A program made the translations under genes and the position numbers. This document shows positions 1 through 64,000 of a stretch of DNA of 64,000 bases, one piece after another. The first letter of the stretch is position 1. Every line of letters starts with the position of its first letter. The notes under the pieces are model-generated. The model searched no databases. It was not told where the DNA came from and was given only the letters and a program-made list of their open reading frames with translations. The DNA comes from Zeimonas arvi (GTDB taxonomy: Bacteria; Pseudomonadota; Gammaproteobacteria; Burkholderiales; Burkholderiaceae_E), in contig NZ_VDUY01000001.1 of assembly GCF_008039575.1 (NCBI RefSeq), positions 186,001 to 250,000 on the forward strand, given 5' to 3'.

Positions 1-324
1 CGGCTGCAGCAGCGCGTGCGCCGCGATCTCCAGGATGTCGTTGGAGCCGTTGCCCAGCGTGATCCAGTCCTGGGGCACCGCGTAACGGCGGGCGATCTCG
101 GCCTTGAGGTCGAAGCCGTTGGAGTCCGGGTAGCGCCCGAGCTCGTCCATGGCGGCCATCATCGCGCGCCGCGCCGACTCCGGCATGCCGAGCGGGTTCT
201 CGTTCGAGGCCAGCTTGACGATCGAGGCCTCGTCGAGGCCGTATTCCCGGGCCAGCTCGCCGATCGGCTTGCCGGCCTGGTAGGGCGCGATCTTCCGGAC
301 GTATTCGGGTGCGTGGATGCTCAT
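1..324 (-). CDS. hisC: Histidinol-phosphate aminotransferase, N-terminal part (cut by window start)
   Basis: This is the first 108 codons of a PLP-dependent class I/II aminotransferase; the gene runs off the left edge. The product converts imidazole-acetol phosphate and glutamate to histidinol phosphate, and many HisC2 forms also transaminate phenylpyruvate or arogenate. The visible N-terminus starts MSIHAPEYVRKIAPY and contains the family signature KLASNENPLG (about residues 41-50), followed by GRYPDSNG and the LGNGSND segment before the PLP-binding core. In betaproteobacteria hisC normally lies directly after pheA and before tyrA; here about 12.5 kb of transporter genes separates it from pheA. 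The start is ATG at 324. Identity as HisC is well supported; the rest of the gene cannot be seen. Confidence 0.85.
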   Translation of the reverse strand, partial: MSIHAPEYVRKIAPYQAGKPIGELAREYGLDEASIVKLASNENPLGMPESARRAMMAAMDELGRYPDSNGFDLKAEIARRYAVPQDWITLGNGSNDILEIAAHALLQP

Positions 325-360
325 GGACGGATCCTGTGCCAAACCCGAAAGGATAACCCG

Positions 361-393
361 GCACCGGGCGGCGGCCTTCCGGCCGGCCGGTGC
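361..393. repeat. GC-rich inverted repeat between acyl-CoA synthetase and hisC
   Basis: Outer arms GCACCGG (361-367) and CCGGTGC (387-393) enclose an inner GGCC-TTCC-GGCC hairpin. It lies in the 92-base gap between the ligase stop and the hisC start. No T-run follows on the minus strand, so it is not a canonical intrinsic terminator; an attenuating or RNA-stabilising hairpin is possible. Confidence 0.3.
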
Positions 394-416
394 CGCGCCC
401 CGCCCGTCGCCCAGCC

Positions 417-2141
417 CTACAGCCTCTCGCGCAGCACCCGCTTGAGCAGCTTGCCGTTCGGATTGCGCGGCAGCGGCTCGGTCGTGATCGTGACCGTCTC
501 CGGCACCTTGTAGTCGGCCAGCCGCTCGGCACAGAAGGCCCGGATGGCCTCGGCGTCGACCGCCGGATCGGTGGCATGAACGAAGGCGTGCACCCGCTCG
601 CCGAGCACCGGGCAGGGGCGCCCGACCACGGCCGCCTCGACCACGCCCGGCATCGCGGCGATCAGGTTCTCGACCTCCACGCTGAAGATCTTGTAGCCGC
701 CGCGGTTCAGCATGTCCTTCTTGCGGTCGAACACCCGCACGAAGCCGTCGGCGTCGACCGACCCCAGGTCGCCCGAGTGCCACCAGCCGGCGGTGAACTC
801 GCGGGCGGTGGCGGCCTCGTCGTTCCAGTAGCCGCGCACCACCATCGGGCCGGAGATCCACAGCTCGCCGACCTCCCCCGGCGGCAGCTCGCGGCCGTCG
901 TCGTCCACCGCGATCACGTCGGCGCAGGGCAAGGCCACGCCGACCGAGTCGGCGTGATCGCGAGTCAGGCCGGCCGGGATCATCGTGGTCGGCGACGTGG
1001 TCTCGGTGGCCCCGTAGGCGTTGAGCAAGGTCAGGCCCGGCAGCCGCGCGGCCAGCGCGTCGATCGTGGCGACCGGCATCGGCGCACCGCCGTAGCCGCC
1101 GATCCGCCAGGCGGACAGGTCGTGGACGTCGAAGTCCGGCTGCAGCAGCGCGAGGTTGTACATGGCCGGCACCATCAGCGTGTGGCTGATGCGCTCGCGC
1201 GCGGCCAGGGCGAGGAACTCGGCCGCCTTGAAGGCCGGCATCACGACCAGCGCGCCGCCGGCCGCCACGAAGGACGCGATGTTGGCGATCAGCCCGGTCA
1301 CGTGACTGGCGGGCACCGCTAGCAGCGAGCGGTCTTCGGCCGCAATGCCCATGCAGGACACGAAGTGGGCGGCCGAGTGCACCACGTTCAGGTGGGTCAG
1401 CATCGCGCCCTTGGGGCGGCCGGTCGTGCCGGAGGTGTACAGGATCACCGCAGCCGCTTCCTCTTCGACCGCGGCAGCCTCGCGCAGCGGCGAGGCGGAC
1501 GCCAGTTCGGAGAAGGCGAGCGAGGGTTCGCCGGGGCGCTCCTCGGGCGCGCCCTCTGGCGGCGCGCTCGGCTGGGGCGCACCGCCTGCGACGTGCTCCG
1601 GCGGCGGGCAAGCCACCCGGAGAGCCAGCATCGGCAGCTCGGCCGCCGCCGGCAGCCGGCCCGCCAGCTCCGCGTCGTGGAATACCGCCCGCGCGCCGCA
1701 GTGGCCGAGGATCCACCTCAGCCCGTCGCGCTGCTCGCGCGCGCCGATCGGAACGGCGATCGCGCCGATCCGCTGGATCGCGAACAGCGCGATCACGAAC
1801 TCGGGGCGATTGGACACGAAGAGCGCCACCCGGTCACCGGCCTCGATGCCGCGGGCCGCCAGCCCGCCGGCGACCCGCGCGACCCGCTCGTCGAGTCCGC
1901 GCCAGTCGAGCCTGAGATGGCCGCAGACCAATGCCTCGCGATCGGGGTGGGCCGCGACGGTCGCGGCGAAGAGATCGTGGAACGAGCGCGCGCGCCCGAC
2001 GAAACAGCGAACCACCCGATCGCCGAAATGCGCCTCGTGCCGAATCGCCGGCAGCCGGCGGTCGGCCCACCAGTTGCCCGGCCCGCTCCGCGCCGCGCCC
2101 TGCCCCGCCTGCGCCTCGATTGCGCTGCCTGTCCCGCTCAC
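417..2141 (-). CDS. Acyl-CoA synthetase (class I adenylate-forming, FadD-like AMP ligase)
   Basis: A 574-residue AMP-dependent ligase that activates a carboxylic acid to its acyl-AMP and then its CoA thioester in the cytosol. Visible motifs are the P-loop-like YTSGTTGRPKGAML (about 235-248), YGATETTS, GELWISGP, the hinge/core motif WWHSGDLG...DGFVRVFDRKKDM and the C-terminal catalytic lysine motif PRNPNGKLLKR near residue 565. I chose the GTG start at 2141 because its GTGA overlaps the stop of the upstream ABC ATPase; the frame stays open further upstream, but that part is antisense-like shadow. The ligase is the last gene of the livK-H-M-G-F operon, which suggests that the imported compound is an organic acid it activates. 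The substrate (aromatic or branched aliphatic acid) cannot be read from the sequence. Confidence 0.85.
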   Translation of the reverse strand: MSGTGSAIEAQAGQGAARSGPGNWWADRRLPAIRHEAHFGDRVVRCFVGRARSFHDLFAATVAAHPDREALVCGHLRLDWRGLDERVARVAGGLAARGIEAGDRVALFVSNRPEFVIALFAIQRIGAIAVPIGAREQRDGLRWILGHCGARAVFHDAELAGRLPAAAELPMLALRVACPPPEHVAGGAPQPSAPPEGAPEERPGEPSLAFSELASASPLREAAAVEEEAAAVILYTSGTTGRPKGAMLTHLNVVHSAAHFVSCMGIAAEDRSLLAVPASHVTGLIANIASFVAAGGALVVMPAFKAAEFLALAARERISHTLMVPAMYNLALLQPDFDVHDLSAWRIGGYGGAPMPVATIDALAARLPGLTLLNAYGATETTSPTTMIPAGLTRDHADSVGVALPCADVIAVDDDGRELPPGEVGELWISGPMVVRGYWNDEAATAREFTAGWWHSGDLGSVDADGFVRVFDRKKDMLNRGGYKIFSVEVENLIAAMPGVVEAAVVGRPCPVLGERVHAFVHATDPAVDAEAIRAFCAERLADYKVPETVTITTEPLPRNPNGKLLKRVLRERL

Positions 2142-2791
2142 GCCGCCTTCTCCTTCGCGTTGGCGCCCCGCTCGATCACCACTTCGCGGTCGAGCATCGA
2201 CGCCGCGTGGTTGAGCTCGGACTGCGCGATCACGACGGTCAGGTCCTTGCCGCGCAGGCCGAACACGACCTCCGACAGGCGCTGCGAGAGCGCCGGCGCC
2301 ACGCCCTCGAAAGGCTCGTCGAGCAGCAGCAGCCGCGTGCCGACGGCCAGCGCGCGCGCCAGCGCGACCAGCTTCTGCTGGCCGCCCGAGAGCAGCAGCG
2401 CGCGGCGCTCGCGCATCTCTCGCAGCTCGGGCAGCACCTCGTAGACCCGCGCCAGGCGCTCGCGCTCGTCCAGCGTCTTCGAGACCCACACCGGCACGAG
2501 GATGTTCTCCTCGACGGTGAGCTCCGGCACCAGGCCGCGGTCCTCGGGCATGTAGCCCACGCCCATTGCCGCGCGGGCGTGCCGCGGCACGGTCGCCAGG
2601 TCGACGCCGTCCCACGAGACCCGGCCCGCGATCGGCGTCAGGTGCCCCATGATGGTTCGCAGCAGCGTGGTCTTGCCGGCGCCGTTGCGCCCGACCAGCC
2701 CGACCATGCTCCCACGCTCGACCGCGAGCGAGAAGCCGCGCAGCGCCTGCACCGACTGGATCGTCACGTTGACCGATTCGATGTTCAGCAT
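2138..2791 (-). CDS. livF: ABC transporter ATPase, LivF-type (system 1)
   Basis: One of the two ATPases of a HAAT (branched-chain amino acid type) importer. Walker A GRNGAGKT is at residues 34-41, the ABC signature is LLSGGQQK, and Walker B is LLLDEP. At 217 residues it is shorter than the usual LivF of about 235. The region after Walker B reads VVIAQSELNHA where canonical LivF proteins have a VEQN switch, and the C-terminus ends early. Translation is coupled to the ligase (GTGA overlap) and the start lies two bases after the LivG stop. It should pair with the adjacent LivG; the variant switch region is unusual but the nucleotide-binding core is intact. Confidence 0.87.
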   Translation of the reverse strand: MLNIESVNVTIQSVQALRGFSLAVERGSMVGLVGRNGAGKTTLLRTIMGHLTPIAGRVSWDGVDLATVPRHARAAMGVGYMPEDRGLVPELTVEENILVPVWVSKTLDERERLARVYEVLPELREMRERRALLLSGGQQKLVALARALAVGTRLLLLDEPFEGVAPALSQRLSEVVFGLRGKDLTVVIAQSELNHAASMLDREVVIERGANAKEKAA

Positions 2792-2793
2792 GT

Positions 2794-3549
2794 TCAGGCC
2801 CCCTGCCGCAACGAGCCGGTGACGTAGCGCTGGACCTGCTCGTCGGCCAGCACCGCGTCGGGCGGGTCGTCGGCGATCACTCGCCCGCTGTAGAACGCGA
2901 TCACGCGGTCCGCGTAGCGGGTCACGATCTCCATGTCGTGCTCCACGAAGAGCACCGTGACCTTCTCGGCGGCCAACGCGCCGGCGATCGTGTCCATCAT
3001 CGGGAACTTCTCCTCCACCGACACGCCGCTCGTGGGCTCGTCGAGCAGCAGCAGCTTGGGCTGGCCGGTGAGCGCCATCGCGATGTCGAGCAGCTTGCGC
3101 ACCCCGCCCGGCAGCTCCGAGACCTTGCGCTGCGCGTGCGCGGCGAGGTCGAATCGCTCGAGCAGCGCCATCGCCCTGGCCCGCCGCCCGGGCGAGCGGG
3201 CCGGCTTCCAGAAGGACAGCTCGCCGTCGTTGCAGGCGGCGGCGACCAGCATGTTGTCCAGTGCGGTCATGTCCAGCGCCAGCTGCGGGATCTGGAACGA
3301 GCGCGCCACGCCCAGCCGGGTGATCCGGCGCGGGCCCAGGCCGGTGATCTCCCGGCCGTCGAGCGCGATCGTGCCGGCGTCCGGCTTCAGGTAGCCGGTC
3401 ACCATGTTCACGAAGGTGGTCTTGCCGGCGCCGTTGCTGCCGATCAGGCTGACCCGCTGACCGGAGGGGACCTCGATGTTCACGTCGTCGGCGGCGGTCA
3501 CCGCGCCGAAGGACTTCATCAGGCCGCGGGCCGAAAGCATCGTCGTCAT
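2794..3549 (-). CDS. livG: ABC transporter ATPase, LivG-type (system 1)
   Basis: Second ATPase of importer system 1, 251 residues, a normal length. Walker A GSNGAGKT lies at residues 37-44. The LivG-type SFQIPQ stretch follows, then a signature-like ELPGGVRK, Walker B LLLLDEPTSG and a canonical VEHDM switch histidine. The signature has P instead of S in the usual LSGG, which is seen in some family members. The ATG start at 3549 overlaps the permease stop (ATGA). It sits cytoplasmically on the LivHM permease pair encoded just upstream. Confidence 0.9.
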   Translation of the reverse strand: MTTMLSARGLMKSFGAVTAADDVNIEVPSGQRVSLIGSNGAGKTTFVNMVTGYLKPDAGTIALDGREITGLGPRRITRLGVARSFQIPQLALDMTALDNMLVAAACNDGELSFWKPARSPGRRARAMALLERFDLAAHAQRKVSELPGGVRKLLDIAMALTGQPKLLLLDEPTSGVSVEEKFPMMDTIAGALAAEKVTVLFVEHDMEIVTRYADRVIAFYSGRVIADDPPDAVLADEQVQRYVTGSLRQGA

Positions 3550-4514
3550 GCCCGGGCCTCCTGCTCGGCGCGACGCGCGACCTGGCGGTCGATCCAGAGC
3601 GAGCCGAGCCCGCGGGGCAGGAAACGGATCACGACCAGCAGGAACAGGCCCATCGCGAGCTGCCAGGTGTTCGGGAAATAGAGGTTGGAGAACGAGCGGA
3701 CGACCTCGACCACGAAGGAGGCCAGGAACACCGCCAGCATGCTGTGGTGGCCGGAGAGGATCGCCACGAAGACGAACTCGCCCGAGGTGGTCCAGTAGCT
3801 GAAGTTGGGCTCGATGTGGCCCAGCGCCAGAACCGTCAGCGCGCCGCCCACGCCGCCCAGGAAGGCCGCGAACACGAAGTTCACCGCGATCGCCCCCGAC
3901 ACCGAGGCGCCCAGGTACTCGATCCGAAGTTCGTTCTCGCGAATGGCCAGCGAGACCATGCCGCGCACCGAGTCGCTGTAGACGCGGGCCACCGTCGCCA
4001 GCAGGCCCACCAGCACCACCGCGACCGAGTAGAGCGCGAGGTTCGCGCCTTCCGACGAGATCTCGTTGCCGAACAGCGTGGGCCGGCTCACGTTGAAGCC
4101 GTCCGAGCCGCCCATGGCCTCGGACTTGACCAGGATGCCGTAGAGCACCATCGAGATCGCCAGCGTGAGCATCGCGAAGAAAATGCCGCGATATCGCGAG
4201 AGCAAGGGCGAGAACGGCGCGGCCAGCAGCGCAGCGGCAAGGCCGCCGCCCAGCACCAGCACCACTGCGTCGGTGATGCCGGTGTGGTTGGCGAGCAGCG
4301 CGGCGGCGTAGCCGCCGGCCGCGAACACGAAGCCCTGCCCGAAGGAGACCACGCCGCTGCGCATCAGCAGCACGATGCCCATCGACACCAGGCCATGGGA
4401 GATCGCCATCGTGGACAGGAACAGCAGCCACTTGGGCATGACGAAGCCGGCGGCCAGCAGCGCCACGATGGCGGCCCCGCCGGCCAGCGCGGTCTTGAGG
4501 ATCGGGTTGTCCAT
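3546..4514 (-). CDS. livM: ABC transporter permease, LivM-type (system 1)
   Basis: A 322-residue inner-membrane permease with about eight to nine hydrophobic segments. The family landmark GVVSFGQGFVFAAGGY (near residues 65-80) corresponds to the LSLGHGAFFGIGAY-type motif of LivM proteins, and SLAIRENELRIEYLG is the cytoplasmic EAA-like loop that contacts the ATPases. The start is ATG at 4514, overlapping the LivH stop by one base; the stop overlaps the LivG start. It forms a heterodimeric channel with the adjacent LivH. The substrate is not readable from the permease. Confidence 0.9.
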   Translation of the reverse strand: MDNPILKTALAGGAAIVALLAAGFVMPKWLLFLSTMAISHGLVSMGIVLLMRSGVVSFGQGFVFAAGGYAAALLANHTGITDAVVLVLGGGLAAALLAAPFSPLLSRYRGIFFAMLTLAISMVLYGILVKSEAMGGSDGFNVSRPTLFGNEISSEGANLALYSVAVVLVGLLATVARVYSDSVRGMVSLAIRENELRIEYLGASVSGAIAVNFVFAAFLGGVGGALTVLALGHIEPNFSYWTTSGEFVFVAILSGHHSMLAVFLASFVVEVVRSFSNLYFPNTWQLAMGLFLLVVIRFLPRGLGSLWIDRQVARRAEQEARA

Positions 4515-5407
4515 CAGATCTTCCTTGCCTGAACTCGCTGGAACAGCCCCTCGGGCCGGAACACCAGCACGATGGCCATCGCGATGTAGATGCTGAACAG
4601 CTCGGCTGCGGGCCAGGTGTGGACCGCGAGCGCCCGGGCCAGCCCGACGATCAGCGCGCCGATGGCCGCGCCCTCGATGCTGCCCAGGCCGCCGATGATG
4701 ACGACCGCGAACGAAACGATGATCACGCCCACCGACAGGCCGGGCTGCACCGACACCATCGGCGCGGTGAGCGCCCCGGCGAGCGCGGCGAGGAAGATCC
4801 CGAACATGAAGGCGAATGTGTAGATGCGCGACACGTTCACCCCCATGCTGGAGGCGATCTCGTCGCTGTGGATCACCGCGAGCACGATCTTGCCGATGCG
4901 CGTGCGGTTCAGCCCCCACCACACGGCCAGCCCGCAGAGCACCGCCACGATGATCAGCATGAAGTCGTAGCCGACGTAGGACAGCGTGCCGAACTCGACG
5001 TTGCCGAACAGCATGTAGGGTTCGCTCACGTAGTAGGGCGTGGGCCCCCAGACCAGCTTGGTGACGTCTTCGAGGATCAGGAAGAGCGCATAGGTGACGA
5101 GCACCAGCAGCACCTCGTCGCGTCCGTAGAACACGCGCAGCAGGCCGCGCTCGGTGAGCGGCGCCAGCAGCGCGGCCACCGCGACCGCTGCCAGCAGCAT
5201 GGCCACCGGAGAGAGCTCGGGCGCGAGCCCGAGGGTGGCGAACCAGCCCACGAAGGAGGCGGCCGCGTAGGCGCCCACCGCGTAGAAGCTGCCATGGGCG
5301 ATGTTGAGGATCTTCAGCACGCCGAAGACCAGCGTCAGTCCGAGCGCGACGATGAACAGCCACGACGCGTAGACGATGCCGTCGATCAGGATGGTGAGTG
5401 CAAGCAT
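4514..5407 (-). CDS. livH: ABC transporter permease, LivH-type (system 1)
   Basis: A 297-residue inner-membrane permease. Its N-terminus carries the LivH hallmark GLTLVFGVLKILNIAHGSFYAVGAY (residues about 23-47), and SDEIASSMGVNVSRIYTFAF is the coupling-helix region. Several hydrophobic segments follow, ending in VFRPEGLFQRV, the usual LivH C-terminus. It follows the solute-binding protein gene after a 121-base gap, in the order K-H-M-G-F. Partner of the downstream LivM. Confidence 0.92.
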   Translation of the reverse strand: MLALTILIDGIVYASWLFIVALGLTLVFGVLKILNIAHGSFYAVGAYAAASFVGWFATLGLAPELSPVAMLLAAVAVAALLAPLTERGLLRVFYGRDEVLLVLVTYALFLILEDVTKLVWGPTPYYVSEPYMLFGNVEFGTLSYVGYDFMLIIVAVLCGLAVWWGLNRTRIGKIVLAVIHSDEIASSMGVNVSRIYTFAFMFGIFLAALAGALTAPMVSVQPGLSVGVIIVSFAVVIIGGLGSIEGAAIGALIVGLARALAVHTWPAAELFSIYIAMAIVLVFRPEGLFQRVQARKI

Positions 5408-5528
5408 CGGAGGATTCCGGGCGGGGGGCGCAGCGGCTGCGCCCCCCTGTTCGAATGCGCCCGCGGTCGTTGCCGACCTCGGGCGAAGGCACTGCGAAAG
5501 CAGCCGCCAGGCGATCAGGCCCGAGGGC

Positions 5529-6833
5529 TCAGCACTTCGCTCCCTTGAAGCCGGCCTTGATCCAGTCCTCGGCCTTCATGTCGGCAGGCGGGTTCACGCA
5601 CTCCGCAGGGAAGCGGACGATGTCGACGATGTCGACCCGCTTCTTCTCCTTGTTGTACTGCGTGCGGCCGATCGCGGTCGGCTGGATCGCCTGATGGCCC
5701 TTGCCGTTGACCATCTGGATCTTGCCGGCCGGCGACTCCCACTCGAAGCCCTTCAGCGCGGCGGCGAGCTGCTCGGGGCTGGGCTTCTTGCCGCCGTTCG
5801 CGGCGATCGCCTTCTCGGCGACGAGCTTCAGGCCCAGCAGCGCCTGCGCCATCCGGTACGGCGCCTGCACCGGGTACACGTTGTACTTCTTCTCGTACTC
5901 GGAGAACCACCAGCGGTTGAGCGGCGTGTCGGGCGACATCAGGCCGTAGGCGCCACGGGCGCCGAGGATCACGCCGTCGGGCATCTTGTCGCCCAGGCCA
6001 GGCAGCACGTGGTCGCCGGCCGAGAGCACCACCTGCGAGCGCTTCATCAGGCCCCGCGGCGCCGACTGAAGCATCAGGGCCTGCAGGTCGCCGCCCCACA
6101 GGCTCGAGTGGGTGATCGACGCAGGCTTCTGCAGGAGCGCCGAGATCTCGGTGCCGTACTGGCCGGCGCCGAACTTGGGCCGCAGGTCCTGGCCGGTCTT
6201 CGCATTCGGATACAGCTGCTCCATCGTGAGCTGGAAGTCCTTCAGCGAGTCGTGGCCCCAGGCGTAGTCCTGGTTGATGTAGTTGATCGAGTCGACCTTG
6301 ACGTTCTTCGCCTTCAGGTAGCGGCCCAGCGCCACGTTGTCCATCGTGGCGTGGGCGGCGGTGCGGAACACGTACTCGTAGTCGCGCTCCTCGAAGATCC
6401 GCGGCGTGCCGCAGTCGTAGAGGATCAGGAAACGCTTCATCTCCTCCGCCACCGGCGCCACCGCCAGGCAGTCGCCCGAACTCACGTAGCCGACCACCAC
6501 GTCGACGTTCTCGCGGTCGTAAAGGTTCTTCAGCTCCTGCACCTGCTTGGTCGCCCCGCCGGCCTCGTCGACGTAGATCGCCTCGACCGTCATGCCGCCG
6601 AAGCCCTTCTTGTCGTAGGGTGCGGGCGCGGCGCCGTTGTTGAAGGCCTCGACCAGGAGCTTGGCCCCGTTCACCGCCGGGATGCCGAAGCTCTCGGCCG
6701 CCTGCCCCGACAGGAAGCTGACGACGCCGATGCGAAAGGTCTCCTGCGCCTGGGCCGTGGAAAGCCCGGCCAGGCCGAAGGCTGCCGCGACGGCGGCCGC
6801 CCCGAGCGTGGGCGCGAATCTGCTGCGTTTCAT
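5529..6833 (-). CDS. livK: HAAT-family periplasmic solute-binding protein (system 1)
   Basis: A 434-residue periplasmic binding protein of the branched-chain amino acid/urea/aromatic acid type (PF13458-like). A signal peptide is clear: MKRSR followed by a hydrophobic stretch ending TAQAQ near residue 30. The mature protein begins ETFRIGVVSFLSGQAA, the normal first strand of this fold. I chose ATG 6833 because an AGAGGAGAC ribosome site precedes it and it overlaps the regulator stop codon (TAATG). It is larger than typical LivK (about 370 residues) and resembles the longer group often used for amides, urea or aromatic acids. It delivers its ligand to LivHM(1). Confidence 0.88.
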   Translation of the reverse strand: MKRSRFAPTLGAAAVAAAFGLAGLSTAQAQETFRIGVVSFLSGQAAESFGIPAVNGAKLLVEAFNNGAAPAPYDKKGFGGMTVEAIYVDEAGGATKQVQELKNLYDRENVDVVVGYVSSGDCLAVAPVAEEMKRFLILYDCGTPRIFEERDYEYVFRTAAHATMDNVALGRYLKAKNVKVDSINYINQDYAWGHDSLKDFQLTMEQLYPNAKTGQDLRPKFGAGQYGTEISALLQKPASITHSSLWGGDLQALMLQSAPRGLMKRSQVVLSAGDHVLPGLGDKMPDGVILGARGAYGLMSPDTPLNRWWFSEYEKKYNVYPVQAPYRMAQALLGLKLVAEKAIAANGGKKPSPEQLAAALKGFEWESPAGKIQMVNGKGHQAIQPTAIGRTQYNKEKKRVDIVDIVRFPAECVNPPADMKAEDWIKAGFKGAKC

Positions 6834-7633
6834 TACGGTGTCTCCTCTGTCTCTGTGGTTGCTGCAGGGTGGGAAGTGAAGCCCTGTTCGGGCCAATCGA
6901 CGGGCGCCTCGACATCGAGCCGGGCCACCCGGTAACCGCGCTTGAAGTCTACGAAATGCCGGTGGGTCCAGGCTTCGGCCTCGTCGGGGTCGCGTCGGCG
7001 GATCGCCTCGACGATGCGCCGGTGCGCCTCGAGATTGCGCGCGCCCGCCTGCGGCAGCGTGCGCCGCAGTCGCTCGAAGCTCGGCGCGAGCAGCAGGCTG
7101 ACCGGTTCGCGCGCGAGCATCAGCACCCGGTTGCCCGAGGCACGGGCCACCAGGGCATGGAACTGGACGTCCAGTTCGATGTAGGACTCGCCCCTGGCGA
7201 GCACCGTGTCGGTGCGGGCCAGGTTCGCGTCGAGTGCGGCGAGGTCGCGTTCGGTCGCGTGCTCGGCCGCGAGCCGGGCCGCGCGCGGCTCGAGCGTGAC
7301 GCCGACCTCCCAGAGCTCGCGGAAACTGACCGCTTCCAGAACCATTGCGCGCATCGCGCGCGGCGCGAGGTCGCCCATCCCGGGCTGCGCGATCCGCAGC
7401 CGGCGGCCCGCGGCGCGAACGAGCAGGCCCTCCTGCTCGAGCAGGCGAATCGCCTCGCGGACCGTGGAGCGGTTGACCCCGAAGGTCTCGGCGAGCGCCT
7501 GCTCGGTAGGCAGCGGATCGCCCGGCTTCAGGTGCCCGTCGAGGATGCGCCGCTCGATCCGGTCGGACAGCACCCGGTAGGCCGGGGCATGCCGAAGCGG
7601 TGCGAACACTGTCGACGCAGTGCGGCGCTCCAC
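6833..7633 (-). CDS. GntR-family (FadR/FCD) transcriptional regulator
   Basis: A 266-residue regulator. It has an N-terminal winged helix (RVLSDRIERRILDG ... PTEQALAETFGVNRSTVREAIRLLEQEGLL, residues about 20-75) and a C-terminal all-helical FCD ligand domain. The metal-binding pattern of the FCD domain is present: DVQFHALVARASGN plus two later histidines (AHRRI, THRHF). The frame stays open to another GTG at 7729, but GTG 7633 has a strong AGGGGGAGA ribosome site and matches usual family length, so I prefer it. Its TAA stop overlaps the ATG of the binding-protein gene, so regulator and importer are probably co-translated. A palindromic candidate operator lies upstream (7747-7769). The ligand is probably the transported acid or a CoA derivative. 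Confidence 0.88.
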   Translation of the reverse strand: MERRTASTVFAPLRHAPAYRVLSDRIERRILDGHLKPGDPLPTEQALAETFGVNRSTVREAIRLLEQEGLLVRAAGRRLRIAQPGMGDLAPRAMRAMVLEAVSFRELWEVGVTLEPRAARLAAEHATERDLAALDANLARTDTVLARGESYIELDVQFHALVARASGNRVLMLAREPVSLLLAPSFERLRRTLPQAGARNLEAHRRIVEAIRRRDPDEAEAWTHRHFVDFKRGYRVARLDVEAPVDWPEQGFTSHPAATTETEETP

Positions 7634-8053
7634 GATCGCTGTCTCCCCCTCGCCCCGTTTACTGGTCCGGTCCGCGGAAGCACCCACGGCCCATCGTGTC
7701 TTCTTGCGGCAGACCTTCGTTCTTGCCACGGCCTTCTTGCCACAGCGTTTGCCCGATTGTCGGACAAACGATTCGAGGCTGGATGCTGAACCGAGCAGAA
7801 TCCGACGTCAAGAAGATTCGATGCTGCATTGCAGCGTCGGACCTGCCCCACCGCTTCCGCGCCGGCGGCCGCGCCTTCTGCCACACGGTCGAGGCGCTCG
7901 CCGGAGCCCCGCCGATCGCCGAGCTGGAGTGCGGGATGGACGTTCGCTGAGCGACCACGGAAACGGTGCTGCGCCGGCGGCGCGAAGCCGTCGCGCCGGA
8001 CCGCGGGCGGCGTCGGCGCCACCGATCCAGGCACGGGGCCGGACGCGGCGGGC
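7634..8053. other. Intergenic region between the two liv systems
   Basis: This 420-base stretch lies between the end of system 2 (livM2 stop) and the GntR start. It carries the GntR promoter/operator area, including the 7747-7769 inverted repeat, and GC-rich hairpin-forming sequence just after livM2 (about 7965-8030) without a T-run. I find no convincing coding frame in it. Confidence 0.5.
7747..7769. promoter_or_regulatory. Candidate GntR/FCD operator
   Basis: An inverted repeat with arms GTTTGCCCGA and TCGGACAAAC (9 of 10 positions symmetrical) around a 3-base centre. Nested in it is the perfect odd palindrome TTGTC-G-GACAA (7757-7767). Short palindromes of the TTGTnnnACAA kind are typical of FCD-type GntR regulators. 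It lies about 115-135 bases upstream of the preferred GntR start, fitting autoregulation of the regulator-livK operon. Confidence 0.5.
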
Positions 8054-9022
8054 TCAGGCCCGACGGCGCGCCCGGCGATCGAGCCACTCGCCCAGGATCC
8101 CCTTGGGCATGTAGATGATGAAGAAGATCAGCAGCGCGCCGTAGATCAGCAGGTCGAGCCCGTGGATCTGGTTGCCGATCAGGATGCGCAGGCCTTCGGA
8201 GAGCAGCAGCAGGAACACCGCACCCGCGGTCGGCCCCAGCATCACGAACATCCCACCGGCGATCGCGCCGAACACCATCTGCAGCGAGATGCCGATGCCC
8301 GACACGGTCTCGGGATTCACGTAGAGCTGGTACTGCGCGTACAGCACGCCGCCGATCGCGGTCATGACCGCCGAGAGCATCGCGATCCGAAGCTTCGTCT
8401 GGCTCACGTTGATGCCGATCGAGGCGGCGGCGTCTTCCTCCTCGCTGATCGCCTGCAGGGCCAGCCGGCTCATGCTGCGATCGACGCGGTGCCATACGTA
8501 CAAGGCGAACAGCCAGCAGAGCAGCACCACGTAGAACCAGACCAGCTTGTCCGAGAACTGCAGCGCGTACAGCGAGCCGCTCGCGCCCTCGGCCACGCCT
8601 GGTTTCGGCGTGACGCCCAGCGAGCCGCCGGTGGTGTCGCGCAGCGCCACGATGATCAGCCGCACGACCTCGGCCAGGGCGAGCGTGACCAGCGCGAAGT
8701 AGTGGCCGACGATCTTGAAGCGGAAGCAGGGGTAGCCGATCACGAAGGCCACGGCCAGCGCGACGACGACCGCCACCACGGCGCCCGCCAGCGGCGGCAG
8801 GCCGAAGTGGTTCCACAGCATCACCACCGTGTAGGCGCCGATGCCGAAGAACGCACCGTGGCCGAGGCTCACCATGCCCAGCCGGCCCATCAGCGCCCAG
8901 CTGGTGTAGATGAAGCCCCAGAGCAGGGCCATGATCATCAGGTGCAGCGGGTAGACGCCGACCCCGGCCAGCGGGGCGATCGCCAGCAGCGCGAGCAAGA
9001 CCAGGAACACGGAGCGGCCCAT
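8054..9022 (-). CDS. livM: ABC transporter permease, LivM-type (system 2)
   Basis: A 322-residue inner-membrane permease and last gene of importer system 2. Landmarks are GMVSLGHGAFFGIGAYTVV (about 50-68), VIGYPCFRFKIVGHYFALVTLALAEV, and the cytoplasmic coupling loop SRLALQAISEEEDAAASIGIN. The hydrophobicity pattern and the C-terminal MPKGILGEW are family-typical. ATG 9022 begins two bases after the LivH2 stop. It is clearly a different paralogue from the system 1 LivM, so the two systems are not a recent tandem duplication. Confidence 0.91.
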   Translation of the reverse strand: MGRSVFLVLLALLAIAPLAGVGVYPLHLMIMALLWGFIYTSWALMGRLGMVSLGHGAFFGIGAYTVVMLWNHFGLPPLAGAVVAVVVALAVAFVIGYPCFRFKIVGHYFALVTLALAEVVRLIIVALRDTTGGSLGVTPKPGVAEGASGSLYALQFSDKLVWFYVVLLCWLFALYVWHRVDRSMSRLALQAISEEEDAAASIGINVSQTKLRIAMLSAVMTAIGGVLYAQYQLYVNPETVSGIGISLQMVFGAIAGGMFVMLGPTAGAVFLLLLSEGLRILIGNQIHGLDLLIYGALLIFFIIYMPKGILGEWLDRRARRRA

Positions 9023-9024
9023 GA

Positions 9025-9894
9025 TCAGCGACGCCTCGCGAACAGCCCCTCGGGCTTCCAGAACATCATGACGATGAAGAAGAGGAAGGCCAGGACATAG
9101 CCCCACTCGAGCTGGAACACGAAGCCGCCCACCGATATGAACTGTGCGAACACGAAGGCGGCCAGGAAGCCGCCGATCAGGTTGCCAAGGCCGCCCAGCA
9201 CGCAGATCAGGAAGGTGATCGGCCCGAAGGACAGCCCGATCGCCGGGTGGATGTCGTACTGCAGCACCAGCAGGCAGGCCGCGAGACCGGCCAGGCCTCC
9301 GCCCAGTGCCGAGGTGACGAGGTAGATGCGGCCGGCATTCACCCCCATGAGAGGCATGATCGCCCGGTCCTGGCTGATCGCCCGGATCGCGGTGCCCATG
9401 TAGGTGCGGGTGAGGAACAGCCAGGTTGCCAGGATGGCGGCCAGCGCCACCCCGAAGGCGATCAGCCGCGCCAGCGACAGGTTGATCTCGCCCACGCTGA
9501 CGCCGGGCAGGCGGATCCCGATGTTGCGGAACTCCACGCCGAAGGTCACGGTGGCCGCCGCCTGCAGGAAGAACAGCACGCCGCCGGTCACCAACAACTG
9601 GTTGATCGGCTCCGCGGACAGCACCGGCCGGATGATGAACTGGTGCAGCACCGCGCCCAGCAGCGCGACCAGCGCGATGCCGAACACGAAGGCGAGCCAC
9701 AGCGGCGCCCCCTGCACCGTGTGCAGCCACCAGATCCCGTACATGCCGACCATGATCAGCTCTGCGTAGCAGATCCAGACCACGTCGATCACGCCGAAGA
9801 CGAGGTTCAGGCCCAGCGCGAGCAGCGCGAGAAGCCCGCCGAGCAGCAGTCCGTTCAGCACTGCCTCGAGCAGGAAGATGTCGAAGAATTCCAT
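9025..9894 (-). CDS. livH: ABC transporter permease, LivH-type (system 2)
   Basis: A 289-residue inner-membrane permease. N-terminal GGLLALLALGLNLVFGVIDVVWICYAELIMVGMYG corresponds to the LivH signature, although the usual NxAHG is replaced by a WICYAEL variant. The loop RAISQDRAIMPLMGVNAGRIY is the ATPase coupling region and FWKPEGLF the usual terminus. ATG 9894 overlaps the stop of LivF2. It pairs with the LivM encoded downstream. Confidence 0.9.
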   Translation of the reverse strand: MEFFDIFLLEAVLNGLLLGGLLALLALGLNLVFGVIDVVWICYAELIMVGMYGIWWLHTVQGAPLWLAFVFGIALVALLGAVLHQFIIRPVLSAEPINQLLVTGGVLFFLQAAATVTFGVEFRNIGIRLPGVSVGEINLSLARLIAFGVALAAILATWLFLTRTYMGTAIRAISQDRAIMPLMGVNAGRIYLVTSALGGGLAGLAACLLVLQYDIHPAIGLSFGPITFLICVLGGLGNLIGGFLAAFVFAQFISVGGFVFQLEWGYVLAFLFFIVMMFWKPEGLFARRR

Positions 9895-10598
9895 CAGATC
9901 CCCAGGTAGGCCTTGCGGATCTCGTCGCTGGCGAGCAGCTCGGCAGAGGGACCGCTCATCCGGATCCGGCCGGTCTCGAGCAGGTAGCCGCGATCCACCA
10001 CCTGCAGCACCTGCTGGATGTTCTGTTCGACGATCAGCACCGTGTAACCCTCCGCCCGGATGCGCTTCATCAGCTCGAAGATCGACTGAACGATCACCGG
10101 CGCCAGGCCGGCCGAGGGCTCGTCGAGCAGGAGCAACTTGGGCTTGCTCATCAGCGCGCGGCCGATGGCGCACATCTGCTGCTCGCCGCCCGACATGGTG
10201 CCCGCCATCTGCAGCCGCCGCTCCTTCATCTTCGGGAACAGCGAATAGACGAACTCCAGCCGGTCGCGATAGTGCCTGCGCGCCGCGGGCGTGAAGGCGC
10301 CCATCATCAGGTTGTCCTCGACGGTGAGCCGCGGAAACAGCCTGCGCCCCTCGGGAACCTGCGCGATGCCGAGCGACACGACCTCGTGCGCCGGAAGCGC
10401 GTTGTAGCGGCGCCCCTCCATGACGATGTCGCCGGCGCTGGCATTGATCAGCCGGGAGATCGCGCGCAACAGCGTGGTCTTGCCGGCGCCGTTGGGCCCG
10501 ATCACCGCGATCGCCTCGCCGGCCTTCACCGACAGGGAAACGTCGAACAAGGCCTGGAATCCGCCGTAGCCGGCGCACAGCCCCTTGATGTCGAGCAT
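9894..10598 (-). CDS. livF: ABC transporter ATPase, LivF-type (system 2)
   Basis: A 234-residue ATPase with Walker A GPNGAGKT (34-41), signature MSGGEQQM, Walker B LLLLDEPSAGLAP and the canonical LivF switch VLIVEQNIQQ. I use ATG 10598, whose codon overlaps the LivG2 stop (TGATG); a TTG one codon earlier is less likely. Unlike the LivF of system 1, all landmarks and the full-length C-terminus are present. Confidence 0.92.
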   Translation of the reverse strand: MLDIKGLCAGYGGFQALFDVSLSVKAGEAIAVIGPNGAGKTTLLRAISRLINASAGDIVMEGRRYNALPAHEVVSLGIAQVPEGRRLFPRLTVEDNLMMGAFTPAARRHYRDRLEFVYSLFPKMKERRLQMAGTMSGGEQQMCAIGRALMSKPKLLLLDEPSAGLAPVIVQSIFELMKRIRAEGYTVLIVEQNIQQVLQVVDRGYLLETGRIRMSGPSAELLASDEIRKAYLGI

Positions 10599-11371
10599 CA
10601 ACCGGCCTCCGCGGCGGACTGTTGCCGGTCGAGCTGGCGGTGCACCGCCTCGGCATCGGAACCCAGGTAGACCTCGATGACCCTGGGATCGCGGGTCACC
10701 TCGGCCGGGGCGCCTTCGGCGATCAGCTCGCCGTGGTCGAGCACGATGCAGCGGTCGATGACCTTCATGAGCACGCCCATGATGTGCTCGACCCAGATGA
10801 TCGAGATGCCTCGCTCGTTGCGGATCCGCTCGAGCATCTCGGCAGCCTGGTTCATCTCGGCCTCGTCCAGGCCGCCGAGGCTCTCGTCGGCCAGCAGAAG
10901 CTTGGGCTGGGTGGCGAGCGCGCGCGCCATCTCGAGCTTCTTCAGGCCGGCGGCGCCGAGGCCCTCGACGCTCGCACCCGGGTCGCGCGGCAGGCCGATC
11001 AGTTCGAGCGCGTCGTGCGCGCGCCGCTCCGCTTCGGCACGGCCGATCTGGCCGCCGGCGCCGTAGTGGGCCGCGAGCACCGTGTTCTCGAGGATCGTGA
11101 GCTTGCGAAAGGGCCGCGGGATCTGGAAGGTGCGCGCCAGCCCGAGCTGGCAGATCCGGTACGGCGGCAGCCCGCCGATCTCGCGGCCGTCGAGCTGCAC
11201 CGAGCCGGCGCTCGGCGCGTACAGTCCGGCGATCACGTTGAAGGTCGTGCTCTTCCCCGATCCGTTCGGGCCGATCAGCCCGAGGATCTCGCCCTTTTCG
11301 AGCTCGAAGGAAAGCGCGTTGACCGCCGTGAAACCGCCGAACCGCCTGGTCAGTTCCTTGACGGAAAGCAC
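10598..11371 (-). CDS. livG: ABC transporter ATPase, LivG-type (system 2)
   Basis: A 257-residue ATPase with Walker A GPNGSGKS (34-41), the LivG-type FQIPRPF segment, and a signature region LGAAGLKKLEMARAL (degenerate relative to LSGG, as often in LivG). Walker B is LLLADESLGGLDE, with S in place of the usual P after the Walker B glutamate, and a VEHIM switch follows. A charged C-terminal tail of about 15 residues extends beyond the usual YLG end. Start is GTG 11371. The gene follows the binding-protein gene by 13 bases, giving the order K-G-F-H-M. Confidence 0.88.
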   Translation of the reverse strand: MLSVKELTRRFGGFTAVNALSFELEKGEILGLIGPNGSGKSTTFNVIAGLYAPSAGSVQLDGREIGGLPPYRICQLGLARTFQIPRPFRKLTILENTVLAAHYGAGGQIGRAEAERRAHDALELIGLPRDPGASVEGLGAAGLKKLEMARALATQPKLLLADESLGGLDEAEMNQAAEMLERIRNERGISIIWVEHIMGVLMKVIDRCIVLDHGELIAEGAPAEVTRDPRVIEVYLGSDAEAVHRQLDRQQSAAEAG

Positions 11372-11384
11372 GTGGCGCTCGCCG

Positions 11385-12755
11385 TCACTTGGCGTAGGCG
11401 TGGCCCTTGGGAAGGGGCAGCACCGCGTCCTTGGTCTTGATCGCGTCGGGCCACACGATGTAGGTGTCCTTCGCGTTGTACTGCATGACCACCGGCGAGG
11501 AGCGCTCGTTCTGGCCGGACATCGGGTGACCGGGCGGGAAGAACTTCACGCCGTAGCCCTGGATGGTGCCGCCGACCGGAATGTCGGTTTCCAGCGAGGC
11601 CTGGCGCAGCGCCTCGGGCGAGATGCCGCCATGCTTCTTGATCGCTCGCGGCAGAACGTCGGTGAAGAAGATCCACGCCTGGTTGAAGCCCATCGACACG
11701 TGCGGCGGGACCTCGTCGGCCTTGGTCTCGGCCACGTAACGCCTGACCATCTCCTTGGTGACGTCGCCGAGCCCCGGCGCGAGGGTCTTGGGGTCGAGCA
11801 GTTGCGCCGCCACCGGGTCGACGTTGTAGATCAGGTTGGCGTCGTCCTTGAAGGTGGCGTAGAGCTTGTCGAACTGGCCGTAACCGGCGCCGTGGCCGAT
11901 CAGCGCGTCCCACTTCAGGCCCTGCTCCTTGGCCTGGCGCAGGAAGAGCGTGATGTCGGGGTTGTAGCCGGTGTGCAGGATGGCGTCGGGGCGCGCGCGG
12001 CGCAGCTTGGTGACCAGCGGCGAGAGGTCGGGCGAGGTCGCGGCATAGCCCTCCTTGATCGCGATCTGCATGCCGAGCTGCTTGCAGGTGGCCTCGTTGC
12101 CGGCGGCCACGCCGGCGCCGTAGGGGCCGTCCTCGTAGATGATCGCGACCTTCAGGTCCTTGACCTCCTTGCCGAGCTTGCTCTTGGCGTTTTCGGCCAG
12201 GAACTTGCACGAGGCCTCGCCGAACTGGTCGGAGTGGACCTGGGCGCGGAAGACGTTCCTGAGGTTCTTGTCCTTGAACACGCTGGAGGCCACGCAGATG
12301 TTGGCCCACATGAAGCTCTTGGCCTGGTCGACCTTCTGGGCCATCGGCACGCAGTGCGCCGACGAGAACACGCCCATGATCATGTCGACCTTTTCCTGGT
12401 TGAGCAGGCGCTCGGTCTCGTTGATGGCCACCTCGGCCTTGCTCTGTGCGTCGGCGTAGATCGGGACGATCTTGTAGCCCTCCACCCCGCCGCGCTCGTT
12501 GATCATGTCGATCGCGTACTTGTTGCCGAGGTAGCCCGCGTGCGAGCCGCCCGCCGCCAGCGGGCCGGTCAGGTCGTAGATGACGCCGATCTTGATCTGC
12601 TTGTCCTGCGCGTGGGCCTGCCCCGGGGCGGCGAGCCCGCACACGGCCAGGGTCGCGACGGCTGCGGCGCCGACCGACAGTGCGGATGCGGAAAGTGCGG
12701 AAGCCGATTGGCGGGCGCGAGAGATCGCGACCGCAAGGCGGGTGAACGTGCGCAT
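11385..12755 (-). CDS. livK: HAAT-family periplasmic solute-binding protein (system 2)
   Basis: A 456-residue periplasmic binding protein. Its long N-terminal region (about 49 residues) contains twin arginines and an A-rich hydrophobic core ending GQAHAQD, so it is a signal peptide, possibly starting from an internal codon. The mature part begins KQIKIGVIYDLTGPLAAGGSHAG, the classic first strand of this fold, and HCVPMAQKVDQAKSFMWANICVAS is a ligand-lobe segment. RBS: GGAGGAGAC just before the ATG. It is long like the system 1 protein but not close to it in sequence. A promoter with TACACT as -10 lies about 70 bases upstream. Confidence 0.87.
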   Translation of the reverse strand: MRTFTRLAVAISRARQSASALSASALSVGAAAVATLAVCGLAAPGQAHAQDKQIKIGVIYDLTGPLAAGGSHAGYLGNKYAIDMINERGGVEGYKIVPIYADAQSKAEVAINETERLLNQEKVDMIMGVFSSAHCVPMAQKVDQAKSFMWANICVASSVFKDKNLRNVFRAQVHSDQFGEASCKFLAENAKSKLGKEVKDLKVAIIYEDGPYGAGVAAGNEATCKQLGMQIAIKEGYAATSPDLSPLVTKLRRARPDAILHTGYNPDITLFLRQAKEQGLKWDALIGHGAGYGQFDKLYATFKDDANLIYNVDPVAAQLLDPKTLAPGLGDVTKEMVRRYVAETKADEVPPHVSMGFNQAWIFFTDVLPRAIKKHGGISPEALRQASLETDIPVGGTIQGYGVKFFPPGHPMSGQNERSSPVVMQYNAKDTYIVWPDAIKTKDAVLPLPKGHAYAK

Positions 12756-12825
12756 GCTTGTCTCCTCCAGGATCGTTGCCTGTGCGCCGCGCGGTTCATT
12801 GACGACCGCTTCGGCTTGCGGAAAC

Positions 12826-12855
12826 AGTGTAGCCGACGGTTTTCGCCGGTGTCAC
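12826..12855 (-). promoter_or_regulatory. Candidate sigma-70 promoter for the system 2 importer
   Basis: On the minus strand GTGACA (12855-12850) and TACACT (12831-12826) are separated by 18 bases, matching the -35 and -10 consensus at 5/6 and 4/6. It lies just after the pheA stop, 71 bases upstream of the solute-binding protein start, so the importer probably has its own promoter. Confidence 0.4.
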
Positions 12856-12884
12856 GCGCTTTCGGTGCCCGCCCGACGCCCGCG

Positions 12885-14000
12885 TCAGACCACCGCGCGG
12901 GGATACGAACCCACGACCTTGCAGAAGGCCGAGTTGCGGCGCAGCTCCTCGAGCGCGGTCGCGACGTTCGTGTCGCTCTGGTGGCCGAGGATGTCGATGT
13001 AGAAGTAGTACTCCCATTCGCCCCGGCGCGCGGGCCGCGACTCGAAGCGCTTCATCGACACGCCGTGGCGGGCGAGCGGTTCGATCAGCGCGTGCACCGC
13101 CCCCGCACGGTCGGGCACCGACAGGATCAGCGAGGTCTGGTCGGCCCCCGTGGCCGCGCACTCGTAGCGGCCCACCACCGCGAAGCGCGTGCGATTGTTC
13201 GGATCGTCCTGGATGCTGCGGGCGACCAGCTCGAGGCCGTAGCGCGCGGCCGCGTTCTCGCCGGCGATCGCCGCGGTGGCGGCGTCGAGCGAGGCCAGCC
13301 TGGCGGCCTCGGCGTTGCTCGCAACCGGCACGCGCTCGATGCCGGGACAGTTCCGGTCGAGCCATCCGATGCACTGGGCGAGCGACTGCGCGTGCGAGAC
13401 GATGCGCGTGACCCCCTCCAGCGTGCCGCCCAGGCTCATCAGGTTCTGGCGCACCGGCACCAGGACCTCCCCGCTGATCGCGAGCGAAGTCTCGAGGAAC
13501 AGGTCGAGCGTGCGGTTGACCGCGCCCTCGGTCGAGTTCTCCACCGGCACGACGCCGAAGTCCACGGTGCCGGCCTCGGTGGCGCGGAACACCTCGTCGA
13601 TCGTCGGGCAGGCGATCGGGTCGACCCCGCTGCCGAAGTGCTTGAGCAGGGCCTGCTCCGAGAAGGTGCCGGCCGGCCCCAGGTAGGCGACCCGCATCCT
13701 GCGCTCGAGCTCGCGGCAAGCCGACACGATCTCCCGCCAGACCGCCTCGATCGCCGCGCCGGGCAGCGGGCCCGGATTGGCCTCGCGCAGCTTGCGCATG
13801 ATCAGCGCCTCGCGCTCGGGCCGATAGACCGGCGCATCGGTCGTCTTCTTCAGTTCGCCCACTTCCTGCGCGAGCCGGGCGCGCCGGCTCAGCAGCGCGA
13901 GCAGCTCGCGATCGACCTCGTCGATCCGCACGCGCAGCGAGTCGAGTCGCGGGTCGCCCTTCGCGTCGGTCGCGCCCTGAGTGTTGTCTTGCTCAGCCAT
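12885..14000 (-). CDS. pheA: Bifunctional chorismate mutase / prephenate dehydratase
   Basis: A 371-residue P-protein that makes phenylpyruvate from chorismate via prephenate. Domains in order: AroQ chorismate mutase (about 18-105, [19 protein letters not shown]), prephenate dehydratase (about 110-285, starting [15 protein letters not shown] with [18 protein letters not shown]), and a C-terminal ACT regulatory domain (about 295-365) with the phenylalanine-binding ESRP motif. The architecture suits feedback inhibition by phenylalanine. The start overlaps the serC stop by eight bases, giving serC-pheA coupling. In related genomes hisC comes next; here a new promoter and transporter genes follow. 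Confidence 0.96.
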
Positions 14001-15132
14001 GGCGGCGCTCGAAGTCCTTCATGTAGCCGACCAGGGCGCGCACGCCCTCGATCGGCATCGCGTTGTACAACGAGGCGCGCATGCCGCCCACGCTGCGATG
14101 CCCCTTGAGCTGCAGCAGGCCGGCAGACTCGGCGCCCTTCAGGAAGTCGGCGTCGAGCGCCCGGTCCTTCAGGAAGAAGGGCACGTTCATCCGTGAACGG
14201 TCCTGCCTGCGCACCCGGTTCTCGTACAAGCCGCTGGCGTCGATGTAGTCGTACAGCAGCGCGGCCTTCTCGATGTTGCGCGCCTCCATGGCGGCAACCC
14301 CGCCCTGTCGCTTGAGCCAGGCGAAGACCAGTCCGGCGACCCAGATCGCAAAGGTGGGCGGCGTGTTGTACATCGAGTCGTTGTCGGCCACCACCTTGTA
14401 GTCGAAGGCGGTCGGGCACAGCGGATGCGCCCTGCCGATGAGGTCCTCGCGGACGATCACGATCGTCAGGCCGGCCGGCCCGATGTTCTTCTGCGCGCCG
14501 CCGTACAGACAGCCGTAGCGGCTCACGTCGATCTCGCGCGACAGCACGTGCGAGGACACGTCGACCACGATCGGCACGCCGGCCGGCACGTCGGCGGGGC
14601 CGGCGCCCTGCGAAGGCGGCCGCTGGAACTCGACGCCGTCGATGGTCTCGTTGGTGCACAGGTGCAGGTAGGCGGCATCGGGCGACATGCGCCACTGCGA
14701 CTGCTCGGGCACGAAGGTGTAGGCGCCGGTCTCGCCATCGCGATGAGGCGCGGGCAGCTTCGCCGCGTCGGCCACCAGGTTGACCCGGGCGTAGCGCGCG
14801 GCTTCCTTCGCGGACCTGGCCGACCACTGGCCGGTGACCAGGTAATCGGCATGCCCGCCGCCGCGCAGCAGGTTCATCGGCACGATCGCGTTCTCCGCGA
14901 TCGCCCCGCCCTGCATGAACAGCACCTTGTAGTGCTCCGGGATCCGCATCAGCTCGCGCAGGTCGGCCACGGCCTGCGCGTGGATGCCCATGAACTCGGG
15001 GCCTCGATGGCTCATCTCCATCACGGACATGCCGGTGCCGTGCCAGTCGGGCAGTTCGTCGGCGACCTGGCGCAGCACTTCCTTGGGAAGCACCGCCGGC
15101 CCTGCGGAGAAGTTGTAGACGGTTTCGGACAT
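13993..15132 (-). CDS. serC: Phosphoserine aminotransferase
   Basis: A 379-residue class V PLP aminotransferase that converts 3-phosphohydroxypyruvate to phosphoserine (and 3-hydroxy-4-phosphohydroxythreonine formation for vitamin B6). Visible are [11 protein letters not shown] at the N-terminus, the SHRGPEF substrate region, [10 protein letters not shown] and the Schiff-base lysine K215 in [12 protein letters not shown]. The C-terminal segment carries [27 protein letters not shown], the usual phosphate-binding end. I prefer ATG 15132 (MSETVYNFS) to an upstream ATG six residues earlier. It precedes and overlaps pheA. Confidence 0.96.
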
Positions 15133-15178
15133 GACGGCGGATCGTATCAAAGCGGAAGGGGTCGGGAGGCGCGCCGGC

Positions 15179-16168
15179 TCATCGGCCCGGCAGCACGAGC
15201 AGCAGCAGGGGCAGGCTGGCCGCGGCGATCAGCGTGGACAGGGTCACGCCGGCGCTCGCCTGCTCGGCGCCGGCGCGGTAGCGCTGTGCGAAGAGATAGA
15301 CGTTCGCGCCGATCGGCAGCGAGGCGGTCACCGTGGCCACGGCCAGTGGCAGCGGCGGGAGCTCGAGCAGCCAGCGGCCGATCGCGTAGGCGACGACCGG
15401 ATGCACGAAGCTCTTGAGCGCGGCCAGCGAGGCGGCCCCGCGCAAGCCCCGGCGCAGGTCGAACTGCGCGAGCGATGCGCCGAGCAGCACCAGGCAAAGC
15501 GGCGCGGCGGCGCCGGCCAGCATGCCCAGCGGCACGTCGAGCGGGCGCGGCAGCTTCAGGCCCGCCGCCGAAAACGCGAGGCCGGCCAGGATGGGCAGCA
15601 CCACCGGATGGATCAGCGAATTGCGCACCACCAGGGCGACCTGGGCGGCGAGCCGGCCGCGATCGCGGTGGGGCGCCGCGTCCGCGGCGGCCCCCCCTCG
15701 CGCGTGCGCCGCCGGCGCCGCCCCGCCGGACAGCTCGATCAGCAGCGTGCCCAGCGTGAGGAAGGTCAGCGCGTGCAGCGCGATGATGGTCAGCAGGAAG
15801 GCCAGCCCCTCCTCGCCGAAAGCCAGCCGGACCAGCGGAATGCCGAGCATCGCGGTGTTCGAGAACACGCCGCACAGGGCCTGGATCACCGCCTGGTCCA
15901 TCGGGACCCCGCGACAGCGCTGCACCCCCAGCACCGCGGCGAAGAGCGGCAGGCCGGCGCCGTAGTAGGCGAGCGCCGCACCCGGCGACAGGGTGTCGAA
16001 CTCCACCCGCGCCAGCGCGCCGAACAGCAACGCCGGCATGAAGATCAGGAAGGTCGCGTCGGAAAGCGCGCGAACCGCCGCATCGGTGAAGCGCCCCGCC
16101 CGGGCGGCGCCGTAGCCGATCGCGATCAGCACGACGACGGGGAAGATGACCTCGAAGAAGATCGGCAT
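15179..16168 (-). CDS. AEC-family (auxin efflux carrier-type) permease
   Basis: A 329-residue integral membrane protein of the AEC/MdcF/YfdV transporter family, which typically exports or exchanges malonate, malate or other small carboxylates. It has about ten hydrophobic segments arranged in two halves, with [27 protein letters not shown] and the second-half crossover [16 protein letters not shown]; FxNTxxLGxP and the LGxxL motif are family landmarks. Start ATG 16168. It sits between gyrA and serC, same strand, with short gaps of 35 and 46 bases, a position not normally occupied in the gyrA-serC-pheA block. Substrate unknown. Confidence 0.85.
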
Positions 16169-16203
16169 CGGCGCGTCGCGCTGGGGCCCGCTGCGGGCCG
16201 GCC

Positions 16204-18852
<2,649 letters not shown>

Positions 18853-18897
18853 GTGCTGCGGGGTCCCGGAGAGGAATACGAGGAGCTAAATCTTTGA

Positions 18898-18903
18898 ATT
18901 TTA
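18898..18903 (-). promoter_or_regulatory. Possible gyrA -10 hexamer
   Basis: TAAAAT (5/6 to the consensus) on the minus strand, 46 bases upstream of the gyrA ATG, in the only AT-rich patch of the gyrA/amidohydrolase divergent region. No good -35 is visible at 16-18 bases, so the call is weak. Confidence 0.35.
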
Positions 18904-18973
18904 ACACGCGACACCATCCCGCCCGGCCGGGCTGTGCTTAAATCGCGCGGAACCCAGCCAAGGAAGCGTTCGC

Positions 18974-20308
18974 ATGCCGGAAGCCGTCATCCTCGCCCCG
19001 CAATGGATCGCACCGGTCGCCCCGGACCCGCGCGTGCTGACCGGCCATGCGGTGCTCGTCGAGGACGGACGGATCGCCGAGCTCGCGCCTTTCGACGGGC
19101 TGCGCGAACGGCATCCCGACGTGCCGCTCACCCTCCTGCCCGGGCAACTGCTGGTCCCGGGCTTCGTGAACCTGCACACCCACGCGGCCATGTCGCTGTT
19201 GCGCGGCGTGGCCGACGACCTGCCGCTTCACGACTGGTTGCGCAAGCGGATCTGGCCGCTGGAAGGCAAGCTGGTGTCGCGGGCCTTCGTGCGCGACGGC
19301 GCCCTGCTCGCCGCCCACGAAATGCTGATGGGCGGCACGACCTGCTTCAACGACATGTACTTCTTCCCCGAGGAGGCGGTGGCGGCGGCGCGTCAGCTCG
19401 GGATGCGCAGCATGCAGGGCATCATCGTCATCGAGTTCCCGAGCGCCTACGCGTCGGATGCCGGCGACTATCTGAGGAAGGGGCTCGAGCTGCGCGACCG
19501 GCACAGGGACGACCCGATGGTCGGTTTCTGCCTGGCGCCGCACGCCCCCTACACGGTCAGCGACGAGACCCTGAAGCGGGTGGCCGTGCTGGCACGCGAG
19601 CTGGGCCTCCCCATCCACACCCATGTCCACGAAACTGCTGCCGAGATCGAGGAATCCCAGTCTCGGCACGGCAAGCGGCCACTGCAGCGGCTGGACGCCC
19701 TGGGCTTGCTGGGCCCGGAACTGATCGCGGTTCACGCGGTGCACCTCGACGACAACGACTTGCGGCTGCTCGCCACGGCCGGCGCCTCGGTCGCCCACTG
19801 CCCGCATTCGAACCTGAAGCTGGCCAGCGGCATTGCACCGGTGGCGCGCATGATCGAGTCGGGCATCCGGGTGGGCATAGGCACCGACGGCTCGGCCAGC
19901 AACAACCGGCTCGATCTGCTGCAGGAGGCGCGCACCGCTGCCCTGCTCGCCAAGGGAAGCTCGGGGCAGGCGGACGCCTGGCCCGCCGCGCGGGTGCTGA
20001 GGGCGCTCACCCTGGACGCCGCCGCGGCCCTCGGACTGGACGATCGGATCGGCTCGATCGAAGCCGGCAAACGCGCCGACCTGGTGGCGGTGGACCTCTC
20101 GGCCCCCGAGCTTTCGCCGGTTTTCGACCCGGTCTCGCAACTCGTTTACGCGGCCGGACGCGAGCATGTGCAGCATGTCTGGATCGACGGCCGGCATGTT
20201 GTCCGAAAGCGACAATTAACTGACGACGTTGCAAGCGAGGCTGTTTCCGAATTGGTTGGCCGAACGGCGCTATGGCACAATCGGACCGGTGAAATCCTGT
20301 CAGGCTGA
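18974..20308 (+). CDS. TRZ/ATZ-type amidohydrolase (S-adenosylhomocysteine/5-methylthioadenosine deaminase-like)
   Basis: A 444-residue metal-dependent hydrolase of the amidohydrolase superfamily. The first metal motif is NLHTH (H68, H70). HVHETAAEIEES, HAVHLDDNDL, HCPHSNLKLASG and GTDGSASNNRLDLL carry the remaining ligands and substrate residues of the MtaD/TrzA/AtzA group. Members of this group deaminate MTA, SAH or guanine-like ring amines; MTA/SAH deaminase is the most likely role. The neighbourhood (divergent from gyrA and upstream of ompA-ubiG) is common in Burkholderiales. RBS-like AAGGAAG precedes the ATG. Confidence 0.83.
   Translation: MPEAVILAPQWIAPVAPDPRVLTGHAVLVEDGRIAELAPFDGLRERHPDVPLTLLPGQLLVPGFVNLHTHAAMSLLRGVADDLPLHDWLRKRIWPLEGKLVSRAFVRDGALLAAHEMLMGGTTCFNDMYFFPEEAVAAARQLGMRSMQGIIVIEFPSAYASDAGDYLRKGLELRDRHRDDPMVGFCLAPHAPYTVSDETLKRVAVLARELGLPIHTHVHETAAEIEESQSRHGKRPLQRLDALGLLGPELIAVHAVHLDDNDLRLLATAGASVAHCPHSNLKLASGIAPVARMIESGIRVGIGTDGSASNNRLDLLQEARTAALLAKGSSGQADAWPAARVLRALTLDAAAALGLDDRIGSIEAGKRADLVAVDLSAPELSPVFDPVSQLVYAAGREHVQHVWIDGRHVVRKRQLTDDVASEAVSELVGRTALWHNRTGEILSG
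20252..20281 (+). promoter_or_regulatory. Candidate ompA promoter
   Basis: TTGGTT (20252-20257) and CACAAT (20276-20281) with an 18-base spacer, lying inside the 3' end of the amidohydrolase gene. It would give an ompA leader of about 120 bases that starts just before the 20297-20315 inverted repeat. Confidence 0.35.
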
Positions 20309-20315
20309 CTGACAG
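20297..20315 (+). repeat. Inverted repeat at the start of the ompA leader
   Basis: CTGTCAG and CTGACAG, perfect 7-base arms around GCTGA, spanning the amidohydrolase stop codon. If ompA is transcribed from the candidate promoter just upstream, this hairpin lies near the 5' end of its mRNA. Confidence 0.4.
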
Positions 20316-20410
20316 CCCGTGTTTGCAGCCCGTTTCCCGCGGGTTCGAATCGAGCGATCCAGCCTGTCGTGCCCAACCCCGCTGAATCGCTTTCTACCGA
20401 GAGGAGAAAC

Positions 20411-21073
20411 ATGAACAAACCGGTCAAAAAACTGGCGTATCTGGTTGCTGCGGCGATGCTGTCGGCTTCGACGCTCGCTGTCGCCCAGTCTGCCGATCCG
20501 AAGAAGAGCGGCTATGTCATCAGCCCGGACAGCAAGGTCGTGGTGAACCCGTTCGGCCAGTGCTGGCGCACCGGCTACTGGACCCCGGCCGACGCGATCA
20601 AGGGTTGCGACGACGATCTGCTGCCGAAGGCCGCCCCGGCGCCCGCCCCGGCCCCGGCTCCGGCTCCCGCCCCGGCTCCGAAGCCCGCTCCGAAGCCCGC
20701 GCCGGCCCCGACCAGCGAAAAAGTCACCTTCGCGGCTGACACCTTCTTCGACTTCGACAAGGCCGTCGTCAAGCCGGAAGGCAAGGCTCGACTGGACGAT
20801 CTGGTCGGCAAGCTGCAGGGCGTGACCCTCGAGGTCATCATCGCCGTCGGCCACACCGACAGCATCGGCTCCGACGCCTACAACCAGAAGCTGTCGGTCC
20901 GTCGCGCCGAAGCCGTGAAGGCCTACCTGGTCAGCAAGGGCATCGAAGCCAACCGGATCTACACGGAAGGCAAGGGCGAGAAGCAGCCGGTCGCCGACAA
21001 CAAGACCCGCGATGGCCGCGCGAAGAACCGTCGCGTGGAAGTCGAGGTGGTCGGCACCCGTCCGCGTCGCTGA
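20411..21073 (+). CDS. ompA: OmpA-family outer-membrane protein
   Basis: A 220-residue exported protein. Signal peptide 1-25 ends TLAVA|Q. A short N-terminal region (about 26-74, with the two cysteines of GQCWRTG and KGCDDD) is followed by a proline-alanine-lysine linker of PAPAPA/KPAP units (about 76-101). The C-terminal OmpA peptidoglycan-binding domain (about 104-217) carries [18 protein letters not shown] and the diaminopimelate-contacting NxxLSxxRAxxV pattern. The N-terminus is too short for an eight-stranded barrel, as in other Burkholderiales OmpA-like proteins. It should tether the outer membrane to the cell wall. RBS GAGGAGAAAC; a strong intrinsic terminator follows. Confidence 0.93.
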
Positions 21074-21113
21074 TACCGGCTCGGGATCGGCTTCGGCCGG
21101 TCCCTCCGGAGAG

Positions 21114-21138
21114 ACCCCGCTTCGGCGGGGTTTTTTTT
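21114..21138 (+). terminator. Rho-independent terminator after ompA
   Basis: Stem ACCCCGC / GCGGGGT (21114-21120, 21125-21131) with a TTCG tetraloop and an eight-T run. It lies 41 bases after the ompA stop and only 28 bases before the ubiG start. Confidence 0.93.
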
Positions 21139-21158
21139 CGTCATCTAGAATCGGTTTC

Positions 21159-21896
21159 GTGACCGCAGACACCGCCCATTCCGATCAAGCCGCCCCGGCC
21201 AACGCCGACCCGGCCGAGCTCGCCAAGTTCTCGGCCCTGGCCTCGCGCTGGTGGGACCCGGAATCCGAGTTCAAGCCGCTGCACCAGATCAACCCGCTCA
21301 GGCTGGACTGGATCGATCGGCTGGCGCCCCTGAAGGGCCGGCGCGTCGTGGACATCGGCTGCGGCGGCGGCATCCTGGCCGAGTCGATGGCCGGGCGTGG
21401 CGCCGAAGTGCTCGGCATCGACCTGGCCGACCGGCCGCTGAAGGTCGCCGAGCTGCACGCCCTGGAAAGCGGCGCGCAGGTGAGCTACCGGCGCATTTCG
21501 GCCGAGGCGCTGGCCGCCGAGCAGCCGGGCAGCTTCGACACGGTCACTTGCATGGAGATGCTCGAGCACGTGCCGGACCCGGAATCCACCGTGCGCGCCT
21601 GCGCGCAGCTGGCGAAGCCGGGCGGCTGGCTCTTCTTCTCCACGATCAATCGCAACCCGAAGTCCTTCCTGTTCGCGATCGTGGGCGCCGAGTACGTGCT
21701 CCGGCTGCTGCCGCGCGGCACGCACGAATACGGGAAGTTCATCAAGCCCTCGGAGCTGGCGGCGGCCATCCGCCGCTGCGGGCTCGAGACGGTCGAGATG
21801 ACCGGCTTGACCTACAACCCGATCACCCAGATCTACGCCCTGGACCCGAAGGACGTGTCGGTCAACTACGCGATCGCGGTTCGCAAGCCCGGATGA
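21159..21896 (+). CDS. ubiG: Ubiquinone biosynthesis O-methyltransferase
   Basis: A 245-residue SAM-dependent methyltransferase that performs both O-methylations of ubiquinone synthesis. Visible: the N-terminal [26 protein letters not shown] typical of UbiG, SAM motif [12 protein letters not shown] (63-73), motif post-[14 protein letters not shown], and the C-terminal NYAIAVRK. No convincing ATG exists; GTG 21159 gives a protein of normal length. Translation of the next gene is coupled (ATGA overlap). The ubiG-gph order after ompA is standard for this group. Confidence 0.95.
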
Positions 21897-22609
21897 CCGC
21901 GATGCTGCAGGCAATCTTCTTCGACCTCGACGGCACCCTGGCCGACACCGCGCGCGACCTGGTGGAGCCGATCCAGGCCATGCGCGCCGATCGCGGGCTC
22001 GGGCCCCTGCCCTTCGAGGCGCTGCGCCCCTTCGCGTCGATGGGCGCGCGCGGGCTGATCCTGCGCGGCTTCGGCGTGGAACGCGACGACGACGACTTCG
22101 CCGCCCTGCGCGACGAGTTCCTGGCCCGCTACGAGCAGGCGATGCTGGTCCACACCCGCCTGTTCGAGGGCATGGACACGGTGCTCGACGCCCTGGACGA
22201 CGCAGGCATCCGCTGGGGAGTGATCAGCAACAAGGTCGAGCGCTACGTCAGGCCCATCGTCGAGGGTCTCGGCCTGGGCGCTCGGTCGGTCTGCGCGATC
22301 GGGGGCGACACCACGCCCTTCGCCAAGCCGCACCCCGAACCGCTGCTGCACGGCGCGCGGCTGGCCGCGGTGGATCCTGCCTGCAGCGTCTACGTGGGCG
22401 ACGATCTTCGCGACATCGAGGCCGGACGGGCCGCGGCGATGCGCACCGTGGCCGCGGCCTACGGGTTCTGCGGCGTGTCGGCGGCGCCCGCCGAATGGGG
22501 CGCGGACCACCTGATCGAAACGCCGCTTCAGCTGCTCGCCGAACTGGGCATCGCGCGGGCCACGAGCGCCGCCGCGTCGATCTCCATGGGCAAGGTTCCG
22601 AAGGCCTGA
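21893..22609 (+). CDS. gph: Phosphoglycolate phosphatase (HAD superfamily)
   Basis: A 238-residue haloacid-dehalogenase-type phosphatase that removes phosphate from 2-phosphoglycolate (DNA-repair or Rubisco side product). Motif I is [12 protein letters not shown] with nucleophile D11 and acid D13; motif II is GVISNK; motif III/IV are KPHPEP and [14 protein letters not shown] 21893 overlaps the ubiG stop. The last 82 bases overlap the 3' end of the convergent aidB-like gene, and the C-terminus (about 20 residues beyond the usual end) is the overlapping part. Confidence 0.93.
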
Positions 22610-24276
22610 TCGCCGGCTGCGCGAGTCGGGTCCAGGCGCCCGGCGCAAAAGGCCGCCGCGACCCCGGCTGGCGCGTCGCCGATCATGACCGCGGCCTGCC
22701 AGGCCCGCGCGAGATCGCCGGCGAGTCGCCGCGCGCCGAACGGATCCAGGAGGGCCGCCGTCTCGCTGCGCTCCGCAGGGCCGGCGGGGCCCGCGCGCAG
22801 CGCTTCGAGCCGCTCGATCAGCGGCGACGCGAAGCGGTCGTAGGCCGGCAGCCTGCCTAGCGCCGCGGCCAGCTCGGCCGACAGCGCCTCGGCGCAGCCC
22901 GGCTCGCGCGCGAGCGCGCGCAGCAGGTCCAGGCACATCACGTTGCCCGATCCCTCCCAGATCGAATTGACCGGCAACTCCCGGTACAGGCGCGCGAGCG
23001 GCGCCTCTTCGACATAACCGTTGCCTCCGAGCACCTCCATCGCCTCGAAGGCCAGCGCGGGGCCGCGCCGGCAGATCCAGTACTTGGCCAGCGGCGTGCC
23101 GATCCGTAGCAGCGCGTCGGCCGCCGGGTTGCAGGCCCGTGCATCGAGCATCGCCGCCAGCCGCAGTGCCCAGCGCATCGCCGATTCGGACTCCAGCGCC
23201 AGGTCGGCCAGCACGTTGGCCATCAGCGGCTGGCGGGCCAGGGGCCGTCCGAAGGCCTCCCGCCGCGCCGCGTGATGCAGCGCCTCGGCGACCGCCCGCC
23301 GCATCATGCCGGCCGAGGCGATCGCGCAGTCGAGCCGGGTGAGCGAAGCCATCTCGAGGATGGTCGGGATGCCGCGCCCGATCTCGCCGACCAGGAAGGC
23401 GGCGGTGCCGTCGAACTCCACCTCCGACGAGGCGTTCGAGCGGTTGCCGAGCTTGTCCTTGAGCCGCTGGAAGTGAAGCGCGTTCAGGCGCCCGTCGGGC
23501 AGCCAGCGCGGCACCAGGAAGCAGGACAGCCCGCCGCCGTCCGCCTGTGCGAGCACCAGGAAACCGTCGCACATCGGCGCCGACATGAACCACTTGTGGC
23601 CGGTGAGCCGGAAGGGCTCGCCCCAGCGATCGCCGAACTCGGATGCCGGCGCGCGCTCGGCGCGCGTGGTGTTGCTGCGAACATCGGAACCGCCCTGCTT
23701 CTCGGTCATGCCCATGCCCAGCAGCGCCGAACCGCGATCGGCCAGCGGGCGAAAGCGAGGGTCGTAGTCGCGCGACAGCAGCTTGGGCAACCAGTCCTGC
23801 GCCAGCGCCGGCTGTCCGGCCATGAGGGGAATGGCGGCCCAGGTCATCGTCACCGGGCACTGCGTGCCGTTCTCGACCTGCGAGAACAACAGGTACTTCG
23901 CGGCGCGCATCAGGTGGCTGTCGACGGGCTTTCGCCCCGGGCCGACGAAGCCCGAGCCGTCGGCCGCGGTCCAGGTCGCCGCGTGAAGGCCCTCGGCCCT
24001 CAGCATGCCCATCAGCGCGTGCCAGGCCGGATGGAACTCCACCTCGTCGATGCGCCGGCCGAACCGATCGAAGCTGCGCAGCATCGGCGGGTAAGCGTTG
24101 GCCTGGCGACCGAGATCCAGCGTGTCGGCGGCGCCGAGGCGGCGGCCCAAAGCGGACAGCGCCGGGCAGGCCTGCGGGTCCACGCGACCCACGGCCTCGG
24201 CCAGCGCCCGGTCGGATCCGAAGAGATCCAGATCGGCCAAGGGATCGGGCTGGTTGAACACCTCGTGCGTGAGCAT
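22528..24276 (-). CDS. aidB: AidB-type acyl-CoA dehydrogenase
   Basis: A 582-residue FAD acyl-CoA dehydrogenase fold protein close to E. coli AidB in several long stretches I can recall: FNQPDPL at the N-terminus, MGMTEKQGGSDVRSNTTRAE, KDKLGNRSNASSEVEF and LPVNSIWEGSGNVMCLD. AidB is made during the adaptive response to alkylating agents and has weak isovaleryl-CoA dehydrogenase activity; its physiological reaction is unsettled. ATG 24276 is chosen because GGGAGGAAG precedes it. The C-terminal portion (about 60 residues past EGSGN and the helical end) is longer than in E. coli, and its final 27 codons lie antisense to gph. Confidence 0.88.
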   Translation of the reverse strand: MLTHEVFNQPDPLADLDLFGSDRALAEAVGRVDPQACPALSALGRRLGAADTLDLGRQANAYPPMLRSFDRFGRRIDEVEFHPAWHALMGMLRAEGLHAATWTAADGSGFVGPGRKPVDSHLMRAAKYLLFSQVENGTQCPVTMTWAAIPLMAGQPALAQDWLPKLLSRDYDPRFRPLADRGSALLGMGMTEKQGGSDVRSNTTRAERAPASEFGDRWGEPFRLTGHKWFMSAPMCDGFLVLAQADGGGLSCFLVPRWLPDGRLNALHFQRLKDKLGNRSNASSEVEFDGTAAFLVGEIGRGIPTILEMASLTRLDCAIASAGMMRRAVAEALHHAARREAFGRPLARQPLMANVLADLALESESAMRWALRLAAMLDARACNPAADALLRIGTPLAKYWICRRGPALAFEAMEVLGGNGYVEEAPLARLYRELPVNSIWEGSGNVMCLDLLRALAREPGCAEALSAELAAALGRLPAYDRFASPLIERLEALRAGPAGPAERSETAALLDPFGARRLAGDLARAWQAAVMIGDAPAGVAAAFCAGRLDPTRAAGDQAFGTLPMEIDAAALVARAMPSSASS

Positions 24277-24374
24277 CGCGCTTCCTCCCGCGATCGGTTG
24301 TGCCATCATCCGTTGCGGCGCGCCGCCTCGCAGTCGCTCGCGGGCGCGGTCCGACAACGAATCAGGAGACCCTC

Positions 24375-25376
24375 ATGATGCAGGCAAAATCCCCCAGCCG
24401 TCGCGCACTGAGCGTCGCGCTCGCCGGCGCCGCAGCCATCGCCGCCCTCGCCCCCTTGTCGGGCCCTGCACTCGCGCAGGACTACCCGTCGCGCGCGATC
24501 ACGATGGTGGTGCCCTTCCCGCCGGGCGGCGTGGCCGACACGGTGGGTCGTCCGGTTGCCGATGCGCTGGGCCGCTACCTGGGGCAGTCGGTGGTCGTCG
24601 AGAACAAGTCCGGCGCCGGCGGCGGCATCGGCATGGCCCACGCAGCCAAATCTACGCCGGACGGCTACACGCTGCTGCTGGCCCTGTCGTCGATCACGAT
24701 CATCCCCGAGGCCGACAAGATCCTGAATCGGTCGCCGATGTACCAGCTGAACCAGCTGGTGCCGATCGCCCGCTTCACCGCCGACCCCACGGTGCTGGCG
24801 GTGCGCGCGGACAGCCCGTGGAAGACCTACGCCGACTTCATCGCCCACGCCAGGGCCAAGCCCGGCGCGATCACCTTCGGCTCCTCGGGCAACTACGGCA
24901 CGATGCATGTTCCGATGGAGATGCTCAAGCAGGCCACCGGCACATTCATGGTCCACGTGCCCTACACCGGCGCCGGCCCCGCGATCGTGGGCCTGCTCGG
25001 CGAGCAGGTCGACGCGCTGGCCACCGGCCCGGCCACCGTCGTCCAGCACGTGAAGGCCGGCAAGCTGCGCGTGCTGGCGCACTGGGGCACCGGCCGGCTC
25101 GCCGCCCTGCCGGACGTGCCCAGCCTGACCGAGCTGGGCGCCAAGGTGACCTTCTCGCAATGGGCCGGCCTGTTCGCGCCCGCGGGCACGCCGGAACCGG
25201 TGATCGCCAGGCTGCGCGATGCCGCCCGCAAGGCCGCCACCGACGAGAAGGTGATCCGCACGATCGGCACCGCCGGCACGCCGATCCAGTACCTGGACGC
25301 ACCCGAATTCGCGAAGTTCGTGGCCGAGGATGCCAGGGTGATGGCGGGCGTCGTGCAGCGGATCGGCAAGCAGTGA
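24375..25376 (+). CDS. Bug-family tripartite tricarboxylate transporter substrate-binding protein
   Basis: A 333-residue periplasmic binding protein of the TctC/Bug family, expanded greatly in Burkholderiales. Signal peptide ends PALAQ near residue 35. The mature N-terminus DYPSRAITMVVPFPPGGVADTVGRPVA and ENKSGAGGGIG are family hallmarks, followed by HVPYTGAGPAIVGLLGEQVDA and the DVPSLTELG segment. No TctA/TctB membrane genes are adjacent, so it is an orphan receptor. RBS CAGGAG with a six-base spacer before ATG 24375. The ligand (a carboxylate) is unknown. Confidence 0.92.
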   Translation: MMQAKSPSRRALSVALAGAAAIAALAPLSGPALAQDYPSRAITMVVPFPPGGVADTVGRPVADALGRYLGQSVVVENKSGAGGGIGMAHAAKSTPDGYTLLLALSSITIIPEADKILNRSPMYQLNQLVPIARFTADPTVLAVRADSPWKTYADFIAHARAKPGAITFGSSGNYGTMHVPMEMLKQATGTFMVHVPYTGAGPAIVGLLGEQVDALATGPATVVQHVKAGKLRVLAHWGTGRLAALPDVPSLTELGAKVTFSQWAGLFAPAGTPEPVIARLRDAARKAATDEKVIRTIGTAGTPIQYLDAPEFAKFVAEDARVMAGVVQRIGKQ

Positions 25377-25419
25377 GGGACCCGGGCGGCGCCATGCCGC
25401 TCCCGTTCCTTGCAGGGCT

Positions 25420-26070
25420 TCAGCGCGTGCCGGCGAGGGCCTCGGACTCGATCACCCGGGTGCCCGGCTCGGCTCGCAGCGCGGCGTCGAGCATGACCCT
25501 CGCCACCGCCGCGGCAGCCACCGGCCGGTAGCGAGGCGGAATCAGCGGCCTCAGCAGCCTCGCCGCGGCCAGCCCCAGGGCTTCGCCGAGGCGGAAGTCC
25601 GGCCTCGGCCCCGCATCGAGCAGCGATGGCCGCACGATGGTCAGCGAGTCGAAACCGATCGTCCGCACGTCGCGCTCGGCCTCGCCCTTCACCCGCAGGT
25701 AGAAACTGCGCGAATCCGGATCGGCGCCCAGGGACGAGTTCTGCACGAAGACCGGCGTGCCGGCCTGGCGCGCGAGCCCGGCGGCCTCGAGCACGTAGTC
25801 GTGGTCCACCCGCCGGAATGCCGCCTGCGAGCCGGCGAGCTTCATCGTGGTGCCCAGCGCGCAGAGTGCGGCATCGGCACGCCACCAGTCGGCATCGGGC
25901 GGCAGGCGCTCGAAGTCCACGACCGGATTCTGCAGCCGCCCCGCAGCGGGCACGGCCAGCGGCCGGCGCGTGGGCGCCACGACCCGGGACACCTGGGGGT
26001 GCGCCAGCGCGAGGCGAAGCACCTGCCCGCCGACCTGGCCGGTGGCGCCCAGCAGCAGGACGGTCGTCAC
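25420..26070 (-). CDS. NAD(P)H-binding oxidoreductase (atypical SDR, HTATIP2/NmrA-like)
   Basis: A 216-residue Rossmann protein. The dinucleotide-binding loop is VLLLGATGQVGGQVLRLAL (4-22); CALGTTMKLAGSQAAFRRVDHDYVL and VKGEAERDVRTIGFDSLTIVRPSLLDA are characteristic of the atypical SDR group containing HTATIP2/TIP30-like and YwnB-like proteins. The usual SDR catalytic YxxxK is shifted to YLRVKGE. GTG 26070 overlaps the cupin gene stop (GTGA), so the two are co-translated. Function unknown; possibly a redox sensor or quinone/aldehyde reductase. Confidence 0.8.
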   Translation of the reverse strand: MTTVLLLGATGQVGGQVLRLALAHPQVSRVVAPTRRPLAVPAAGRLQNPVVDFERLPPDADWWRADAALCALGTTMKLAGSQAAFRRVDHDYVLEAAGLARQAGTPVFVQNSSLGADPDSRSFYLRVKGEAERDVRTIGFDSLTIVRPSLLDAGPRPDFRLGEALGLAAARLLRPLIPPRYRPVAAAAVARVMLDAALRAEPGTRVIESEALAGTR

Positions 26071-26855
26071 CGGAGGGCCGGTTCCACCGGCAGCGGCATG
26101 AAGGGCGCCCCCAGGTGCCCGACCTTCACGTAGATCAGCGCCCCTTCCGGGCCCGCATGCGGCGCGTGGCTGCTCCAGCGTGGGCTGCGCAGCCAGGAAC
26201 CGGCCGGATACGCCCCGTGCTCGTCCACGAACAGCCCTTGCAGCACCAGGATCTCCTCGCCCCCCGGATGCGCGTGGCGCTGGAATCGCGTGTCCGGCGC
26301 CCAGCGGACCAGCGCCGTGCTCACGCCGTCGTGTTCGTGCAGCGGCATCACCGACAGGCCCGGCACCAGCCCCGGATGCCAGGGGGCGCTGCGGGTGTCG
26401 ACGCGCACCGGCACCAGGTCGTCGGCCGCGAACTGCCAGAGCTTCACGAAGATCGTGCAGCCCTCGCGAGAGAACGGCGCATGCGCCGTGCCCGGCGGAT
26501 TGCGCAGGTAGGCCCCGGCCGGATGGTCGCCCGACTCGTCCGAGAACACCCCGTCGAGCACCAGGATCTCCTCCCCGCCGCCGTGCACGTGCCTCGAGAA
26601 GCTGCTGCCCGGCGCGTAGCGGACGATGCTGGTCGCGCGGGCGACCTCGCCGCCCACTCGGTCCAGCATCCGGCGCCCGACGCCCGGCAGCGGGGACGGC
26701 ACCCACTCGGCCCGGTCCGGCGCCTGCACGACGCGAAGCGAGAAATCGGCATTGAAATCCAAGCGGAAACCCCCATGTCGGGAAAGTGCGCGGCCGAGCC
26801 GATGCACGCAATTGTCAGCAGACCGGCGACTCGAAACCGGACCTCGAGTCGCCAT
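26067..26855 (-). CDS. Bicupin protein, ChrR-like
   Basis: A protein with two consecutive cupin folds of the ChrR (anti-sigma cupin) type. Both halves repeat the same pattern: RHVHGGGEEILVLDGVF / RHAHPGGEEILVLQGLF (metal ligands H, H, E) then PAGAYLRNPPGTAHAPFS / PAGSWLRSPRWSSHAPHA. Unlike ChrR there is no N-terminal zinc anti-sigma domain and no ECF sigma gene nearby. The start is uncertain: ATG 26855 (262 residues) is given, but a TTG at 26762 (LDFNADFSLRVV, matching the usual family start) would shorten it by 31 residues. Together with the coupled NAD(P)-binding protein it forms a two-gene operon divergent from ssrA. Confidence 0.78.
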   Translation of the reverse strand: MATRGPVSSRRSADNCVHRLGRALSRHGGFRLDFNADFSLRVVQAPDRAEWVPSPLPGVGRRMLDRVGGEVARATSIVRYAPGSSFSRHVHGGGEEILVLDGVFSDESGDHPAGAYLRNPPGTAHAPFSREGCTIFVKLWQFAADDLVPVRVDTRSAPWHPGLVPGLSVMPLHEHDGVSTALVRWAPDTRFQRHAHPGGEEILVLQGLFVDEHGAYPAGSWLRSPRWSSHAPHAGPEGALIYVKVGHLGAPFMPLPVEPALR

Positions 26856-26873
26856 ATGTGAGATGATGAACGA

Positions 26874-26890
26874 GTTGCTGTAGCAGCAAC
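26874..26890. repeat. Inverted repeat just upstream of ssrA
   Basis: GTTGCTG-TAG-CAGCAAC, perfect 7-base arms, ending 12 bases before the mature tmRNA 5' end and 19 bases from the divergent cupin ATG. It may be an operator or part of the precursor leader removed by RNase P. Confidence 0.4.
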
Positions 26891-26901
26891 GCTGAACACC
26901 C

Positions 26902-27277
26902 GGGGCCGACCTGGTTTCGACGTGGGTAGCGAAGCGGCACAGGGCATGCCGAGGCGCCAAGTCCTCGTAAATCCTTTGGCAAATCTACAAACGCCAACGA
27001 CGAGCGTTTCGCTCTCGCGGCTTAAACCCCGCGAGCGCCGCAACAGTCAGCCGACGGGCTGGGCCTGACCGGGCAACCGGAAGGGCTGCGGTGTAACTTC
27101 AGTCGGATAGCGCCCGGGCCGGGTCACTTGGTCCAGGCGCGAAACTCAAGGTGACTGGGTGTGCGGCGGCCTGTCGTTCGGCTAATCGCCCACCGAGATC
27201 CAAATAGAGCGACTACGCATGTAGAACTGGTCGTAGAGGACTTGCGGACGCGGGTTCGATTCCCGCCGGCTCCACCA
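26902..27277 (+). ncRNA. ssrA: tmRNA (one-piece)
   Basis: Transfer-messenger RNA that rescues stalled ribosomes and tags the truncated peptide. The 5' end GGGGCCGAC pairs with the 3' GGCTCC that precedes the encoded CCA (27275-27277), forming the tRNA-Ala-like acceptor stem; the T-loop GGTTCGATTCC is at about 27253-27263. The tag reading frame is GCC AAC GAC ... GCT TAA at 26993-27025, coding ANDERFALAA, a typical betaproteobacterial tag. Pseudoknot segments lie between tag and 3' end. It is not permuted, which excludes an alphaproteobacterial form. Confidence 0.97.
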
Positions 27278-27279
27278 TT

Positions 27280-27325
27280 GAAAGCAAAACGGGCTGCCCC
27301 GAAAGGGGCGGCCCGTTTTGCTTTC
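27280..27325. terminator. Strong bidirectional terminator after ssrA
   Basis: A 21-base stem with GAAA tetraloop: left arm 27280-27300, right arm 27305-27325, complementary at 20 of 21 positions with one G-T wobble. The GC core GGGCTGCCCC is flanked by AAAA on the left and TTTT on the right, so it can stop transcription in both directions. It starts two bases after the tmRNA CCA. Confidence 0.9.
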
Positions 27326-27612
27326 ACACGACGGGACTCTCGCGGGAACCGAATCCGCGTCCGGCACCGACGGTGAGCGCGGGGTTTCGCGGCGCATGCG
27401 CCGCGCCGCGCGAACGACGAGCGCGTACTCGCGCGAGGCTCCTGGGGGCGAGCCAGGCACGCGAGAAGCCGTCCGACCACGCGCTGCCCCTGCGTCCGTA
27501 TCGGTGTAAGTCCCTGTGATACGTTCCCCACCAAGGACATGCCTTCAATCACCCCGATCACCACGCTCCGGGCCCCGTTCGAAGAGGCAACGAAGCGGGC
27601 GCCGCGCCTTCC
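27326..27612. other. Intergenic region between ssrA terminator and DUF3047 gene
   Basis: 287 bases with no convincing gene. It contains GC-rich short palindromes (for example GCGCATGCGC near 27396) and must hold the promoter of the following arsenosugar-type cluster. I looked for a duplicated ssrA 3' end or an integrase remnant, the marks of an island at this common attachment site, and saw neither. Confidence 0.5.
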
Positions 27613-28461
27613 ATGACCGACCCCGACGGCCCGATGCGCCCGGTCGCCTCTCACGCACTGAAGCCATCCCGCTCGGTCAGCCCGACGGCCCGCCCTCGCC
27701 TGCCGGCCAGCCGCATCGTGGGTCTGGCAATGCTGCTCGCAGCCGGCATCCCCTGCGGAATCGCTCGCGCCGCGAGCCCCGGCACCGCCGCAGAGCCGGT
27801 GGCCTGGGTCGGCCGATTCGCCCAGGATCACGATGCCTGGCGCGAAGTCCGCCTCGAGCCCGACCTGACCCCCAACGAATTCCAGTACCGCGAGTGGGAC
27901 GGCGTCCAGGCCCTGGAGGTGAGATCGGCCTCCAGCATGTCCCTGATGGCCCGCCCCCTGGATGTGGACCTCAAGGCCACGCCCGTACTGTGCTGGCGCT
28001 GGCGCGTGGCTGCCTCGATCGCCGAGGCGGACATGCGCCAGCGACAAGGCGACGACTATGCGGCCCGCGTGTACGTGAGCTTCGAGCTGCCCGACGCCAC
28101 GATGAGCTTCGGACTGAAGGCCAGGCTGGCCCTGGCCCGCGCTGTCTGGGGGCCGGACCTGCCCGATGCCGCCGTCAACTACGTCTGGGACAACCGCAAC
28201 CCGCCGGGCACCGAGCAGGCCAATGCCTATACCGACCGGGCGATGATGGTGGTCCTGCGCACCGGCGATGCAGAGGCCGGCCAATGGGTGTGGGAGCGCC
28301 GCAACGTGAACACCGACGTCTCCCGCCTGTTCGTACCGGGCGCGCGCGCCGTGCAGTTGGCGGTGACCGCGGACACGGACAACACCGGCACGTCCGCCCA
28401 TGCCGGATTCGCCGACTTCCATTTCGTTCAGGAGGGGAGCCCGTGTCGGGCGCCTTCCTGA
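27613..28461 (+). CDS. DUF3047 family exported protein
   Basis: A 282-residue protein of the DUF3047 family, function unknown. A hydrophobic signal segment IVGLAMLLAAGIPCGIARA ends near residue 54. The first 33 residues before it are polar, so the true start may be an internal codon such as GTG 27718. The mature domain shows the family pattern: LCWRWRV, a Q/KGDDYAARVYVSF strand, NYVWDN and a conserved ARAVQLAVTADTDNT segment, suggesting a beta-sandwich similar to carbohydrate-binding folds. It is the first gene of the cluster with arsS, 30 bases upstream, and probably acts in the periplasm. Confidence 0.82.
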   Translation: MTDPDGPMRPVASHALKPSRSVSPTARPRLPASRIVGLAMLLAAGIPCGIARAASPGTAAEPVAWVGRFAQDHDAWREVRLEPDLTPNEFQYREWDGVQALEVRSASSMSLMARPLDVDLKATPVLCWRWRVAASIAEADMRQRQGDDYAARVYVSFELPDATMSFGLKARLALARAVWGPDLPDAAVNYVWDNRNPPGTEQANAYTDRAMMVVLRTGDAEAGQWVWERRNVNTDVSRLFVPGARAVQLAVTADTDNTGTSAHAGFADFHFVQEGSPCRAPS

Positions 28462-28491
28462 CAGACCGCTCGCGGACAACCAACGGAATCG

Positions 28492-29472
28492 ATGAGACCG
28501 ACACTCCCCCTGCTGGTTCACACGCAGTTCCCGTCGCTGCGCCGCAAGCCCATCGACACCCTGCAGGTGAACCTGGGCTACCGGTGCAACCAGACCTGCG
28601 TGCATTGCCACGTCAACGCCGGACCGCACCGCACCGAGGCGATGGACGAGCCGACGACACGCCTCGTGCTGCAGGTGCTCGAGGCCAGGCGCATGGGAAC
28701 GCTTGACCTCACCGGTGGCGCGCCCGAGCTCAACCGGCACTTCCGGGGCCTGGTTCGCGGCGCGCGCGCGCTGGGCGTGCGCGTCATCGACCGCTGCAAC
28801 CTCACCATCCTGAGCGAGCCCGGGCAGGACGACCTGGCCGCCTTCCTCGCCGGGCAAGGCGTCGAGGTCACCGCCTCGTTGCCGTGCTATTCGGCGGCCA
28901 ACGTGGACCGGCAGCGCGGCGATGGGGTGTTCGAGCGCAGCATCGCCGGCCTGCAGTCGCTCAATGCCCTCGGATATGGACAGCCGGGGTCCGGCCTCGT
29001 GCTGAACCTGGTCTACAACCCGCAGGGCCCGGTGCTGCCCCCGCCGCAGGGGCCGCTGGAGGAAGACTACAAGCGTGAGCTGTTCGAGCACTTCGGCATC
29101 CGGTTCAACCGGTTGTTCGCGCTGACCAACATGCCGGTGCAGCGCTTCGGGAGCACGCTGCTGAGCCAGGGCAGCTTCGAGACCTACATGCAGTTGCTCA
29201 AGTCCTCGTACCGGGCCGAGAACCTCGACACGGTCATGTGCCGCAACCTCGTCAGCGTGGACTGGCAGGGCTACCTGCACGATTGCGATTTCAACCAGAT
29301 GCTGGGCCTGCCCGCCTCGCTCGCCGGCAAGGCGAGGCCCCACCTGCGCGACTTGCTCGAGACCGACGGCGACGGCGCGCCGATCCGCGTGGCGGACCAC
29401 TGCTACGGCTGCACGGCCGGGCAAGGCAGCAGTTGCGGCGGCGCCCTGGAGGGCGCGGGGACCGCGCGGTGA
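28492..29472 (+). CDS. arsS: Arsenosugar biosynthesis radical SAM protein ArsS
   Basis: A 326-residue radical SAM enzyme. The [4Fe-4S] motif is CNQTCVHCH (C32, C36, C39), followed by LDLTGGAPELN and a DUF3641-like C-terminal domain with the cysteine-rich HCYGCTAGQGSSCGG near residues 302-316. ArsS proteins transfer a 5'-deoxyadenosyl group to dimethylarsinous acid, giving the nucleoside precursor of arsenosugars. Its stop overlaps the GTG of the next glycosyltransferase. No arsM (arsenite methyltransferase), which normally makes the substrate, lies in this window. Confidence 0.9.
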   Translation: MRPTLPLLVHTQFPSLRRKPIDTLQVNLGYRCNQTCVHCHVNAGPHRTEAMDEPTTRLVLQVLEARRMGTLDLTGGAPELNRHFRGLVRGARALGVRVIDRCNLTILSEPGQDDLAAFLAGQGVEVTASLPCYSAANVDRQRGDGVFERSIAGLQSLNALGYGQPGSGLVLNLVYNPQGPVLPPPQGPLEEDYKRELFEHFGIRFNRLFALTNMPVQRFGSTLLSQGSFETYMQLLKSSYRAENLDTVMCRNLVSVDWQGYLHDCDFNQMLGLPASLAGKARPHLRDLLETDGDGAPIRVADHCYGCTAGQGSSCGGALEGAGTAR

Positions 29473-30149
29473 CGCGACCCGCACTGTCGATCGTCGTGCC
29501 GGTGCTCGACGAGGCCGGGCAGATCGAGGCCACGCTGGCTGCCCTGGCCCCCTTGCGTCACCGAGGCGTCGAGCTCATCGTGGTCGACGGCGGCAGCCAG
29601 GACGGCACCGTGGCCCTCGCGCGCGCCGAGGCCGATGCGGTCCTCGACGCCCCGCGGGGCCGCGCGCGGCAGATGAACGCCGGCGCCGCCGCGGCCCGGG
29701 GCGAGGTGCTGCTTTTCCTGCACGCCGACACGATCCTGCCTGCGGAGGCGGACCGGCACGTCCTTCGGGCCGTGGCCGGCGGGCGCGACTGGGGGCGCTT
29801 CGACGTTCGCATCGCGGGCCGGCACCCGATGCTGCGGGTGGTGGCCCGGCTCATGAACTTGCGCTCCCGCCTGACGGGCATCGCCACCGGCGACCAGGGC
29901 ATGTTCGTGCGGCGCGAATTGTTCCAGCGGATCGGCGGTTTCCCGGACCAGCCCCTGATGGAGGACATCGAGCTGTCGCGACGCTTGCGCCGGGTCTGCG
30001 CCCCGGCCTGCCTGCCGGCGCGCGCGATCACCTCGGGCCGGCGCTGGGAGTCACGGGGCGTGTGGCGCACGATCTTCCTGATGTGGCGCCTGCGCTGGCG
30101 CTACTGGCGCGGCGAGTCCGCCCACCGGCTGGCGGCGGCCTACCGGTGA
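29469..30149 (+). CDS. TIGR04283-type (arsenosugar cluster) family 2 glycosyltransferase
   Basis: A 226-residue GT2-fold glycosyltransferase. SIVVPVLDEAGQIEATLAAL and VDGGSQDGT form the nucleotide-sugar site, FLHADT the metal DxD-equivalent, and GDQGMFVRRELFQRIGGFPD the acceptor region; this last segment and MEDIELSRRLRR are characteristic of the TIGR04283 group that travels with arsS. A GTG start overlaps the arsS stop (GTGA), and the gene overlaps its downstream neighbour the same way. Cytosolic, possibly membrane-associated through the C-terminal basic region. Confidence 0.88.
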   Translation: MTRPALSIVVPVLDEAGQIEATLAALAPLRHRGVELIVVDGGSQDGTVALARAEADAVLDAPRGRARQMNAGAAAARGEVLLFLHADTILPAEADRHVLRAVAGGRDWGRFDVRIAGRHPMLRVVARLMNLRSRLTGIATGDQGMFVRRELFQRIGGFPDQPLMEDIELSRRLRRVCAPACLPARAITSGRRWESRGVWRTIFLMWRLRWRYWRGESAHRLAAAYR

Positions 30150-30757
30150 GCACCGCGCTGATCGTCTTCGCCAAGGCGCCGGTGGCGGGCCAGGCCAAGA
30201 CCCGATTGATCCCGGCCCTGGGGGCCGAAGGCGCTGCCTGGCTGGCGCGGCGACTGCTGGACCACGCCTTGCGCGAGGCCGGCGGCTTGTCCGCGGATCA
30301 CTGGGAACTCTGCGTGTCCCCCGACACCCGGCACCCCGCCTTCGCGCAGGCCGTTTCGGACACCGGAGGCCGCCTGCGCCTGACGCTCCAGGGTGACGGC
30401 GACCTGGGCGAACGGATGCACCGGGCGCTCACGCGGGCCCTGGCCACTCACCGCAAGGCCTTGCTGATCGGCACCGACGCGCCGGCCATCACTTCGGCCA
30501 CGCTGCAGGATGCCGAGCAGGCCCTGGCGCGCCACGAAGCGGTGTTCGTGCCGGCGCTGGACGGCGGCTACGCGCTGGTGGGACTCACCCGACCCCTGCC
30601 GGCGTTGTTCCACGGCATGCCCTGGAGCACGCCGCGCGTGATGGCCGAGACCCGGGCGCGGGCCCGCCAGGCGGGCGTCGAGTGGGTCGAACTGGAGCCC
30701 GTGGCCGACATCGACGAACCGCCGGACCTGGTTCACCTGCCGGCGGCCTGGCGATGA
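30146..30757 (+). CDS. TIGR04282-type (arsenosugar cluster) nucleotidyl/glycosyltransferase
   Basis: A 203-residue protein of the TIGR04282 (DUF2064) group, a GT-A/nucleotidyltransferase-like fold. Landmarks are VFAKAPVAGQAKTRL at the N-terminus, QGDGDLGERM, IGTDAPAITSATL and PALDGGYALVGL, then DIDEPPDL near the end. Members co-occur with arsS and the TIGR04283 protein and may act together on a sugar moiety of the arsenosugar. Start GTG 30146 and stop both overlap neighbours, so the cluster is translationally coupled throughout. Confidence 0.87.
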   Translation: MSTALIVFAKAPVAGQAKTRLIPALGAEGAAWLARRLLDHALREAGGLSADHWELCVSPDTRHPAFAQAVSDTGGRLRLTLQGDGDLGERMHRALTRALATHRKALLIGTDAPAITSATLQDAEQALARHEAVFVPALDGGYALVGLTRPLPALFHGMPWSTPRVMAETRARARQAGVEWVELEPVADIDEPPDLVHLPAAWR

Positions 30758-30795
30758 GCGCAGGCGCGAGTCAGATGAGCGCGGGCGCGAATCCG
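30754..30795 (+). repeat. In-frame 21-base tandem duplication at the start of the FAD oxidoreductase gene
   Basis: Two copies (30754-30774 and 30775-30795) differ at three of 21 positions and each begins ATGAGCGC, so the initiation codon itself is duplicated. Probably a slipped-strand event. Confidence 0.75.
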
Positions 30796-31908
30796 ATCAG
30801 CAGGCGTCTGCTGCTGGTCGGCGCGGGTCACGCTCATGCCCAGGTACTGAAAGGATGGGCCGAATCACCGTTGCCCGGCGTCGAGCTGGTGGTCGTCTCC
30901 CCGCATGCGCTGGCGCCGTACTCCGGCATGGTGCCGGGCTGGCTGGCGGGCACCTACGACTTCGACGACATCGTCATCGATTTCTCCTCGCTGTGCGAGC
31001 GGGCGGGCGCCCGCTGGGTGCCGGCCGAACTGCTTCGTCTCGACCCTCGACACCGGCATCTCGAGCTGAGCAACGGGGAGCGGCTCCGGTACGACCTCCT
31101 GTCGCTCAACGTGGGCTCGACGCTGACGCCGCCCGCCGGTGACTTCAGCGCCCGGGTCCTGCCCATGCGCCCGCTGGCCGAGCTTCGGGAACGCTACGGG
31201 CTGCTGCTCGCGCAGTGGCGCGACGACGATCGCGATCAGCCCTTCCGGATCACTGCGGTGGGTGGCGGCGCCGCCGGCTTCGAGTCGCTGCTCGCGGTGC
31301 TGCGGCGCCTGCGCGACCTGCGGCCCGGGCGGCGTGTGGAGGGAACCCTGCTGACCCGCAGCCCCGATGTCCTGCCCGGTCATCCCGCCGCCGCTCAGCG
31401 GGCGGCGATGCGCGCGCTGAGCGAGGCGAACGTGAGCCTGCAAGCGGGCTCCGACTGGTCCGGCGAGGCCGGGCAAGGTGCCGACCTGGTGTTGTGGGCC
31501 ACGGGCGCGCAAGCCCATGCGTGGCAGCGCGACCCGCAATGCCGCGGCGAGCTCGCGGTGAGCCCCGAGGGCTTCGTGCAAGTGGACGAGACCCTGCGTT
31601 CGGTGTCTCACCCCGATGTCCTTGCCGCGGGCGATTGCGCACAGTGGCTTCGCCCCTTGCCCAAGGCGGGGGTCTTCGCGGTGCGCATGGGGCCCGTGCT
31701 GCTCCACAACCTGCAGGCGTCGCTCGCGGGTCGACCCTTGCGACCGTACCGGCCGCAGACCGCTTTCCTGTCGCTGCTGGCGACCGCCGATGGCCGTGCG
31801 ATCGCCTCGCGGGGCGCCTGGAGCCTGTCGGGCCGGTGGGCCTGGCGCCTGAAGGACCGGATCGATCGTGGCTTCATCCGGCGATTTTCGTCCCAGGCCG
31901 GGTCCTGA
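30754..31908 (+). CDS. FAD-dependent pyridine-nucleotide-disulfide-type oxidoreductase (SelD-domain-like)
   Basis: A 384-residue flavoprotein resembling the FAD oxidoreductase domain fused to SelD in some cyanobacteria, and type II NADH dehydrogenases. FAD site: LLLVGAGHAHAQVLKGW (about 19-35) and VLAAGDCAQW near residue 290; NAD(P) site: ITAVGGGAAGFE near 168. APYSGMVPGWLAGTYDF is a group-specific stretch. It is the last gene of the arsS cluster, and may reduce an arsenic or quinone intermediate. The start region is an imperfect 21-base tandem duplication (MSAGASQ/MSAGANP), so either ATG 30754 or 30775 could be used; the first overlaps the upstream stop. Confidence 0.8.
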   Translation: MSAGASQMSAGANPISRRLLLVGAGHAHAQVLKGWAESPLPGVELVVVSPHALAPYSGMVPGWLAGTYDFDDIVIDFSSLCERAGARWVPAELLRLDPRHRHLELSNGERLRYDLLSLNVGSTLTPPAGDFSARVLPMRPLAELRERYGLLLAQWRDDDRDQPFRITAVGGGAAGFESLLAVLRRLRDLRPGRRVEGTLLTRSPDVLPGHPAAAQRAAMRALSEANVSLQAGSDWSGEAGQGADLVLWATGAQAHAWQRDPQCRGELAVSPEGFVQVDETLRSVSHPDVLAAGDCAQWLRPLPKAGVFAVRMGPVLLHNLQASLAGRPLRPYRPQTAFLSLLATADGRAIASRGAWSLSGRWAWRLKDRIDRGFIRRFSSQAGS

Positions 31909-31973
31909 GCTTCCGCCGAGCCGCGCCCCGGCAAGTCCGATTCCCGACCGGACAGGCGCTGCGCCGGCGACCG

Positions 31974-33386
31974 TCAGACCTTCACCGCCTTCCACCGCCC
32001 CCTGGAGAAGAGCCACAAGGTGAACAGGCCCGCTGTCGTTTCCGAGACGAACACGCCCCAGAACACGCCGCTGTGCGCCAGTTCGAGCGGCACGGCCAGC
32101 GCCCACGCAAGCGGAATCTGGATCAGCCAGAAGAACACGAGGTTGATCCACGTCGGCGTCATCGTGTCGCCCGCGCCGTTGAAGGCCTGCACGGCGACCA
32201 TCCACCACCCGTAGACGAAGTAGGAGTACGCGAGGATCGAGAGCCACTCGCCGCCGACGCGGATGACAGCGGCGTCGTCGGTGAACAGGCCGACGATGCC
32301 GTCGTGCCAGAAGAGAAACGCCACCGACACCGCCAGCGTGAACGCCATGGTCATCCAGCCGATGCGCCACACCGCGGCCTCGGCCCGCGTCGGCTCGCCC
32401 GCGCCGAGGTTCTGACCGACCAGGGTCGCGGCGGCATTGGACATGCCCCAGGCCGGCATGAGGGTGAACATCATCACGCGCATGGCGATCGTTGCGCCCG
32501 CCACCGCCTCGGTCGAGACGCTGGCCAGGATGCGCATGAGGAAGATCCACGCGGTCATCGAGACGATCATCTGGCCGATGCCGCCGAGCGAGGTGCGCGC
32601 GATCTGCAACAGCGTGCCGATCTCCAGTCGCAAGTGTCGCCGCGCCACGCGCAGATGCTCGCTGCCACGCGACAGGATCCACAGCTGCATCAGCACGCCC
32701 GCGCCGCGACCGAGATTGGTGGCGATCGCCGCGCCCTCGATGCCCATGGCCGGAATCGGGCCCATGCCGAAGATCAGCACGGGGTCGAGCACGATGTTCA
32801 GCGCGTTGGCCACCCACAGGACGCGCATGGCTGCCGCCGCATCCCCCGCGCCGCGAAAGATCGCATTCACGACGAAGAGCAGCATGATCACGGCGTTGCC
32901 GCCGAGCATCCATTGGGTGTAGCGATGGCCATGCTCGACGGCCCAGGCGTCCGCTCCCATCAGGCGCAGCAGGTCCTGCGCCCAGACGATGCCGACGAGC
33001 GCGAACGGCAGAGATATCCCCACCGCCAGCAGGATCGCCTGCACCGCCGACAGCGCTGCCTCTTCGCCGCGCGCTTCGCCGATGCGCCGCGCCACGACGG
33101 CGGTGACCGCCATCGCCAGACCCATGGCGATCGAGTAGAGCAGGAAGAGATAGGTCTCGGTCAGCCCCACCGTCGCCACCGCCGACGCGCCGAGCCGGGC
33201 GACGAAGAAGATGTCGACCACCGCGAAGGTGGATTCGAGCACCAGCTCGAGCATCATCGGCACGGCGAGCAGGAACACCGCGCGCTCGAGCGGAATGCGG
33301 GTGTAGTCGGCGTTACTGCCGCGCAGGGCGGCGCGCAGATCGGCCCAGACCGATGGCTGCGTCGCCGCGGCCGAACTGTCAGCCAT
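31974..33386 (-). CDS. MATE-family efflux transporter
   Basis: A 470-residue multidrug and toxin extrusion antiporter with about 12 hydrophobic helices in two six-helix halves. Landmarks: LAVPMMLELVLESTFAVVDIFFVARLGASAVATVGLTE in helix 1-2, MRVLWVANALNIVLDPVLIF between helices 5 and 6, NAAATLVGQNLGAGEPTRAE in the second half. The family exports cationic drugs or secondary metabolites in exchange for Na+ or H+. Its start overlaps the end of the upstream VOC gene by eight bases, giving a two-gene operon. The substrate cannot be inferred. Confidence 0.92.
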   Translation of the reverse strand: MADSSAAATQPSVWADLRAALRGSNADYTRIPLERAVFLLAVPMMLELVLESTFAVVDIFFVARLGASAVATVGLTETYLFLLYSIAMGLAMAVTAVVARRIGEARGEEAALSAVQAILLAVGISLPFALVGIVWAQDLLRLMGADAWAVEHGHRYTQWMLGGNAVIMLLFVVNAIFRGAGDAAAAMRVLWVANALNIVLDPVLIFGMGPIPAMGIEGAAIATNLGRGAGVLMQLWILSRGSEHLRVARRHLRLEIGTLLQIARTSLGGIGQMIVSMTAWIFLMRILASVSTEAVAGATIAMRVMMFTLMPAWGMSNAAATLVGQNLGAGEPTRAEAAVWRIGWMTMAFTLAVSVAFLFWHDGIVGLFTDDAAVIRVGGEWLSILAYSYFVYGWWMVAVQAFNGAGDTMTPTWINLVFFWLIQIPLAWALAVPLELAHSGVFWGVFVSETTAGLFTLWLFSRGRWKAVKV

Positions 33387-33852
33387 GCCGGGCGGCCTCG
33401 ATGGCCGCGACGTCGATCTTCTTCATCGTCATCATGGCTTCGAAGGCCCGTCTTGCTTCCTCGCCCCCTGCCGCCATCGCATCGGTCAGCACCCGCGGGG
33501 TGATCTGCCAGGAAACACCCCACCGGTCCTTGCACCAACCGCAGGCGCTCTCCGCGCCGCCGTTGCCCACGATGGCATTCCAGTAGCGGTCGGTTTCTTC
33601 CTGGTCGTCGGTGGCGATCTGGAACGAAAACGCCTCGGTCTGCCGGAAGGCCGGTCCGCCGTTGAGGCCGAGGCAGGGGATGCCCGCGACCGTGAACTCG
33701 ACGGTCAGCACGTCGCCAGCCTTGCCGGACGGGTAGTCGGCGGGCGCCCGACGGACGGCAGTCACCCGGCTGTCGGGGAATGTCGCGGCATAGAAACGAG
33801 CGGCATCCTCGGCGTCCTTGTCGAACCAGAGGCAGATCGTGTTCTTGTGCAT
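33379..33852 (-). CDS. VOC-family (PhnB/3-demethylubiquinone methyltransferase-like domain) protein
   Basis: A 157-residue glyoxalase/bleomycin-resistance superfamily protein. The arrangement LWFDKDAEDAARFYAATFPDSRV, LTVEFTVAGIPCLGLNGGPAF, EAFSFQIATDDQEETDRYWNAI, and CGWCKDRWGVSWQITPRVL matches the PhnB-like (PF06983) group. Members are often resistance or isomerase-like proteins of unknown reaction; being co-operonic with a MATE pump suggests a detoxification role. Divergent from the PaiB-like gene, with a 14-base palindrome in between. Confidence 0.87.
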   Translation of the reverse strand: MHKNTICLWFDKDAEDAARFYAATFPDSRVTAVRRAPADYPSGKAGDVLTVEFTVAGIPCLGLNGGPAFRQTEAFSFQIATDDQEETDRYWNAIVGNGGAESACGWCKDRWGVSWQITPRVLTDAMAAGGEEARRAFEAMMTMKKIDVAAIEAARHG

Positions 33853-33931
33853 GGTCGCTCCCTTCGCAGCGGAGAATGGAAGGCCCTGTCAATCCAGGTT
33901 CATGCCTGGATATCGGAATGTGCGTTGCATG

Positions 33932-33945
33932 AGTTGATATCAACT
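33932..33945. promoter_or_regulatory. 14-base perfect palindrome between VOC and PaiB-like genes
   Basis: AGTTGATATCAACT, perfectly symmetrical, in the 202-base divergent region. It is 80 bases upstream of the VOC start and about 110 bases from the PaiB-like start, followed by the AT-rich TTAAAG. A MarR- or TetR-type operator is plausible; no DNA-binding regulator gene is adjacent. Confidence 0.5.
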
Positions 33946-34054
33946 TAAAGGCTGAATGCTATCGCCAGCGCACTCGTGCGACAAGATCTTCCGATCTTGC
34001 AGGTCCTGCGCGATAGTGGGCGATCTCCCAGCCACTCCGAGCCCGTCGACCGCC

Positions 34055-34678
34055 ATGTACCTCCCCGCCCACTTCGCCGAAACCCGGCCCGAGGAATTGC
34101 AGCGCATCATCTGCGAGCACCCGCTGGGCATGCTGGTCACCCACGGAAGTCACGGCCTCGACGCCGATCACATCCCGTTCGAGTACGACCCCGGCGAAGA
34201 CGGGCTCGGCATGCTGTCCGCCCACGTGGCCCGCGCCAACCCGGTGTGGCAGCGCTGCCCCAGCGGCACGCCGGTGATGGTCGTGTTCCGCGGCGCGCAG
34301 TCCTACGTGTCGCCCAACTGGTACCCGAGCAAGCACGAGGCCCATCGCCAGGTGCCGACCTGGAACTACGAGGTGGTGCACGCGCACGGCACGCTTACCG
34401 TTCACGACGACGAGCGCTTCGTGCGGCGCATCGTCGCGCGCCTGACCCGCCGCCACGAGGCCGCCGAGCCGAAGCCGTGGAAGATGGGCGACTCCGCGCC
34501 CGAGTTCATCGATGGCATGCTGCGCAACATCGTGGGCATCGAGATCGCCGTCACCTCGCTGGTGGGCAAGCGAAAGCTCAGCCAGAACAAGGAAGCCCGC
34601 GATCGGCTCGGCGCCGCCGACACGCTGGCCGCGCGCGGCTTCGACGAACTCGCGCAGTCGATGCGCGCGGCCGGCTGA
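34055..34678 (+). CDS. PaiB-type FMN-binding negative transcriptional regulator / flavoprotein
   Basis: A 207-residue PaiB family protein with a split-barrel flavin fold. The N-terminus MYLPAHFAE, then HPLGMLVTHGSHGLDADHIPF, GTPVMVVFRGAQSYVSPNWYPSKHE and VPTWNYEVVHAHGTL are diagnostic of the family. Bacillus PaiB was described as a repressor of sporulation and protease genes, but many homologues lack a DNA-binding domain, as here, and may be FMN or heme oxidoreductases. I start at ATG 34055; the frame is open further upstream without a conserved sequence. Confidence 0.88.
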   Translation: MYLPAHFAETRPEELQRIICEHPLGMLVTHGSHGLDADHIPFEYDPGEDGLGMLSAHVARANPVWQRCPSGTPVMVVFRGAQSYVSPNWYPSKHEAHRQVPTWNYEVVHAHGTLTVHDDERFVRRIVARLTRRHEAAEPKPWKMGDSAPEFIDGMLRNIVGIEIAVTSLVGKRKLSQNKEARDRLGAADTLAARGFDELAQSMRAAG

Positions 34679-34709
34679 ACTTCGGTCCCTCGGCCTGCCG
34701 GCCGCGGCG

Positions 34710-35678
34710 CTACGCCCCGGCCAGCACCCGCGCGAAGACACCGGTGTCGACGTTCCCCCCGGTCAGCGCGAAGCCGACCGCGCGCCCGCCCGTGCGGCCG
34801 CGCTCGCGGATCGCGGCGGCCAGCGCCGCCGCGCCCGCGCCTTCGGCCACGTTGTGCGTGTCGGAGAACAGGATGCGCATGGCCTCGGCCACCTCGTCGT
34901 CGGTGACGGCCACGATGTCGTCGGCCTCCTTCCGCACGATCTCCAGCGCCTGCGGTTCGGCGACGCGGCAGGCCAGCCCGTCGGCCAGCTCGGTGGTCAC
35001 CGGCGCCTCCACGACCCTGCCCGCCCGGAACGAATCCAGGTAAGTCGTCGCGTGCGCCGAGACCACGCCCACCAGCTTCGATCGGGCGCCGCAGAAGGCC
35101 CGCGCCGCAGCCGCCGCGCAGAAGCCCGACCCCAGCCCGATCGGCACGTAGACCACCTCGGGCTCCTCGCCGCGCTCGAAGCTTTCGAAGAACTCGAGCC
35201 AGTAGGTGGACACCCCCAGCACGAGCCCACGGTGGAAGGACGGCACCATGTGCATCGCCTGCTCCCGGGCCAGTTCGATCGCGCGCTCGCGCGCCGCCTG
35301 GAAGTCGGCGCCGTGCTCGACCAGTTCCGCGCCCAGCGCGCGCATCGCGGCGTTCTTCTCGGTGGAGTTGCCGCGCGGCACCACGATCGTGGCCTCCAGG
35401 CCGTGGCGGCGCGCGCCCCAGGCGACCGACTGGCCGTGGTTGCCGCGAGTGGCCGAGATCACGCGCGTGACCCCCGAGTGTTCGCGCGCCAGCGCGTCGA
35501 AATACACGAGGCCGCCGCGCAGCTTGAACGCGCCGGCCGGCGTGTGGTTCTCGTGCTTGACCCAGACCGGCATGCCCAGGCGCTCACGCAGCAGCGGCCA
35601 GGCGTACTGCGGAGTCGGCGGGACGACGGGCCGGACGATGGCTCGAGCGGCTTCGAATTCCTCGCGGCTGAAGTTCAT
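34710..35678 (-). CDS. Threonine dehydratase-like PLP enzyme (fold type II)
   Basis: A 322-residue fold-type II enzyme of the threonine/serine dehydratase family. The PLP lysine is K52 in AGAFKLRGG; ATRGNHGQSVAW is the phosphate/substrate loop motif and LGSGFCAAAAA the glycine-rich PLP-phosphate loop (more usually GGGGL). It lacks the C-terminal ACT regulatory domain of biosynthetic IlvA, so it fits a catabolic dehydratase or a hydroxy-amino-acid dehydratase/racemase with another substrate. Divergent from the amidase gene. The exact substrate is not certain. Confidence 0.85.
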   Translation of the reverse strand: MNFSREEFEAARAIVRPVVPPTPQYAWPLLRERLGMPVWVKHENHTPAGAFKLRGGLVYFDALAREHSGVTRVISATRGNHGQSVAWGARRHGLEATIVVPRGNSTEKNAAMRALGAELVEHGADFQAARERAIELAREQAMHMVPSFHRGLVLGVSTYWLEFFESFERGEEPEVVYVPIGLGSGFCAAAAARAFCGARSKLVGVVSAHATTYLDSFRAGRVVEAPVTTELADGLACRVAEPQALEIVRKEADDIVAVTDDEVAEAMRILFSDTHNVAEGAGAAALAAAIRERGRTGGRAVGFALTGGNVDTGVFARVLAGA

Positions 35679-35835
35679 TCTCGTTCCCCCGGATGTCCAC
35701 AGGCGGCGACGCCACGAGTCCCGCGTGCGGCATCGACGCAGATCTTAGCGCCGGAATCGGACCCGGGCGCCGTCGGCCGGGATGCATACTTGCGGCTGAA
35801 CGCGCTTCTGGACAGCCAGCACGAGGACACCCCGA

Positions 35836-37311
35836 ATGACCCTCCCCATGACCTGGGACGAGTGGGCCGCGCACGACGCGACCGCGCTCGCCGAGCGCGT
35901 GCGCAAGCGCGAGCTCACGCCCGCCGAGCTCGCCGCCCAGGCCGCCGCCGCGATCGAGCGGGTCAATCCGCAGGTGAGCGCCGTCATCGAGGTCTTCGAC
36001 GAGGTGGTCGCCGACCCGCTTGCGGACGGCATGAATCCCGACGGCTTCTTCGCCGGCGTGCCCTTCCTGATGAAGGACCTGGGCCCCACGCTGAAGGGCC
36101 GGCTGCAGGAAATGGGCTCGCGGCTGATGCGCGGCAACCGCGCCAACGCCGACGCCTTCCTGACCGTCAGGATGCGCCAGGCGGGCCTGAACCTGATCGG
36201 CCGCACCACCACGCCCGAGTTCGGGCTGTGCAGCTCCGCCGAGAACCCGGCGGTCTACGTGACGCGCAACCCGTGGAACCTGGAGTACACGACCAACGGC
36301 TCGTCGGCCGGCACCGCGGCGGCGGTGGCCGCGGGTGTCCTGCCGCTGTCGCACGCCACCGACGGCGGCGGTTCGATCCGCATCCCGGCGGGCGCCAACG
36401 GCAACATCGGGCTCAAGCCCTCGCGCGGCGTGTTCTCGACTGCGCCGCGGTTGTCGGACATCAGCGGTTACGTGTCCACGCAGGGCTGCCAGAGCCGCAC
36501 CGTGCGCGACACCGCCGCCTTCGTCGACCAGTGCCGCGGCGGCGCGCCGGGCGAGTTCATGCCCTACTGGAAGGCCGACGAACCGTATGTCGAGCTGATC
36601 CGGCGCGACCCGCCGCCCCTGCGCATCGCGCTGTCGCACGAATGGGGCGACTACCGCGCCACGCCGCACATCGTGGCCGAGCTCGAGCGTGCCGGCCGTT
36701 TCCTCGAAGGGCTGGGCCACCGCGTGGAATGGGCGAAGCCCGACATCGACTACCGCGCCGCCTTCCAGGCCCAGACCCTGTGCTACATCAGCAACTTCGC
36801 GCAGACGATCTCGAGCCTGCTCGCCGCGCGCGGCCTGGCCCGGCCGTCGCCCGACCTGGTCGAGCCGATGTGCATCCGTGTCTGGGAACTCGGCATGAAG
36901 ACGAGCTACACCGAGCGCTTCCGGATGCAGGCGGCGTTCAACACCACCTCGCGCGGCTTCGGCGAATTCTTCGGGCAGTGGGACATCGTGCTGACGCCGA
37001 TCACCGCGCTGCCCACGCCGCCCATCGGCACCACCGATTACCTGACGATCAGCGACAACCCGTCGGTGCACGACTGGTTCGAGAACCTGTGGCGCAACTT
37101 CGCCTACACGCCGCTCACCAACCTGTGCGGCATCCCCGGCATCTCGCTGCCGATGGCCTGGCAGGAGAGCGGCCTGCCGCTCGGCGTCCATGCCCAGGCC
37201 GGGCAGGCCAACGACGGCCTGCTGCTGCAGCTGGCCGCGCAGGTCGAGCGCGCGCTCGGCGGCCGCTGGAACGACGGTCGCCGGCCGGGCGTGCACGTCG
37301 CGAACCCCTGA
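35836..37311 (+). CDS. Amidase-signature hydrolase (candidate mandelamide hydrolase)
   Basis: A 491-residue amidase-signature enzyme with the Ser-cis-Ser-Lys triad: K80 (FLMKDLG), S156 (NGSSAGTAAAVAAG) and S180 (DGGGSIRIPA). The 24-residue spacing of the two serines equals that of known family members. The normally invariant GGSSGG is NGSSAG here. It cleaves a carboxamide. The next gene, 16 bases downstream, encodes a close homologue of mandelate racemase, the same pairing as MdlY-MdlA in the Pseudomonas mandelamide pathway, so mandelamide or a similar 2-hydroxy-aryl amide is a plausible substrate. Starts ATG 35836, with an in-frame ATG four codons later. Confidence 0.88.
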   Translation: MTLPMTWDEWAAHDATALAERVRKRELTPAELAAQAAAAIERVNPQVSAVIEVFDEVVADPLADGMNPDGFFAGVPFLMKDLGPTLKGRLQEMGSRLMRGNRANADAFLTVRMRQAGLNLIGRTTTPEFGLCSSAENPAVYVTRNPWNLEYTTNGSSAGTAAAVAAGVLPLSHATDGGGSIRIPAGANGNIGLKPSRGVFSTAPRLSDISGYVSTQGCQSRTVRDTAAFVDQCRGGAPGEFMPYWKADEPYVELIRRDPPPLRIALSHEWGDYRATPHIVAELERAGRFLEGLGHRVEWAKPDIDYRAAFQAQTLCYISNFAQTISSLLAARGLARPSPDLVEPMCIRVWELGMKTSYTERFRMQAAFNTTSRGFGEFFGQWDIVLTPITALPTPPIGTTDYLTISDNPSVHDWFENLWRNFAYTPLTNLCGIPGISLPMAWQESGLPLGVHAQAGQANDGLLLQLAAQVERALGGRWNDGRRPGVHVANP

Positions 37312-37327
37312 CCCGAAGGCTCCGGCC

Positions 37328-38401
37328 ATGAAGATCACCGACATCCGCACCACCGCCGTCCTCGCCCCGCTGCCCCGGCCGGTGCGGACCGCATCGGGCG
37401 CGATCGAACGCTTCCCGCTGGTGCTGATCGACCTGAGCACCGACGCGGGCGTCGAGGGCCGCGCCTACTCGCTGGTCTACCTGCCCGAGCTGCTGCCCGC
37501 GCTCGAGCGCTGCGTGGCCGGCATGGCCGGCATGGTCGTGGGCCGCGATCTCTCGCCGCGCGCGCTGCACGCCCACCTGCTGCAACGCTGCCGCCTGTTC
37601 GGCCTGAAGGGCATGACCGGCATCGCGCTGGGCGGACTGGACATGGCGATCTGGGACGCCTGGGCCCGCGCCCGCGATGAGCCGCTGGCCCGCGCGCTGG
37701 GGGCCGAGTCGCGACCGGTCAAGGCCTACAACAGCGTCGGCCTGTACGACGCCGCATCGGTGGTCGAGATCGCCGAGGAAACCCTCGCCGCCGGCTACGC
37801 CGGCCTCAAGATCAAGGCCGGCTTCGCGAGCTTCGCGCAAGACCTGGCCGCGATCCGCGCGGCGCGCCGCGCGCTGGGCGACGGCACTGCGCTGATGGTC
37901 GACTACAACCAGTCGCTCAGCCCTCCGGAGGCGATGGCCCGCTGCAGGGCGCTCGACGACGAGGGCCTGGCCTGGATCGAAGAACCGGTGGCGGCCGACG
38001 ACTTGGGCTCCTGCGCGCGCATCGCCGATGCGGTGCGCACGCCGATCCAGATCGGCGAGAACTTCAACGGTCCGGGCGAAATGCGCGCGGCGATCGCTGC
38101 GGGCGCGATGGATCTGGTGATGCCCGACCCGCAGTACATCCACGGCGTGACCGGCTGGCTGGAGGCCTCGGCACTGGCCCGAACGGCCGGCCTGCCGATG
38201 TCTTCGCACCTGTTCGCCGAGGCCGCCTCGCACCTGCTGTGCGCAACCCCCACGGCCGACTGGCTCGAGGTGATGGACGCGGCCGGCGGCCTGCGCCGCG
38301 CGCCGCTGCAGTTGCGCGACGGCTGCGTGACCCCCTGGGATGCGCCGGGGCTGGGCCTGGAGTGGGACGAAGCGGCGGTGGCCAGGCACCGGGCCGGCTG
38401 A
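37328..38401 (+). CDS. Mandelate racemase-like enolase superfamily enzyme
   Basis: A 357-residue enolase-superfamily enzyme. All mandelate-racemase catalytic and metal residues are present with a constant offset of three from the Pseudomonas enzyme: KIK (K161, K163), metal ligands D192 (VDYNQ), E218 (IEEP) and E244 (IGEN), D267 with H294 (SSHLF) as the dyad, and E314 (WLEVMD). Stretches such as DYNQSL, HGVTGW and PMSSHLF are nearly identical to true mandelate racemase. It should interconvert enantiomers of a 2-hydroxy aryl acid, or dehydrate a sugar acid if specificity differs. Co-transcribed with the upstream amidase. Confidence 0.86.
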   Translation: MKITDIRTTAVLAPLPRPVRTASGAIERFPLVLIDLSTDAGVEGRAYSLVYLPELLPALERCVAGMAGMVVGRDLSPRALHAHLLQRCRLFGLKGMTGIALGGLDMAIWDAWARARDEPLARALGAESRPVKAYNSVGLYDAASVVEIAEETLAAGYAGLKIKAGFASFAQDLAAIRAARRALGDGTALMVDYNQSLSPPEAMARCRALDDEGLAWIEEPVAADDLGSCARIADAVRTPIQIGENFNGPGEMRAAIAAGAMDLVMPDPQYIHGVTGWLEASALARTAGLPMSSHLFAEAASHLLCATPTADWLEVMDAAGGLRRAPLQLRDGCVTPWDAPGLGLEWDEAAVARHRAG

Positions 38402-38431
38402 GTCGCAGAAGCCCGGGCGCCTTTCGCCGCC

Positions 38432-39283
38432 TCAGCGACGCGCCGACACCCGCAGCAGTTCGTTCGGCCCCACCCAGCGGTCGCCGTCCCGGAAGATTTC
38501 GAGGCGCTCGCGCATGTCGTCCCACGCGGCCTGTTGCCGCCCGGCGTCGAGCGACGCCAGGATCTGCTGGATCGGGCTGGCCGAGCTGCGGATGAAGTCG
38601 ATGTAGTGGCCGGCCGACGGCAGCTCGAAAGGCGCGTCGACGACCGAAACAGCAATCTCCCTGAAGCCCGCCTCTTCGTGGATCCGCTCGAGCGCGCCCG
38701 GGATCCCGAGGCTGAACAGCCCGCCCGGCCGGCCGGGGTCCGGCATCGGCACGCCGGCGTGCGCCACGGCGGTCTTCATCAGGACGGCCACGCAGGGATT
38801 CCGGTCGGGCCGGCCGAACACGAGCGAGCAGGACCTGCCTCCCGCAACGAGGGCCTGCCGCATCGCGCGCAGCGCGTGCACCGGGCGCGGAAAGAGCATC
38901 AGGCCGAGCCGGCAGACGGCGACATCGAAGCTTTCCGGCTCGACCCGGAGCGACTCGGCGTCGCCGGCCATCGTTTCGACGCCATCGAACCCCGCCTTGC
39001 GACAGCGCGACCGCGCAAGCGCCAGCAGCGCGGGCGACAGGTCGTTGGCCAGCACCCGCCCGGTCGGCCCGACTCGCCGGGCGATCGCGAGCGTCTGGTC
39101 ACCGGCGCCGGCGGCCACGTCGAGCACCCTGCTGCCCGGCCCCACGGCGGCGAGATCGAGCATCGTCTCGGTGGCTGCCGCCAGCCAGCGGTGTACGGCC
39201 GGCGTGTGCGCGTCCCAACCGGCGGCGCTGCGCTCCCACGCGGCGCGGGCGGCCTCCTTGAATGCGACCGGATCGACTTCCAT
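38432..39283 (-). CDS. Class I SAM-dependent methyltransferase
   Basis: A 283-residue methyltransferase of the UbiE/MenG-like group. SAM motif I is VLDVAAGAGDQTLAIA (near 51-66), with the acidic residue of motif II in ANDLSP and motif III CRLGLMLFPRPVHALRAMRQAL. The N-terminus (FKEAARAAWERSAAGWD) and C-terminal half fit a group acting on small molecules in accessory regions. Convergent with the racemase gene and divergent from a LysR regulator, 139 bases away. Substrate unknown. Confidence 0.83.
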   Translation of the reverse strand: MEVDPVAFKEAARAAWERSAAGWDAHTPAVHRWLAAATETMLDLAAVGPGSRVLDVAAGAGDQTLAIARRVGPTGRVLANDLSPALLALARSRCRKAGFDGVETMAGDAESLRVEPESFDVAVCRLGLMLFPRPVHALRAMRQALVAGGRSCSLVFGRPDRNPCVAVLMKTAVAHAGVPMPDPGRPGGLFSLGIPGALERIHEEAGFREIAVSVVDAPFELPSAGHYIDFIRSSASPIQQILASLDAGRQQAAWDDMRERLEIFRDGDRWVGPNELLRVSARR

Positions 39284-39422
39284 GGCGGCTCCTTTCAGGC
39301 TTCGGCATCGCGGAACACGACGAGACAGAGGCTAGACGCTGACGGCGCCCGCTGTAAGGCGCAAAATGTCCGTCCGGGGCAGCAGAATCGCGGCCCCGCA
39401 GGATTCTTCCCGGAGGCTGCGC

Positions 39423-40316
39423 ATGGTCGAATGGGATGACCTGAGGTACTTCGTTTCACTCGGACGCGAGGGCAGCACGCTGGCGGCGAGTCGGGCGCTC
39501 GGCGTCGACCAGTCCACGGTGCAGCGTCGGGTCGCGGCGCTGGAGAAGCGCCTCGGGCGCCCGCTCGTCGCACGCGGGCAGAGCGGCTATCGCCTGACCG
39601 ACTTCGGCCGCGCGCTGCTGGGGCCGGCCCAGGACGTGCACGCGGCCGTCGAACGCTTCGAGCAGTCGGTCGCGGAAGCGGTCCGCGGCGAAGCGGGCGT
39701 GGTGCGCGTCACCTGCCCCGAGCCGATCGTGCTGCGGCTGCAGCGCGCTGGCTTAGTCGACCGCTTCCATGCCCGCCACCCGGGGCTGCGGATCGAGTTC
39801 CTGGTCAGCGACCGCTACATGGACCTGATGCAGGGCGATGCGGACGTCGCGCTGCGCTCGGGCGACACCGACGACGGGGAGCTGGTCGGCCGCCGGATCG
39901 CGGATTCGATCTGGGCCGTCTACGGCAGCCGCGACTACCTGGCCGCGCACGGGCGACCGGCGCGCGTCGAGGACCTGCGCCAGCACGCACTGATCGGTCT
40001 CGACGACTCGATGTCCAGGCATCGCGCCGCGGCCTGGCTGCGAGAGATCGCGCCCGACGCGCCGCTGGTGGCGCGCAACGGCAGCGTGCTCGGGCTGCTG
40101 CATTCGGCCAAGGCCGGGCTCGGCCTGGCGCCGCTGCCGGTCGCGATCGCCGAGGCCGAGCCCGACCTGGAGCGGGTGCTGGGCCCGATCCCGGCGCTGC
40201 GCCGGATCTGGCGGGTCCTGACGCCGCCCCATCTGCGGCACGAACCGCGAGTCGCCGCATTCTTCGACTTCGTCGTCGCCGAGGCCGAGGCGCTCGCGCC
40301 GGTCCTGACCGGCTGA
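39423..40316 (+). CDS. LysR-family transcriptional regulator
   Basis: A 297-residue LysR regulator. N-terminal winged helix 1-60 (WDDLRYFVSLGREGSTLAASRALGVDQSTVQRRVAALEKRLG), then a LysR substrate-binding domain from about residue 90. The recognition helix has the less common QSTVQRRVAALE pattern of the group similar to CatR/PcaQ-unrelated single-gene regulators. It is divergent from the methyltransferase gene, its likely target; the frame extends upstream, but ATG 39423 gives the standard family N-terminus. Effector unknown. Confidence 0.88.
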   Translation: MVEWDDLRYFVSLGREGSTLAASRALGVDQSTVQRRVAALEKRLGRPLVARGQSGYRLTDFGRALLGPAQDVHAAVERFEQSVAEAVRGEAGVVRVTCPEPIVLRLQRAGLVDRFHARHPGLRIEFLVSDRYMDLMQGDADVALRSGDTDDGELVGRRIADSIWAVYGSRDYLAAHGRPARVEDLRQHALIGLDDSMSRHRAAAWLREIAPDAPLVARNGSVLGLLHSAKAGLGLAPLPVAIAEAEPDLERVLGPIPALRRIWRVLTPPHLRHEPRVAAFFDFVVAEAEALAPVLTG

Positions 40317-40372
40317 GAACCGTTCACCTTGCGCTCGTCCCTGGATGCACCCGGGTCGCCGGCGGGACAGGC

Positions 40373-40855
40373 TCACCGGTCGCGCAGCGAGCTGAACACG
40401 TAGTCGCGATCCTTCTGCGGCGCGTGACAGGCGAAGCACGCCCCCTCGGCCTTGTCTGCCACCACGCGCTTCGCGGGATCGCCTCCGGCGAAGCCCTCGA
40501 ATCCCCAGCCGCCCGTGGCCGCGTAGCGCTTCGCGTCCTTGTGCATGACCCCGGCCACCTTGCGCGCGCCCTCGGTCACTGCCCCGTCGGCGCGGCTGGC
40601 TTCGAGCAGGTCGAACACGATGACCGCGCCGTCGGGAAAGCGGCCGTTGCGGTAGCCCTCGAGCGCCTTCTGGTTCGCGTACAGGTGGTGGATCCCGCCG
40701 AAAGCGGCGTGAAGGGGGTGTCCCTCCTCGATCACCATGCTCTTGACGTGATGCCAGCTGCGGTAGTTCTCCGGATAGGGCACCGAAGGGTCGGCGGCGA
40801 GCACGGGCGCGGCGGCGACGACGCAGGCGCAACCGGCAAGGAACAGTGATTTCAT
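40373..40855 (-). CDS. Cytochrome P460 family periplasmic c-type heme protein
   Basis: A 160-residue exported protein. Signal peptide 1-20 ends APVLA; a single heme motif CFACH (C140, C143, H144) lies near the C-terminus, as in cytochrome P460 and cytochrome c'-beta. YPENYRSWHHVKS, GGIHHLYANQKALEGYRNGRFPDGAVIVFDLLEA and TGGWGFEGF match the P460 domain. The P460 group oxidises hydroxylamine or binds NO; whether the lysine-heme cross-link of true P460 exists cannot be seen. RBS GAGGAGG precedes ATG 40855. The gene is divergent from a cysteine-rich MarR regulator and its start lies 16 bases from a perfect 31-base palindrome, so it is very likely repressed by that regulator. Confidence 0.87.
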   Translation of the reverse strand: MKSLFLAGCACVVAAAPVLAADPSVPYPENYRSWHHVKSMVIEEGHPLHAAFGGIHHLYANQKALEGYRNGRFPDGAVIVFDLLEASRADGAVTEGARKVAGVMHKDAKRYAATGGWGFEGFAGGDPAKRVVADKAEGACFACHAPQKDRDYVFSSLRDR

Positions 40856-40870
40856 GGTGATGCCTCCTCG

Positions 40871-40901
40871 TGTTTTATGTATCGACTCGATACATAAAAC
40901 A
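40871..40901. promoter_or_regulatory. Perfect 31-base palindrome, candidate MarR operator
   Basis: Arms TGTTTTATGTATCGA (40871-40885) and its exact reverse complement (40887-40901) around a single C. It lies immediately upstream of the P460 ribosome site. An 8-base half-site CGATACAT recurs at 40944-40951 over the -10 of the MarR gene. Arm length and symmetry are well beyond chance in GC-rich sequence; the AT-rich composition stands out. Confidence 0.85.
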
Positions 40902-40922
40902 GCGTGCGCGACAAGCCCAGGT

Positions 40923-40952
40923 TTGTCAAGCAATGCTTGGAGGCGATACATT
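40923..40952 (+). promoter_or_regulatory. Candidate promoter of the MarR operon
   Basis: TTGTCA (40923-40928) and TACATT (40947-40952) with an 18-base spacer; the spacer holds a 13-base palindrome CAAGCA-A-TGCTTG (40927-40939) and the -10 overlaps the CGATACAT half-site. Transcription would start near 40959, almost at the first ATG, so the mRNA is leaderless or translation begins at ATG 40974 behind AGGA. Confidence 0.5.
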
Positions 40953-40958
40953 CTGTCG

Positions 40959-41516
40959 ATGATCAGGACCCCGATGATCCTCGAACGCCTCGGCGCGCTC
41001 GTCCATCAGGCCGTGCGCGACGACGCCGCGCGTCACGGCCTGCTTCCGATCCATCTGCAGGTGCTCCAGTACCTCGCCCAAGCCAACCGATACAGCGACC
41101 TGCCGATCGCGATCGCCGAGTATTTCGGCATCACGCGCGGCACGGTCTCGCAGACCCTCTCCGTGCTGGAGCGACGGGGTTTGCTGACGAAGGCGCGCGA
41201 CCCCGTCCACGGCCGCCGCGTCCACCTGCGCCTCACGCCGCAGGGCCTCGCCATCCTCGGGGACAGCTGGACCGAACGCGTGCAGGCGGCGTTGTGCGCC
41301 GAGCCCGCATCGGCGCGGCTCGACGAGACGCTGGTCGATGTCCTGGCCGCGCTGCAGCGGATCAACGGCCGCCGCGCCTTCGGCGTGTGCAGCCAATGCG
41401 CCCACTTCCGCGCCGACGCCGGCGGTACGCACTGCGGCCTGACCGGCGAGCCGCTCGCCGCGGAACAGACCGTCAAGATCTGCCGCGAATGGGCCGCACC
41501 CATCCCCACCGACTGA
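40959..41516 (+). CDS. MarR-family regulator with C-terminal four-cysteine motif
   Basis: A 185-residue winged-helix regulator. The DNA-binding part is typical: LLPIHLQVLQYLAQ, DLPIAIAEYFGITRGTVSQTLSVLERRGLLTKARDPVHGRRVHLRLTPQG (about 29-96). The unusual part is the C-terminus: C144-X2-C147-X11-C159-X15-C175, a CxxC...C...C set likely to bind zinc or an iron-sulfur cluster. It is divergent from cytochrome P460 with a perfect palindrome between, and heads an operon with phzF and an enoyl-CoA hydratase. Start may be ATG 40959 or ATG 40974 (MILERLG), the latter having a better AGGA site. Possible redox, NO or metal sensing is inference. Confidence 0.85.
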   Translation: MIRTPMILERLGALVHQAVRDDAARHGLLPIHLQVLQYLAQANRYSDLPIAIAEYFGITRGTVSQTLSVLERRGLLTKARDPVHGRRVHLRLTPQGLAILGDSWTERVQAALCAEPASARLDETLVDVLAALQRINGRRAFGVCSQCAHFRADAGGTHCGLTGEPLAAEQTVKICREWAAPIPTD

Positions 41517-41521
41517 CTCCG

Positions 41522-42373
41522 ATGCCCCAGCCCCGCCGCTTCCACCAGCTCGACGTCTTCACCGCCATCCCGTACCAGGGCAATCCGCTGGCCGTGGTCC
41601 ACGACGCGCAGGACCTCTCCGATGCTCGGATGGCCGCCTTCGCCCGCTGGACCAACCTGTCGGAGACCACCTTCCTGCTGCCGCCGACCGACCCGCAGGC
41701 CGACTACCGGGTGCGCATCTTCACGCCCGGCGGCGAGCTGCCCTTCGCCGGCCACCCCACCCTGGGCAGCTGCCACGCCTGGCTGACCGCGGGCGGCACG
41801 CCGCGCGGCGGGGACTCGATCGTCCAGCAGTGCGGCGTGGGCCTGGTGCGCATCCGCCGCGACGGGCCGCGGCTGGCCTTCGCGGCGCCCCCCTTGCGCC
41901 GGACCGGGCCGCTCGACGACGCGCTGCTCGCGCGGCTCGCCGCCGCGCTCGGACTGCGAGACGGCGAGATCATTGCCCACCAGTGGGTCGACAACGGCCC
42001 CGGCTGGTGCGCGGTGATGCTCGGCTCGGCCGGGCGGGTGCTGGCCGTTCGCCCCGACTGGGCGGTGCTGGGCGACGCCAGGCTGGGCCTGATCGGGCCG
42101 CAGCCGGCCGGCAGCGACACCGACTTCGAGGTTCGCGCCTTCGTGCCGACGCTGGGCGTGTCCGAGGACCCGGTCACCGGCAGCCTGAACGCCGGACTGG
42201 CCCAGTGGCTGATGGGCGCGGGCCTAGCGGCTTCGAACTACACGGTGCGCCAGGGCACCGCGCTGGGCCGCGCCGGCAAGGTCTTCCTGGACCGAGTCGG
42301 CAACGACATCTGGGTCGGCGGCCAGGTGGCCGACTGCATCGCCGGCACCGTGGCCTTTCCCGAGGATCGCTGA
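41522..42373 (+). CDS. PhzF-family epimerase/isomerase
   Basis: A 283-residue PhzF-fold protein with the two-lobed diaminopimelate-epimerase-like structure. The N-terminal FHQLDVFTAIPYQGNPLAVV, catalytic glutamate E48 in NLSETTFLLP, FTPGGELPFAGHPTLGSCHAWL and the C-terminal SEDPVTGSLNAGLA are all present. In phenazine producers PhzF isomerises dihydro-hydroxyanthranilate; most homologues, as here without phz genes, have unknown reactions. Starts five bases after the MarR stop and ends one base before the enoyl-CoA hydratase gene. Confidence 0.91.
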   Translation: MPQPRRFHQLDVFTAIPYQGNPLAVVHDAQDLSDARMAAFARWTNLSETTFLLPPTDPQADYRVRIFTPGGELPFAGHPTLGSCHAWLTAGGTPRGGDSIVQQCGVGLVRIRRDGPRLAFAAPPLRRTGPLDDALLARLAAALGLRDGEIIAHQWVDNGPGWCAVMLGSAGRVLAVRPDWAVLGDARLGLIGPQPAGSDTDFEVRAFVPTLGVSEDPVTGSLNAGLAQWLMGAGLAASNYTVRQGTALGRAGKVFLDRVGNDIWVGGQVADCIAGTVAFPEDR

Positions 42374-42374
42374 C

Positions 42375-43169
42375 ATGAACGCACCGCAGACCGCCCGGGA
42401 ATTCGCGATCGACCCGATCCCCGAGGGCGCGATCTTCCGGATCGAACGACCCGCCAAGCTCAACGCGCTGACCCGGCCGGTGCTGCTCGGCCTGGCCGCC
42501 TGCCTCGACGAGCTCGAAGCGCGGGGCGCCCGGCTGCTGGTCGTCACCGGCGCGGGCGAGCGCGCTTTCTGTGCCGGCACCGACCTGGGCGAATTGCAGA
42601 CACTCGATCCCGATGCGCGGATCGCCAAGAGCACGATGGCGCGCGAGCTGCTGGTTCGCCTGTCGCGCTCGCGCCTGGTCAGCGTCGCGGCGGTCAACGG
42701 CCTGGCCTTCGGCGGCGGGCTGGAGCTCGCGATGGCCTGCACGCTGCGCATCGCGGCAGCGCATGCCAGCTTCTCGCTGCCCGAGGTGAAGCTCGGCCTG
42801 CTGCCCGCCTACGCCGGCACCCAGTTCCTGCCCGCGCTGGTGGGCAAGGCCCGGGCGCTCGAGATCATGATGACCGGCCGGACGATTGCCGCCGACGAGG
42901 CGCTGTCGATCGGCCTGGTGCACCGCCTTGCGGAGCACGGCAGCTCCCTGCCGGACCAGGCGGTCGGCTTCGGGCGCGAGGTGGTCCGCTGGCCGGCCGG
43001 GGCGCTGGCCTGGATCCGCCGCTGCGTGGATGCGGCCGGCGAGCAGGTCGCGCACGCGGGCCTGTCCGTCGAGGATGCCGCGGTGCGCGCCACCTTCGAC
43101 TCGGCCGATGCCCGCGAAGGCGTCGCCGCCTTCCTGGAGAAACGCCAGCCGCGATTCGGACAGGGCTGA
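42375..43169 (+). CDS. Enoyl-CoA hydratase/isomerase family protein
   Basis: A 264-residue crotonase-fold protein. The oxyanion-hole segments AFCAGTDLGEL and NGLAFGGGLELAMACTLRIA are clear, and the two glutamates used by hydratases are kept (GGGLEL and LPEVKLGLLPAYAGTQ; the usual GAGGTQ reads AYAGTQ). Likely hydrates or isomerises an enoyl-CoA in the cytosol. One base separates it from phzF, so they are co-translated. No partner acyl-CoA ligase or thiolase is adjacent, so the pathway is open. Confidence 0.9.
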   Translation: MNAPQTAREFAIDPIPEGAIFRIERPAKLNALTRPVLLGLAACLDELEARGARLLVVTGAGERAFCAGTDLGELQTLDPDARIAKSTMARELLVRLSRSRLVSVAAVNGLAFGGGLELAMACTLRIAAAHASFSLPEVKLGLLPAYAGTQFLPALVGKARALEIMMTGRTIAADEALSIGLVHRLAEHGSSLPDQAVGFGREVVRWPAGALAWIRRCVDAAGEQVAHAGLSVEDAAVRATFDSADAREGVAAFLEKRQPRFGQG

Positions 43170-43218
43170 GGCCGGGAATGCGCGACAATCGCGCCACGTT
43201 CATCCACCGTCCCCCCGC

Positions 43219-43800
43219 ATGAAGCTCTTCTCGCCGCTCTACCGCCTCGCGATGACCTGGTCGCGACATCCGCGCGCCCCCTGGTACCTCGGCGGCCTGA
43301 GCTTTGCCGAATCCTCCTTCTTCCCGGTGCCGCCCGACGTGATGCTGGCGCCGATGAGCCTGGCCAACCCCCGCCGCGCGATGGCCTTCGCGCTGCTGAC
43401 CACGCTGACCTCGGTGGCGGGCGGCCTGTTCGGCTACGCGATCGGCCTGTTCGCGATTGACGCGATCCTGCCCTGGCTGCAGGAAGGCCGGTACTGGCCC
43501 GCCTACGAAACCGCGGTCGCGTGGTTCGACGAATGGGGCGTGTGGGCGGTCTTCATTGCCGGTTTCTCGCCGATCCCGTACAAGGTGTTCACCATCGCCG
43601 CCGGCGCCCTGTCGATGGCGCTGTTGCCCTTCACGATCGCCTCACTGGTCGGGCGCGGCCTGCGCTTCTTCCTGGTCGCGGGCCTGATGGCCTGGGGCGG
43701 CGAGAGGATGGAGGCCATGCTGCAGCGCTACGTGGACCGCCTCGGCTGGGCGACCGTTGCCCTGGTCGTCGTGGCAGGCGTCTGGTACGCCTGGCGTTGA
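43219..43800 (+). CDS. YqaA-family (DedA/VTT-like) membrane protein
   Basis: A 193-residue inner-membrane protein of the YqaA group, related to the DedA/SNARE-associated (VTT) family. Landmarks are LGGLSFAESSFFPVPPDVMLAPMSLANP at the N-terminus, the GGLFGYAIG helix, and FIAGFSPIPYKVFTIAAGALSM, the re-entrant-loop-like segment; about four hydrophobic segments in total. Family members are thought to move lipids or protect membranes, with little direct evidence. Follows the hydratase gene by 49 bases. Confidence 0.88.
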   Translation: MKLFSPLYRLAMTWSRHPRAPWYLGGLSFAESSFFPVPPDVMLAPMSLANPRRAMAFALLTTLTSVAGGLFGYAIGLFAIDAILPWLQEGRYWPAYETAVAWFDEWGVWAVFIAGFSPIPYKVFTIAAGALSMALLPFTIASLVGRGLRFFLVAGLMAWGGERMEAMLQRYVDRLGWATVALVVVAGVWYAWR

Positions 43801-43832
43801 CCCTCGGACCTCCCCCCAACCTGCCCATCCAC

Positions 43833-44402
43833 ATGACCTTCTCCGATCCCGCCCCGCGTCGCCATCTCCACACCCGCAAGGTCCACTGCGAAGGCTTCCT
43901 GCGCGAGGACGGCCTGTGGGACATCGAGGGCCGGATCCTCGACACCAAGACCTACGCCTACACCGAACCCTGGCGCGGCGTGCGCGAGCCCGGCAGCGAG
44001 GTGCACCACATGGCGATCCGGCTCACGATCGACGACGAGCTGGTAGTCCGCGCGATCGAGGTCGACATGCCTTCGACCCCCTACCCCACCTGCGTCGGCG
44101 CGAAGCTGAACTTCCAGGGGCTGGTCGGCGCCTGCATCGCGCGCGGCTGGCGCAAGTCGGTGAACGAGGCCGTCGGCGCCACGCGCGGCTGCACGCACAC
44201 CCGCGAACTGTTGTTCCCGATGGCCACGGTGGCCTTCCAGACCGTGCTCGGCTGGCCCGAGGACGGCCCGGAAGGCGCCTGCAGGCCCAAGCATGAGGAG
44301 ACCGGCGAACGGCCGCACTTCATCGACGGCTGCCACGCCTGGGCCGCCGATGGCGAGGTCGTCGCCAGGCTGCACCCGCAGTTCTCGACGCGGCGAGGCT
44401 AG
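43833..44402 (+). CDS. DUF2889 family protein
   Basis: A 189-residue protein of the DUF2889 family, function unknown. Visible are RHLHTRKVHCEGFLREDGLWDIEGRILDTKTY at the N-terminus, HHMAIRLTIDDELVVRAIEVDMPSTPYPTC, and GCTHTRELLFPMATVAFQTV, the typical conserved C-terminal CTHxxEL segment. No signal peptide or membrane segment. It follows YqaA by 32 bases in the same direction, probably as the last gene of the MarR-phzF operon. Confidence 0.87.
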   Translation: MTFSDPAPRRHLHTRKVHCEGFLREDGLWDIEGRILDTKTYAYTEPWRGVREPGSEVHHMAIRLTIDDELVVRAIEVDMPSTPYPTCVGAKLNFQGLVGACIARGWRKSVNEAVGATRGCTHTRELLFPMATVAFQTVLGWPEDGPEGACRPKHEETGERPHFIDGCHAWAADGEVVARLHPQFSTRRG

Positions 44403-44464
44403 CCGGCTCGAGGCGGTCGGGCCCGGTTGGGTCTACACTCGCGCAGTCCCTACGAACCACGACC

Positions 44465-45607
44465 ATGACCGGGAAGGAGCGAGCGAGACCCCACTGGGCG
44501 GTGCGGATGAACTACCGCAACCGCTCGCTGTCGGCGCTGCTGCTGTTGGCGACGATCGGCTCGCACCTGTCGGACCTCGGCGCCGGCCTCCCAGCCTGGC
44601 TGGCCCTCGCGGCCACCTTCCTCGTCTATCCGCACCTCGTCTACGCCGTCGGAAAACGATCGGCCCGGCCGCTCGAGACCGAGATCCGCTTCATGCTCGT
44701 CGATGCGGCGCTCTATTGCGGCTGGGTCGGCGCGCTCGGGTTCCCGGCCTGGATCGGCTTCATCCTGGTCGTGGCGCTGGTGCTGAACCTCGTGGTGTTC
44801 CGCGGAATGACCGGCATGGCGCTGGCCCTGGGCGCGGTCGCCGTGGGCCTGGCCGCCGGCTGGGCGCTGGCGCGGCCCGAGATCGCGCCTGCGACCGGCA
44901 CGCTGACCACGGCGCTGAGCATGCTGTCGCTGTTCCTGTACCTGATGGCCTTCGGCCACGACGCCTACACGCGGGCGCTGCAGTTGCGCCAGACCCGCGA
45001 CCGGCTGCGCGACAACGAGCAGGCGCTGCAACGACAACTCGGCGAGATCCAGGCCCTGCAGACCCAGCTGAAGCAACAGGCCGAGCTCGACCCGCTCACC
45101 GGGCTCTTCAACCGGCGTTATCTCACCGCCACGATGGAGCGCGAGATGGCCCGGATGCGCCGTGAAGGCCGCCCGCTGAGCCTGATGCTGATCGACATCG
45201 ATCATTTCAAGGCGGTCAACGACACCCTCGGCCACCAGGCGGGCGACGAGTGCCTGGTCCGGCTGGCGACGCTGCTGAAGATCAACACCCGGGAGTCCGA
45301 CGTGGTCTGCCGCTGGGGCGGCGACGAGTTCCTGGTCCTGCTGCCCACTCTGCCGCGCGAAGCCGCGCTCGAGCGGGCGGAGACCTATCGGAAGGCCTTC
45401 GAAAGCCTGCCGATGCCGCGAGGCGGCGAAGTGCAGCGGGCCACGCTGTCGATCGGCGTGGCCTGCCACCCCGACGATGCCCGCTCGGCAGACGCGCTGA
45501 TCGCGGCAGCGGATGCGGCGCTTTACCGCGCCAAGCAAGGCGGCCGGAATCGTGTCGAGCACGGCGGCGCGCCCGCCGCACGGGATCCCTCCGCGATCGA
45601 CGCCTAG
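44465..45607 (+). CDS. MASE2-like membrane diguanylate cyclase (GGDEF)
   Basis: A 380-residue membrane-bound cyclase. The N-terminal half has about five hydrophobic helices with a MASE2-like region (VYPHLVYAVGKRS...ETEIRFMLVDAALY, residues 54-84), as in AdrA/DgcC-type cyclases; a coiled coil (170-207) links it to the GGDEF domain. The active site GGDEF is intact at 285-289 and the inhibitory site RESD (276-279) lies five residues before it, so it should make cyclic di-GMP and be product-inhibited. No EAL domain or PilZ gene is adjacent; convergent with the next gene. Confidence 0.9.
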   Translation: MTGKERARPHWAVRMNYRNRSLSALLLLATIGSHLSDLGAGLPAWLALAATFLVYPHLVYAVGKRSARPLETEIRFMLVDAALYCGWVGALGFPAWIGFILVVALVLNLVVFRGMTGMALALGAVAVGLAAGWALARPEIAPATGTLTTALSMLSLFLYLMAFGHDAYTRALQLRQTRDRLRDNEQALQRQLGEIQALQTQLKQQAELDPLTGLFNRRYLTATMEREMARMRREGRPLSLMLIDIDHFKAVNDTLGHQAGDECLVRLATLLKINTRESDVVCRWGGDEFLVLLPTLPREAALERAETYRKAFESLPMPRGGEVQRATLSIGVACHPDDARSADALIAAADAALYRAKQGGRNRVEHGGAPAARDPSAIDA

Positions 45608-45620
45608 GAGTCTGTTCAAA

Positions 45621-47036
45621 CTAGTCCAGCGCCTCGGCCTGGAAGCCGCCGCAGGCGGCGAGATCCGAATCGCCGCTGCCCGGCAGCTGCCTGGCCAGCT
45701 CGCGGAAGGCGCCACGCAGGCCCTCCTCGAGCACCGGGTGATAGATGGGCATGCGCAGCAGGTCGGCCACGGTCAGCCCCTGCCCGACGGCGAGCGCCAG
45801 CAGATGCGCCATGTGCTCGCCTTCCGGCACGCACATCGTCGCGCCGAGCAGCCGGCCGCTCTCTCGATCGGCGTAGACCCGTGCGAGGCCGCGATCACGG
45901 CCGCTCATGCGCGCCCTGCTCTGTCTGCGGAAGTCAGCCTCGCCGACGACCATCGTGGCCTCGTCGAACCGGTCGAAACGCAGGCCCACCGTGGCCAGGT
46001 TGGGCGCGCAGAAGACGACGCCCAACGGCGTACGCCGCTGGAAGCAGAGTGGCTTCTCGGCCACCGCGTTGAGCCCGGCGATGTGGCCTTCGTCGGCGGC
46101 CTCGTGCAGCAGCGCGCGGTCGCCGTTGGCGTCACCCGCCAGGAACACCGGCAGGTCGCCGATCCGCATCGTGCCCGGATCGACCGGCGGCATCCCGCGC
46201 TCGTCGAGCTTCACGCCCAGCGTGTCGAATCCGAGATCCGCGAGGTTCGGCCGCCGGCCGATCGCGGCGAGCACCTTGTCGACCACGATCCGCTCGTCAC
46301 CGGCCTTCACCGCGATCCCGCCGGCTGCCTCCGCGAGTTCGACCGCCACGCCGGTGCGGATCCGGAACTCCGCCCCGAGCGCCTCGCGCAGCACGGTCTC
46401 GACCTTCGGGTCGGCCAAGCCGGCGATCCGCTCGGCGGCATCGAAGCCCCAGACCTGCACGCCGAGCCGGGAGAGCGCCTGGGCGATCTCCACGCCGATC
46501 GCGCCCAGCCCGACGACCGCGATGCGACCGGGCAGCGCCTGCTGCTCGAACAGGGAATCGGTGGTCAGGATGCGATCGCCGAAAGCGCGCCAGGACTTCG
46601 GCACGACGGGGCTGCTCCCGGTGGCCAGCACGATGCTGCGCGCCCGGTACTCGCGGCTGCCCACCTCGACACGCCCCGGCCCGATCAGCTTCGCCCGGCC
46701 GGAAATGCTGCGATCGCCCAGCCGATCGGTCAGTTTCAGCGTGCCGGCCACGAAGTCGTCGCGCAGCGCGCGCACCCGCGCAAGCACCGCCGGCAGGTCG
46801 ACCGACAGGCCGGCGCCGCCACGAATGCCCAACGTGTCGAGGATCCCGCGGTTGTGGAAGGCGTTGGCCACCTCGATCAACACCTTCGACGGCATGCAGC
46901 CCACCCGCGCGCAGGTGGTGCCGTAAGGCCCATCGTTGACCAGCAGGAAGCGGTCGGTCCGCTTGCCGATTTCCCGGACCGCGGCGAGTCCGGCCGAACC
47001 GGCGCCCACCACGATCGCGTCGAGTGTCTCGCTCAT
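45621..47036 (-). CDS. Dihydrolipoyl dehydrogenase-like pyridine nucleotide-disulfide oxidoreductase
   Basis: A 471-residue class I flavoprotein disulfide reductase. FAD motif IVVGAGSAGLAAVREI (8-23), redox-active cysteines C42 and C47 in TTCARVGCMPSK, NAD(P) motif IAVVGLGAIGVEIAQAL near 170, FAD motif VFLAGDANGD, and the dimer-interface HPVLEE His-Glu pair near 438-443. It is not next to 2-oxo acid dehydrogenase genes, so a stand-alone role (soluble transhydrogenase-like or thiol reductase) is as likely as lipoamide reduction. The SDR gene lies 54 bases upstream on the same strand. Confidence 0.9.
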   Translation of the reverse strand: MSETLDAIVVGAGSAGLAAVREIGKRTDRFLLVNDGPYGTTCARVGCMPSKVLIEVANAFHNRGILDTLGIRGGAGLSVDLPAVLARVRALRDDFVAGTLKLTDRLGDRSISGRAKLIGPGRVEVGSREYRARSIVLATGSSPVVPKSWRAFGDRILTTDSLFEQQALPGRIAVVGLGAIGVEIAQALSRLGVQVWGFDAAERIAGLADPKVETVLREALGAEFRIRTGVAVELAEAAGGIAVKAGDERIVVDKVLAAIGRRPNLADLGFDTLGVKLDERGMPPVDPGTMRIGDLPVFLAGDANGDRALLHEAADEGHIAGLNAVAEKPLCFQRRTPLGVVFCAPNLATVGLRFDRFDEATMVVGEADFRRQSRARMSGRDRGLARVYADRESGRLLGATMCVPEGEHMAHLLALAVGQGLTVADLLRMPIYHPVLEEGLRGAFRELARQLPGSGDSDLAACGGFQAEALD

Positions 47037-47090
47037 TCGCCACCTCTCTCCTGTTCGGAACGGGGCCGGCGCGAAGCGCCGGCCGGGCAC

Positions 47091-47843
47091 TCAGGACCTG
47101 TCGCCGGCTGTGGCGAGTTCTCTCAGGTCCGCGACCGGGGCGTCGCCGAAGGCATCGCCCAGCAGATGGTCCACGATGCGCCGCGCGCAGTCGGCGGCGC
47201 TTGCCAGCGCGCCGTCGCGCTTGAGCGCATCGAAACGCTCGCGCAGAGGGAAACGCTCGATGCCGGTGGCGCGGATCTCGGCCTGCATGTCGGTGTCCAC
47301 GACGCCCGGCGCCAGGCTGCAGATGCGCAGTCCGGGCGCGCCGTCCAGCGCGGCCGCGCGCGCGTGCTGATCGAGCGCGGCCTTGGTGGCGCAGTACACC
47401 GACCAGCCGGCATAGGCGTTGCGGGCGGCGCCGCTCGAGATCTGCAGGATGCGCCGATCGGCATTGGCCGGACCGCGCGCCGCGAAGGCTGCCGACAGCA
47501 TCAGCGGCGCCGCCACGTTCAGCGCGACCGCCCGCGACACCGCGGCGATGTCCTGGGCGGCGAGCGGCCCGATCGGCTGCACAACGCCCGCGTTGTTGAT
47601 CAGCAGCGCGGTGCCCGCGTTCGACAGCCAGGCATCGAGGGCGCCGCCCTCGATCCAGCCCGCGAGCGCGGCCGGGTCGGCCAGGTCGAGCTCGATCTGT
47701 TCGAGCAGCTCGGGGTGATGGCTGGCCAGCCCGGGGTTGGAGGCTCTTGCGAGCCCGAGCACGGCAATGCCGCGGTCGAGCAGCTTCGAGGCGATCGCGG
47801 CGCCGAGGCCGCGGCTGTGTCCGGTGACGATTGCCTTGATCAT
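47091..47843 (-). CDS. Short-chain dehydrogenase/reductase
   Basis: A 250-residue classical SDR. Cofactor loop TGHSRGLGAAIA (residues 7-18; a small residue set typical of the sepiapterin-reductase-like YueD group), structural NNAG, catalytic serine in ISSGAA and YCATK with the tyrosine and lysine near 151-155, then SLAPGVVDTDMQ. It reduces a carbonyl with NAD(P)H; the substrate is unknown. Co-directional with the downstream disulfide reductase and divergent from the cation transporter. Confidence 0.88.
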   Translation of the reverse strand: MIKAIVTGHSRGLGAAIASKLLDRGIAVLGLARASNPGLASHHPELLEQIELDLADPAALAGWIEGGALDAWLSNAGTALLINNAGVVQPIGPLAAQDIAAVSRAVALNVAAPLMLSAAFAARGPANADRRILQISSGAARNAYAGWSVYCATKAALDQHARAAALDGAPGLRICSLAPGVVDTDMQAEIRATGIERFPLRERFDALKRDGALASAADCARRIVDHLLGDAFGDAPVADLRELATAGDRS

Positions 47844-47958
47844 TGCTCGAGGATAGCGGGAACCGACGCGAGTCGCATCGATGACCCGCCAGCGAAGCTG
47901 ATATCTTCGGCAGATCGCGGCCGGGCGTGCCGCGCCCGACTCCCTGCCTCCGCTTCCG

Positions 47959-48870
47959 ATGAAATCGATGACTCCTCAGCACGCCCTGCTGCTGTCAGTC
48001 GCCGCAGCAGTGGCCACGATCGCGATGAAGGCCGGCGCCTGGTGGCTGACCGGCTCGGTCGGCTTCCTGTCCGACGCCCTCGAATCGCTGGTGAACCTGG
48101 CCGGCGCCACCTTCGCCCTGCTGATGGTCAACCTGGCGCGCACGCCCGCCGACGACCAGCATCCCTGGGGCCACGGCAAGGCGGAGTATTTCTCGGCCGC
48201 CTTCGAAGGCGGACTGATCTTCCTGGCGGCGCTCGCCATCGTGGTCGCGGCCGGCGAGCGGCTTCTCAATCCCCAGCCCCTCGGCGAACTCGGGGTCGGC
48301 ACGACCCTGTCGGTCGCCGCGAGCGTGGTCAACTTCGCCGTCGCGCGGGTGCTGTTCGAGGTCGGGCGACGGCACCACTCGCTCGCGCTCGAGGCCGATG
48401 CCCGTCACCTGATGACCGACGTGTGGACCACCGCCGGCGTGGTGGCGGGTGTGGCGCTCGCAGCCGCCCTGGGATTGCACTGGCTCGACCCGGTGATCGC
48501 GATCGCGGTCGCGCTGAACATCCTGCGCGAAGGCTGGGAGCTGATGCGCCGCTCGGTCGATGGGCTGATGGACCGCGCGCTGGGCGATGGCGACATCGCG
48601 AAGATCGAGTCGGTCTTCGCCGGCTTTGCCGACCGCGGCTGCCGCTTCGCGAACCTGCGCACCCGTTCGGCGGGTCCACTGCGCTTCGCCCATGTCGACC
48701 TGCTGGTGCCGGGCCACTGGAGCGTGACCCGCGCACACGACCTGGCCGACGAAATCGAGATGGCCGTCCAACGGGTGGGCACGACGCTCAGCACGCACGT
48801 GGAGCCGATCGCCGCGCCGAAGCCGAGGCTGGCCGAGCCTGACGACCCCGCCGAACCGGAAGCCCGATGA
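47959..48870 (+). CDS. Cation diffusion facilitator (CDF) family transporter
   Basis: A 303-residue metal/proton antiporter with six hydrophobic helices and a C-terminal cytosolic domain (about 205-303). The TM2 site reads GFLSDALESLVN, with E and N where FieF-type proteins have Asp-Asp; the TM5 site DARHLMTD keeps the HxxxD. HPWGHGKAEYFS marks the TM2-TM3 loop. The E/N variant site is found in some subgroups and changes metal preference, so I do not assign Zn, Fe, Co or Mn. Divergent from the SDR gene. Confidence 0.88.
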   Translation: MKSMTPQHALLLSVAAAVATIAMKAGAWWLTGSVGFLSDALESLVNLAGATFALLMVNLARTPADDQHPWGHGKAEYFSAAFEGGLIFLAALAIVVAAGERLLNPQPLGELGVGTTLSVAASVVNFAVARVLFEVGRRHHSLALEADARHLMTDVWTTAGVVAGVALAAALGLHWLDPVIAIAVALNILREGWELMRRSVDGLMDRALGDGDIAKIESVFAGFADRGCRFANLRTRSAGPLRFAHVDLLVPGHWSVTRAHDLADEIEMAVQRVGTTLSTHVEPIAAPKPRLAEPDDPAEPEAR

Positions 48871-48882
48871 ACCGGAAGACCG

Positions 48883-50340
48883 TCAGCGACGGGCGCCCGG
48901 CGCACATGAAGCGCGCCTGATCGCGACCCCGGCCCGCGCGCCGGTGTGACCGGCGGCAGTCCAGGTCTGCCTGCCGTTCACGTAGACCGACACGATGCCC
49001 TTCGCGGGGCTCACCGGCCGGGCGAAGGTGGCGGTGTCGGCAACCTTGTCCGGGTCGAAGACCACGAGATCGGCCGCGCAGCCTGGCCGGACGTAGCCGC
49101 GTCCGGCCAGCCCGAAGCGATCGGCCGACAGCCCGGTCATCTTGCGCACCGCGGTTTCCAACGGGAACAAGCGGCGCTCGCGTGCGTAGTGCCCCAGCAC
49201 CCGCGGGAACGCGCCCCAGAGCCGCGGATGCGGGAACAGGTCGTGTGGCAGGCCGTCCGAGCCCACCATGGTCTCCGGATAGGCGAGGATTCGCTCGACA
49301 TCGGCCTCGTCCATCATGAAGTAGATCGCGCCGGCAGGCTGCAGCATGTCGATGGCTGCGGCCGCGTCGACCCCGAGATCTGCGGCGATGTCGGCCAGGT
49401 ACCGCCCGGCGAGCTCGGGCCGCGGGGTCGACCAGGTGACCAGCGTGCTCGCCGCGATGCCCGCGGCGTCGCGGCGCAGGATGGTCGACGAGGCGGCGTA
49501 CGGGTAGCAGTCCAGGCACACGTCGGCGCGCTTGCGCATTGCGTCGAACAGCGCGAGCGTCTCCGACGAACGCCCGAAGTTGGCCTTGCCTGCCAGCTTG
49601 TGGTGCGAGATCACCTGCCGAACGCCGAGTTCGGCGGCAATGCCGAACGCTTCCTGCATCGCCGGCACGACATCGTCGGTCTCGTCGCGGATGTGCGAGG
49701 CAATCAGCGCACCGCTGCCGCGCAAGGGCTCGAGCACGCGGCGGATCTCGTCGGCGGTGGCGGCCGACGCAGGGCCGTAATAGGTGCCGGTGGATGCCCC
49801 GATCGCGCCGGCCGCGAGCGCCTCGCGCACCAGCGCCTGCATCGCGGCGATCTCGTCGTCGCTGGCGGGCCTGTCGAGCGCCGACATGGTGCGCGCGCGC
49901 AGCGTGGTGTGCCCGACCAGCGCCGCGCAATTCACCGCCGACGGTCGGGCATCCAGCGCCGCGAACCATTCGGCGAAGCTGTCGAAGCGCTCGCCGTCGT
50001 CGGCAGCGACCAGGTTGATCGGCGGCACCGGCTCGCTCGCGCCGAGCGGCGCCAGGCTGATCCCGCAATTGCCGACGATCACCGTGGTCACTCCCTGGCT
50101 GACCTTGGGCGCCATGCCGGGGTCGGAGAGCAGCAGCCGGTCGTCGTGCGTGTGCACGTCGATGAAGCCCGGCGCGAGCGCGAGCCCGTCGAGATCGCGG
50201 ACCCGCGCGGCGCCGCCGGGATCGAGGTTGCCCACCGCGACGATCCTTCCATCGGCGATCGCGACATCGGCGCTGACCCTCGGCGCGCCGCTTCCGTCCA
50301 TCAGTTGCCCGCCGCGCAACAACAATTCCCAACCGGACAT
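48883..50340 (-). CDS. D-aminoacylase / N-acyl-D-amino-acid deacylase
   Basis: A 485-residue amidohydrolase. Metal site FIDVHTHDD, a cysteine in GNCGISLAP that serves as the bridging zinc ligand in D-aminoacylases, GASTGTYYGPA, ASHIRDETDDV, SHHKLAGKANFG and the late SDGLPHDLFPHPR are all family landmarks. It hydrolyses N-acyl-D-amino acids. Start at ATG 50340 behind GAGGTGGGC. Divergent from the peptide-type importer and D-carbamoylase operon, with a 300-base shared control region, so the two are probably one regulon for D-amino-acid derivatives. The C-terminal tail after RRASC is unusual and partly basic. Confidence 0.91.
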   Translation of the reverse strand: MSGWELLLRGGQLMDGSGAPRVSADVAIADGRIVAVGNLDPGGAARVRDLDGLALAPGFIDVHTHDDRLLLSDPGMAPKVSQGVTTVIVGNCGISLAPLGASEPVPPINLVAADDGERFDSFAEWFAALDARPSAVNCAALVGHTTLRARTMSALDRPASDDEIAAMQALVREALAAGAIGASTGTYYGPASAATADEIRRVLEPLRGSGALIASHIRDETDDVVPAMQEAFGIAAELGVRQVISHHKLAGKANFGRSSETLALFDAMRKRADVCLDCYPYAASSTILRRDAAGIAASTLVTWSTPRPELAGRYLADIAADLGVDAAAAIDMLQPAGAIYFMMDEADVERILAYPETMVGSDGLPHDLFPHPRLWGAFPRVLGHYARERRLFPLETAVRKMTGLSADRFGLAGRGYVRPGCAADLVVFDPDKVADTATFARPVSPAKGIVSVYVNGRQTWTAAGHTGARAGVAIRRASCAPGARR

Positions 50341-50640
50341 GCCCACCTCGCGAAGTCTCGAAAGCCCTTCAGTCTGCGGCTGCGCAGGTCGCGTCGCAAG
50401 CGGTCCTTTCCGGACCCGCAACCCGGCACCGCCGGCACACCCGGATGCGTCTGGACTTGGGTGCCCGCGCGCACTACAGTGACGCAGCGCGCCAGGAGGA
50501 GGCACCCAAGGCGTGCATCAAGGAGGCCCTGGACGGCCCGGTTCGAGACAGGCACAGCGGGCATGTTCCTTGCTTCAACAGAGTCTCCGGAAAGCTCGGG
50601 CCGGTCGGCGTCCGTGTTCCACCAACCTTGAGGGGAAACC
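50341..50640. other. Divergent control region between D-aminoacylase and the Opp/Dpp-type operon
   Basis: 300 bases with no convincing gene. It contains the candidate promoter at 50452-50480 and, directly before the binding-protein gene, a purine-rich ribosome site TTGAGGGGAAACC. Confidence 0.5.
50452..50480 (+). promoter_or_regulatory. Candidate promoter of the Opp/Dpp-type operon
   Basis: TGGACT (50452-50457) and TACAGT (50475-50480), 17-base spacer, 4/6 matches each. It would give a leader of about 150 bases before the solute-binding-protein ATG. Confidence 0.35.
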
Positions 50641-52251
50641 ATGTTCCTGAAGTCTTCGTCCCGTCCGCTGGCCGGCGTGCTGGCGCGCGCGACCCTTTCG
50701 CTGGTCGCCGCGGCCACCTTCGCGATCGCCGCTCCGGCCGTCGCGCAGCAGAAAGTCCTGAAGTTCGTCCCCGAGGCCGACCTGCGAAGCCTCGACCCGA
50801 TCTGGACCACCGCCTACATCACGCGCAACCACGGCTACATGATCTACGACGTGCTGCTCGCCGTCGACGAGAAGTTCGACGTCAAGCCGCAGATGGTCGA
50901 CAAGTGGGAGATCAGCGCCGACAAGCTGACCTACACCTTCACGCTTCGCGACGGGCTCAAGTTTCACGACGGCTCGCCGGTCCGCTCGGCCGACTGCATC
51001 GCGTCCATCGAGCGCTGGGCCAAGCGCGACGTGTTCGGCCAGAAACTCGGCGACATGACCGAATCGTGGACGGCCGTGGACGACAAGACCTTCCGGCTCA
51101 AGCTCAAGCAGCCCTTCCCCTACGTGCTCGACGCGCTGGCCAAGCCCTCGTCGAACGTGCCCTTCATCATGCCGGAGCGCCTGGCCAGGACCGATGCCTT
51201 CACGCAGGTCACCGAGGCGATCGGCTCGGGCCCATTCAAGTTCGTCAAGGAGGAGTGGGTTCCGGGCAGCAAGGTGGTCTACGTCAAGAACACCGACTAC
51301 AAGCCGCGCTCGGAGCCGCCGTCCTGGGGTTCGGGCGGCAAGGTGGTCAAGGTCGACCGGGTCGAGTGGATCTACATCCCCGACTCGGCCACCGCAGCCG
51401 CGGCGCTCAACGCCGGCGAGGTCGACTGGTGGCAGCAGCTCCCGCCCGACCTGATCCCGCTGCTGTCCAGGAACAAGGACGTGAAGGTCGAGAACGTCGA
51501 TCCGCTGGGCTCGATCGGCCTGCTGCGCTTCAACCACCTGCAGCCCCCGTTCAACAACGTGAAACTGCGCCAGGCCGTGCTCGCCGCGGTGAACCAGCAG
51601 GACTACGCGCTGGCGATCGCCGGCGACCCGAAGAGCGGCAAGCCCTGCGCGTCGTACTTCACCTGCGGCACGCCGCTGGCCAACGACGCCGGCTCCGAGG
51701 CGCTGACCGGCAAGCGTGACATCGCCAAGGCCAGGCAGATGGTCAAGGACTCGGGCTACAAGGGCGAGAAGGTCATCCTGATGACCGCGACCGACCAGCC
51801 GATCGTCCACTCGCAGGCGCTGGTCACCTCGGAGCTGCTGCGCTCGATCGGCATCAATGCCGAACTCGCGGCCAGCGACTGGGGCACGCTGATCACCCGG
51901 CGCTCGTCCAAGGAGCCGATCGAGAAAGGCGGCTGGAGCATCTTCCACACCTGGTTCGTGGGCCCGGACATGGTGAACCCGGCCCTGAACTCGCCGCTGC
52001 GCGGCGCGGGCGAGAAGTCCTGGTTCGGCTGGCCGAACGATCCGAAGCTCGAAGAGCTGCGCGACGCCTGGTTCGCCGCTCAGACGCCCGCCGAGCAGAA
52101 GAAGATGGCCGAGGAACTCCAGAAGCGCGCCTTCGAGACCGTGCCTTACGTCCCGACCGCCCAGTTCATCATTCCGACCGCGTACCGCACGAACATCACC
52201 GGCATCATCAAGTCGCCGGTCACGTTCCTGTGGAACGTCGAGAAGAAGTGA
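50641..52251 (+). CDS. Opp/Dpp-type ABC transporter solute-binding protein
   Basis: A 536-residue periplasmic binding protein of the SBP family 5 (peptide/nickel/opine). Signal peptide 1-35 ends APAVAQQ. LRSLDPIWTTAYITRNHGYMIYDVLL is the normal opening of the mature domain, with LRDGLKFHDGSPV, IGSGPFKFV and LRQAVLAAVNQQDYA following. Two cysteines (GKPCASYFTC) form a probable disulfide. It feeds the permeases just downstream (20 and 18 base gaps). Given the catabolic genes in the operon, the ligand may be a D-amino-acid derivative, a small peptide or a ureido acid. Confidence 0.92.
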   Translation: MFLKSSSRPLAGVLARATLSLVAAATFAIAAPAVAQQKVLKFVPEADLRSLDPIWTTAYITRNHGYMIYDVLLAVDEKFDVKPQMVDKWEISADKLTYTFTLRDGLKFHDGSPVRSADCIASIERWAKRDVFGQKLGDMTESWTAVDDKTFRLKLKQPFPYVLDALAKPSSNVPFIMPERLARTDAFTQVTEAIGSGPFKFVKEEWVPGSKVVYVKNTDYKPRSEPPSWGSGGKVVKVDRVEWIYIPDSATAAAALNAGEVDWWQQLPPDLIPLLSRNKDVKVENVDPLGSIGLLRFNHLQPPFNNVKLRQAVLAAVNQQDYALAIAGDPKSGKPCASYFTCGTPLANDAGSEALTGKRDIAKARQMVKDSGYKGEKVILMTATDQPIVHSQALVTSELLRSIGINAELAASDWGTLITRRSSKEPIEKGGWSIFHTWFVGPDMVNPALNSPLRGAGEKSWFGWPNDPKLEELRDAWFAAQTPAEQKKMAEELQKRAFETVPYVPTAQFIIPTAYRTNITGIIKSPVTFLWNVEKK

Positions 52252-52271
52252 CCTGAGTCTCCGAGGCGGTC

Positions 52272-53213
52272 TTGATCTACTACATCGTCAAGCGACTGCT
52301 CGCGACCATCCCCGTCATGGGGGTGGTCGCGCTGTTCGTCTTCTCGCTCCTCTATCTCTCCCCCGGCGACCCTGCCGCGGTGATCGCCGGCGACATCGCC
52401 ACCGAGGAAGACATCGCCCGGATCCGGGCCTCGCTCGGCCTTGACCAGCCCTACCTGGTGCGCTTCGGACACTGGCTGTGGGCCCTCGCTCAGGGCGACC
52501 TGGGCACCTCGATCTTCACCAACCTGCCGGTCACGCAGCTGATCGCGCAACGGGTCGAGCCGACCGTGGCGCTCACGCTGTGCACGCTGATCGTCTCGAT
52601 CGTGATCGCGGTGCCGCTGGGCGTCATCGCCGCGGCGCGCGCCGGCGGCTGGGTCGACCGGATGGTGATGGCGATCTCGGTGATGGGCTTCTCGGTGCCG
52701 GTCTTCGTGCTGGCCTACCTGCTGATCGGGCTCTTCTCGATCCAGCTGGAGTGGCTGCCGGTACAGGGCTACAAGAGCCTCTCCGAAGGCTTCGTGCCTT
52801 TCATCCGGCACATGATCCTGCCCAGCGTTGCGCTCGGCATCGTCTACATGGCGCTGATCGCGCGCATCACGCGGGCCAGCATGCTCGACGTGCTGTCGCA
52901 GGACTACGTTCGCACCGCGCAGGCCAAGGGGCTGGCGCCGCAGACCGTGCTGGTCGGTCACGCGCTCAAGAACGCGGCGGTGCCGGTCGTGACCATCATC
53001 GGCATCGGCGTGGCGCTCCTGATCGGCGGCGTGGTGGTGACCGAAACCGTGTTCGCGATTCCCGGCATCGGGCGGCTCACCGTCGACGCGATCCTGCGCC
53101 GCGACTATCCGATCATCCAGGGCGTCACGCTGCTGTTCTCCGCGGTCTACGTGATCGTCAATCTGCTGGTCGACCTGTCCTACACGCTGTTCGACCCGCG
53201 CATCCGCTACTGA
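52272..53213 (+). CDS. Opp/Dpp-type ABC permease, DppB-like
   Basis: A 313-residue inner-membrane permease (BPD_transp_1) with six hydrophobic helices. YIVKRLLATIPVMGVVALFVFSLLYLSPGDPA is the conserved N-terminus and the EAA loop runs DYVRTAQAKGLAPQTVLVGHALKNA, followed by VVTETVFAIPGIGRL. The start codon is TTG at 52272; no ATG fits the conserved N-terminus. It forms a heterodimer with the next permease. Confidence 0.92.
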   Translation: MIYYIVKRLLATIPVMGVVALFVFSLLYLSPGDPAAVIAGDIATEEDIARIRASLGLDQPYLVRFGHWLWALAQGDLGTSIFTNLPVTQLIAQRVEPTVALTLCTLIVSIVIAVPLGVIAAARAGGWVDRMVMAISVMGFSVPVFVLAYLLIGLFSIQLEWLPVQGYKSLSEGFVPFIRHMILPSVALGIVYMALIARITRASMLDVLSQDYVRTAQAKGLAPQTVLVGHALKNAAVPVVTIIGIGVALLIGGVVVTETVFAIPGIGRLTVDAILRRDYPIIQGVTLLFSAVYVIVNLLVDLSYTLFDPRIRY

Positions 53214-53231
53214 CCCTGTGACCGATCCACG

Positions 53232-54122
53232 ATGAGCTCCGCGACCGTCTCGCCCGCGGCTGCCCCCGCGCAGCCCGATTCGCCCCGCAGGACCCGCCTC
53301 GGGGATGCGCTCCGGCGCCACCCGACCGCGATCTTCGGCGGCACCGTCCTCGTCCTGATGGCGCTGATCGCCATCCTCGCGCCCTGGCTCGGCACCACCG
53401 ATCCGCTGGCGCTGTCCCCGATCCGCCGGCTGCGCCCGCCCGGCGAGCAATGGTGGTTCGGCACCGACATGCTGGGCCGCGACGTGTACAGCCGCGTCGT
53501 CTACGGCACCCGCGTGTCGCTGTCGGTGGGGCTCGCGGTGGCCATCCTCAGCTCGATCATCGGCCTGGCGATCGGCCTGGTGACCGGCTTCGTGCGCTGG
53601 GCCGACGCGATCGTCATGCGGATCATGGACGGGCTGATGTCGATCCCCTCGGTGCTGCTGGCGATCGCGCTGATCGCCCTGACCGAGGCGAGCCTGCAGA
53701 ACGTGATCATCGCGATCACGATCACCGAGATCCCGCGCGTGGTCAGGCTGGTGCGCAGCCTGGTGCTCACGCTGCGCGAGCAGCCCTACGTGGAGGCCGC
53801 GGTGGCCTCGGGGACGCGGCTGCACCGCATCCTGCTCAAGCACATCCTGCCCAACACGATGGCCCCGCTGCTGGTGCAGGCCACCTACATCTGCGCATCG
53901 GCGATGATCACCGAGGCCATCCTCAGCTTCATCGGCGCGGGCACCCCGCCGAACATCCCGAGCTGGGGCAACGTGATGGCCGAAGCGCGCAGCCTGTTCC
54001 AGATCGCCGGCTACCTGATCTTCTTCCCCGGCCTGTTCCTGTCGCTGACGGTGCTGGCCGTGAACCTCCTCGGCGACGGGATGCGCGACGCGCTCGACCC
54101 GCGCCTGGCGCGCCGGATGTGA
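53232..54122 (+). CDS. Opp/Dpp-type ABC permease, DppC-like
   Basis: A 296-residue permease. The N-terminal DppC-type extension ([20 protein letters not shown]) leads to [23 protein letters not shown], a DppC hallmark. The EAA loop is [24 protein letters not shown], and the C-terminal [15 protein letters not shown]-like end is present. Six hydrophobic helices. Its stop overlaps a possible GTG of the next gene. Confidence 0.93.
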
Positions 54123-54130
54123 GCGGCACC

Positions 54131-55177
54131 ATGACCGACAAGAACCAGCCTTTGCTCCGGGTCAGCAACCTGAAGACCCACTTCGAGAACCGCGACGGCG
54201 TGGTGCGCGCCGTCGACGGCGTGTCCTTCGACGTGATGCCGGGCGAGACGCTGGCGGTGGTCGGCGAGTCGGGCTGCGGCAAGAGCGTGACCTCGCTGTC
54301 CATCCTGCGCCTGATCCCCACGCCGCCGGCGCGGATCATGCCGGGCAGCCGCATCGAGTTCAAGGGCCGCAACCTGCTCGATCTCAGCGACGCGCAGATG
54401 CGCCAGATCCGCGGCAACGAGATCTCGATGATCTTCCAGGAGCCGATGACCTCGCTGAACCCGGTGCTCACCATCGGCAGGCAGATCTCCGAGGCCCTGG
54501 TGCTGCACAAGGGCATGACGAAGCAGCAGGCCACCGGACGGGCGGTCGAGATGCTCCGGCGGGTCAACATCCCCGAGGCCGAGCGCCGGGTCACGCAGTA
54601 CCCGCACGAGCTGTCCGGCGGCATGCGCCAGCGGGTGATGATCGCGATGGCGCTGGCCTGCGAGCCGCAGCTGCTGATCGCCGACGAACCGACCACCGCG
54701 CTCGACGTGACCATCCAGGCACAGATCCTCGACCTGATGCGCGACCTGCGCGACGACACGCACGCGTCGATCATCCTGATCACGCACGACCTGGGCGTGG
54801 TGGCCGAGATGGCGCAGCGCGTGGTGGTGATGTACGCCGGCCGCAAGGTCGAGGAGGCGCCGGTGCGGCAGCTCTTCGCCGTGCCGCGCCATCCCTACAC
54901 CCGCGGGCTGCTCGACTCGATGCCCAAGCTGGGCGAATCGCTGCGCGGGCACGATCGCCAGCGGCTCACCGAGATCCCGGGCATGGTGCCCTCGCTGAAG
55001 ACCGAGATGCCGGGCTGCCTGTTCGCCCCGCGCTGCACCTTCGCCACCGAGCGCTGCCCGCGCGAGGTGCCGCCGCTGAAGGACTACGGTGACGGCCACC
55101 TGTCGGCCTGCTGGGAGTCGGAACGTGTCGCCGCGCTGGCCTCGGCCGGCGCGCTGCAAGGGAGCGCAGCCCGATGA
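54131..55177 (+). CDS. Opp/Dpp-type ABC ATPase, DppD-like
   Basis: A 348-residue ATPase. Walker A GESGCGKS (45-52), signature LSGGMRQR, Walker [13 protein letters not shown], switch ITHDLGVV. The C-terminal oligopeptide-transporter extension has [15 protein letters not shown], which in family members binds a [4Fe-4S] cluster. I use ATG 54131; a GTG four codons upstream, overlapping the permease stop, is an alternative. Overlaps the DppF gene by four bases. Confidence 0.93.
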
Positions 55178-56187
55178 GCGCCGTCATGAAGGAACGCGCC
55201 GGCGCTTCCGGCGCCCCGGCGCCCGCCGACACGCTGCTCGAGGTCCGCGACCTCTGCAAGCACTTCGACGTCAAGCAAGGCCTGCTCGGCCGCGGCGGCG
55301 CCAAGGTGCGCGCGGTCGACGGCGTGAGCTTCTGGATCCGCGAAGGCGAGACGCTGGGGCTGGTCGGCGAGTCCGGCTGCGGCAAGTCGACCACCGGCAA
55401 GATGATCCTGCGGCTCACCGACCCGACCAGCGGCACGATCAACTGGCGAGGCAGGCAGATCGAGAAGCTGCCGCAGGGGCAGATGCGCGCCTTCCGCCGC
55501 GAATTGCAGGCGGTGTTCCAGGACCCGTACTCCTCGCTGAACCCGCGGATGCGCGCGGCCGAGATCGTGGCCGAGCCGCTGCGCAACTTCGAATCGCTCG
55601 GCCGGAAGGAGATCGGCGAGCGGGTGGCCGCGCTGTTCGACCGCGTGGGCCTGCGCCCCGACCAGCTGGTCAAGTATCCGCACGAATTCTCGGGCGGCCA
55701 GCGCCAGCGGCTGGGCATCGCCCGCGCACTGTCAGTGCAGCCGAAACTGATCGTCTGCGACGAGCCGGTCTCGGCGCTCGACGTATCGGTGCAGGCCCAG
55801 GTGATCAACCTGCTGATCGACCTGCAGGAAGAGTTCGGCCTGTCCTACCTGTTCGTGGCGCACGATCTCGCGGTGGTCGAGCACATCAGCCACCGGGTGG
55901 CGGTCATGTACCTGGGCAAGATGGTCGAGATCGCGCCCAAGCGCGAGATCTTCGCGGCGCCCCGGCACCCGTACACCGAGGCCCTGCTCTCGGCGGTGCC
56001 GGTGCCCGATCCCACGGTCGAGAGAAAGCGGATAATCCTGAAGGGCGACGTCCCGAGCCCGATGAAACCGCCGTCGGGATGCCGCTTCCACACCCGCTGT
56101 CCCTACGCCGAGGCGCGCTGCAAGGTCGAAGAGCCCGTGCTGCGCGAGATCGAGCCGGGCCACCTCGTCGCCTGCCACCTTCGCTGA
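55174..56187 (+). CDS. Opp/Dpp-type ABC ATPase, DppF-like
   Basis: A 337-residue ATPase. Walker A GESGCGKS (65-72), signature [15 protein letters not shown], Walker [15 protein letters not shown], switch VAHDLAVV. The C-terminal cysteine-containing [15 protein letters not shown] is the iron-sulfur-like segment typical of DppF. ATG overlaps the DppD stop and its TGA overlaps the ATG of dpaL (TGATG), so transport and catabolic genes are translationally coupled. Confidence 0.93.
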
Positions 56188-57431
56188 TGCCCACCTTGCC
56201 CTCCTCCATCGAAGCCGGCGCGCAAGCACGCGCCGTGTCCAATCCTCGTGCCGCCGCGCCGGCCGAGCCCTACGGCGAGGCCCGGTCGCAGGTCATGAGC
56301 GCGCCGCGCTTCGCCGCCGCGCTCGCCGAGATCTCCAGCTGGCCCGGCTACGCGCGCACGCCGCTGGTGGCGCTGCCGGGACTTGCCTCGGCCCTGGGGC
56401 TCGCCCAGCTTCACTACAAGGACGAGCGCGGCCGCTTCGGCCTGCGCAGCTTCAAGGCGCTGGGCGGCGCCTACGCGGTGTCCAACGTGCTTCGCCGCAA
56501 GGTGGCCGCCGCGAAGGGCCTGCCGCTGGCGTCGCTCGGCTCGGCCGACCTGCTTTCCGGCGCGCACGACGACCTGATCCGCGGCGAGACCGTCACCTGC
56601 GCCACCGACGGCAATCACGGCCGCTCGGTGGCCTGGGGCGCGCGGCTCTTCGGCTGCCGCTGCGTGATCTACGTGCACGAGACGGTCAGCCAGGGCCGGC
56701 GTGACGCGATCGCGCAGTACGGCGCGCAGGTCGTCGAGGTCAAGGGCAACTACGACGACGCGGTCCGGCACGCGGCGCAACAGGCCGCCGCCAACGGCTG
56801 GACCGTCGTCTCCGACACCTCCTACCCCGGCTACCGGGACATCCCCAGCGACGTGATGCACGGCTACGGCGTGATGGCCGCCGAGATCGGCGCCCAGACG
56901 CCCGAACCGCCCACGCACGTCTTCGTGCAGGCCGGCGTGGGCGCGCTGGCTGCCGCGATCTGCGCCGACTTCTGGATCCGCTGGGGCGAGCGCCGCCCGC
57001 AGTTCGTGGTGGTGGAGCCGCTCGCGGCCGACTGCGTGTACCGCAGCCTCGAGAAGGGCGAGCAGGTCGCGGTCCAGGGTTCGCTCGAAACCGTGATGGC
57101 CGGTTTGGCCTGCGGCGAGGTGTCCGATCTCGCCTGGGCGATCCTGCGCGAAGGCGCGAACTCGGCGATCGCGGTCGACGACCGCTACGCGCTGGCCGGC
57201 ATGCGGCTGTTCGCCAACCCGCTGGCCGGCGACACGCCGATCGTGTCCGGCGAGACTGGCGCATCGGGACTGGCCGCGCTGCTCGCGGTGCGTGACCACC
57301 CGGCGCTTGCGGCCACGCTGAAGCTGGACGCGAGCTCGCGGGTCCTTCTGCTTGGCAGCGAGGGCGACACCGACCCGGCCATCTATCGCGAGGTGGTCGG
57401 GCGGTCCGCCGACGCGGTGCTCGCGGCATGA
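56187..57431 (+). CDS. dpaL: Diaminopropionate ammonia-lyase
   Basis: A 414-residue fold-type II PLP enzyme. The PLP lysine is K90 in FGLRSFKALGGAYA, very similar to the E. coli YgeX/DpaL site. CATDGNHGRSVAWGA and VVSDTSYPGYRDIPSDVMHGYG carry the two aspartates that, as I recall from the E. coli structure, serve D- and L-diaminopropionate respectively. The enzyme splits 2,3-diaminopropionate to pyruvate and two ammonia molecules, unusually accepting both enantiomers. It is embedded in an operon with D-carbamoylase and an M20 carbamoylase. The first 35 residues are less conserved. Coupled to DppF (TGATG) and to the next gene (ATGA). Confidence 0.9.
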   Translation: MPTLPSSIEAGAQARAVSNPRAAAPAEPYGEARSQVMSAPRFAAALAEISSWPGYARTPLVALPGLASALGLAQLHYKDERGRFGLRSFKALGGAYAVSNVLRRKVAAAKGLPLASLGSADLLSGAHDDLIRGETVTCATDGNHGRSVAWGARLFGCRCVIYVHETVSQGRRDAIAQYGAQVVEVKGNYDDAVRHAAQQAAANGWTVVSDTSYPGYRDIPSDVMHGYGVMAAEIGAQTPEPPTHVFVQAGVGALAAAICADFWIRWGERRPQFVVVEPLAADCVYRSLEKGEQVAVQGSLETVMAGLACGEVSDLAWAILREGANSAIAVDDRYALAGMRLFANPLAGDTPIVSGETGASGLAALLAVRDHPALAATLKLDASSRVLLLGSEGDTDPAIYREVVGRSADAVLAA

Positions 57432-58720
57432 GCTGCTGCGGCCATGGTCACGCCGGCCACGATCACGCCGGATCGGCGCCTGAGGACCCTGCACTGGCGG
57501 GGCTCGCGATCCGCCCCGACCGCCTGCTCGACCGCCTGGAGCGGCTTGCCGCGATCGGGCGCACCGACGAGGGCGCCTGCTGCCGCCTCGCGCTGACCGA
57601 CGAGGACCGCGCCGGCCGCGACCTGGTCGTCTCCTGGATGCGCGAGCTCGGGCTCGAGGTGCGGGTGGACCGGATCGGCAACATCTTCGGGCTGCGCCGC
57701 GGCAGCGAGGACCTGCCCCCGGTCATGAGCGGCTCGCACATCGACACGGTGCGCACCGGCGGCCGCTTCGACGGCAACCTGGGCGTGCTCGGCGCGCTCG
57801 AGGTGGTCGAGGCGCTGAACGACGTCGGCGCGCGCACCCGCCGTCCGCTGGTCGTGGCCGTGTTCACCAACGAGGAAGGGGCGCGCTTCGCGCCCGACAT
57901 GCTGGGTTCGCTGGCCTACGTGGGCGGGCTGCCGCTTCGGCAGGCGCTCGACACGGTGGGCATCGACGGCAGACGGCTCGGCGACGAGCTCGAGCGCATC
58001 GGCTATGCGGGCGATGCGGGGCTCGGGCTCTACCGGCCCCACGCCTTCGTGGAGCTGCACATCGAGCAGGGGCCGGTGCTCGACATCGAGGGCGTGCGCA
58101 TCGGTGCGGTCGAGAGCCTGCAGGGCATCTCCTGGCAGGAGGTGAGCATCACCGGCCAGTCCAACCACGCCGGCACCACGCCGATGCGCATGCGCCACGA
58201 CGCCGGCTACTGCGCCGCGGCCATCGGCACGAAGCTGCGCGAGATCGCCCGCGAACTCGGCGGCGACCAGGTCTGCACGATGGGCATGGTCAGGCTGCAC
58301 CCCAACCTGATCAACGTGATCGCCGCGCGGGCCACGGTCACCGTGGACATCCGCAACACCGACGAGGCCAGGCTGCAGGAGGCCGAGCGCCGCTTCGCCG
58401 ACTTCCTGGAAGCGCTGGCCCATGCCGAGGGCGTGAAGATCGAGACCCGTCGGCTCGCGCGCTTCGAGCCGGTGCGATTCGACGACGGCATCGCGCGCGT
58501 GGTCGAGCGACACGCGGCGTCGATGGGCCTGTCCTGTCGCCGGATGACCTCGGGGGCAGGCCACGACGCGCAGATGCTGGCCCGCATCTGCCCCACCGCC
58601 ATGATCTTCGTGCCAAGCATCGGCGGCATCAGCCACAACCCCGCCGAGGACACGCGGCCCGAGGACCTCGCCGCCGGCGCCGAGGTGCTGCTGCGCACGC
58701 TGGTCGAGCTCGCGAGCTGA
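57428..58720 (+). CDS. M20 Zn-dependent hydrolase (N-carbamoyl-L-amino-acid hydrolase/allantoate amidohydrolase-like) with His-rich N-terminus
   Basis: A 430-residue metalloamidase. Metal ligands: H104 in SGSHIDTV, D115 in GRFDGNLGV, E149-E150 in TNEEGARF, H211 in ELHIEQGPVL, and the late GISHNPAED. QSNHAGTTPMRMRHD is the substrate/lid region of the N-carbamoylase/allantoate amidohydrolase subgroup. The extreme N-terminus MSCCGHGHAGHDHAG is a cysteine/histidine-rich stretch not part of the family fold, resembling nickel/zinc-binding tails. It likely removes a carbamoyl or other N-substituent; the operon's D-carbamoylase works on the other enantiomer. ATG overlaps the dpaL stop. Confidence 0.9.
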   Translation: MSCCGHGHAGHDHAGSAPEDPALAGLAIRPDRLLDRLERLAAIGRTDEGACCRLALTDEDRAGRDLVVSWMRELGLEVRVDRIGNIFGLRRGSEDLPPVMSGSHIDTVRTGGRFDGNLGVLGALEVVEALNDVGARTRRPLVVAVFTNEEGARFAPDMLGSLAYVGGLPLRQALDTVGIDGRRLGDELERIGYAGDAGLGLYRPHAFVELHIEQGPVLDIEGVRIGAVESLQGISWQEVSITGQSNHAGTTPMRMRHDAGYCAAAIGTKLREIARELGGDQVCTMGMVRLHPNLINVIAARATVTVDIRNTDEARLQEAERRFADFLEALAHAEGVKIETRRLARFEPVRFDDGIARVVERHAASMGLSCRRMTSGAGHDAQMLARICPTAMIFVPSIGGISHNPAEDTRPEDLAAGAEVLLRTLVELAS

Positions 58721-58766
58721 CGGCACGCCCCCCGAACGACGCATTCACCGATCTGGAAGAACCCCC

Positions 58767-59708
58767 ATGCCCCGCATCGTCTCCGTCGGCGCCGCCCAAC
58801 TCGGCCCGATCGCCCTGAAGGAAAGCCGCGCCGAGGTCGTCGAGCGCCTGGTCGCGCTGATGCGCCAGGCAAAGGGCCACGGCTGCGACCTGGTCGTGTT
58901 TCCCGAACTGGCGCTGACCACCTTCTTCCCCCGGTGGTACTTCGAGCACCAGGAAGAGATCGACGCCTTCTTCGAGCGTCAGATGCCGGGGCACGACACC
59001 CGCAAGCTCTTCGACACGGCGCGCGAGCTCGGCATCGGCTTCTACCTGGGCTACGCCGAGCTCGTGGAGCAGGAAGGCCGGCTGCGCCGCTTCAACACCT
59101 CGATCCTGGTCGACAAGGCAGGCAGCATCGTCGGCAAGTACCGCAAGATCCACTTGCCCGGCCACCACGAGCACGAGCCCTGGCGCGCCTTCCAGCACCT
59201 GGAGAAGCGCTACTTCGAGCGCGGCGACCTGGGCTTCCCGGTCTACCGGGCCTTCGGCGGGCTGATGGGCATGGCGATCTGCAACGACCGCCGCTGGCCC
59301 GAGACCTACCGGGTGATGGGCCTGCAGGGCGTGGAAATGGTGCTGCTCGGCTACAACACGCCGGTGCACAACCCGCCCGCGCCCGAGCACGACGCGCTGT
59401 CGAACTTCCACAACTCGCTGGTCATGCAGTCGGGCGCCTACCAGAACGGCACCTGGGTGGTCGGCGTGGCCAAGGCCGGCCGCGAGGAAGGCGTTGACCA
59501 GATCGGCAACTCGATCATCGTGGCGCCCTCGGGCGAGATCGTGGCCGCCTGCTCGACTCTGGGCGACGAGCTGGCCATCGCGCGCTGCGACCTGGACCTG
59601 ACCAGGTCCTACAAGAGCACCACCTTCAACTTCGCGCGGCACCGCGAACCCGACCAGTACCGGATGATCGTGGAGCGCAAGGGCGCGGAGCCGCCGCCCG
59701 AGGCCTGA
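58767..59708 (+). CDS. N-carbamoyl-D-amino acid hydrolase (nitrilase superfamily)
   Basis: A 313-residue nitrilase-superfamily enzyme with the Glu-Lys-Cys triad E47 (FPELALTT), K127 (KYRKIHLPG) and C172 (ICNDRRWPE), at the same numbers as in the Agrobacterium D-carbamoylase. Many other stretches match (TTFFPRW, FQHLEKRYFE, GYNTPVHNPP), so a decarbamoylase for N-carbamoyl-D-amino acids is a strong call. No hydantoinase gene is nearby, so the substrate probably enters already ring-opened or as a natural ureido acid. Last gene of the importer operon; its stop is two bases from that of the convergent LysR gene. Confidence 0.93.
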   Translation: MPRIVSVGAAQLGPIALKESRAEVVERLVALMRQAKGHGCDLVVFPELALTTFFPRWYFEHQEEIDAFFERQMPGHDTRKLFDTARELGIGFYLGYAELVEQEGRLRRFNTSILVDKAGSIVGKYRKIHLPGHHEHEPWRAFQHLEKRYFERGDLGFPVYRAFGGLMGMAICNDRRWPETYRVMGLQGVEMVLLGYNTPVHNPPAPEHDALSNFHNSLVMQSGAYQNGTWVVGVAKAGREEGVDQIGNSIIVAPSGEIVAACSTLGDELAIARCDLDLTRSYKSTTFNFARHREPDQYRMIVERKGAEPPPEA

Positions 59709-59709
59709 G

Positions 59710-60612
59710 TCACCCGGACAGTTCGGCGAGCCGCTCGGGAATCCGCGCGGCCAGGAAGTCGTAGACGCGCCTGACCACGCGGTTGCCGCGGATCTCCCGG
59801 TGCACCGCCAGCCAGCAGGGCATCGGCGGGACCTTCAGCTGCGGCAGGACCCGCCTCAGCTCGGGCTCCCCGGCGGCCGTGTAGTGCGCGAGAAAGCCGA
59901 TGCCCGAGCCTTCGGCCACCAGCCTGCCGTAGGCGATGTGATCGTCGGTTCGCAAGGCGAAGGCCTCGCGCCCGATCGGCAGTCCCAGCGCAGCGAAGCC
60001 GCGCAGGATCGTCTCGTCGCGGTCATAGCCGACCAGCCGATGCGCCACCAGGTCCTCGGGCCTGCGCGGTTCACCGGCGCGAGCCAGATAGCGTCGGTGC
60101 GCATAGGCGCCGATCCCCACGTCGGCCAGCTTGCGGGCCACCAGCGAACCCTGGTCCGGGCGCACCATCCGCACCGCGATGTCCGCCTCGCGGCGCAGCA
60201 GATTGCTCAGGGCATTCGAGGCCACCAGCTCCACCTGTATTCCCGGCTCGGCGGCCTGGAACTCGGCCAGCAGCGGCGGAAGCAGCCATACCGCCGCCAC
60301 CTGGCTGGCCGTGACCCGGACCACGCCCGTCGCCGTGTCGCGCTGCCGGGCCAGCGCGCGCTCGAGGCCCAAGGCGCCCTCCTCCATCTGCCGCGCGTCA
60401 TCGGCAATCGCCAGCGCGGCGGCGGTGGGCACCACGCCGCGCCCCGTCCGCTCGAAGAGCGCCGTGCCGAGTTGCGCTTCAAGCTCCGCGACGTGCCGGC
60501 TGAGCGTCGGCTGGCGGGCTCCGGTCGCGCGGGCCGCGCCGGTCAGGCTGCCGGCCTCCAGGACGGCCAGGAAGCTGCGGATCAGGGTCCAGTCGAAGCG
60601 CTGCGTCGTCAT
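59710..60612 (-). CDS. LysR-family transcriptional regulator
   Basis: A 300-residue LysR regulator. Winged helix at about 5-62 (DWTLIRSFLAVLEAGSLTGAARATGARQPTLSRHVAELEAQLG), substrate-binding domain from about 92. Similar in layout to the AaeR/DsdC-unrelated large LysR group with GVVRVTASQVAAVWLLPPLLAEF. Start ATG 60612 (MTTQRFDW). Divergent from the epimerase gene, its probable target; a small palindrome TGCGC-N4-GCGCA lies between. It is also immediately convergent with the D-carbamoylase operon. Confidence 0.88.
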   Translation of the reverse strand: MTTQRFDWTLIRSFLAVLEAGSLTGAARATGARQPTLSRHVAELEAQLGTALFERTGRGVVPTAAALAIADDARQMEEGALGLERALARQRDTATGVVRVTASQVAAVWLLPPLLAEFQAAEPGIQVELVASNALSNLLRREADIAVRMVRPDQGSLVARKLADVGIGAYAHRRYLARAGEPRRPEDLVAHRLVGYDRDETILRGFAALGLPIGREAFALRTDDHIAYGRLVAEGSGIGFLAHYTAAGEPELRRVLPQLKVPPMPCWLAVHREIRGNRVVRRVYDFLAARIPERLAELSG

Positions 60613-60632
60613 ACCGAATCGTATGACTGCAA

Positions 60633-60646
60633 TGCGCCGGTGCGCA
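60633..60646. promoter_or_regulatory. Candidate LysR binding palindrome
   Basis: TGCGC-CGGT-GCGCA in the 124-base divergent region between the LysR and epimerase genes. LysR sites are T-N11-A with short inverted repeats; this one has T-N12-A spacing, so it is only suggestive. Confidence 0.3.
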
Positions 60647-60736
60647 ATTGTCGGATGGCAGGCCGGAGCCGACACTTGACGGCATCCCGACACGCGCCCG
60701 ACCGCCGCCCGCCACCCGAACCGAAGGAAGACCCTC

Positions 60737-61807
60737 ATGGAACCGAACGCCTGCTCCGCACCCACCTCGCGCGCCGCCCCGACCTCGCGCGCCGCCCCGA
60801 CCGCCCGCATCGTCCTCGTGCTCGGCGCGAACGGCCGCTTCGGCGCAGCCGCCACGCAGGCCTTCGCCGAAGCCGGCTGGCGGGTGATCGCGCAGGCCCG
60901 GCGCGCGCCGGCCGCCCTGCCGGCCGGGGTCCGCCATGTCGACACGCCGCTCGCCGATCCGGCGGCGCTGGCCGCGCAGGCGAACGGAGCCGACACGGTG
61001 GTCTACGCAGTCAATCCCCCCTACACCCGTTGGGCGGCCGAGGCCCTCCCGCTCGCGCGTGCCGGCATGGCGGTCGCCGAGCGCCTGGGCGCGCGATTCA
61101 TGCTGCCGGGCAACGTCTACAACTTCGGCGAGTCCATGCCGCCGCTGCTTCGCGAGGACGCGCCGCAAGACGCGCGAACCCGCAAGGGCCAGATCCGCGT
61201 CCGGATGGAGAGCGAGCTCGAGTCGCGCGCAGCCGCCGGCCTCCGGTCGGTCGTGATCCGGGCGGGCGATTTCTTCGGCGGCGGCGCCGGCAGCTGGCTC
61301 GATCTGGTGATCGCGAAGTCGCTGCGCGCCGGCAAGCTGGTCTACCCCGGCCCGACCGATCGGCCGCACGCCTGGGCCTACCTGCCGGACCTGGCTCGCA
61401 CCTTCGTGGCGGTGGCGCAGCGTGCCGACCTGCCTGTCGCCGAGCGGCTGCACTTTGCCGGCCACACGCTGACCGGCGCGCAGTTGCTCGACGCGATCGA
61501 GCGCGCCGCCGAGGCCGGCGGCATCCGGCCCGCCGGCGGGTGGCGCTGCGGCGGCCTGCCTTGGTTCCTGCTGCGCGCGGGCGGCCTCCTCGTACCGATG
61601 TGGCGGGAGATCGCCGAAATGGCCTACCTGTGGCAGGCGCCGCATGCGCTCGACGGCAGGCGCCTCATGCAGGCCGTGGGCCCGCTGGCGGAAACGCCTG
61701 TCGAAGTCGCCATGGCCCACGCGCTTCAGGCACTGGGCCTGATCGCACCGCAGCGCAGCTCCGCGGCTGCCAGGCCCGCGTCCCCGGCGAAAGCCGCGTT
61801 TTCTTGA
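60737..61807 (+). CDS. NAD(P)-dependent epimerase/sugar-nucleotide-epimerase-like protein
   Basis: A 356-residue extended SDR-like protein. NAD(P) loop VLVLGANGRFGAAATQAFAEAGW (near 26-48), AVNPPYTRWAAEALPLARAGM and PGNVYNFGESMPPLL around the catalytic YxxxK-like position (here the motif is altered). It resembles the YeeZ/NAD-epimerase-like proteins encoded beside LysR genes. The N-terminus contains two identical TSRAAP hexapeptides from a perfect 18-base tandem repeat. RBS GAAGGAAG before the ATG. The substrate is unknown. Confidence 0.8.
   Translation: MEPNACSAPTSRAAPTSRAAPTARIVLVLGANGRFGAAATQAFAEAGWRVIAQARRAPAALPAGVRHVDTPLADPAALAAQANGADTVVYAVNPPYTRWAAEALPLARAGMAVAERLGARFMLPGNVYNFGESMPPLLREDAPQDARTRKGQIRVRMESELESRAAAGLRSVVIRAGDFFGGGAGSWLDLVIAKSLRAGKLVYPGPTDRPHAWAYLPDLARTFVAVAQRADLPVAERLHFAGHTLTGAQLLDAIERAAEAGGIRPAGGWRCGGLPWFLLRAGGLLVPMWREIAEMAYLWQAPHALDGRRLMQAVGPLAETPVEVAMAHALQALGLIAPQRSSAAARPASPAKAAFS
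60764..60799 (+). repeat. Perfect 18-base tandem repeat in the epimerase N-terminus
   Basis: Two identical in-frame copies (60764-60781, 60782-60799) coding TSRAAP, ahead of the Rossmann fold; a third partial match (ACCGCCCGC) follows. Consistent with slippage in a disordered leader. Confidence 0.8.
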
Positions 61808-61899
61808 CTGATTTTTAACTAAAAGTCCAAAGTCCTTAGCCAATTCGCCACTTTTTTAAAGGTAATCGAGCCGCTATGCTCCGAGTCAGGAGAATGGCA

Positions 61900-62607
61900 A
61901 TGGCTCGATCCCCCGATTCCTTCAGCGCTGCGCCGATCAAGGCCGTCGTGTTCGACGCCTACGGGACGCTGTTCGACGTGCATTCGGTAGCGAGTCTCGC
62001 AGAGCAGCTCTTCCCCGGACACGGCGACGCGCTGTCGCAGCTGTGGCGGCAGAAGCAGCTCGAGTACTCGTGGCTGCGCGCAATGTCGGGTCGCTACAAG
62101 CCGTTCTGGGACATCACCCGCGACGCGCTGCGCTTCTCGGCCGAGCGCCTGGGCGTGCCGCTGTCCGTCGAATCCGAGCAACGGCTGATGAACCAGTATT
62201 CCAGCCTCTCCGCCTTCCCCGAGAACCTGTCCGCGTTGCGCGCGCTGAAGGACGCCGGCCTGCCGCTGGGCATCCTGAGCAACGGCAACCGCGAGATGAT
62301 CGAGGTGTCGGTGCGCAGCGCCGGCATGACCGGCCTGTTCGATCACCTGCTGTCCTCGCAGGAAGTGAAGACCTTCAAGACGGTCGACAGGCTCTACGCG
62401 CTGGCGCCCGAGGCCTTCGGATGCCGGCCGCGCGAAATCCTGTTCGTGTCCTCGAATTGCTGGGACGCGGTCGGCGCCCGCTGGTACGGCTACACCAGCT
62501 TCTGGATCAATCGCGCCGGCGCGCCGCTCGACCGCCTCGACACCGCCCCGGATCACACCGGCAGCCTGCTCACCGACGTGCTGGCCGTCGCCCGCCCGAC
62601 CGGCTAG
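61900..62607 (+). CDS. (S)-2-haloacid dehalogenase (HAD type II)
   Basis: A 235-residue haloacid dehalogenase. Nucleophile D19 in FDAYGTLFDV, the halide-binding arginine in LWRQKQLEYSWLR, serine of ILSNGN, lysine and tyrosine in KTFKTVDRLYAL, and FVSSNCWDAVGA with Ser-Asn-Asp: all catalytic residues of the Pseudomonas L-DEX enzyme are retained, and long runs look nearly the same. It hydrolyses S-2-haloalkanoic acids, giving glycolate from haloacetate or D-2-hydroxy acids. ATG 61900 has AGGAG at seven bases; in-frame ATGs at 61876 and 61894 are worse. Located 42 bases before malate synthase G. Confidence 0.93.
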   Translation: MARSPDSFSAAPIKAVVFDAYGTLFDVHSVASLAEQLFPGHGDALSQLWRQKQLEYSWLRAMSGRYKPFWDITRDALRFSAERLGVPLSVESEQRLMNQYSSLSAFPENLSALRALKDAGLPLGILSNGNREMIEVSVRSAGMTGLFDHLLSSQEVKTFKTVDRLYALAPEAFGCRPREILFVSSNCWDAVGARWYGYTSFWINRAGAPLDRLDTAPDHTGSLLTDVLAVARPTG

Positions 62608-62649
62608 CCATCCCTTTCAAGCATCCATCCTTCGACTCGGAGACCTTCC

Positions 62650-64000
62650 ATGACCGACCGCATCGAGAAATTCGGCCTGCAGGTGGCGCGCCCCCTGCAC
62701 GACATGATCGAGAACGAAGCGCTGCCCGGCACCGGCGTTGCCTCGGACCAGTTCTGGAAGGGGCTCTCCGCCCTCGTCCACGAGAAGGGCCCGAAGAACC
62801 GCGCGCTGCTGGCCAGGCGCGACGAACTGCAGGCGAAGATCGACGCCTGGCACCGCGAGCGGCGCGGCAAGCCGCACGACGCCGCCGCCTACAAGACCTT
62901 CCTGGTCGAGATCGGCTACCTGGTTCCCGAAGGCGCGGACTTCAAGGTCGACACCGCCAACGTGGACGCCGAGATCGCCAGCATCCCCGGCCCGCAGCTG
63001 GTGGTGCCGGTGATGAACGCCCGCTACGCGCTGAACGCCGCCAACGCCCGCTGGGGCAGCCTGTACGACGCGCTGTACGGCACCGACGCCATGGGCGACG
63101 CGCCGCAGGCAGGCGGCTACGACCCGGTGCGCGGCGCCCGCGTGATCGCCTGGGCCAAGCATTTCCTGGACGGCGCAGCGCCGCTGGCCAAGGGCAGCCA
63201 CGCCGACGTGACCGCCTATCGCGTGGCCGGCGGCAAGCTGGTGGCCGACACCGCGGCCGGCGAGACCGGTCTGGCCGACGCCGCGCAGTTCGCGGGTCAT
63301 GCCGGCGACGGGGCCGCGCCGTCTGCCGTCCTGCTGTGCAACAACCGCCTGCACGTCGAGATCCGCATCGACCGCGGCAACCAGATCGGCAAGACCGACA
63401 AGGCAGGCGTGGCCGACGTGATGCTCGAGGCCGCGATCACCACGATCATGGACTGCGAGGACTCGGTCGCCGCGGTCGACGCCGAGGACAAGGCGCTCGC
63501 CTATCGCAACTGGCTGGGCCTGATGCGCGGCGACCTGGTCGAGACGGTCGCCAAGGGCGGCGGCAGCTTCGAGCGCAAGCTGAACGCGGACCGCGCCTAT
63601 ACGGCCGCGGACGGCTCGGCCCTGACGCTCAAGGGCCGCTCCCTGATGCTGGTGCGCAACGTGGGCCACCTGATGACCAACCCGGCGGTGCTCGACCGCG
63701 ACGGCGAGGAGGCCCACGAGGGCCTGCTCGATGCGATGTGCACCGTGCTGATCGCGATGCACGACCTGAAGAAGACCGGCGGCGCGCGCAACTCCACGCA
63801 GGGCTCGGTCTACGTGGTCAAGCCCAAGATGCACGGCCCCGAGGAAGTCGCCTTCGCCGACGAGATCTTCACCGCGGTCGAGGCCGCGCTCGGCCTGCCG
63901 AAGAACACGGTGAAGATCGGCATCATGGACGAGGAGCGCCGCACCACCGTCAACCTGAAGGAATGCATCCGCGCCGCGAAGTCGCGGGTGGCCTTCATCA
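62650..64000 (+). CDS. glcB: Malate synthase G, N-terminal 450 residues (cut by window end)
   Basis: The beginning of malate synthase isoform G, which condenses glyoxylate with acetyl-CoA to malate. Of the usual about 725 residues, 450 are visible: [29 protein letters not shown], then [34 protein letters not shown] (catalytic-region acidic residues), and near the edge [18 protein letters not shown] and [19 protein letters not shown], typical of the G isoform TIM barrel. ATG 62650. The preceding dehalogenase could supply glycolate, which glycolate oxidase would convert to the substrate glyoxylate. Confidence 0.96.

Follow-up and report, generated by a model that had tools for sequence, protein, structure and literature searches.

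A perfect 31-bp palindrome, O1, lies in the gap between two divergent genes of Zeimonas arvi, one for a periplasmic heme protein and one for a MarR-family regulator (Table 1). Its presence raises the question of which protein reads it, which genes it controls, and to which signal that control responds. The whole stretch of DNA that was analysed, termed the window, is 64,000 nucleotides long.

Table 1. Features at the heme gene-marR locus; positions are those of the window
Feature	Position	Strand	Basis or remark
Cytochrome c'-beta-like periplasmic heme protein, Cytochrome_P460 family, 160 aa	40373..40855	-	PF16694 E 1.9e-34
Putative operator O1, perfect 31-bp palindrome	40871..40901	.	conserved core 40877-40895
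Heme-gene -10 CACGCT, poor match	40901..40906	-	placed by position in relatives
Overlapping inverted -35s	40923..40929	.	TTGTCA (+, marR), TTGACA (-, heme gene)
Putative operator O2, degenerate palindrome copy over marR -10	40933..40951	.	sequence ATGCTTGGAGGCGATACAT
marR -10 TACATT	40947..40952	+	6 nt before ATG; promoter consensus match
MarR-family regulator, 185 aa	40959..41516	+	PF12802 E 1e-13; start codon kept in relatives
C-terminal four-cysteine domain, residues 141-178 (C144, C147, C159, C175)	41379..41492	+	64/64 rows
phzF-family isomerase	41522..42373	+	PF02567/TIGR00654 over 41522-42370
Enoyl-CoA hydratase/isomerase family protein	42375..43169	+	PF00378

The arms of O1, TGTTTTATGTATCGA (40871-40885) and TCGATACATAAAACA (40887-40901), are 100% complementary and enclose a 1-nt centre, which agrees with the exact symmetry about one base noted in a preliminary description of this DNA (15 + 1 + 15 nt). 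That description also held the palindrome to be AT-rich and longer than chance would allow, and both points are borne out. O1 is the longest perfect palindrome in the window, with an arm of 15 compared to 12 for the runner-up. The longest arm in 30 Markov-1 sequences of 64 kb was 12, reached in only one of them, and when the 103-bp gap alone was modelled in 20,000 Markov-1 sequences, no arm was as long as 12. GC content falls from 70.1% for the window as a whole to 49.5% for the gap and 29% for the palindrome. Three copies of CGATACAT occur in the window, all inside the gap, compared to an expectation of 0.49. The conserved core of O1 comprises 19 bp, ATGYATCGA-S-TCGATRCAT, and with up to three mismatches allowed this 19-mer has a single site in the whole 3.83-Mb genome. 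Plain chance and a general repeat are ruled out by the Markov controls, by this uniqueness, and by the scans of relatives' genomes given below. The second-longest perfect palindrome, at 5423-5447, is GC-rich with 12-base arms and may be the stem of a terminator, though it has no clear run of T.

Relatives were gathered by genome scan with the regulator (21 loci), and the regulator was searched in 18 genomes of the genus, 369 of the class (20 at E <= 1e-25), and 399 of the order (40 at E <= 1e-25). The resulting set of marR rows numbers 74, the window and 73 loci. Counts out of 24 refer to the non-redundant loci of the window's MarR clade, the window counted in, without L027 (97% identical to the window) and without L032, L071, and L072 (copies of L030, L035, and L042). 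At marR, the 19-mer has zero, one, two, or three mismatches in 13, 7, 2, and 2 of these 24 loci, respectively, and the inner 11-mer is found with at most one mismatch in all of them. The centre of O1 is 72–75 bp before the marR ATG (in L005 with the start shifted by 21 nt). The inner 19 bp are what the relatives have in common; the 6 bp that flank them at either end are matched only in the near-identical L027. The two arms covary at position 4/16, where C..G or T..A is found, and are complementary there in 20 of 24 loci. The preliminary description had made its proposal of a binding site depend on conservation in related P460-MarR neighbourhoods. The palindrome is conserved there (22 of 24 loci with at most two mismatches), and such conserved sites at fixed places mean that it is very probably a binding site.

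Conservation of the site goes together with its confinement. In the whole genomes of 23 relatives, the 19-mer (at most two mismatches) occurs in 22, only at the marR locus, and backward controls gave 0; one genome, G788, has no site at this cut-off. All 22 site loci that were fetched contain marR. Other matches of the scan are within about 60 bp of the marR sites or belong to a second copy of the locus in Thauera sp. 2A1. Because the site is confined to the marR locus in these genomes, the regulator looks like a one-target switch.

Some loci show unusual arrangements. In the same genus as the window, the marR match can be in two pieces (G016, L007/L015) or reduced to its tail end (G011, L008), with the palindrome kept upstream. 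The locus L069 has a 1-mismatch operator (G168:C1:2344-2362) in a genome of the class without such a regulator at E <= 1e-25. Thauera sp. 2A1 has the entire locus twice (L030 and L032), the second copy being in a record titled plasmid p2A1.

The regulator itself scores 51.5 bits with PF12802, compared to a cut-off of 27, and whole-chain Foldseek comparison gave MarR-type structures only, among the matches listed. In a tree of 70 different rows, the window is placed in a 25-row clade with support of 100/100. Recognition-helix residue 60 is Arg in this clade and Lys in 43 other rows, with two unclassified. The outer bases of the operator half-sites are CAT, CAC, or CAA in the Arg60 clade (61 of 64 half-sites), and CTA, CCA, or CGA in the Lys60 group (31 of 46). 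The inner 11-mer is present in 19 of 42 Lys60 loci, and 23 of 42 are without a core site at this cut-off. Because the outer operator bases follow the type of regulator, MarR as the binder is supported; the Arg/Lys change falls on one branch of the tree, so this match counts once. Taken as a whole, the sequence comparisons allow high confidence that the palindrome would be the operator of this MarR. Another regulator could in theory own the site, with MarR acting elsewhere: a LysR-type gene (39423-40316) is found beyond the heme gene, and a global regulator of the Crp/Fnr type may also be considered. However, 22 of 23 relatives have the site nowhere but next to this MarR, the outer bases of the site change with the MarR type, and its second copy covers marR's own promoter, all of which makes this ownership very improbable.

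The second copy, O2, is what the preliminary description had termed a half-site on the regulator's -10. The CGATACAT copy at 40944-40951 does overlap that -10, but it forms the better, right arm of a degenerate full palindrome, which in the window has three mismatches to the 19-mer core. Most relatives have O2 in a better form than the window; it is found with at most four mismatches in 21 of 24 loci and is unrecognisable in the other three. The spacing between O1 and O2 is 55–58 bp in the 20 loci in which both were picked. A third copy between them (at most five mismatches) occurs in 13 of 24 loci and is lost in the window.

The promoters, identified as consensus matches, surround these sites. 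TTGTCA-18-TACATT (40923-40952), reading toward marR, is the only sigma-70-like promoter found in 40300-43300, with a value of 0.0 for shuffles. A marR promoter of at least 8/12 is found in 22 of 24 loci, each with 6–7 nt from the -10 to the ATG; L041 and L045 are below 8/12, and in L045 the nearest in-frame ATG abuts a -10-like element. Because only 6–7 nt separate the -10 from the ATG, the regulator mRNA is predicted to be leaderless, and probably is. The two promoters have a common -35, TTGTCAA in 20 of 24 loci, which gives TTGTCA toward marR and TTGACA toward the divergent gene. The divergent promoter scores at least 9/12 in 23 of 24 loci, compared to 6.3% of shuffles, and 10/12 in 13 of 24, compared to 0.5% of shuffles; in L030 the best one sits at a different place. 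The window's own divergent promoter totals 8/12, a total that 31% of shuffled controls also reach and that carries no weight alone, the weight being on the 23 loci.

These places bear on whether MarR would repress or activate. O1 is located at about the expected start of the divergent transcript and O2 on the marR -10, which are positions expected of a repressor, and a repressor divergon is quite likely. If MarR were instead an activator of the heme gene, the poor divergent -10 of the window would be understandable, as for a promoter needing help. Yet O1 is downstream of this -10, where transcription is expected to start, and O2 covers a -10; activation is accordingly unlikely. The inverted repeat might also act in RNA, as a hairpin in the heme-gene leader with a role in stability, temperature sensing, or attenuation, given that O1 is perfectly complementary and located at the predicted 5' end of that transcript. 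This is extremely improbable, because the sequence itself, beyond its complementarity, is kept at O2, outside the heme-gene transcript, and because a 1-nt centre suits a dimer site.

The heme protein had been described as a cytochrome P460, a designation that can be refined: it is of the cytochrome c'-beta type and not a cross-linked P460. Its best solved relative is the cytochrome c'-beta of M. capsulatus (6hih, E 2e-56), while P460 (6hiu) matches with E 8e-12. It contains CxxCH, as do 19 of 19 homologues, and the heme-cross-linking Lys of cytochrome P460 is absent in all 19. The corresponding position (Phe 61 in M. capsulatus) is Phe in the window and in 18 of 19 homologues, and Leu in one; residue 61 was located by counting from Phe 32, itself anchored by entry 7zs4 (Phe32Val) in the alignment and by a legend in PMC11928373. 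In the available part of that review, proteins of the c'-beta type bind NO tightly and are not of the hydroxylamine-oxidising kind, though ‘half-way’ members exist (PMC11928373). Because the heme protein is of the c'-beta type, with Phe in place of the cross-linking Lys, hydroxylamine oxidation by it is unlikely. Of the module that had been proposed to respond to NO, hydroxylamine, or redox conditions, the NO or redox link is plausible but unproven.

Cytochrome c'-beta is one of several products of the divergent operon. With 1.3 to 3 kb of upstream sequence available per locus, c'-beta is encoded in 18 of 24 loci, a redoxin/AhpC-like protein in 15, and a Thioredoxin_3 protein of 77–81 aa (CPVC, PF13192) in 11, and every locus has at least one of the three. 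The six loci without c'-beta have the small thioredoxin, the redoxin, or both in its stead, so that NO binding by the heme protein is at most part of the explanation. In L034, only a 26-residue match to the c'-beta start (~2567-2644) is found between the small thioredoxin and redoxin genes; the heme gene appears to have dropped out of this operon. In the Lys60 group, c'-beta is divergent in 13 of 42 loci, and other divergent partners are DUF2024, small thioredoxin, redoxin, and CMD-family proteins. The DUF2024 protein (L057, L060, and L068) has a CxxCH-like motif, and a CMD/AhpD-like (carboxymuconolactone-decarboxylase-family) protein is found in L066; both may belong to the same stress response.

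On the other side, 5 nt separate marR from phzF and 1 nt separates phzF from the hydratase gene, and both are probably co-transcribed with marR in the window. Among the 73 relatives' loci, this pair follows the regulator in one (tblastn E <= 1e-10), the 97% identical L027, although for many loci only about 1.5 kb of downstream sequence is at hand, enough for the start of phzF. The idea that one regulator switches the heme protein and itself remains the natural reading, but the phzF and enoyl-CoA hydratase genes, which the preliminary description had included, are not supported as part of the module, given this lack of conservation.

What the regulator might sense is suggested by its C-terminal tail. 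The 64 aligned regulators have ten invariant residues, among them the four cysteines, and the count of 64 of 64 applies to rows with an intact tail. This set (A2) is also without L047 (contig end), L056, L064, L067, L092, and L083 (identical row). The four-cysteine pattern is kept in L056, L067, L083, and L092 and in the near-copies L027, L032, L071, and L072; L047 ends before it, and the L064 frame loses it after ‘FGV’. AlphaFold gave a mean pLDDT of 91.5, with 91–93 in the tail, when 64 rows were used, and a tail pLDDT below 50 with 21 rows (A1). Because the four cysteines are invariant and belong to a small domain of their own, we infer a metal or cluster site. A HiPIP-like tail, suggested by the cysteine spacing, was rejected: hhalign with PF01355 gave a probability of 5.8% and a score of 15.6, which was exceeded by 5 of 40 column shuffles that preserved Cys, and PF01355 was not in the Pfam listing.

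Two cofactors come into question. An Fe-S cluster is favoured because a sister branch of the regulator is linked to frataxin and because of the analogue ArnR, as described in the available part of its source (PMC12343034). In that branch (L076-L098, Burkholderiales), cyaY directly precedes the regulator gene in 19 of the 22 loci for which upstream sequence is available. In the Lys60 group, cyaY (frataxin, PF01491) is upstream on the same strand in 20 of 42 loci. Several cyaY-linked loci have the same operator core before the marR-like gene, and L073 has both cyaY and c'-beta. NO is favoured as the signal because of the c'-beta partner and a co-occurrence with NirS, the latter subject to kinship, to sampling, and to the Lys60 count: a NirS-type cytochrome cd1 domain is encoded in 20 of 24 Arg-clade genomes compared to 51 of 198 in the order sample (Fisher 5e-8, kinship uncorrected), and in 9 of 20 in the Lys60 set. 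NirK was not found over the cut-off in the 24 genomes. One genome of the same genus as the window, G001, has NirS and lacks the regulator.

With the same operator and repressor, the four cysteines could instead hold zinc, either in a structural knuckle or in a switch of the Zn-thiolate type, with an oxidant, a disulfide or persulfide, or an electrophile as the signal in place of NO. The tail alone has weak zinc-ribbon matches in Pfam, below the cut-off (DZR_2 E 0.016-0.05), and the thiol-type partners (CPVC small thioredoxin, redoxins, and the DUF2024 and CMD/AhpD-type proteins of Lys60 loci) would suit such a switch. The frataxin neighbour and the NO-type heme partner fit Fe-S and NO better, though neither is decisive, and zinc with a signal other than NO is a possible but somewhat doubtful solution. 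The choice of Fe-S and NO over zinc or other redox signals would, from the sequences, be close to evenly balanced.

The preferred reading, in which we have fair confidence, is an autoregulated repressor divergon in which a four-cysteine centre, likely of Fe-S and possibly of Zn, responds to NO or to redox stress of a related kind. A MarR dimer would bind O1, near the expected start of the heme-gene transcript, and would also bind the weaker O2, which covers the -10 of marR. The two divergent promoters, with their common inverted -35, would in this way be shut together. The regulator transcript would begin at or beside its own ATG. NO or related redox stress would alter the four-cysteine centre, most likely an Fe-S cluster, and the altered dimer would release the DNA. 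Cytochrome c'-beta, joined in relatives by the small thioredoxin and redoxin, would then be made and would bind or remove the stressor, and the regulator, made as well, would restore repression.

The MarR family is better known for small-molecule and thiol sensing, and a MarR subfamily with a four-cysteine centre and a frataxin-linked sister branch would add a type of sensor to it. Tentatively, these proteins could form, in beta- and gammaproteobacteria, a new class of Fe-S sensors of the MarR type, marked by their four-Cys C-terminal domain, in which one branch is a dedicated NO-responsive regulator of c'-beta and periplasmic thiol-redox partners, and another is tied to frataxin. If true, cytochrome c'-beta, for which no physiological role is settled, would gain a signal and a regulon of its own. 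According to the available part of PMC11928373, it is still undetermined what exactly any cytochrome c' does. With a regulator that is widely conserved and looks dedicated to one target, its signal would reveal the purpose of c'-beta. Neither the four-Cys subfamily nor its pairing with cytochrome c'-beta was found described in the titles and abstract starts of the literature searched.

An autoregulated MarR divergon is a known kind of system. MarR-family autorepressors of the MarR, HucR, PecS, MftR, and HcaR type have palindromic sites between divergent genes, one of them on their own promoter. The locus described here has these features and the winged-helix MarR fold in common with them, but its regulator ends in a four-Cys domain, its mRNA is predicted to be leaderless, and its divergent promoters have a common inverted -35. 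Among the best 60 of 105 matches, solved MarR relatives do not cover the four-Cys tail and end near residue 140 (3nqo extends to 157). On the side of the target, the heme protein has CxxCH and the equivalents of capping Phe 32 and Phe 61 in common with M. capsulatus cytochrome c'-beta (6hih), as far as described in the available part of PMC11928373. The review does not contain the terms ‘operon’, ‘gene cluster’, or ‘upstream’, and ‘MarR’ matches there only within author names.

Fe-S sensing of NO, as proposed here, is the mode of NsrR and Rrf2 Fe-S regulators, which belong to another protein family; both Pfam and fold place the present regulator in the MarR family. ArnR of Corynebacterium is a winged-helix protein with a C-terminal cysteine sensory domain and a [4Fe-4S] cluster, in which NO abolishes DNA binding; it has three conserved cysteines (179, 193, and 223) and controls narKGHJI and hmp (PMC12343034, available part). 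Compared by this description, both regulators combine a MarR/ArsR-like winged helix with a C-terminal cysteine domain. They differ in that ArnR has three cysteines and the regulator here four, and in their targets, which are narKGHJI and hmp for ArnR and would be c'-beta and thioredoxin here.
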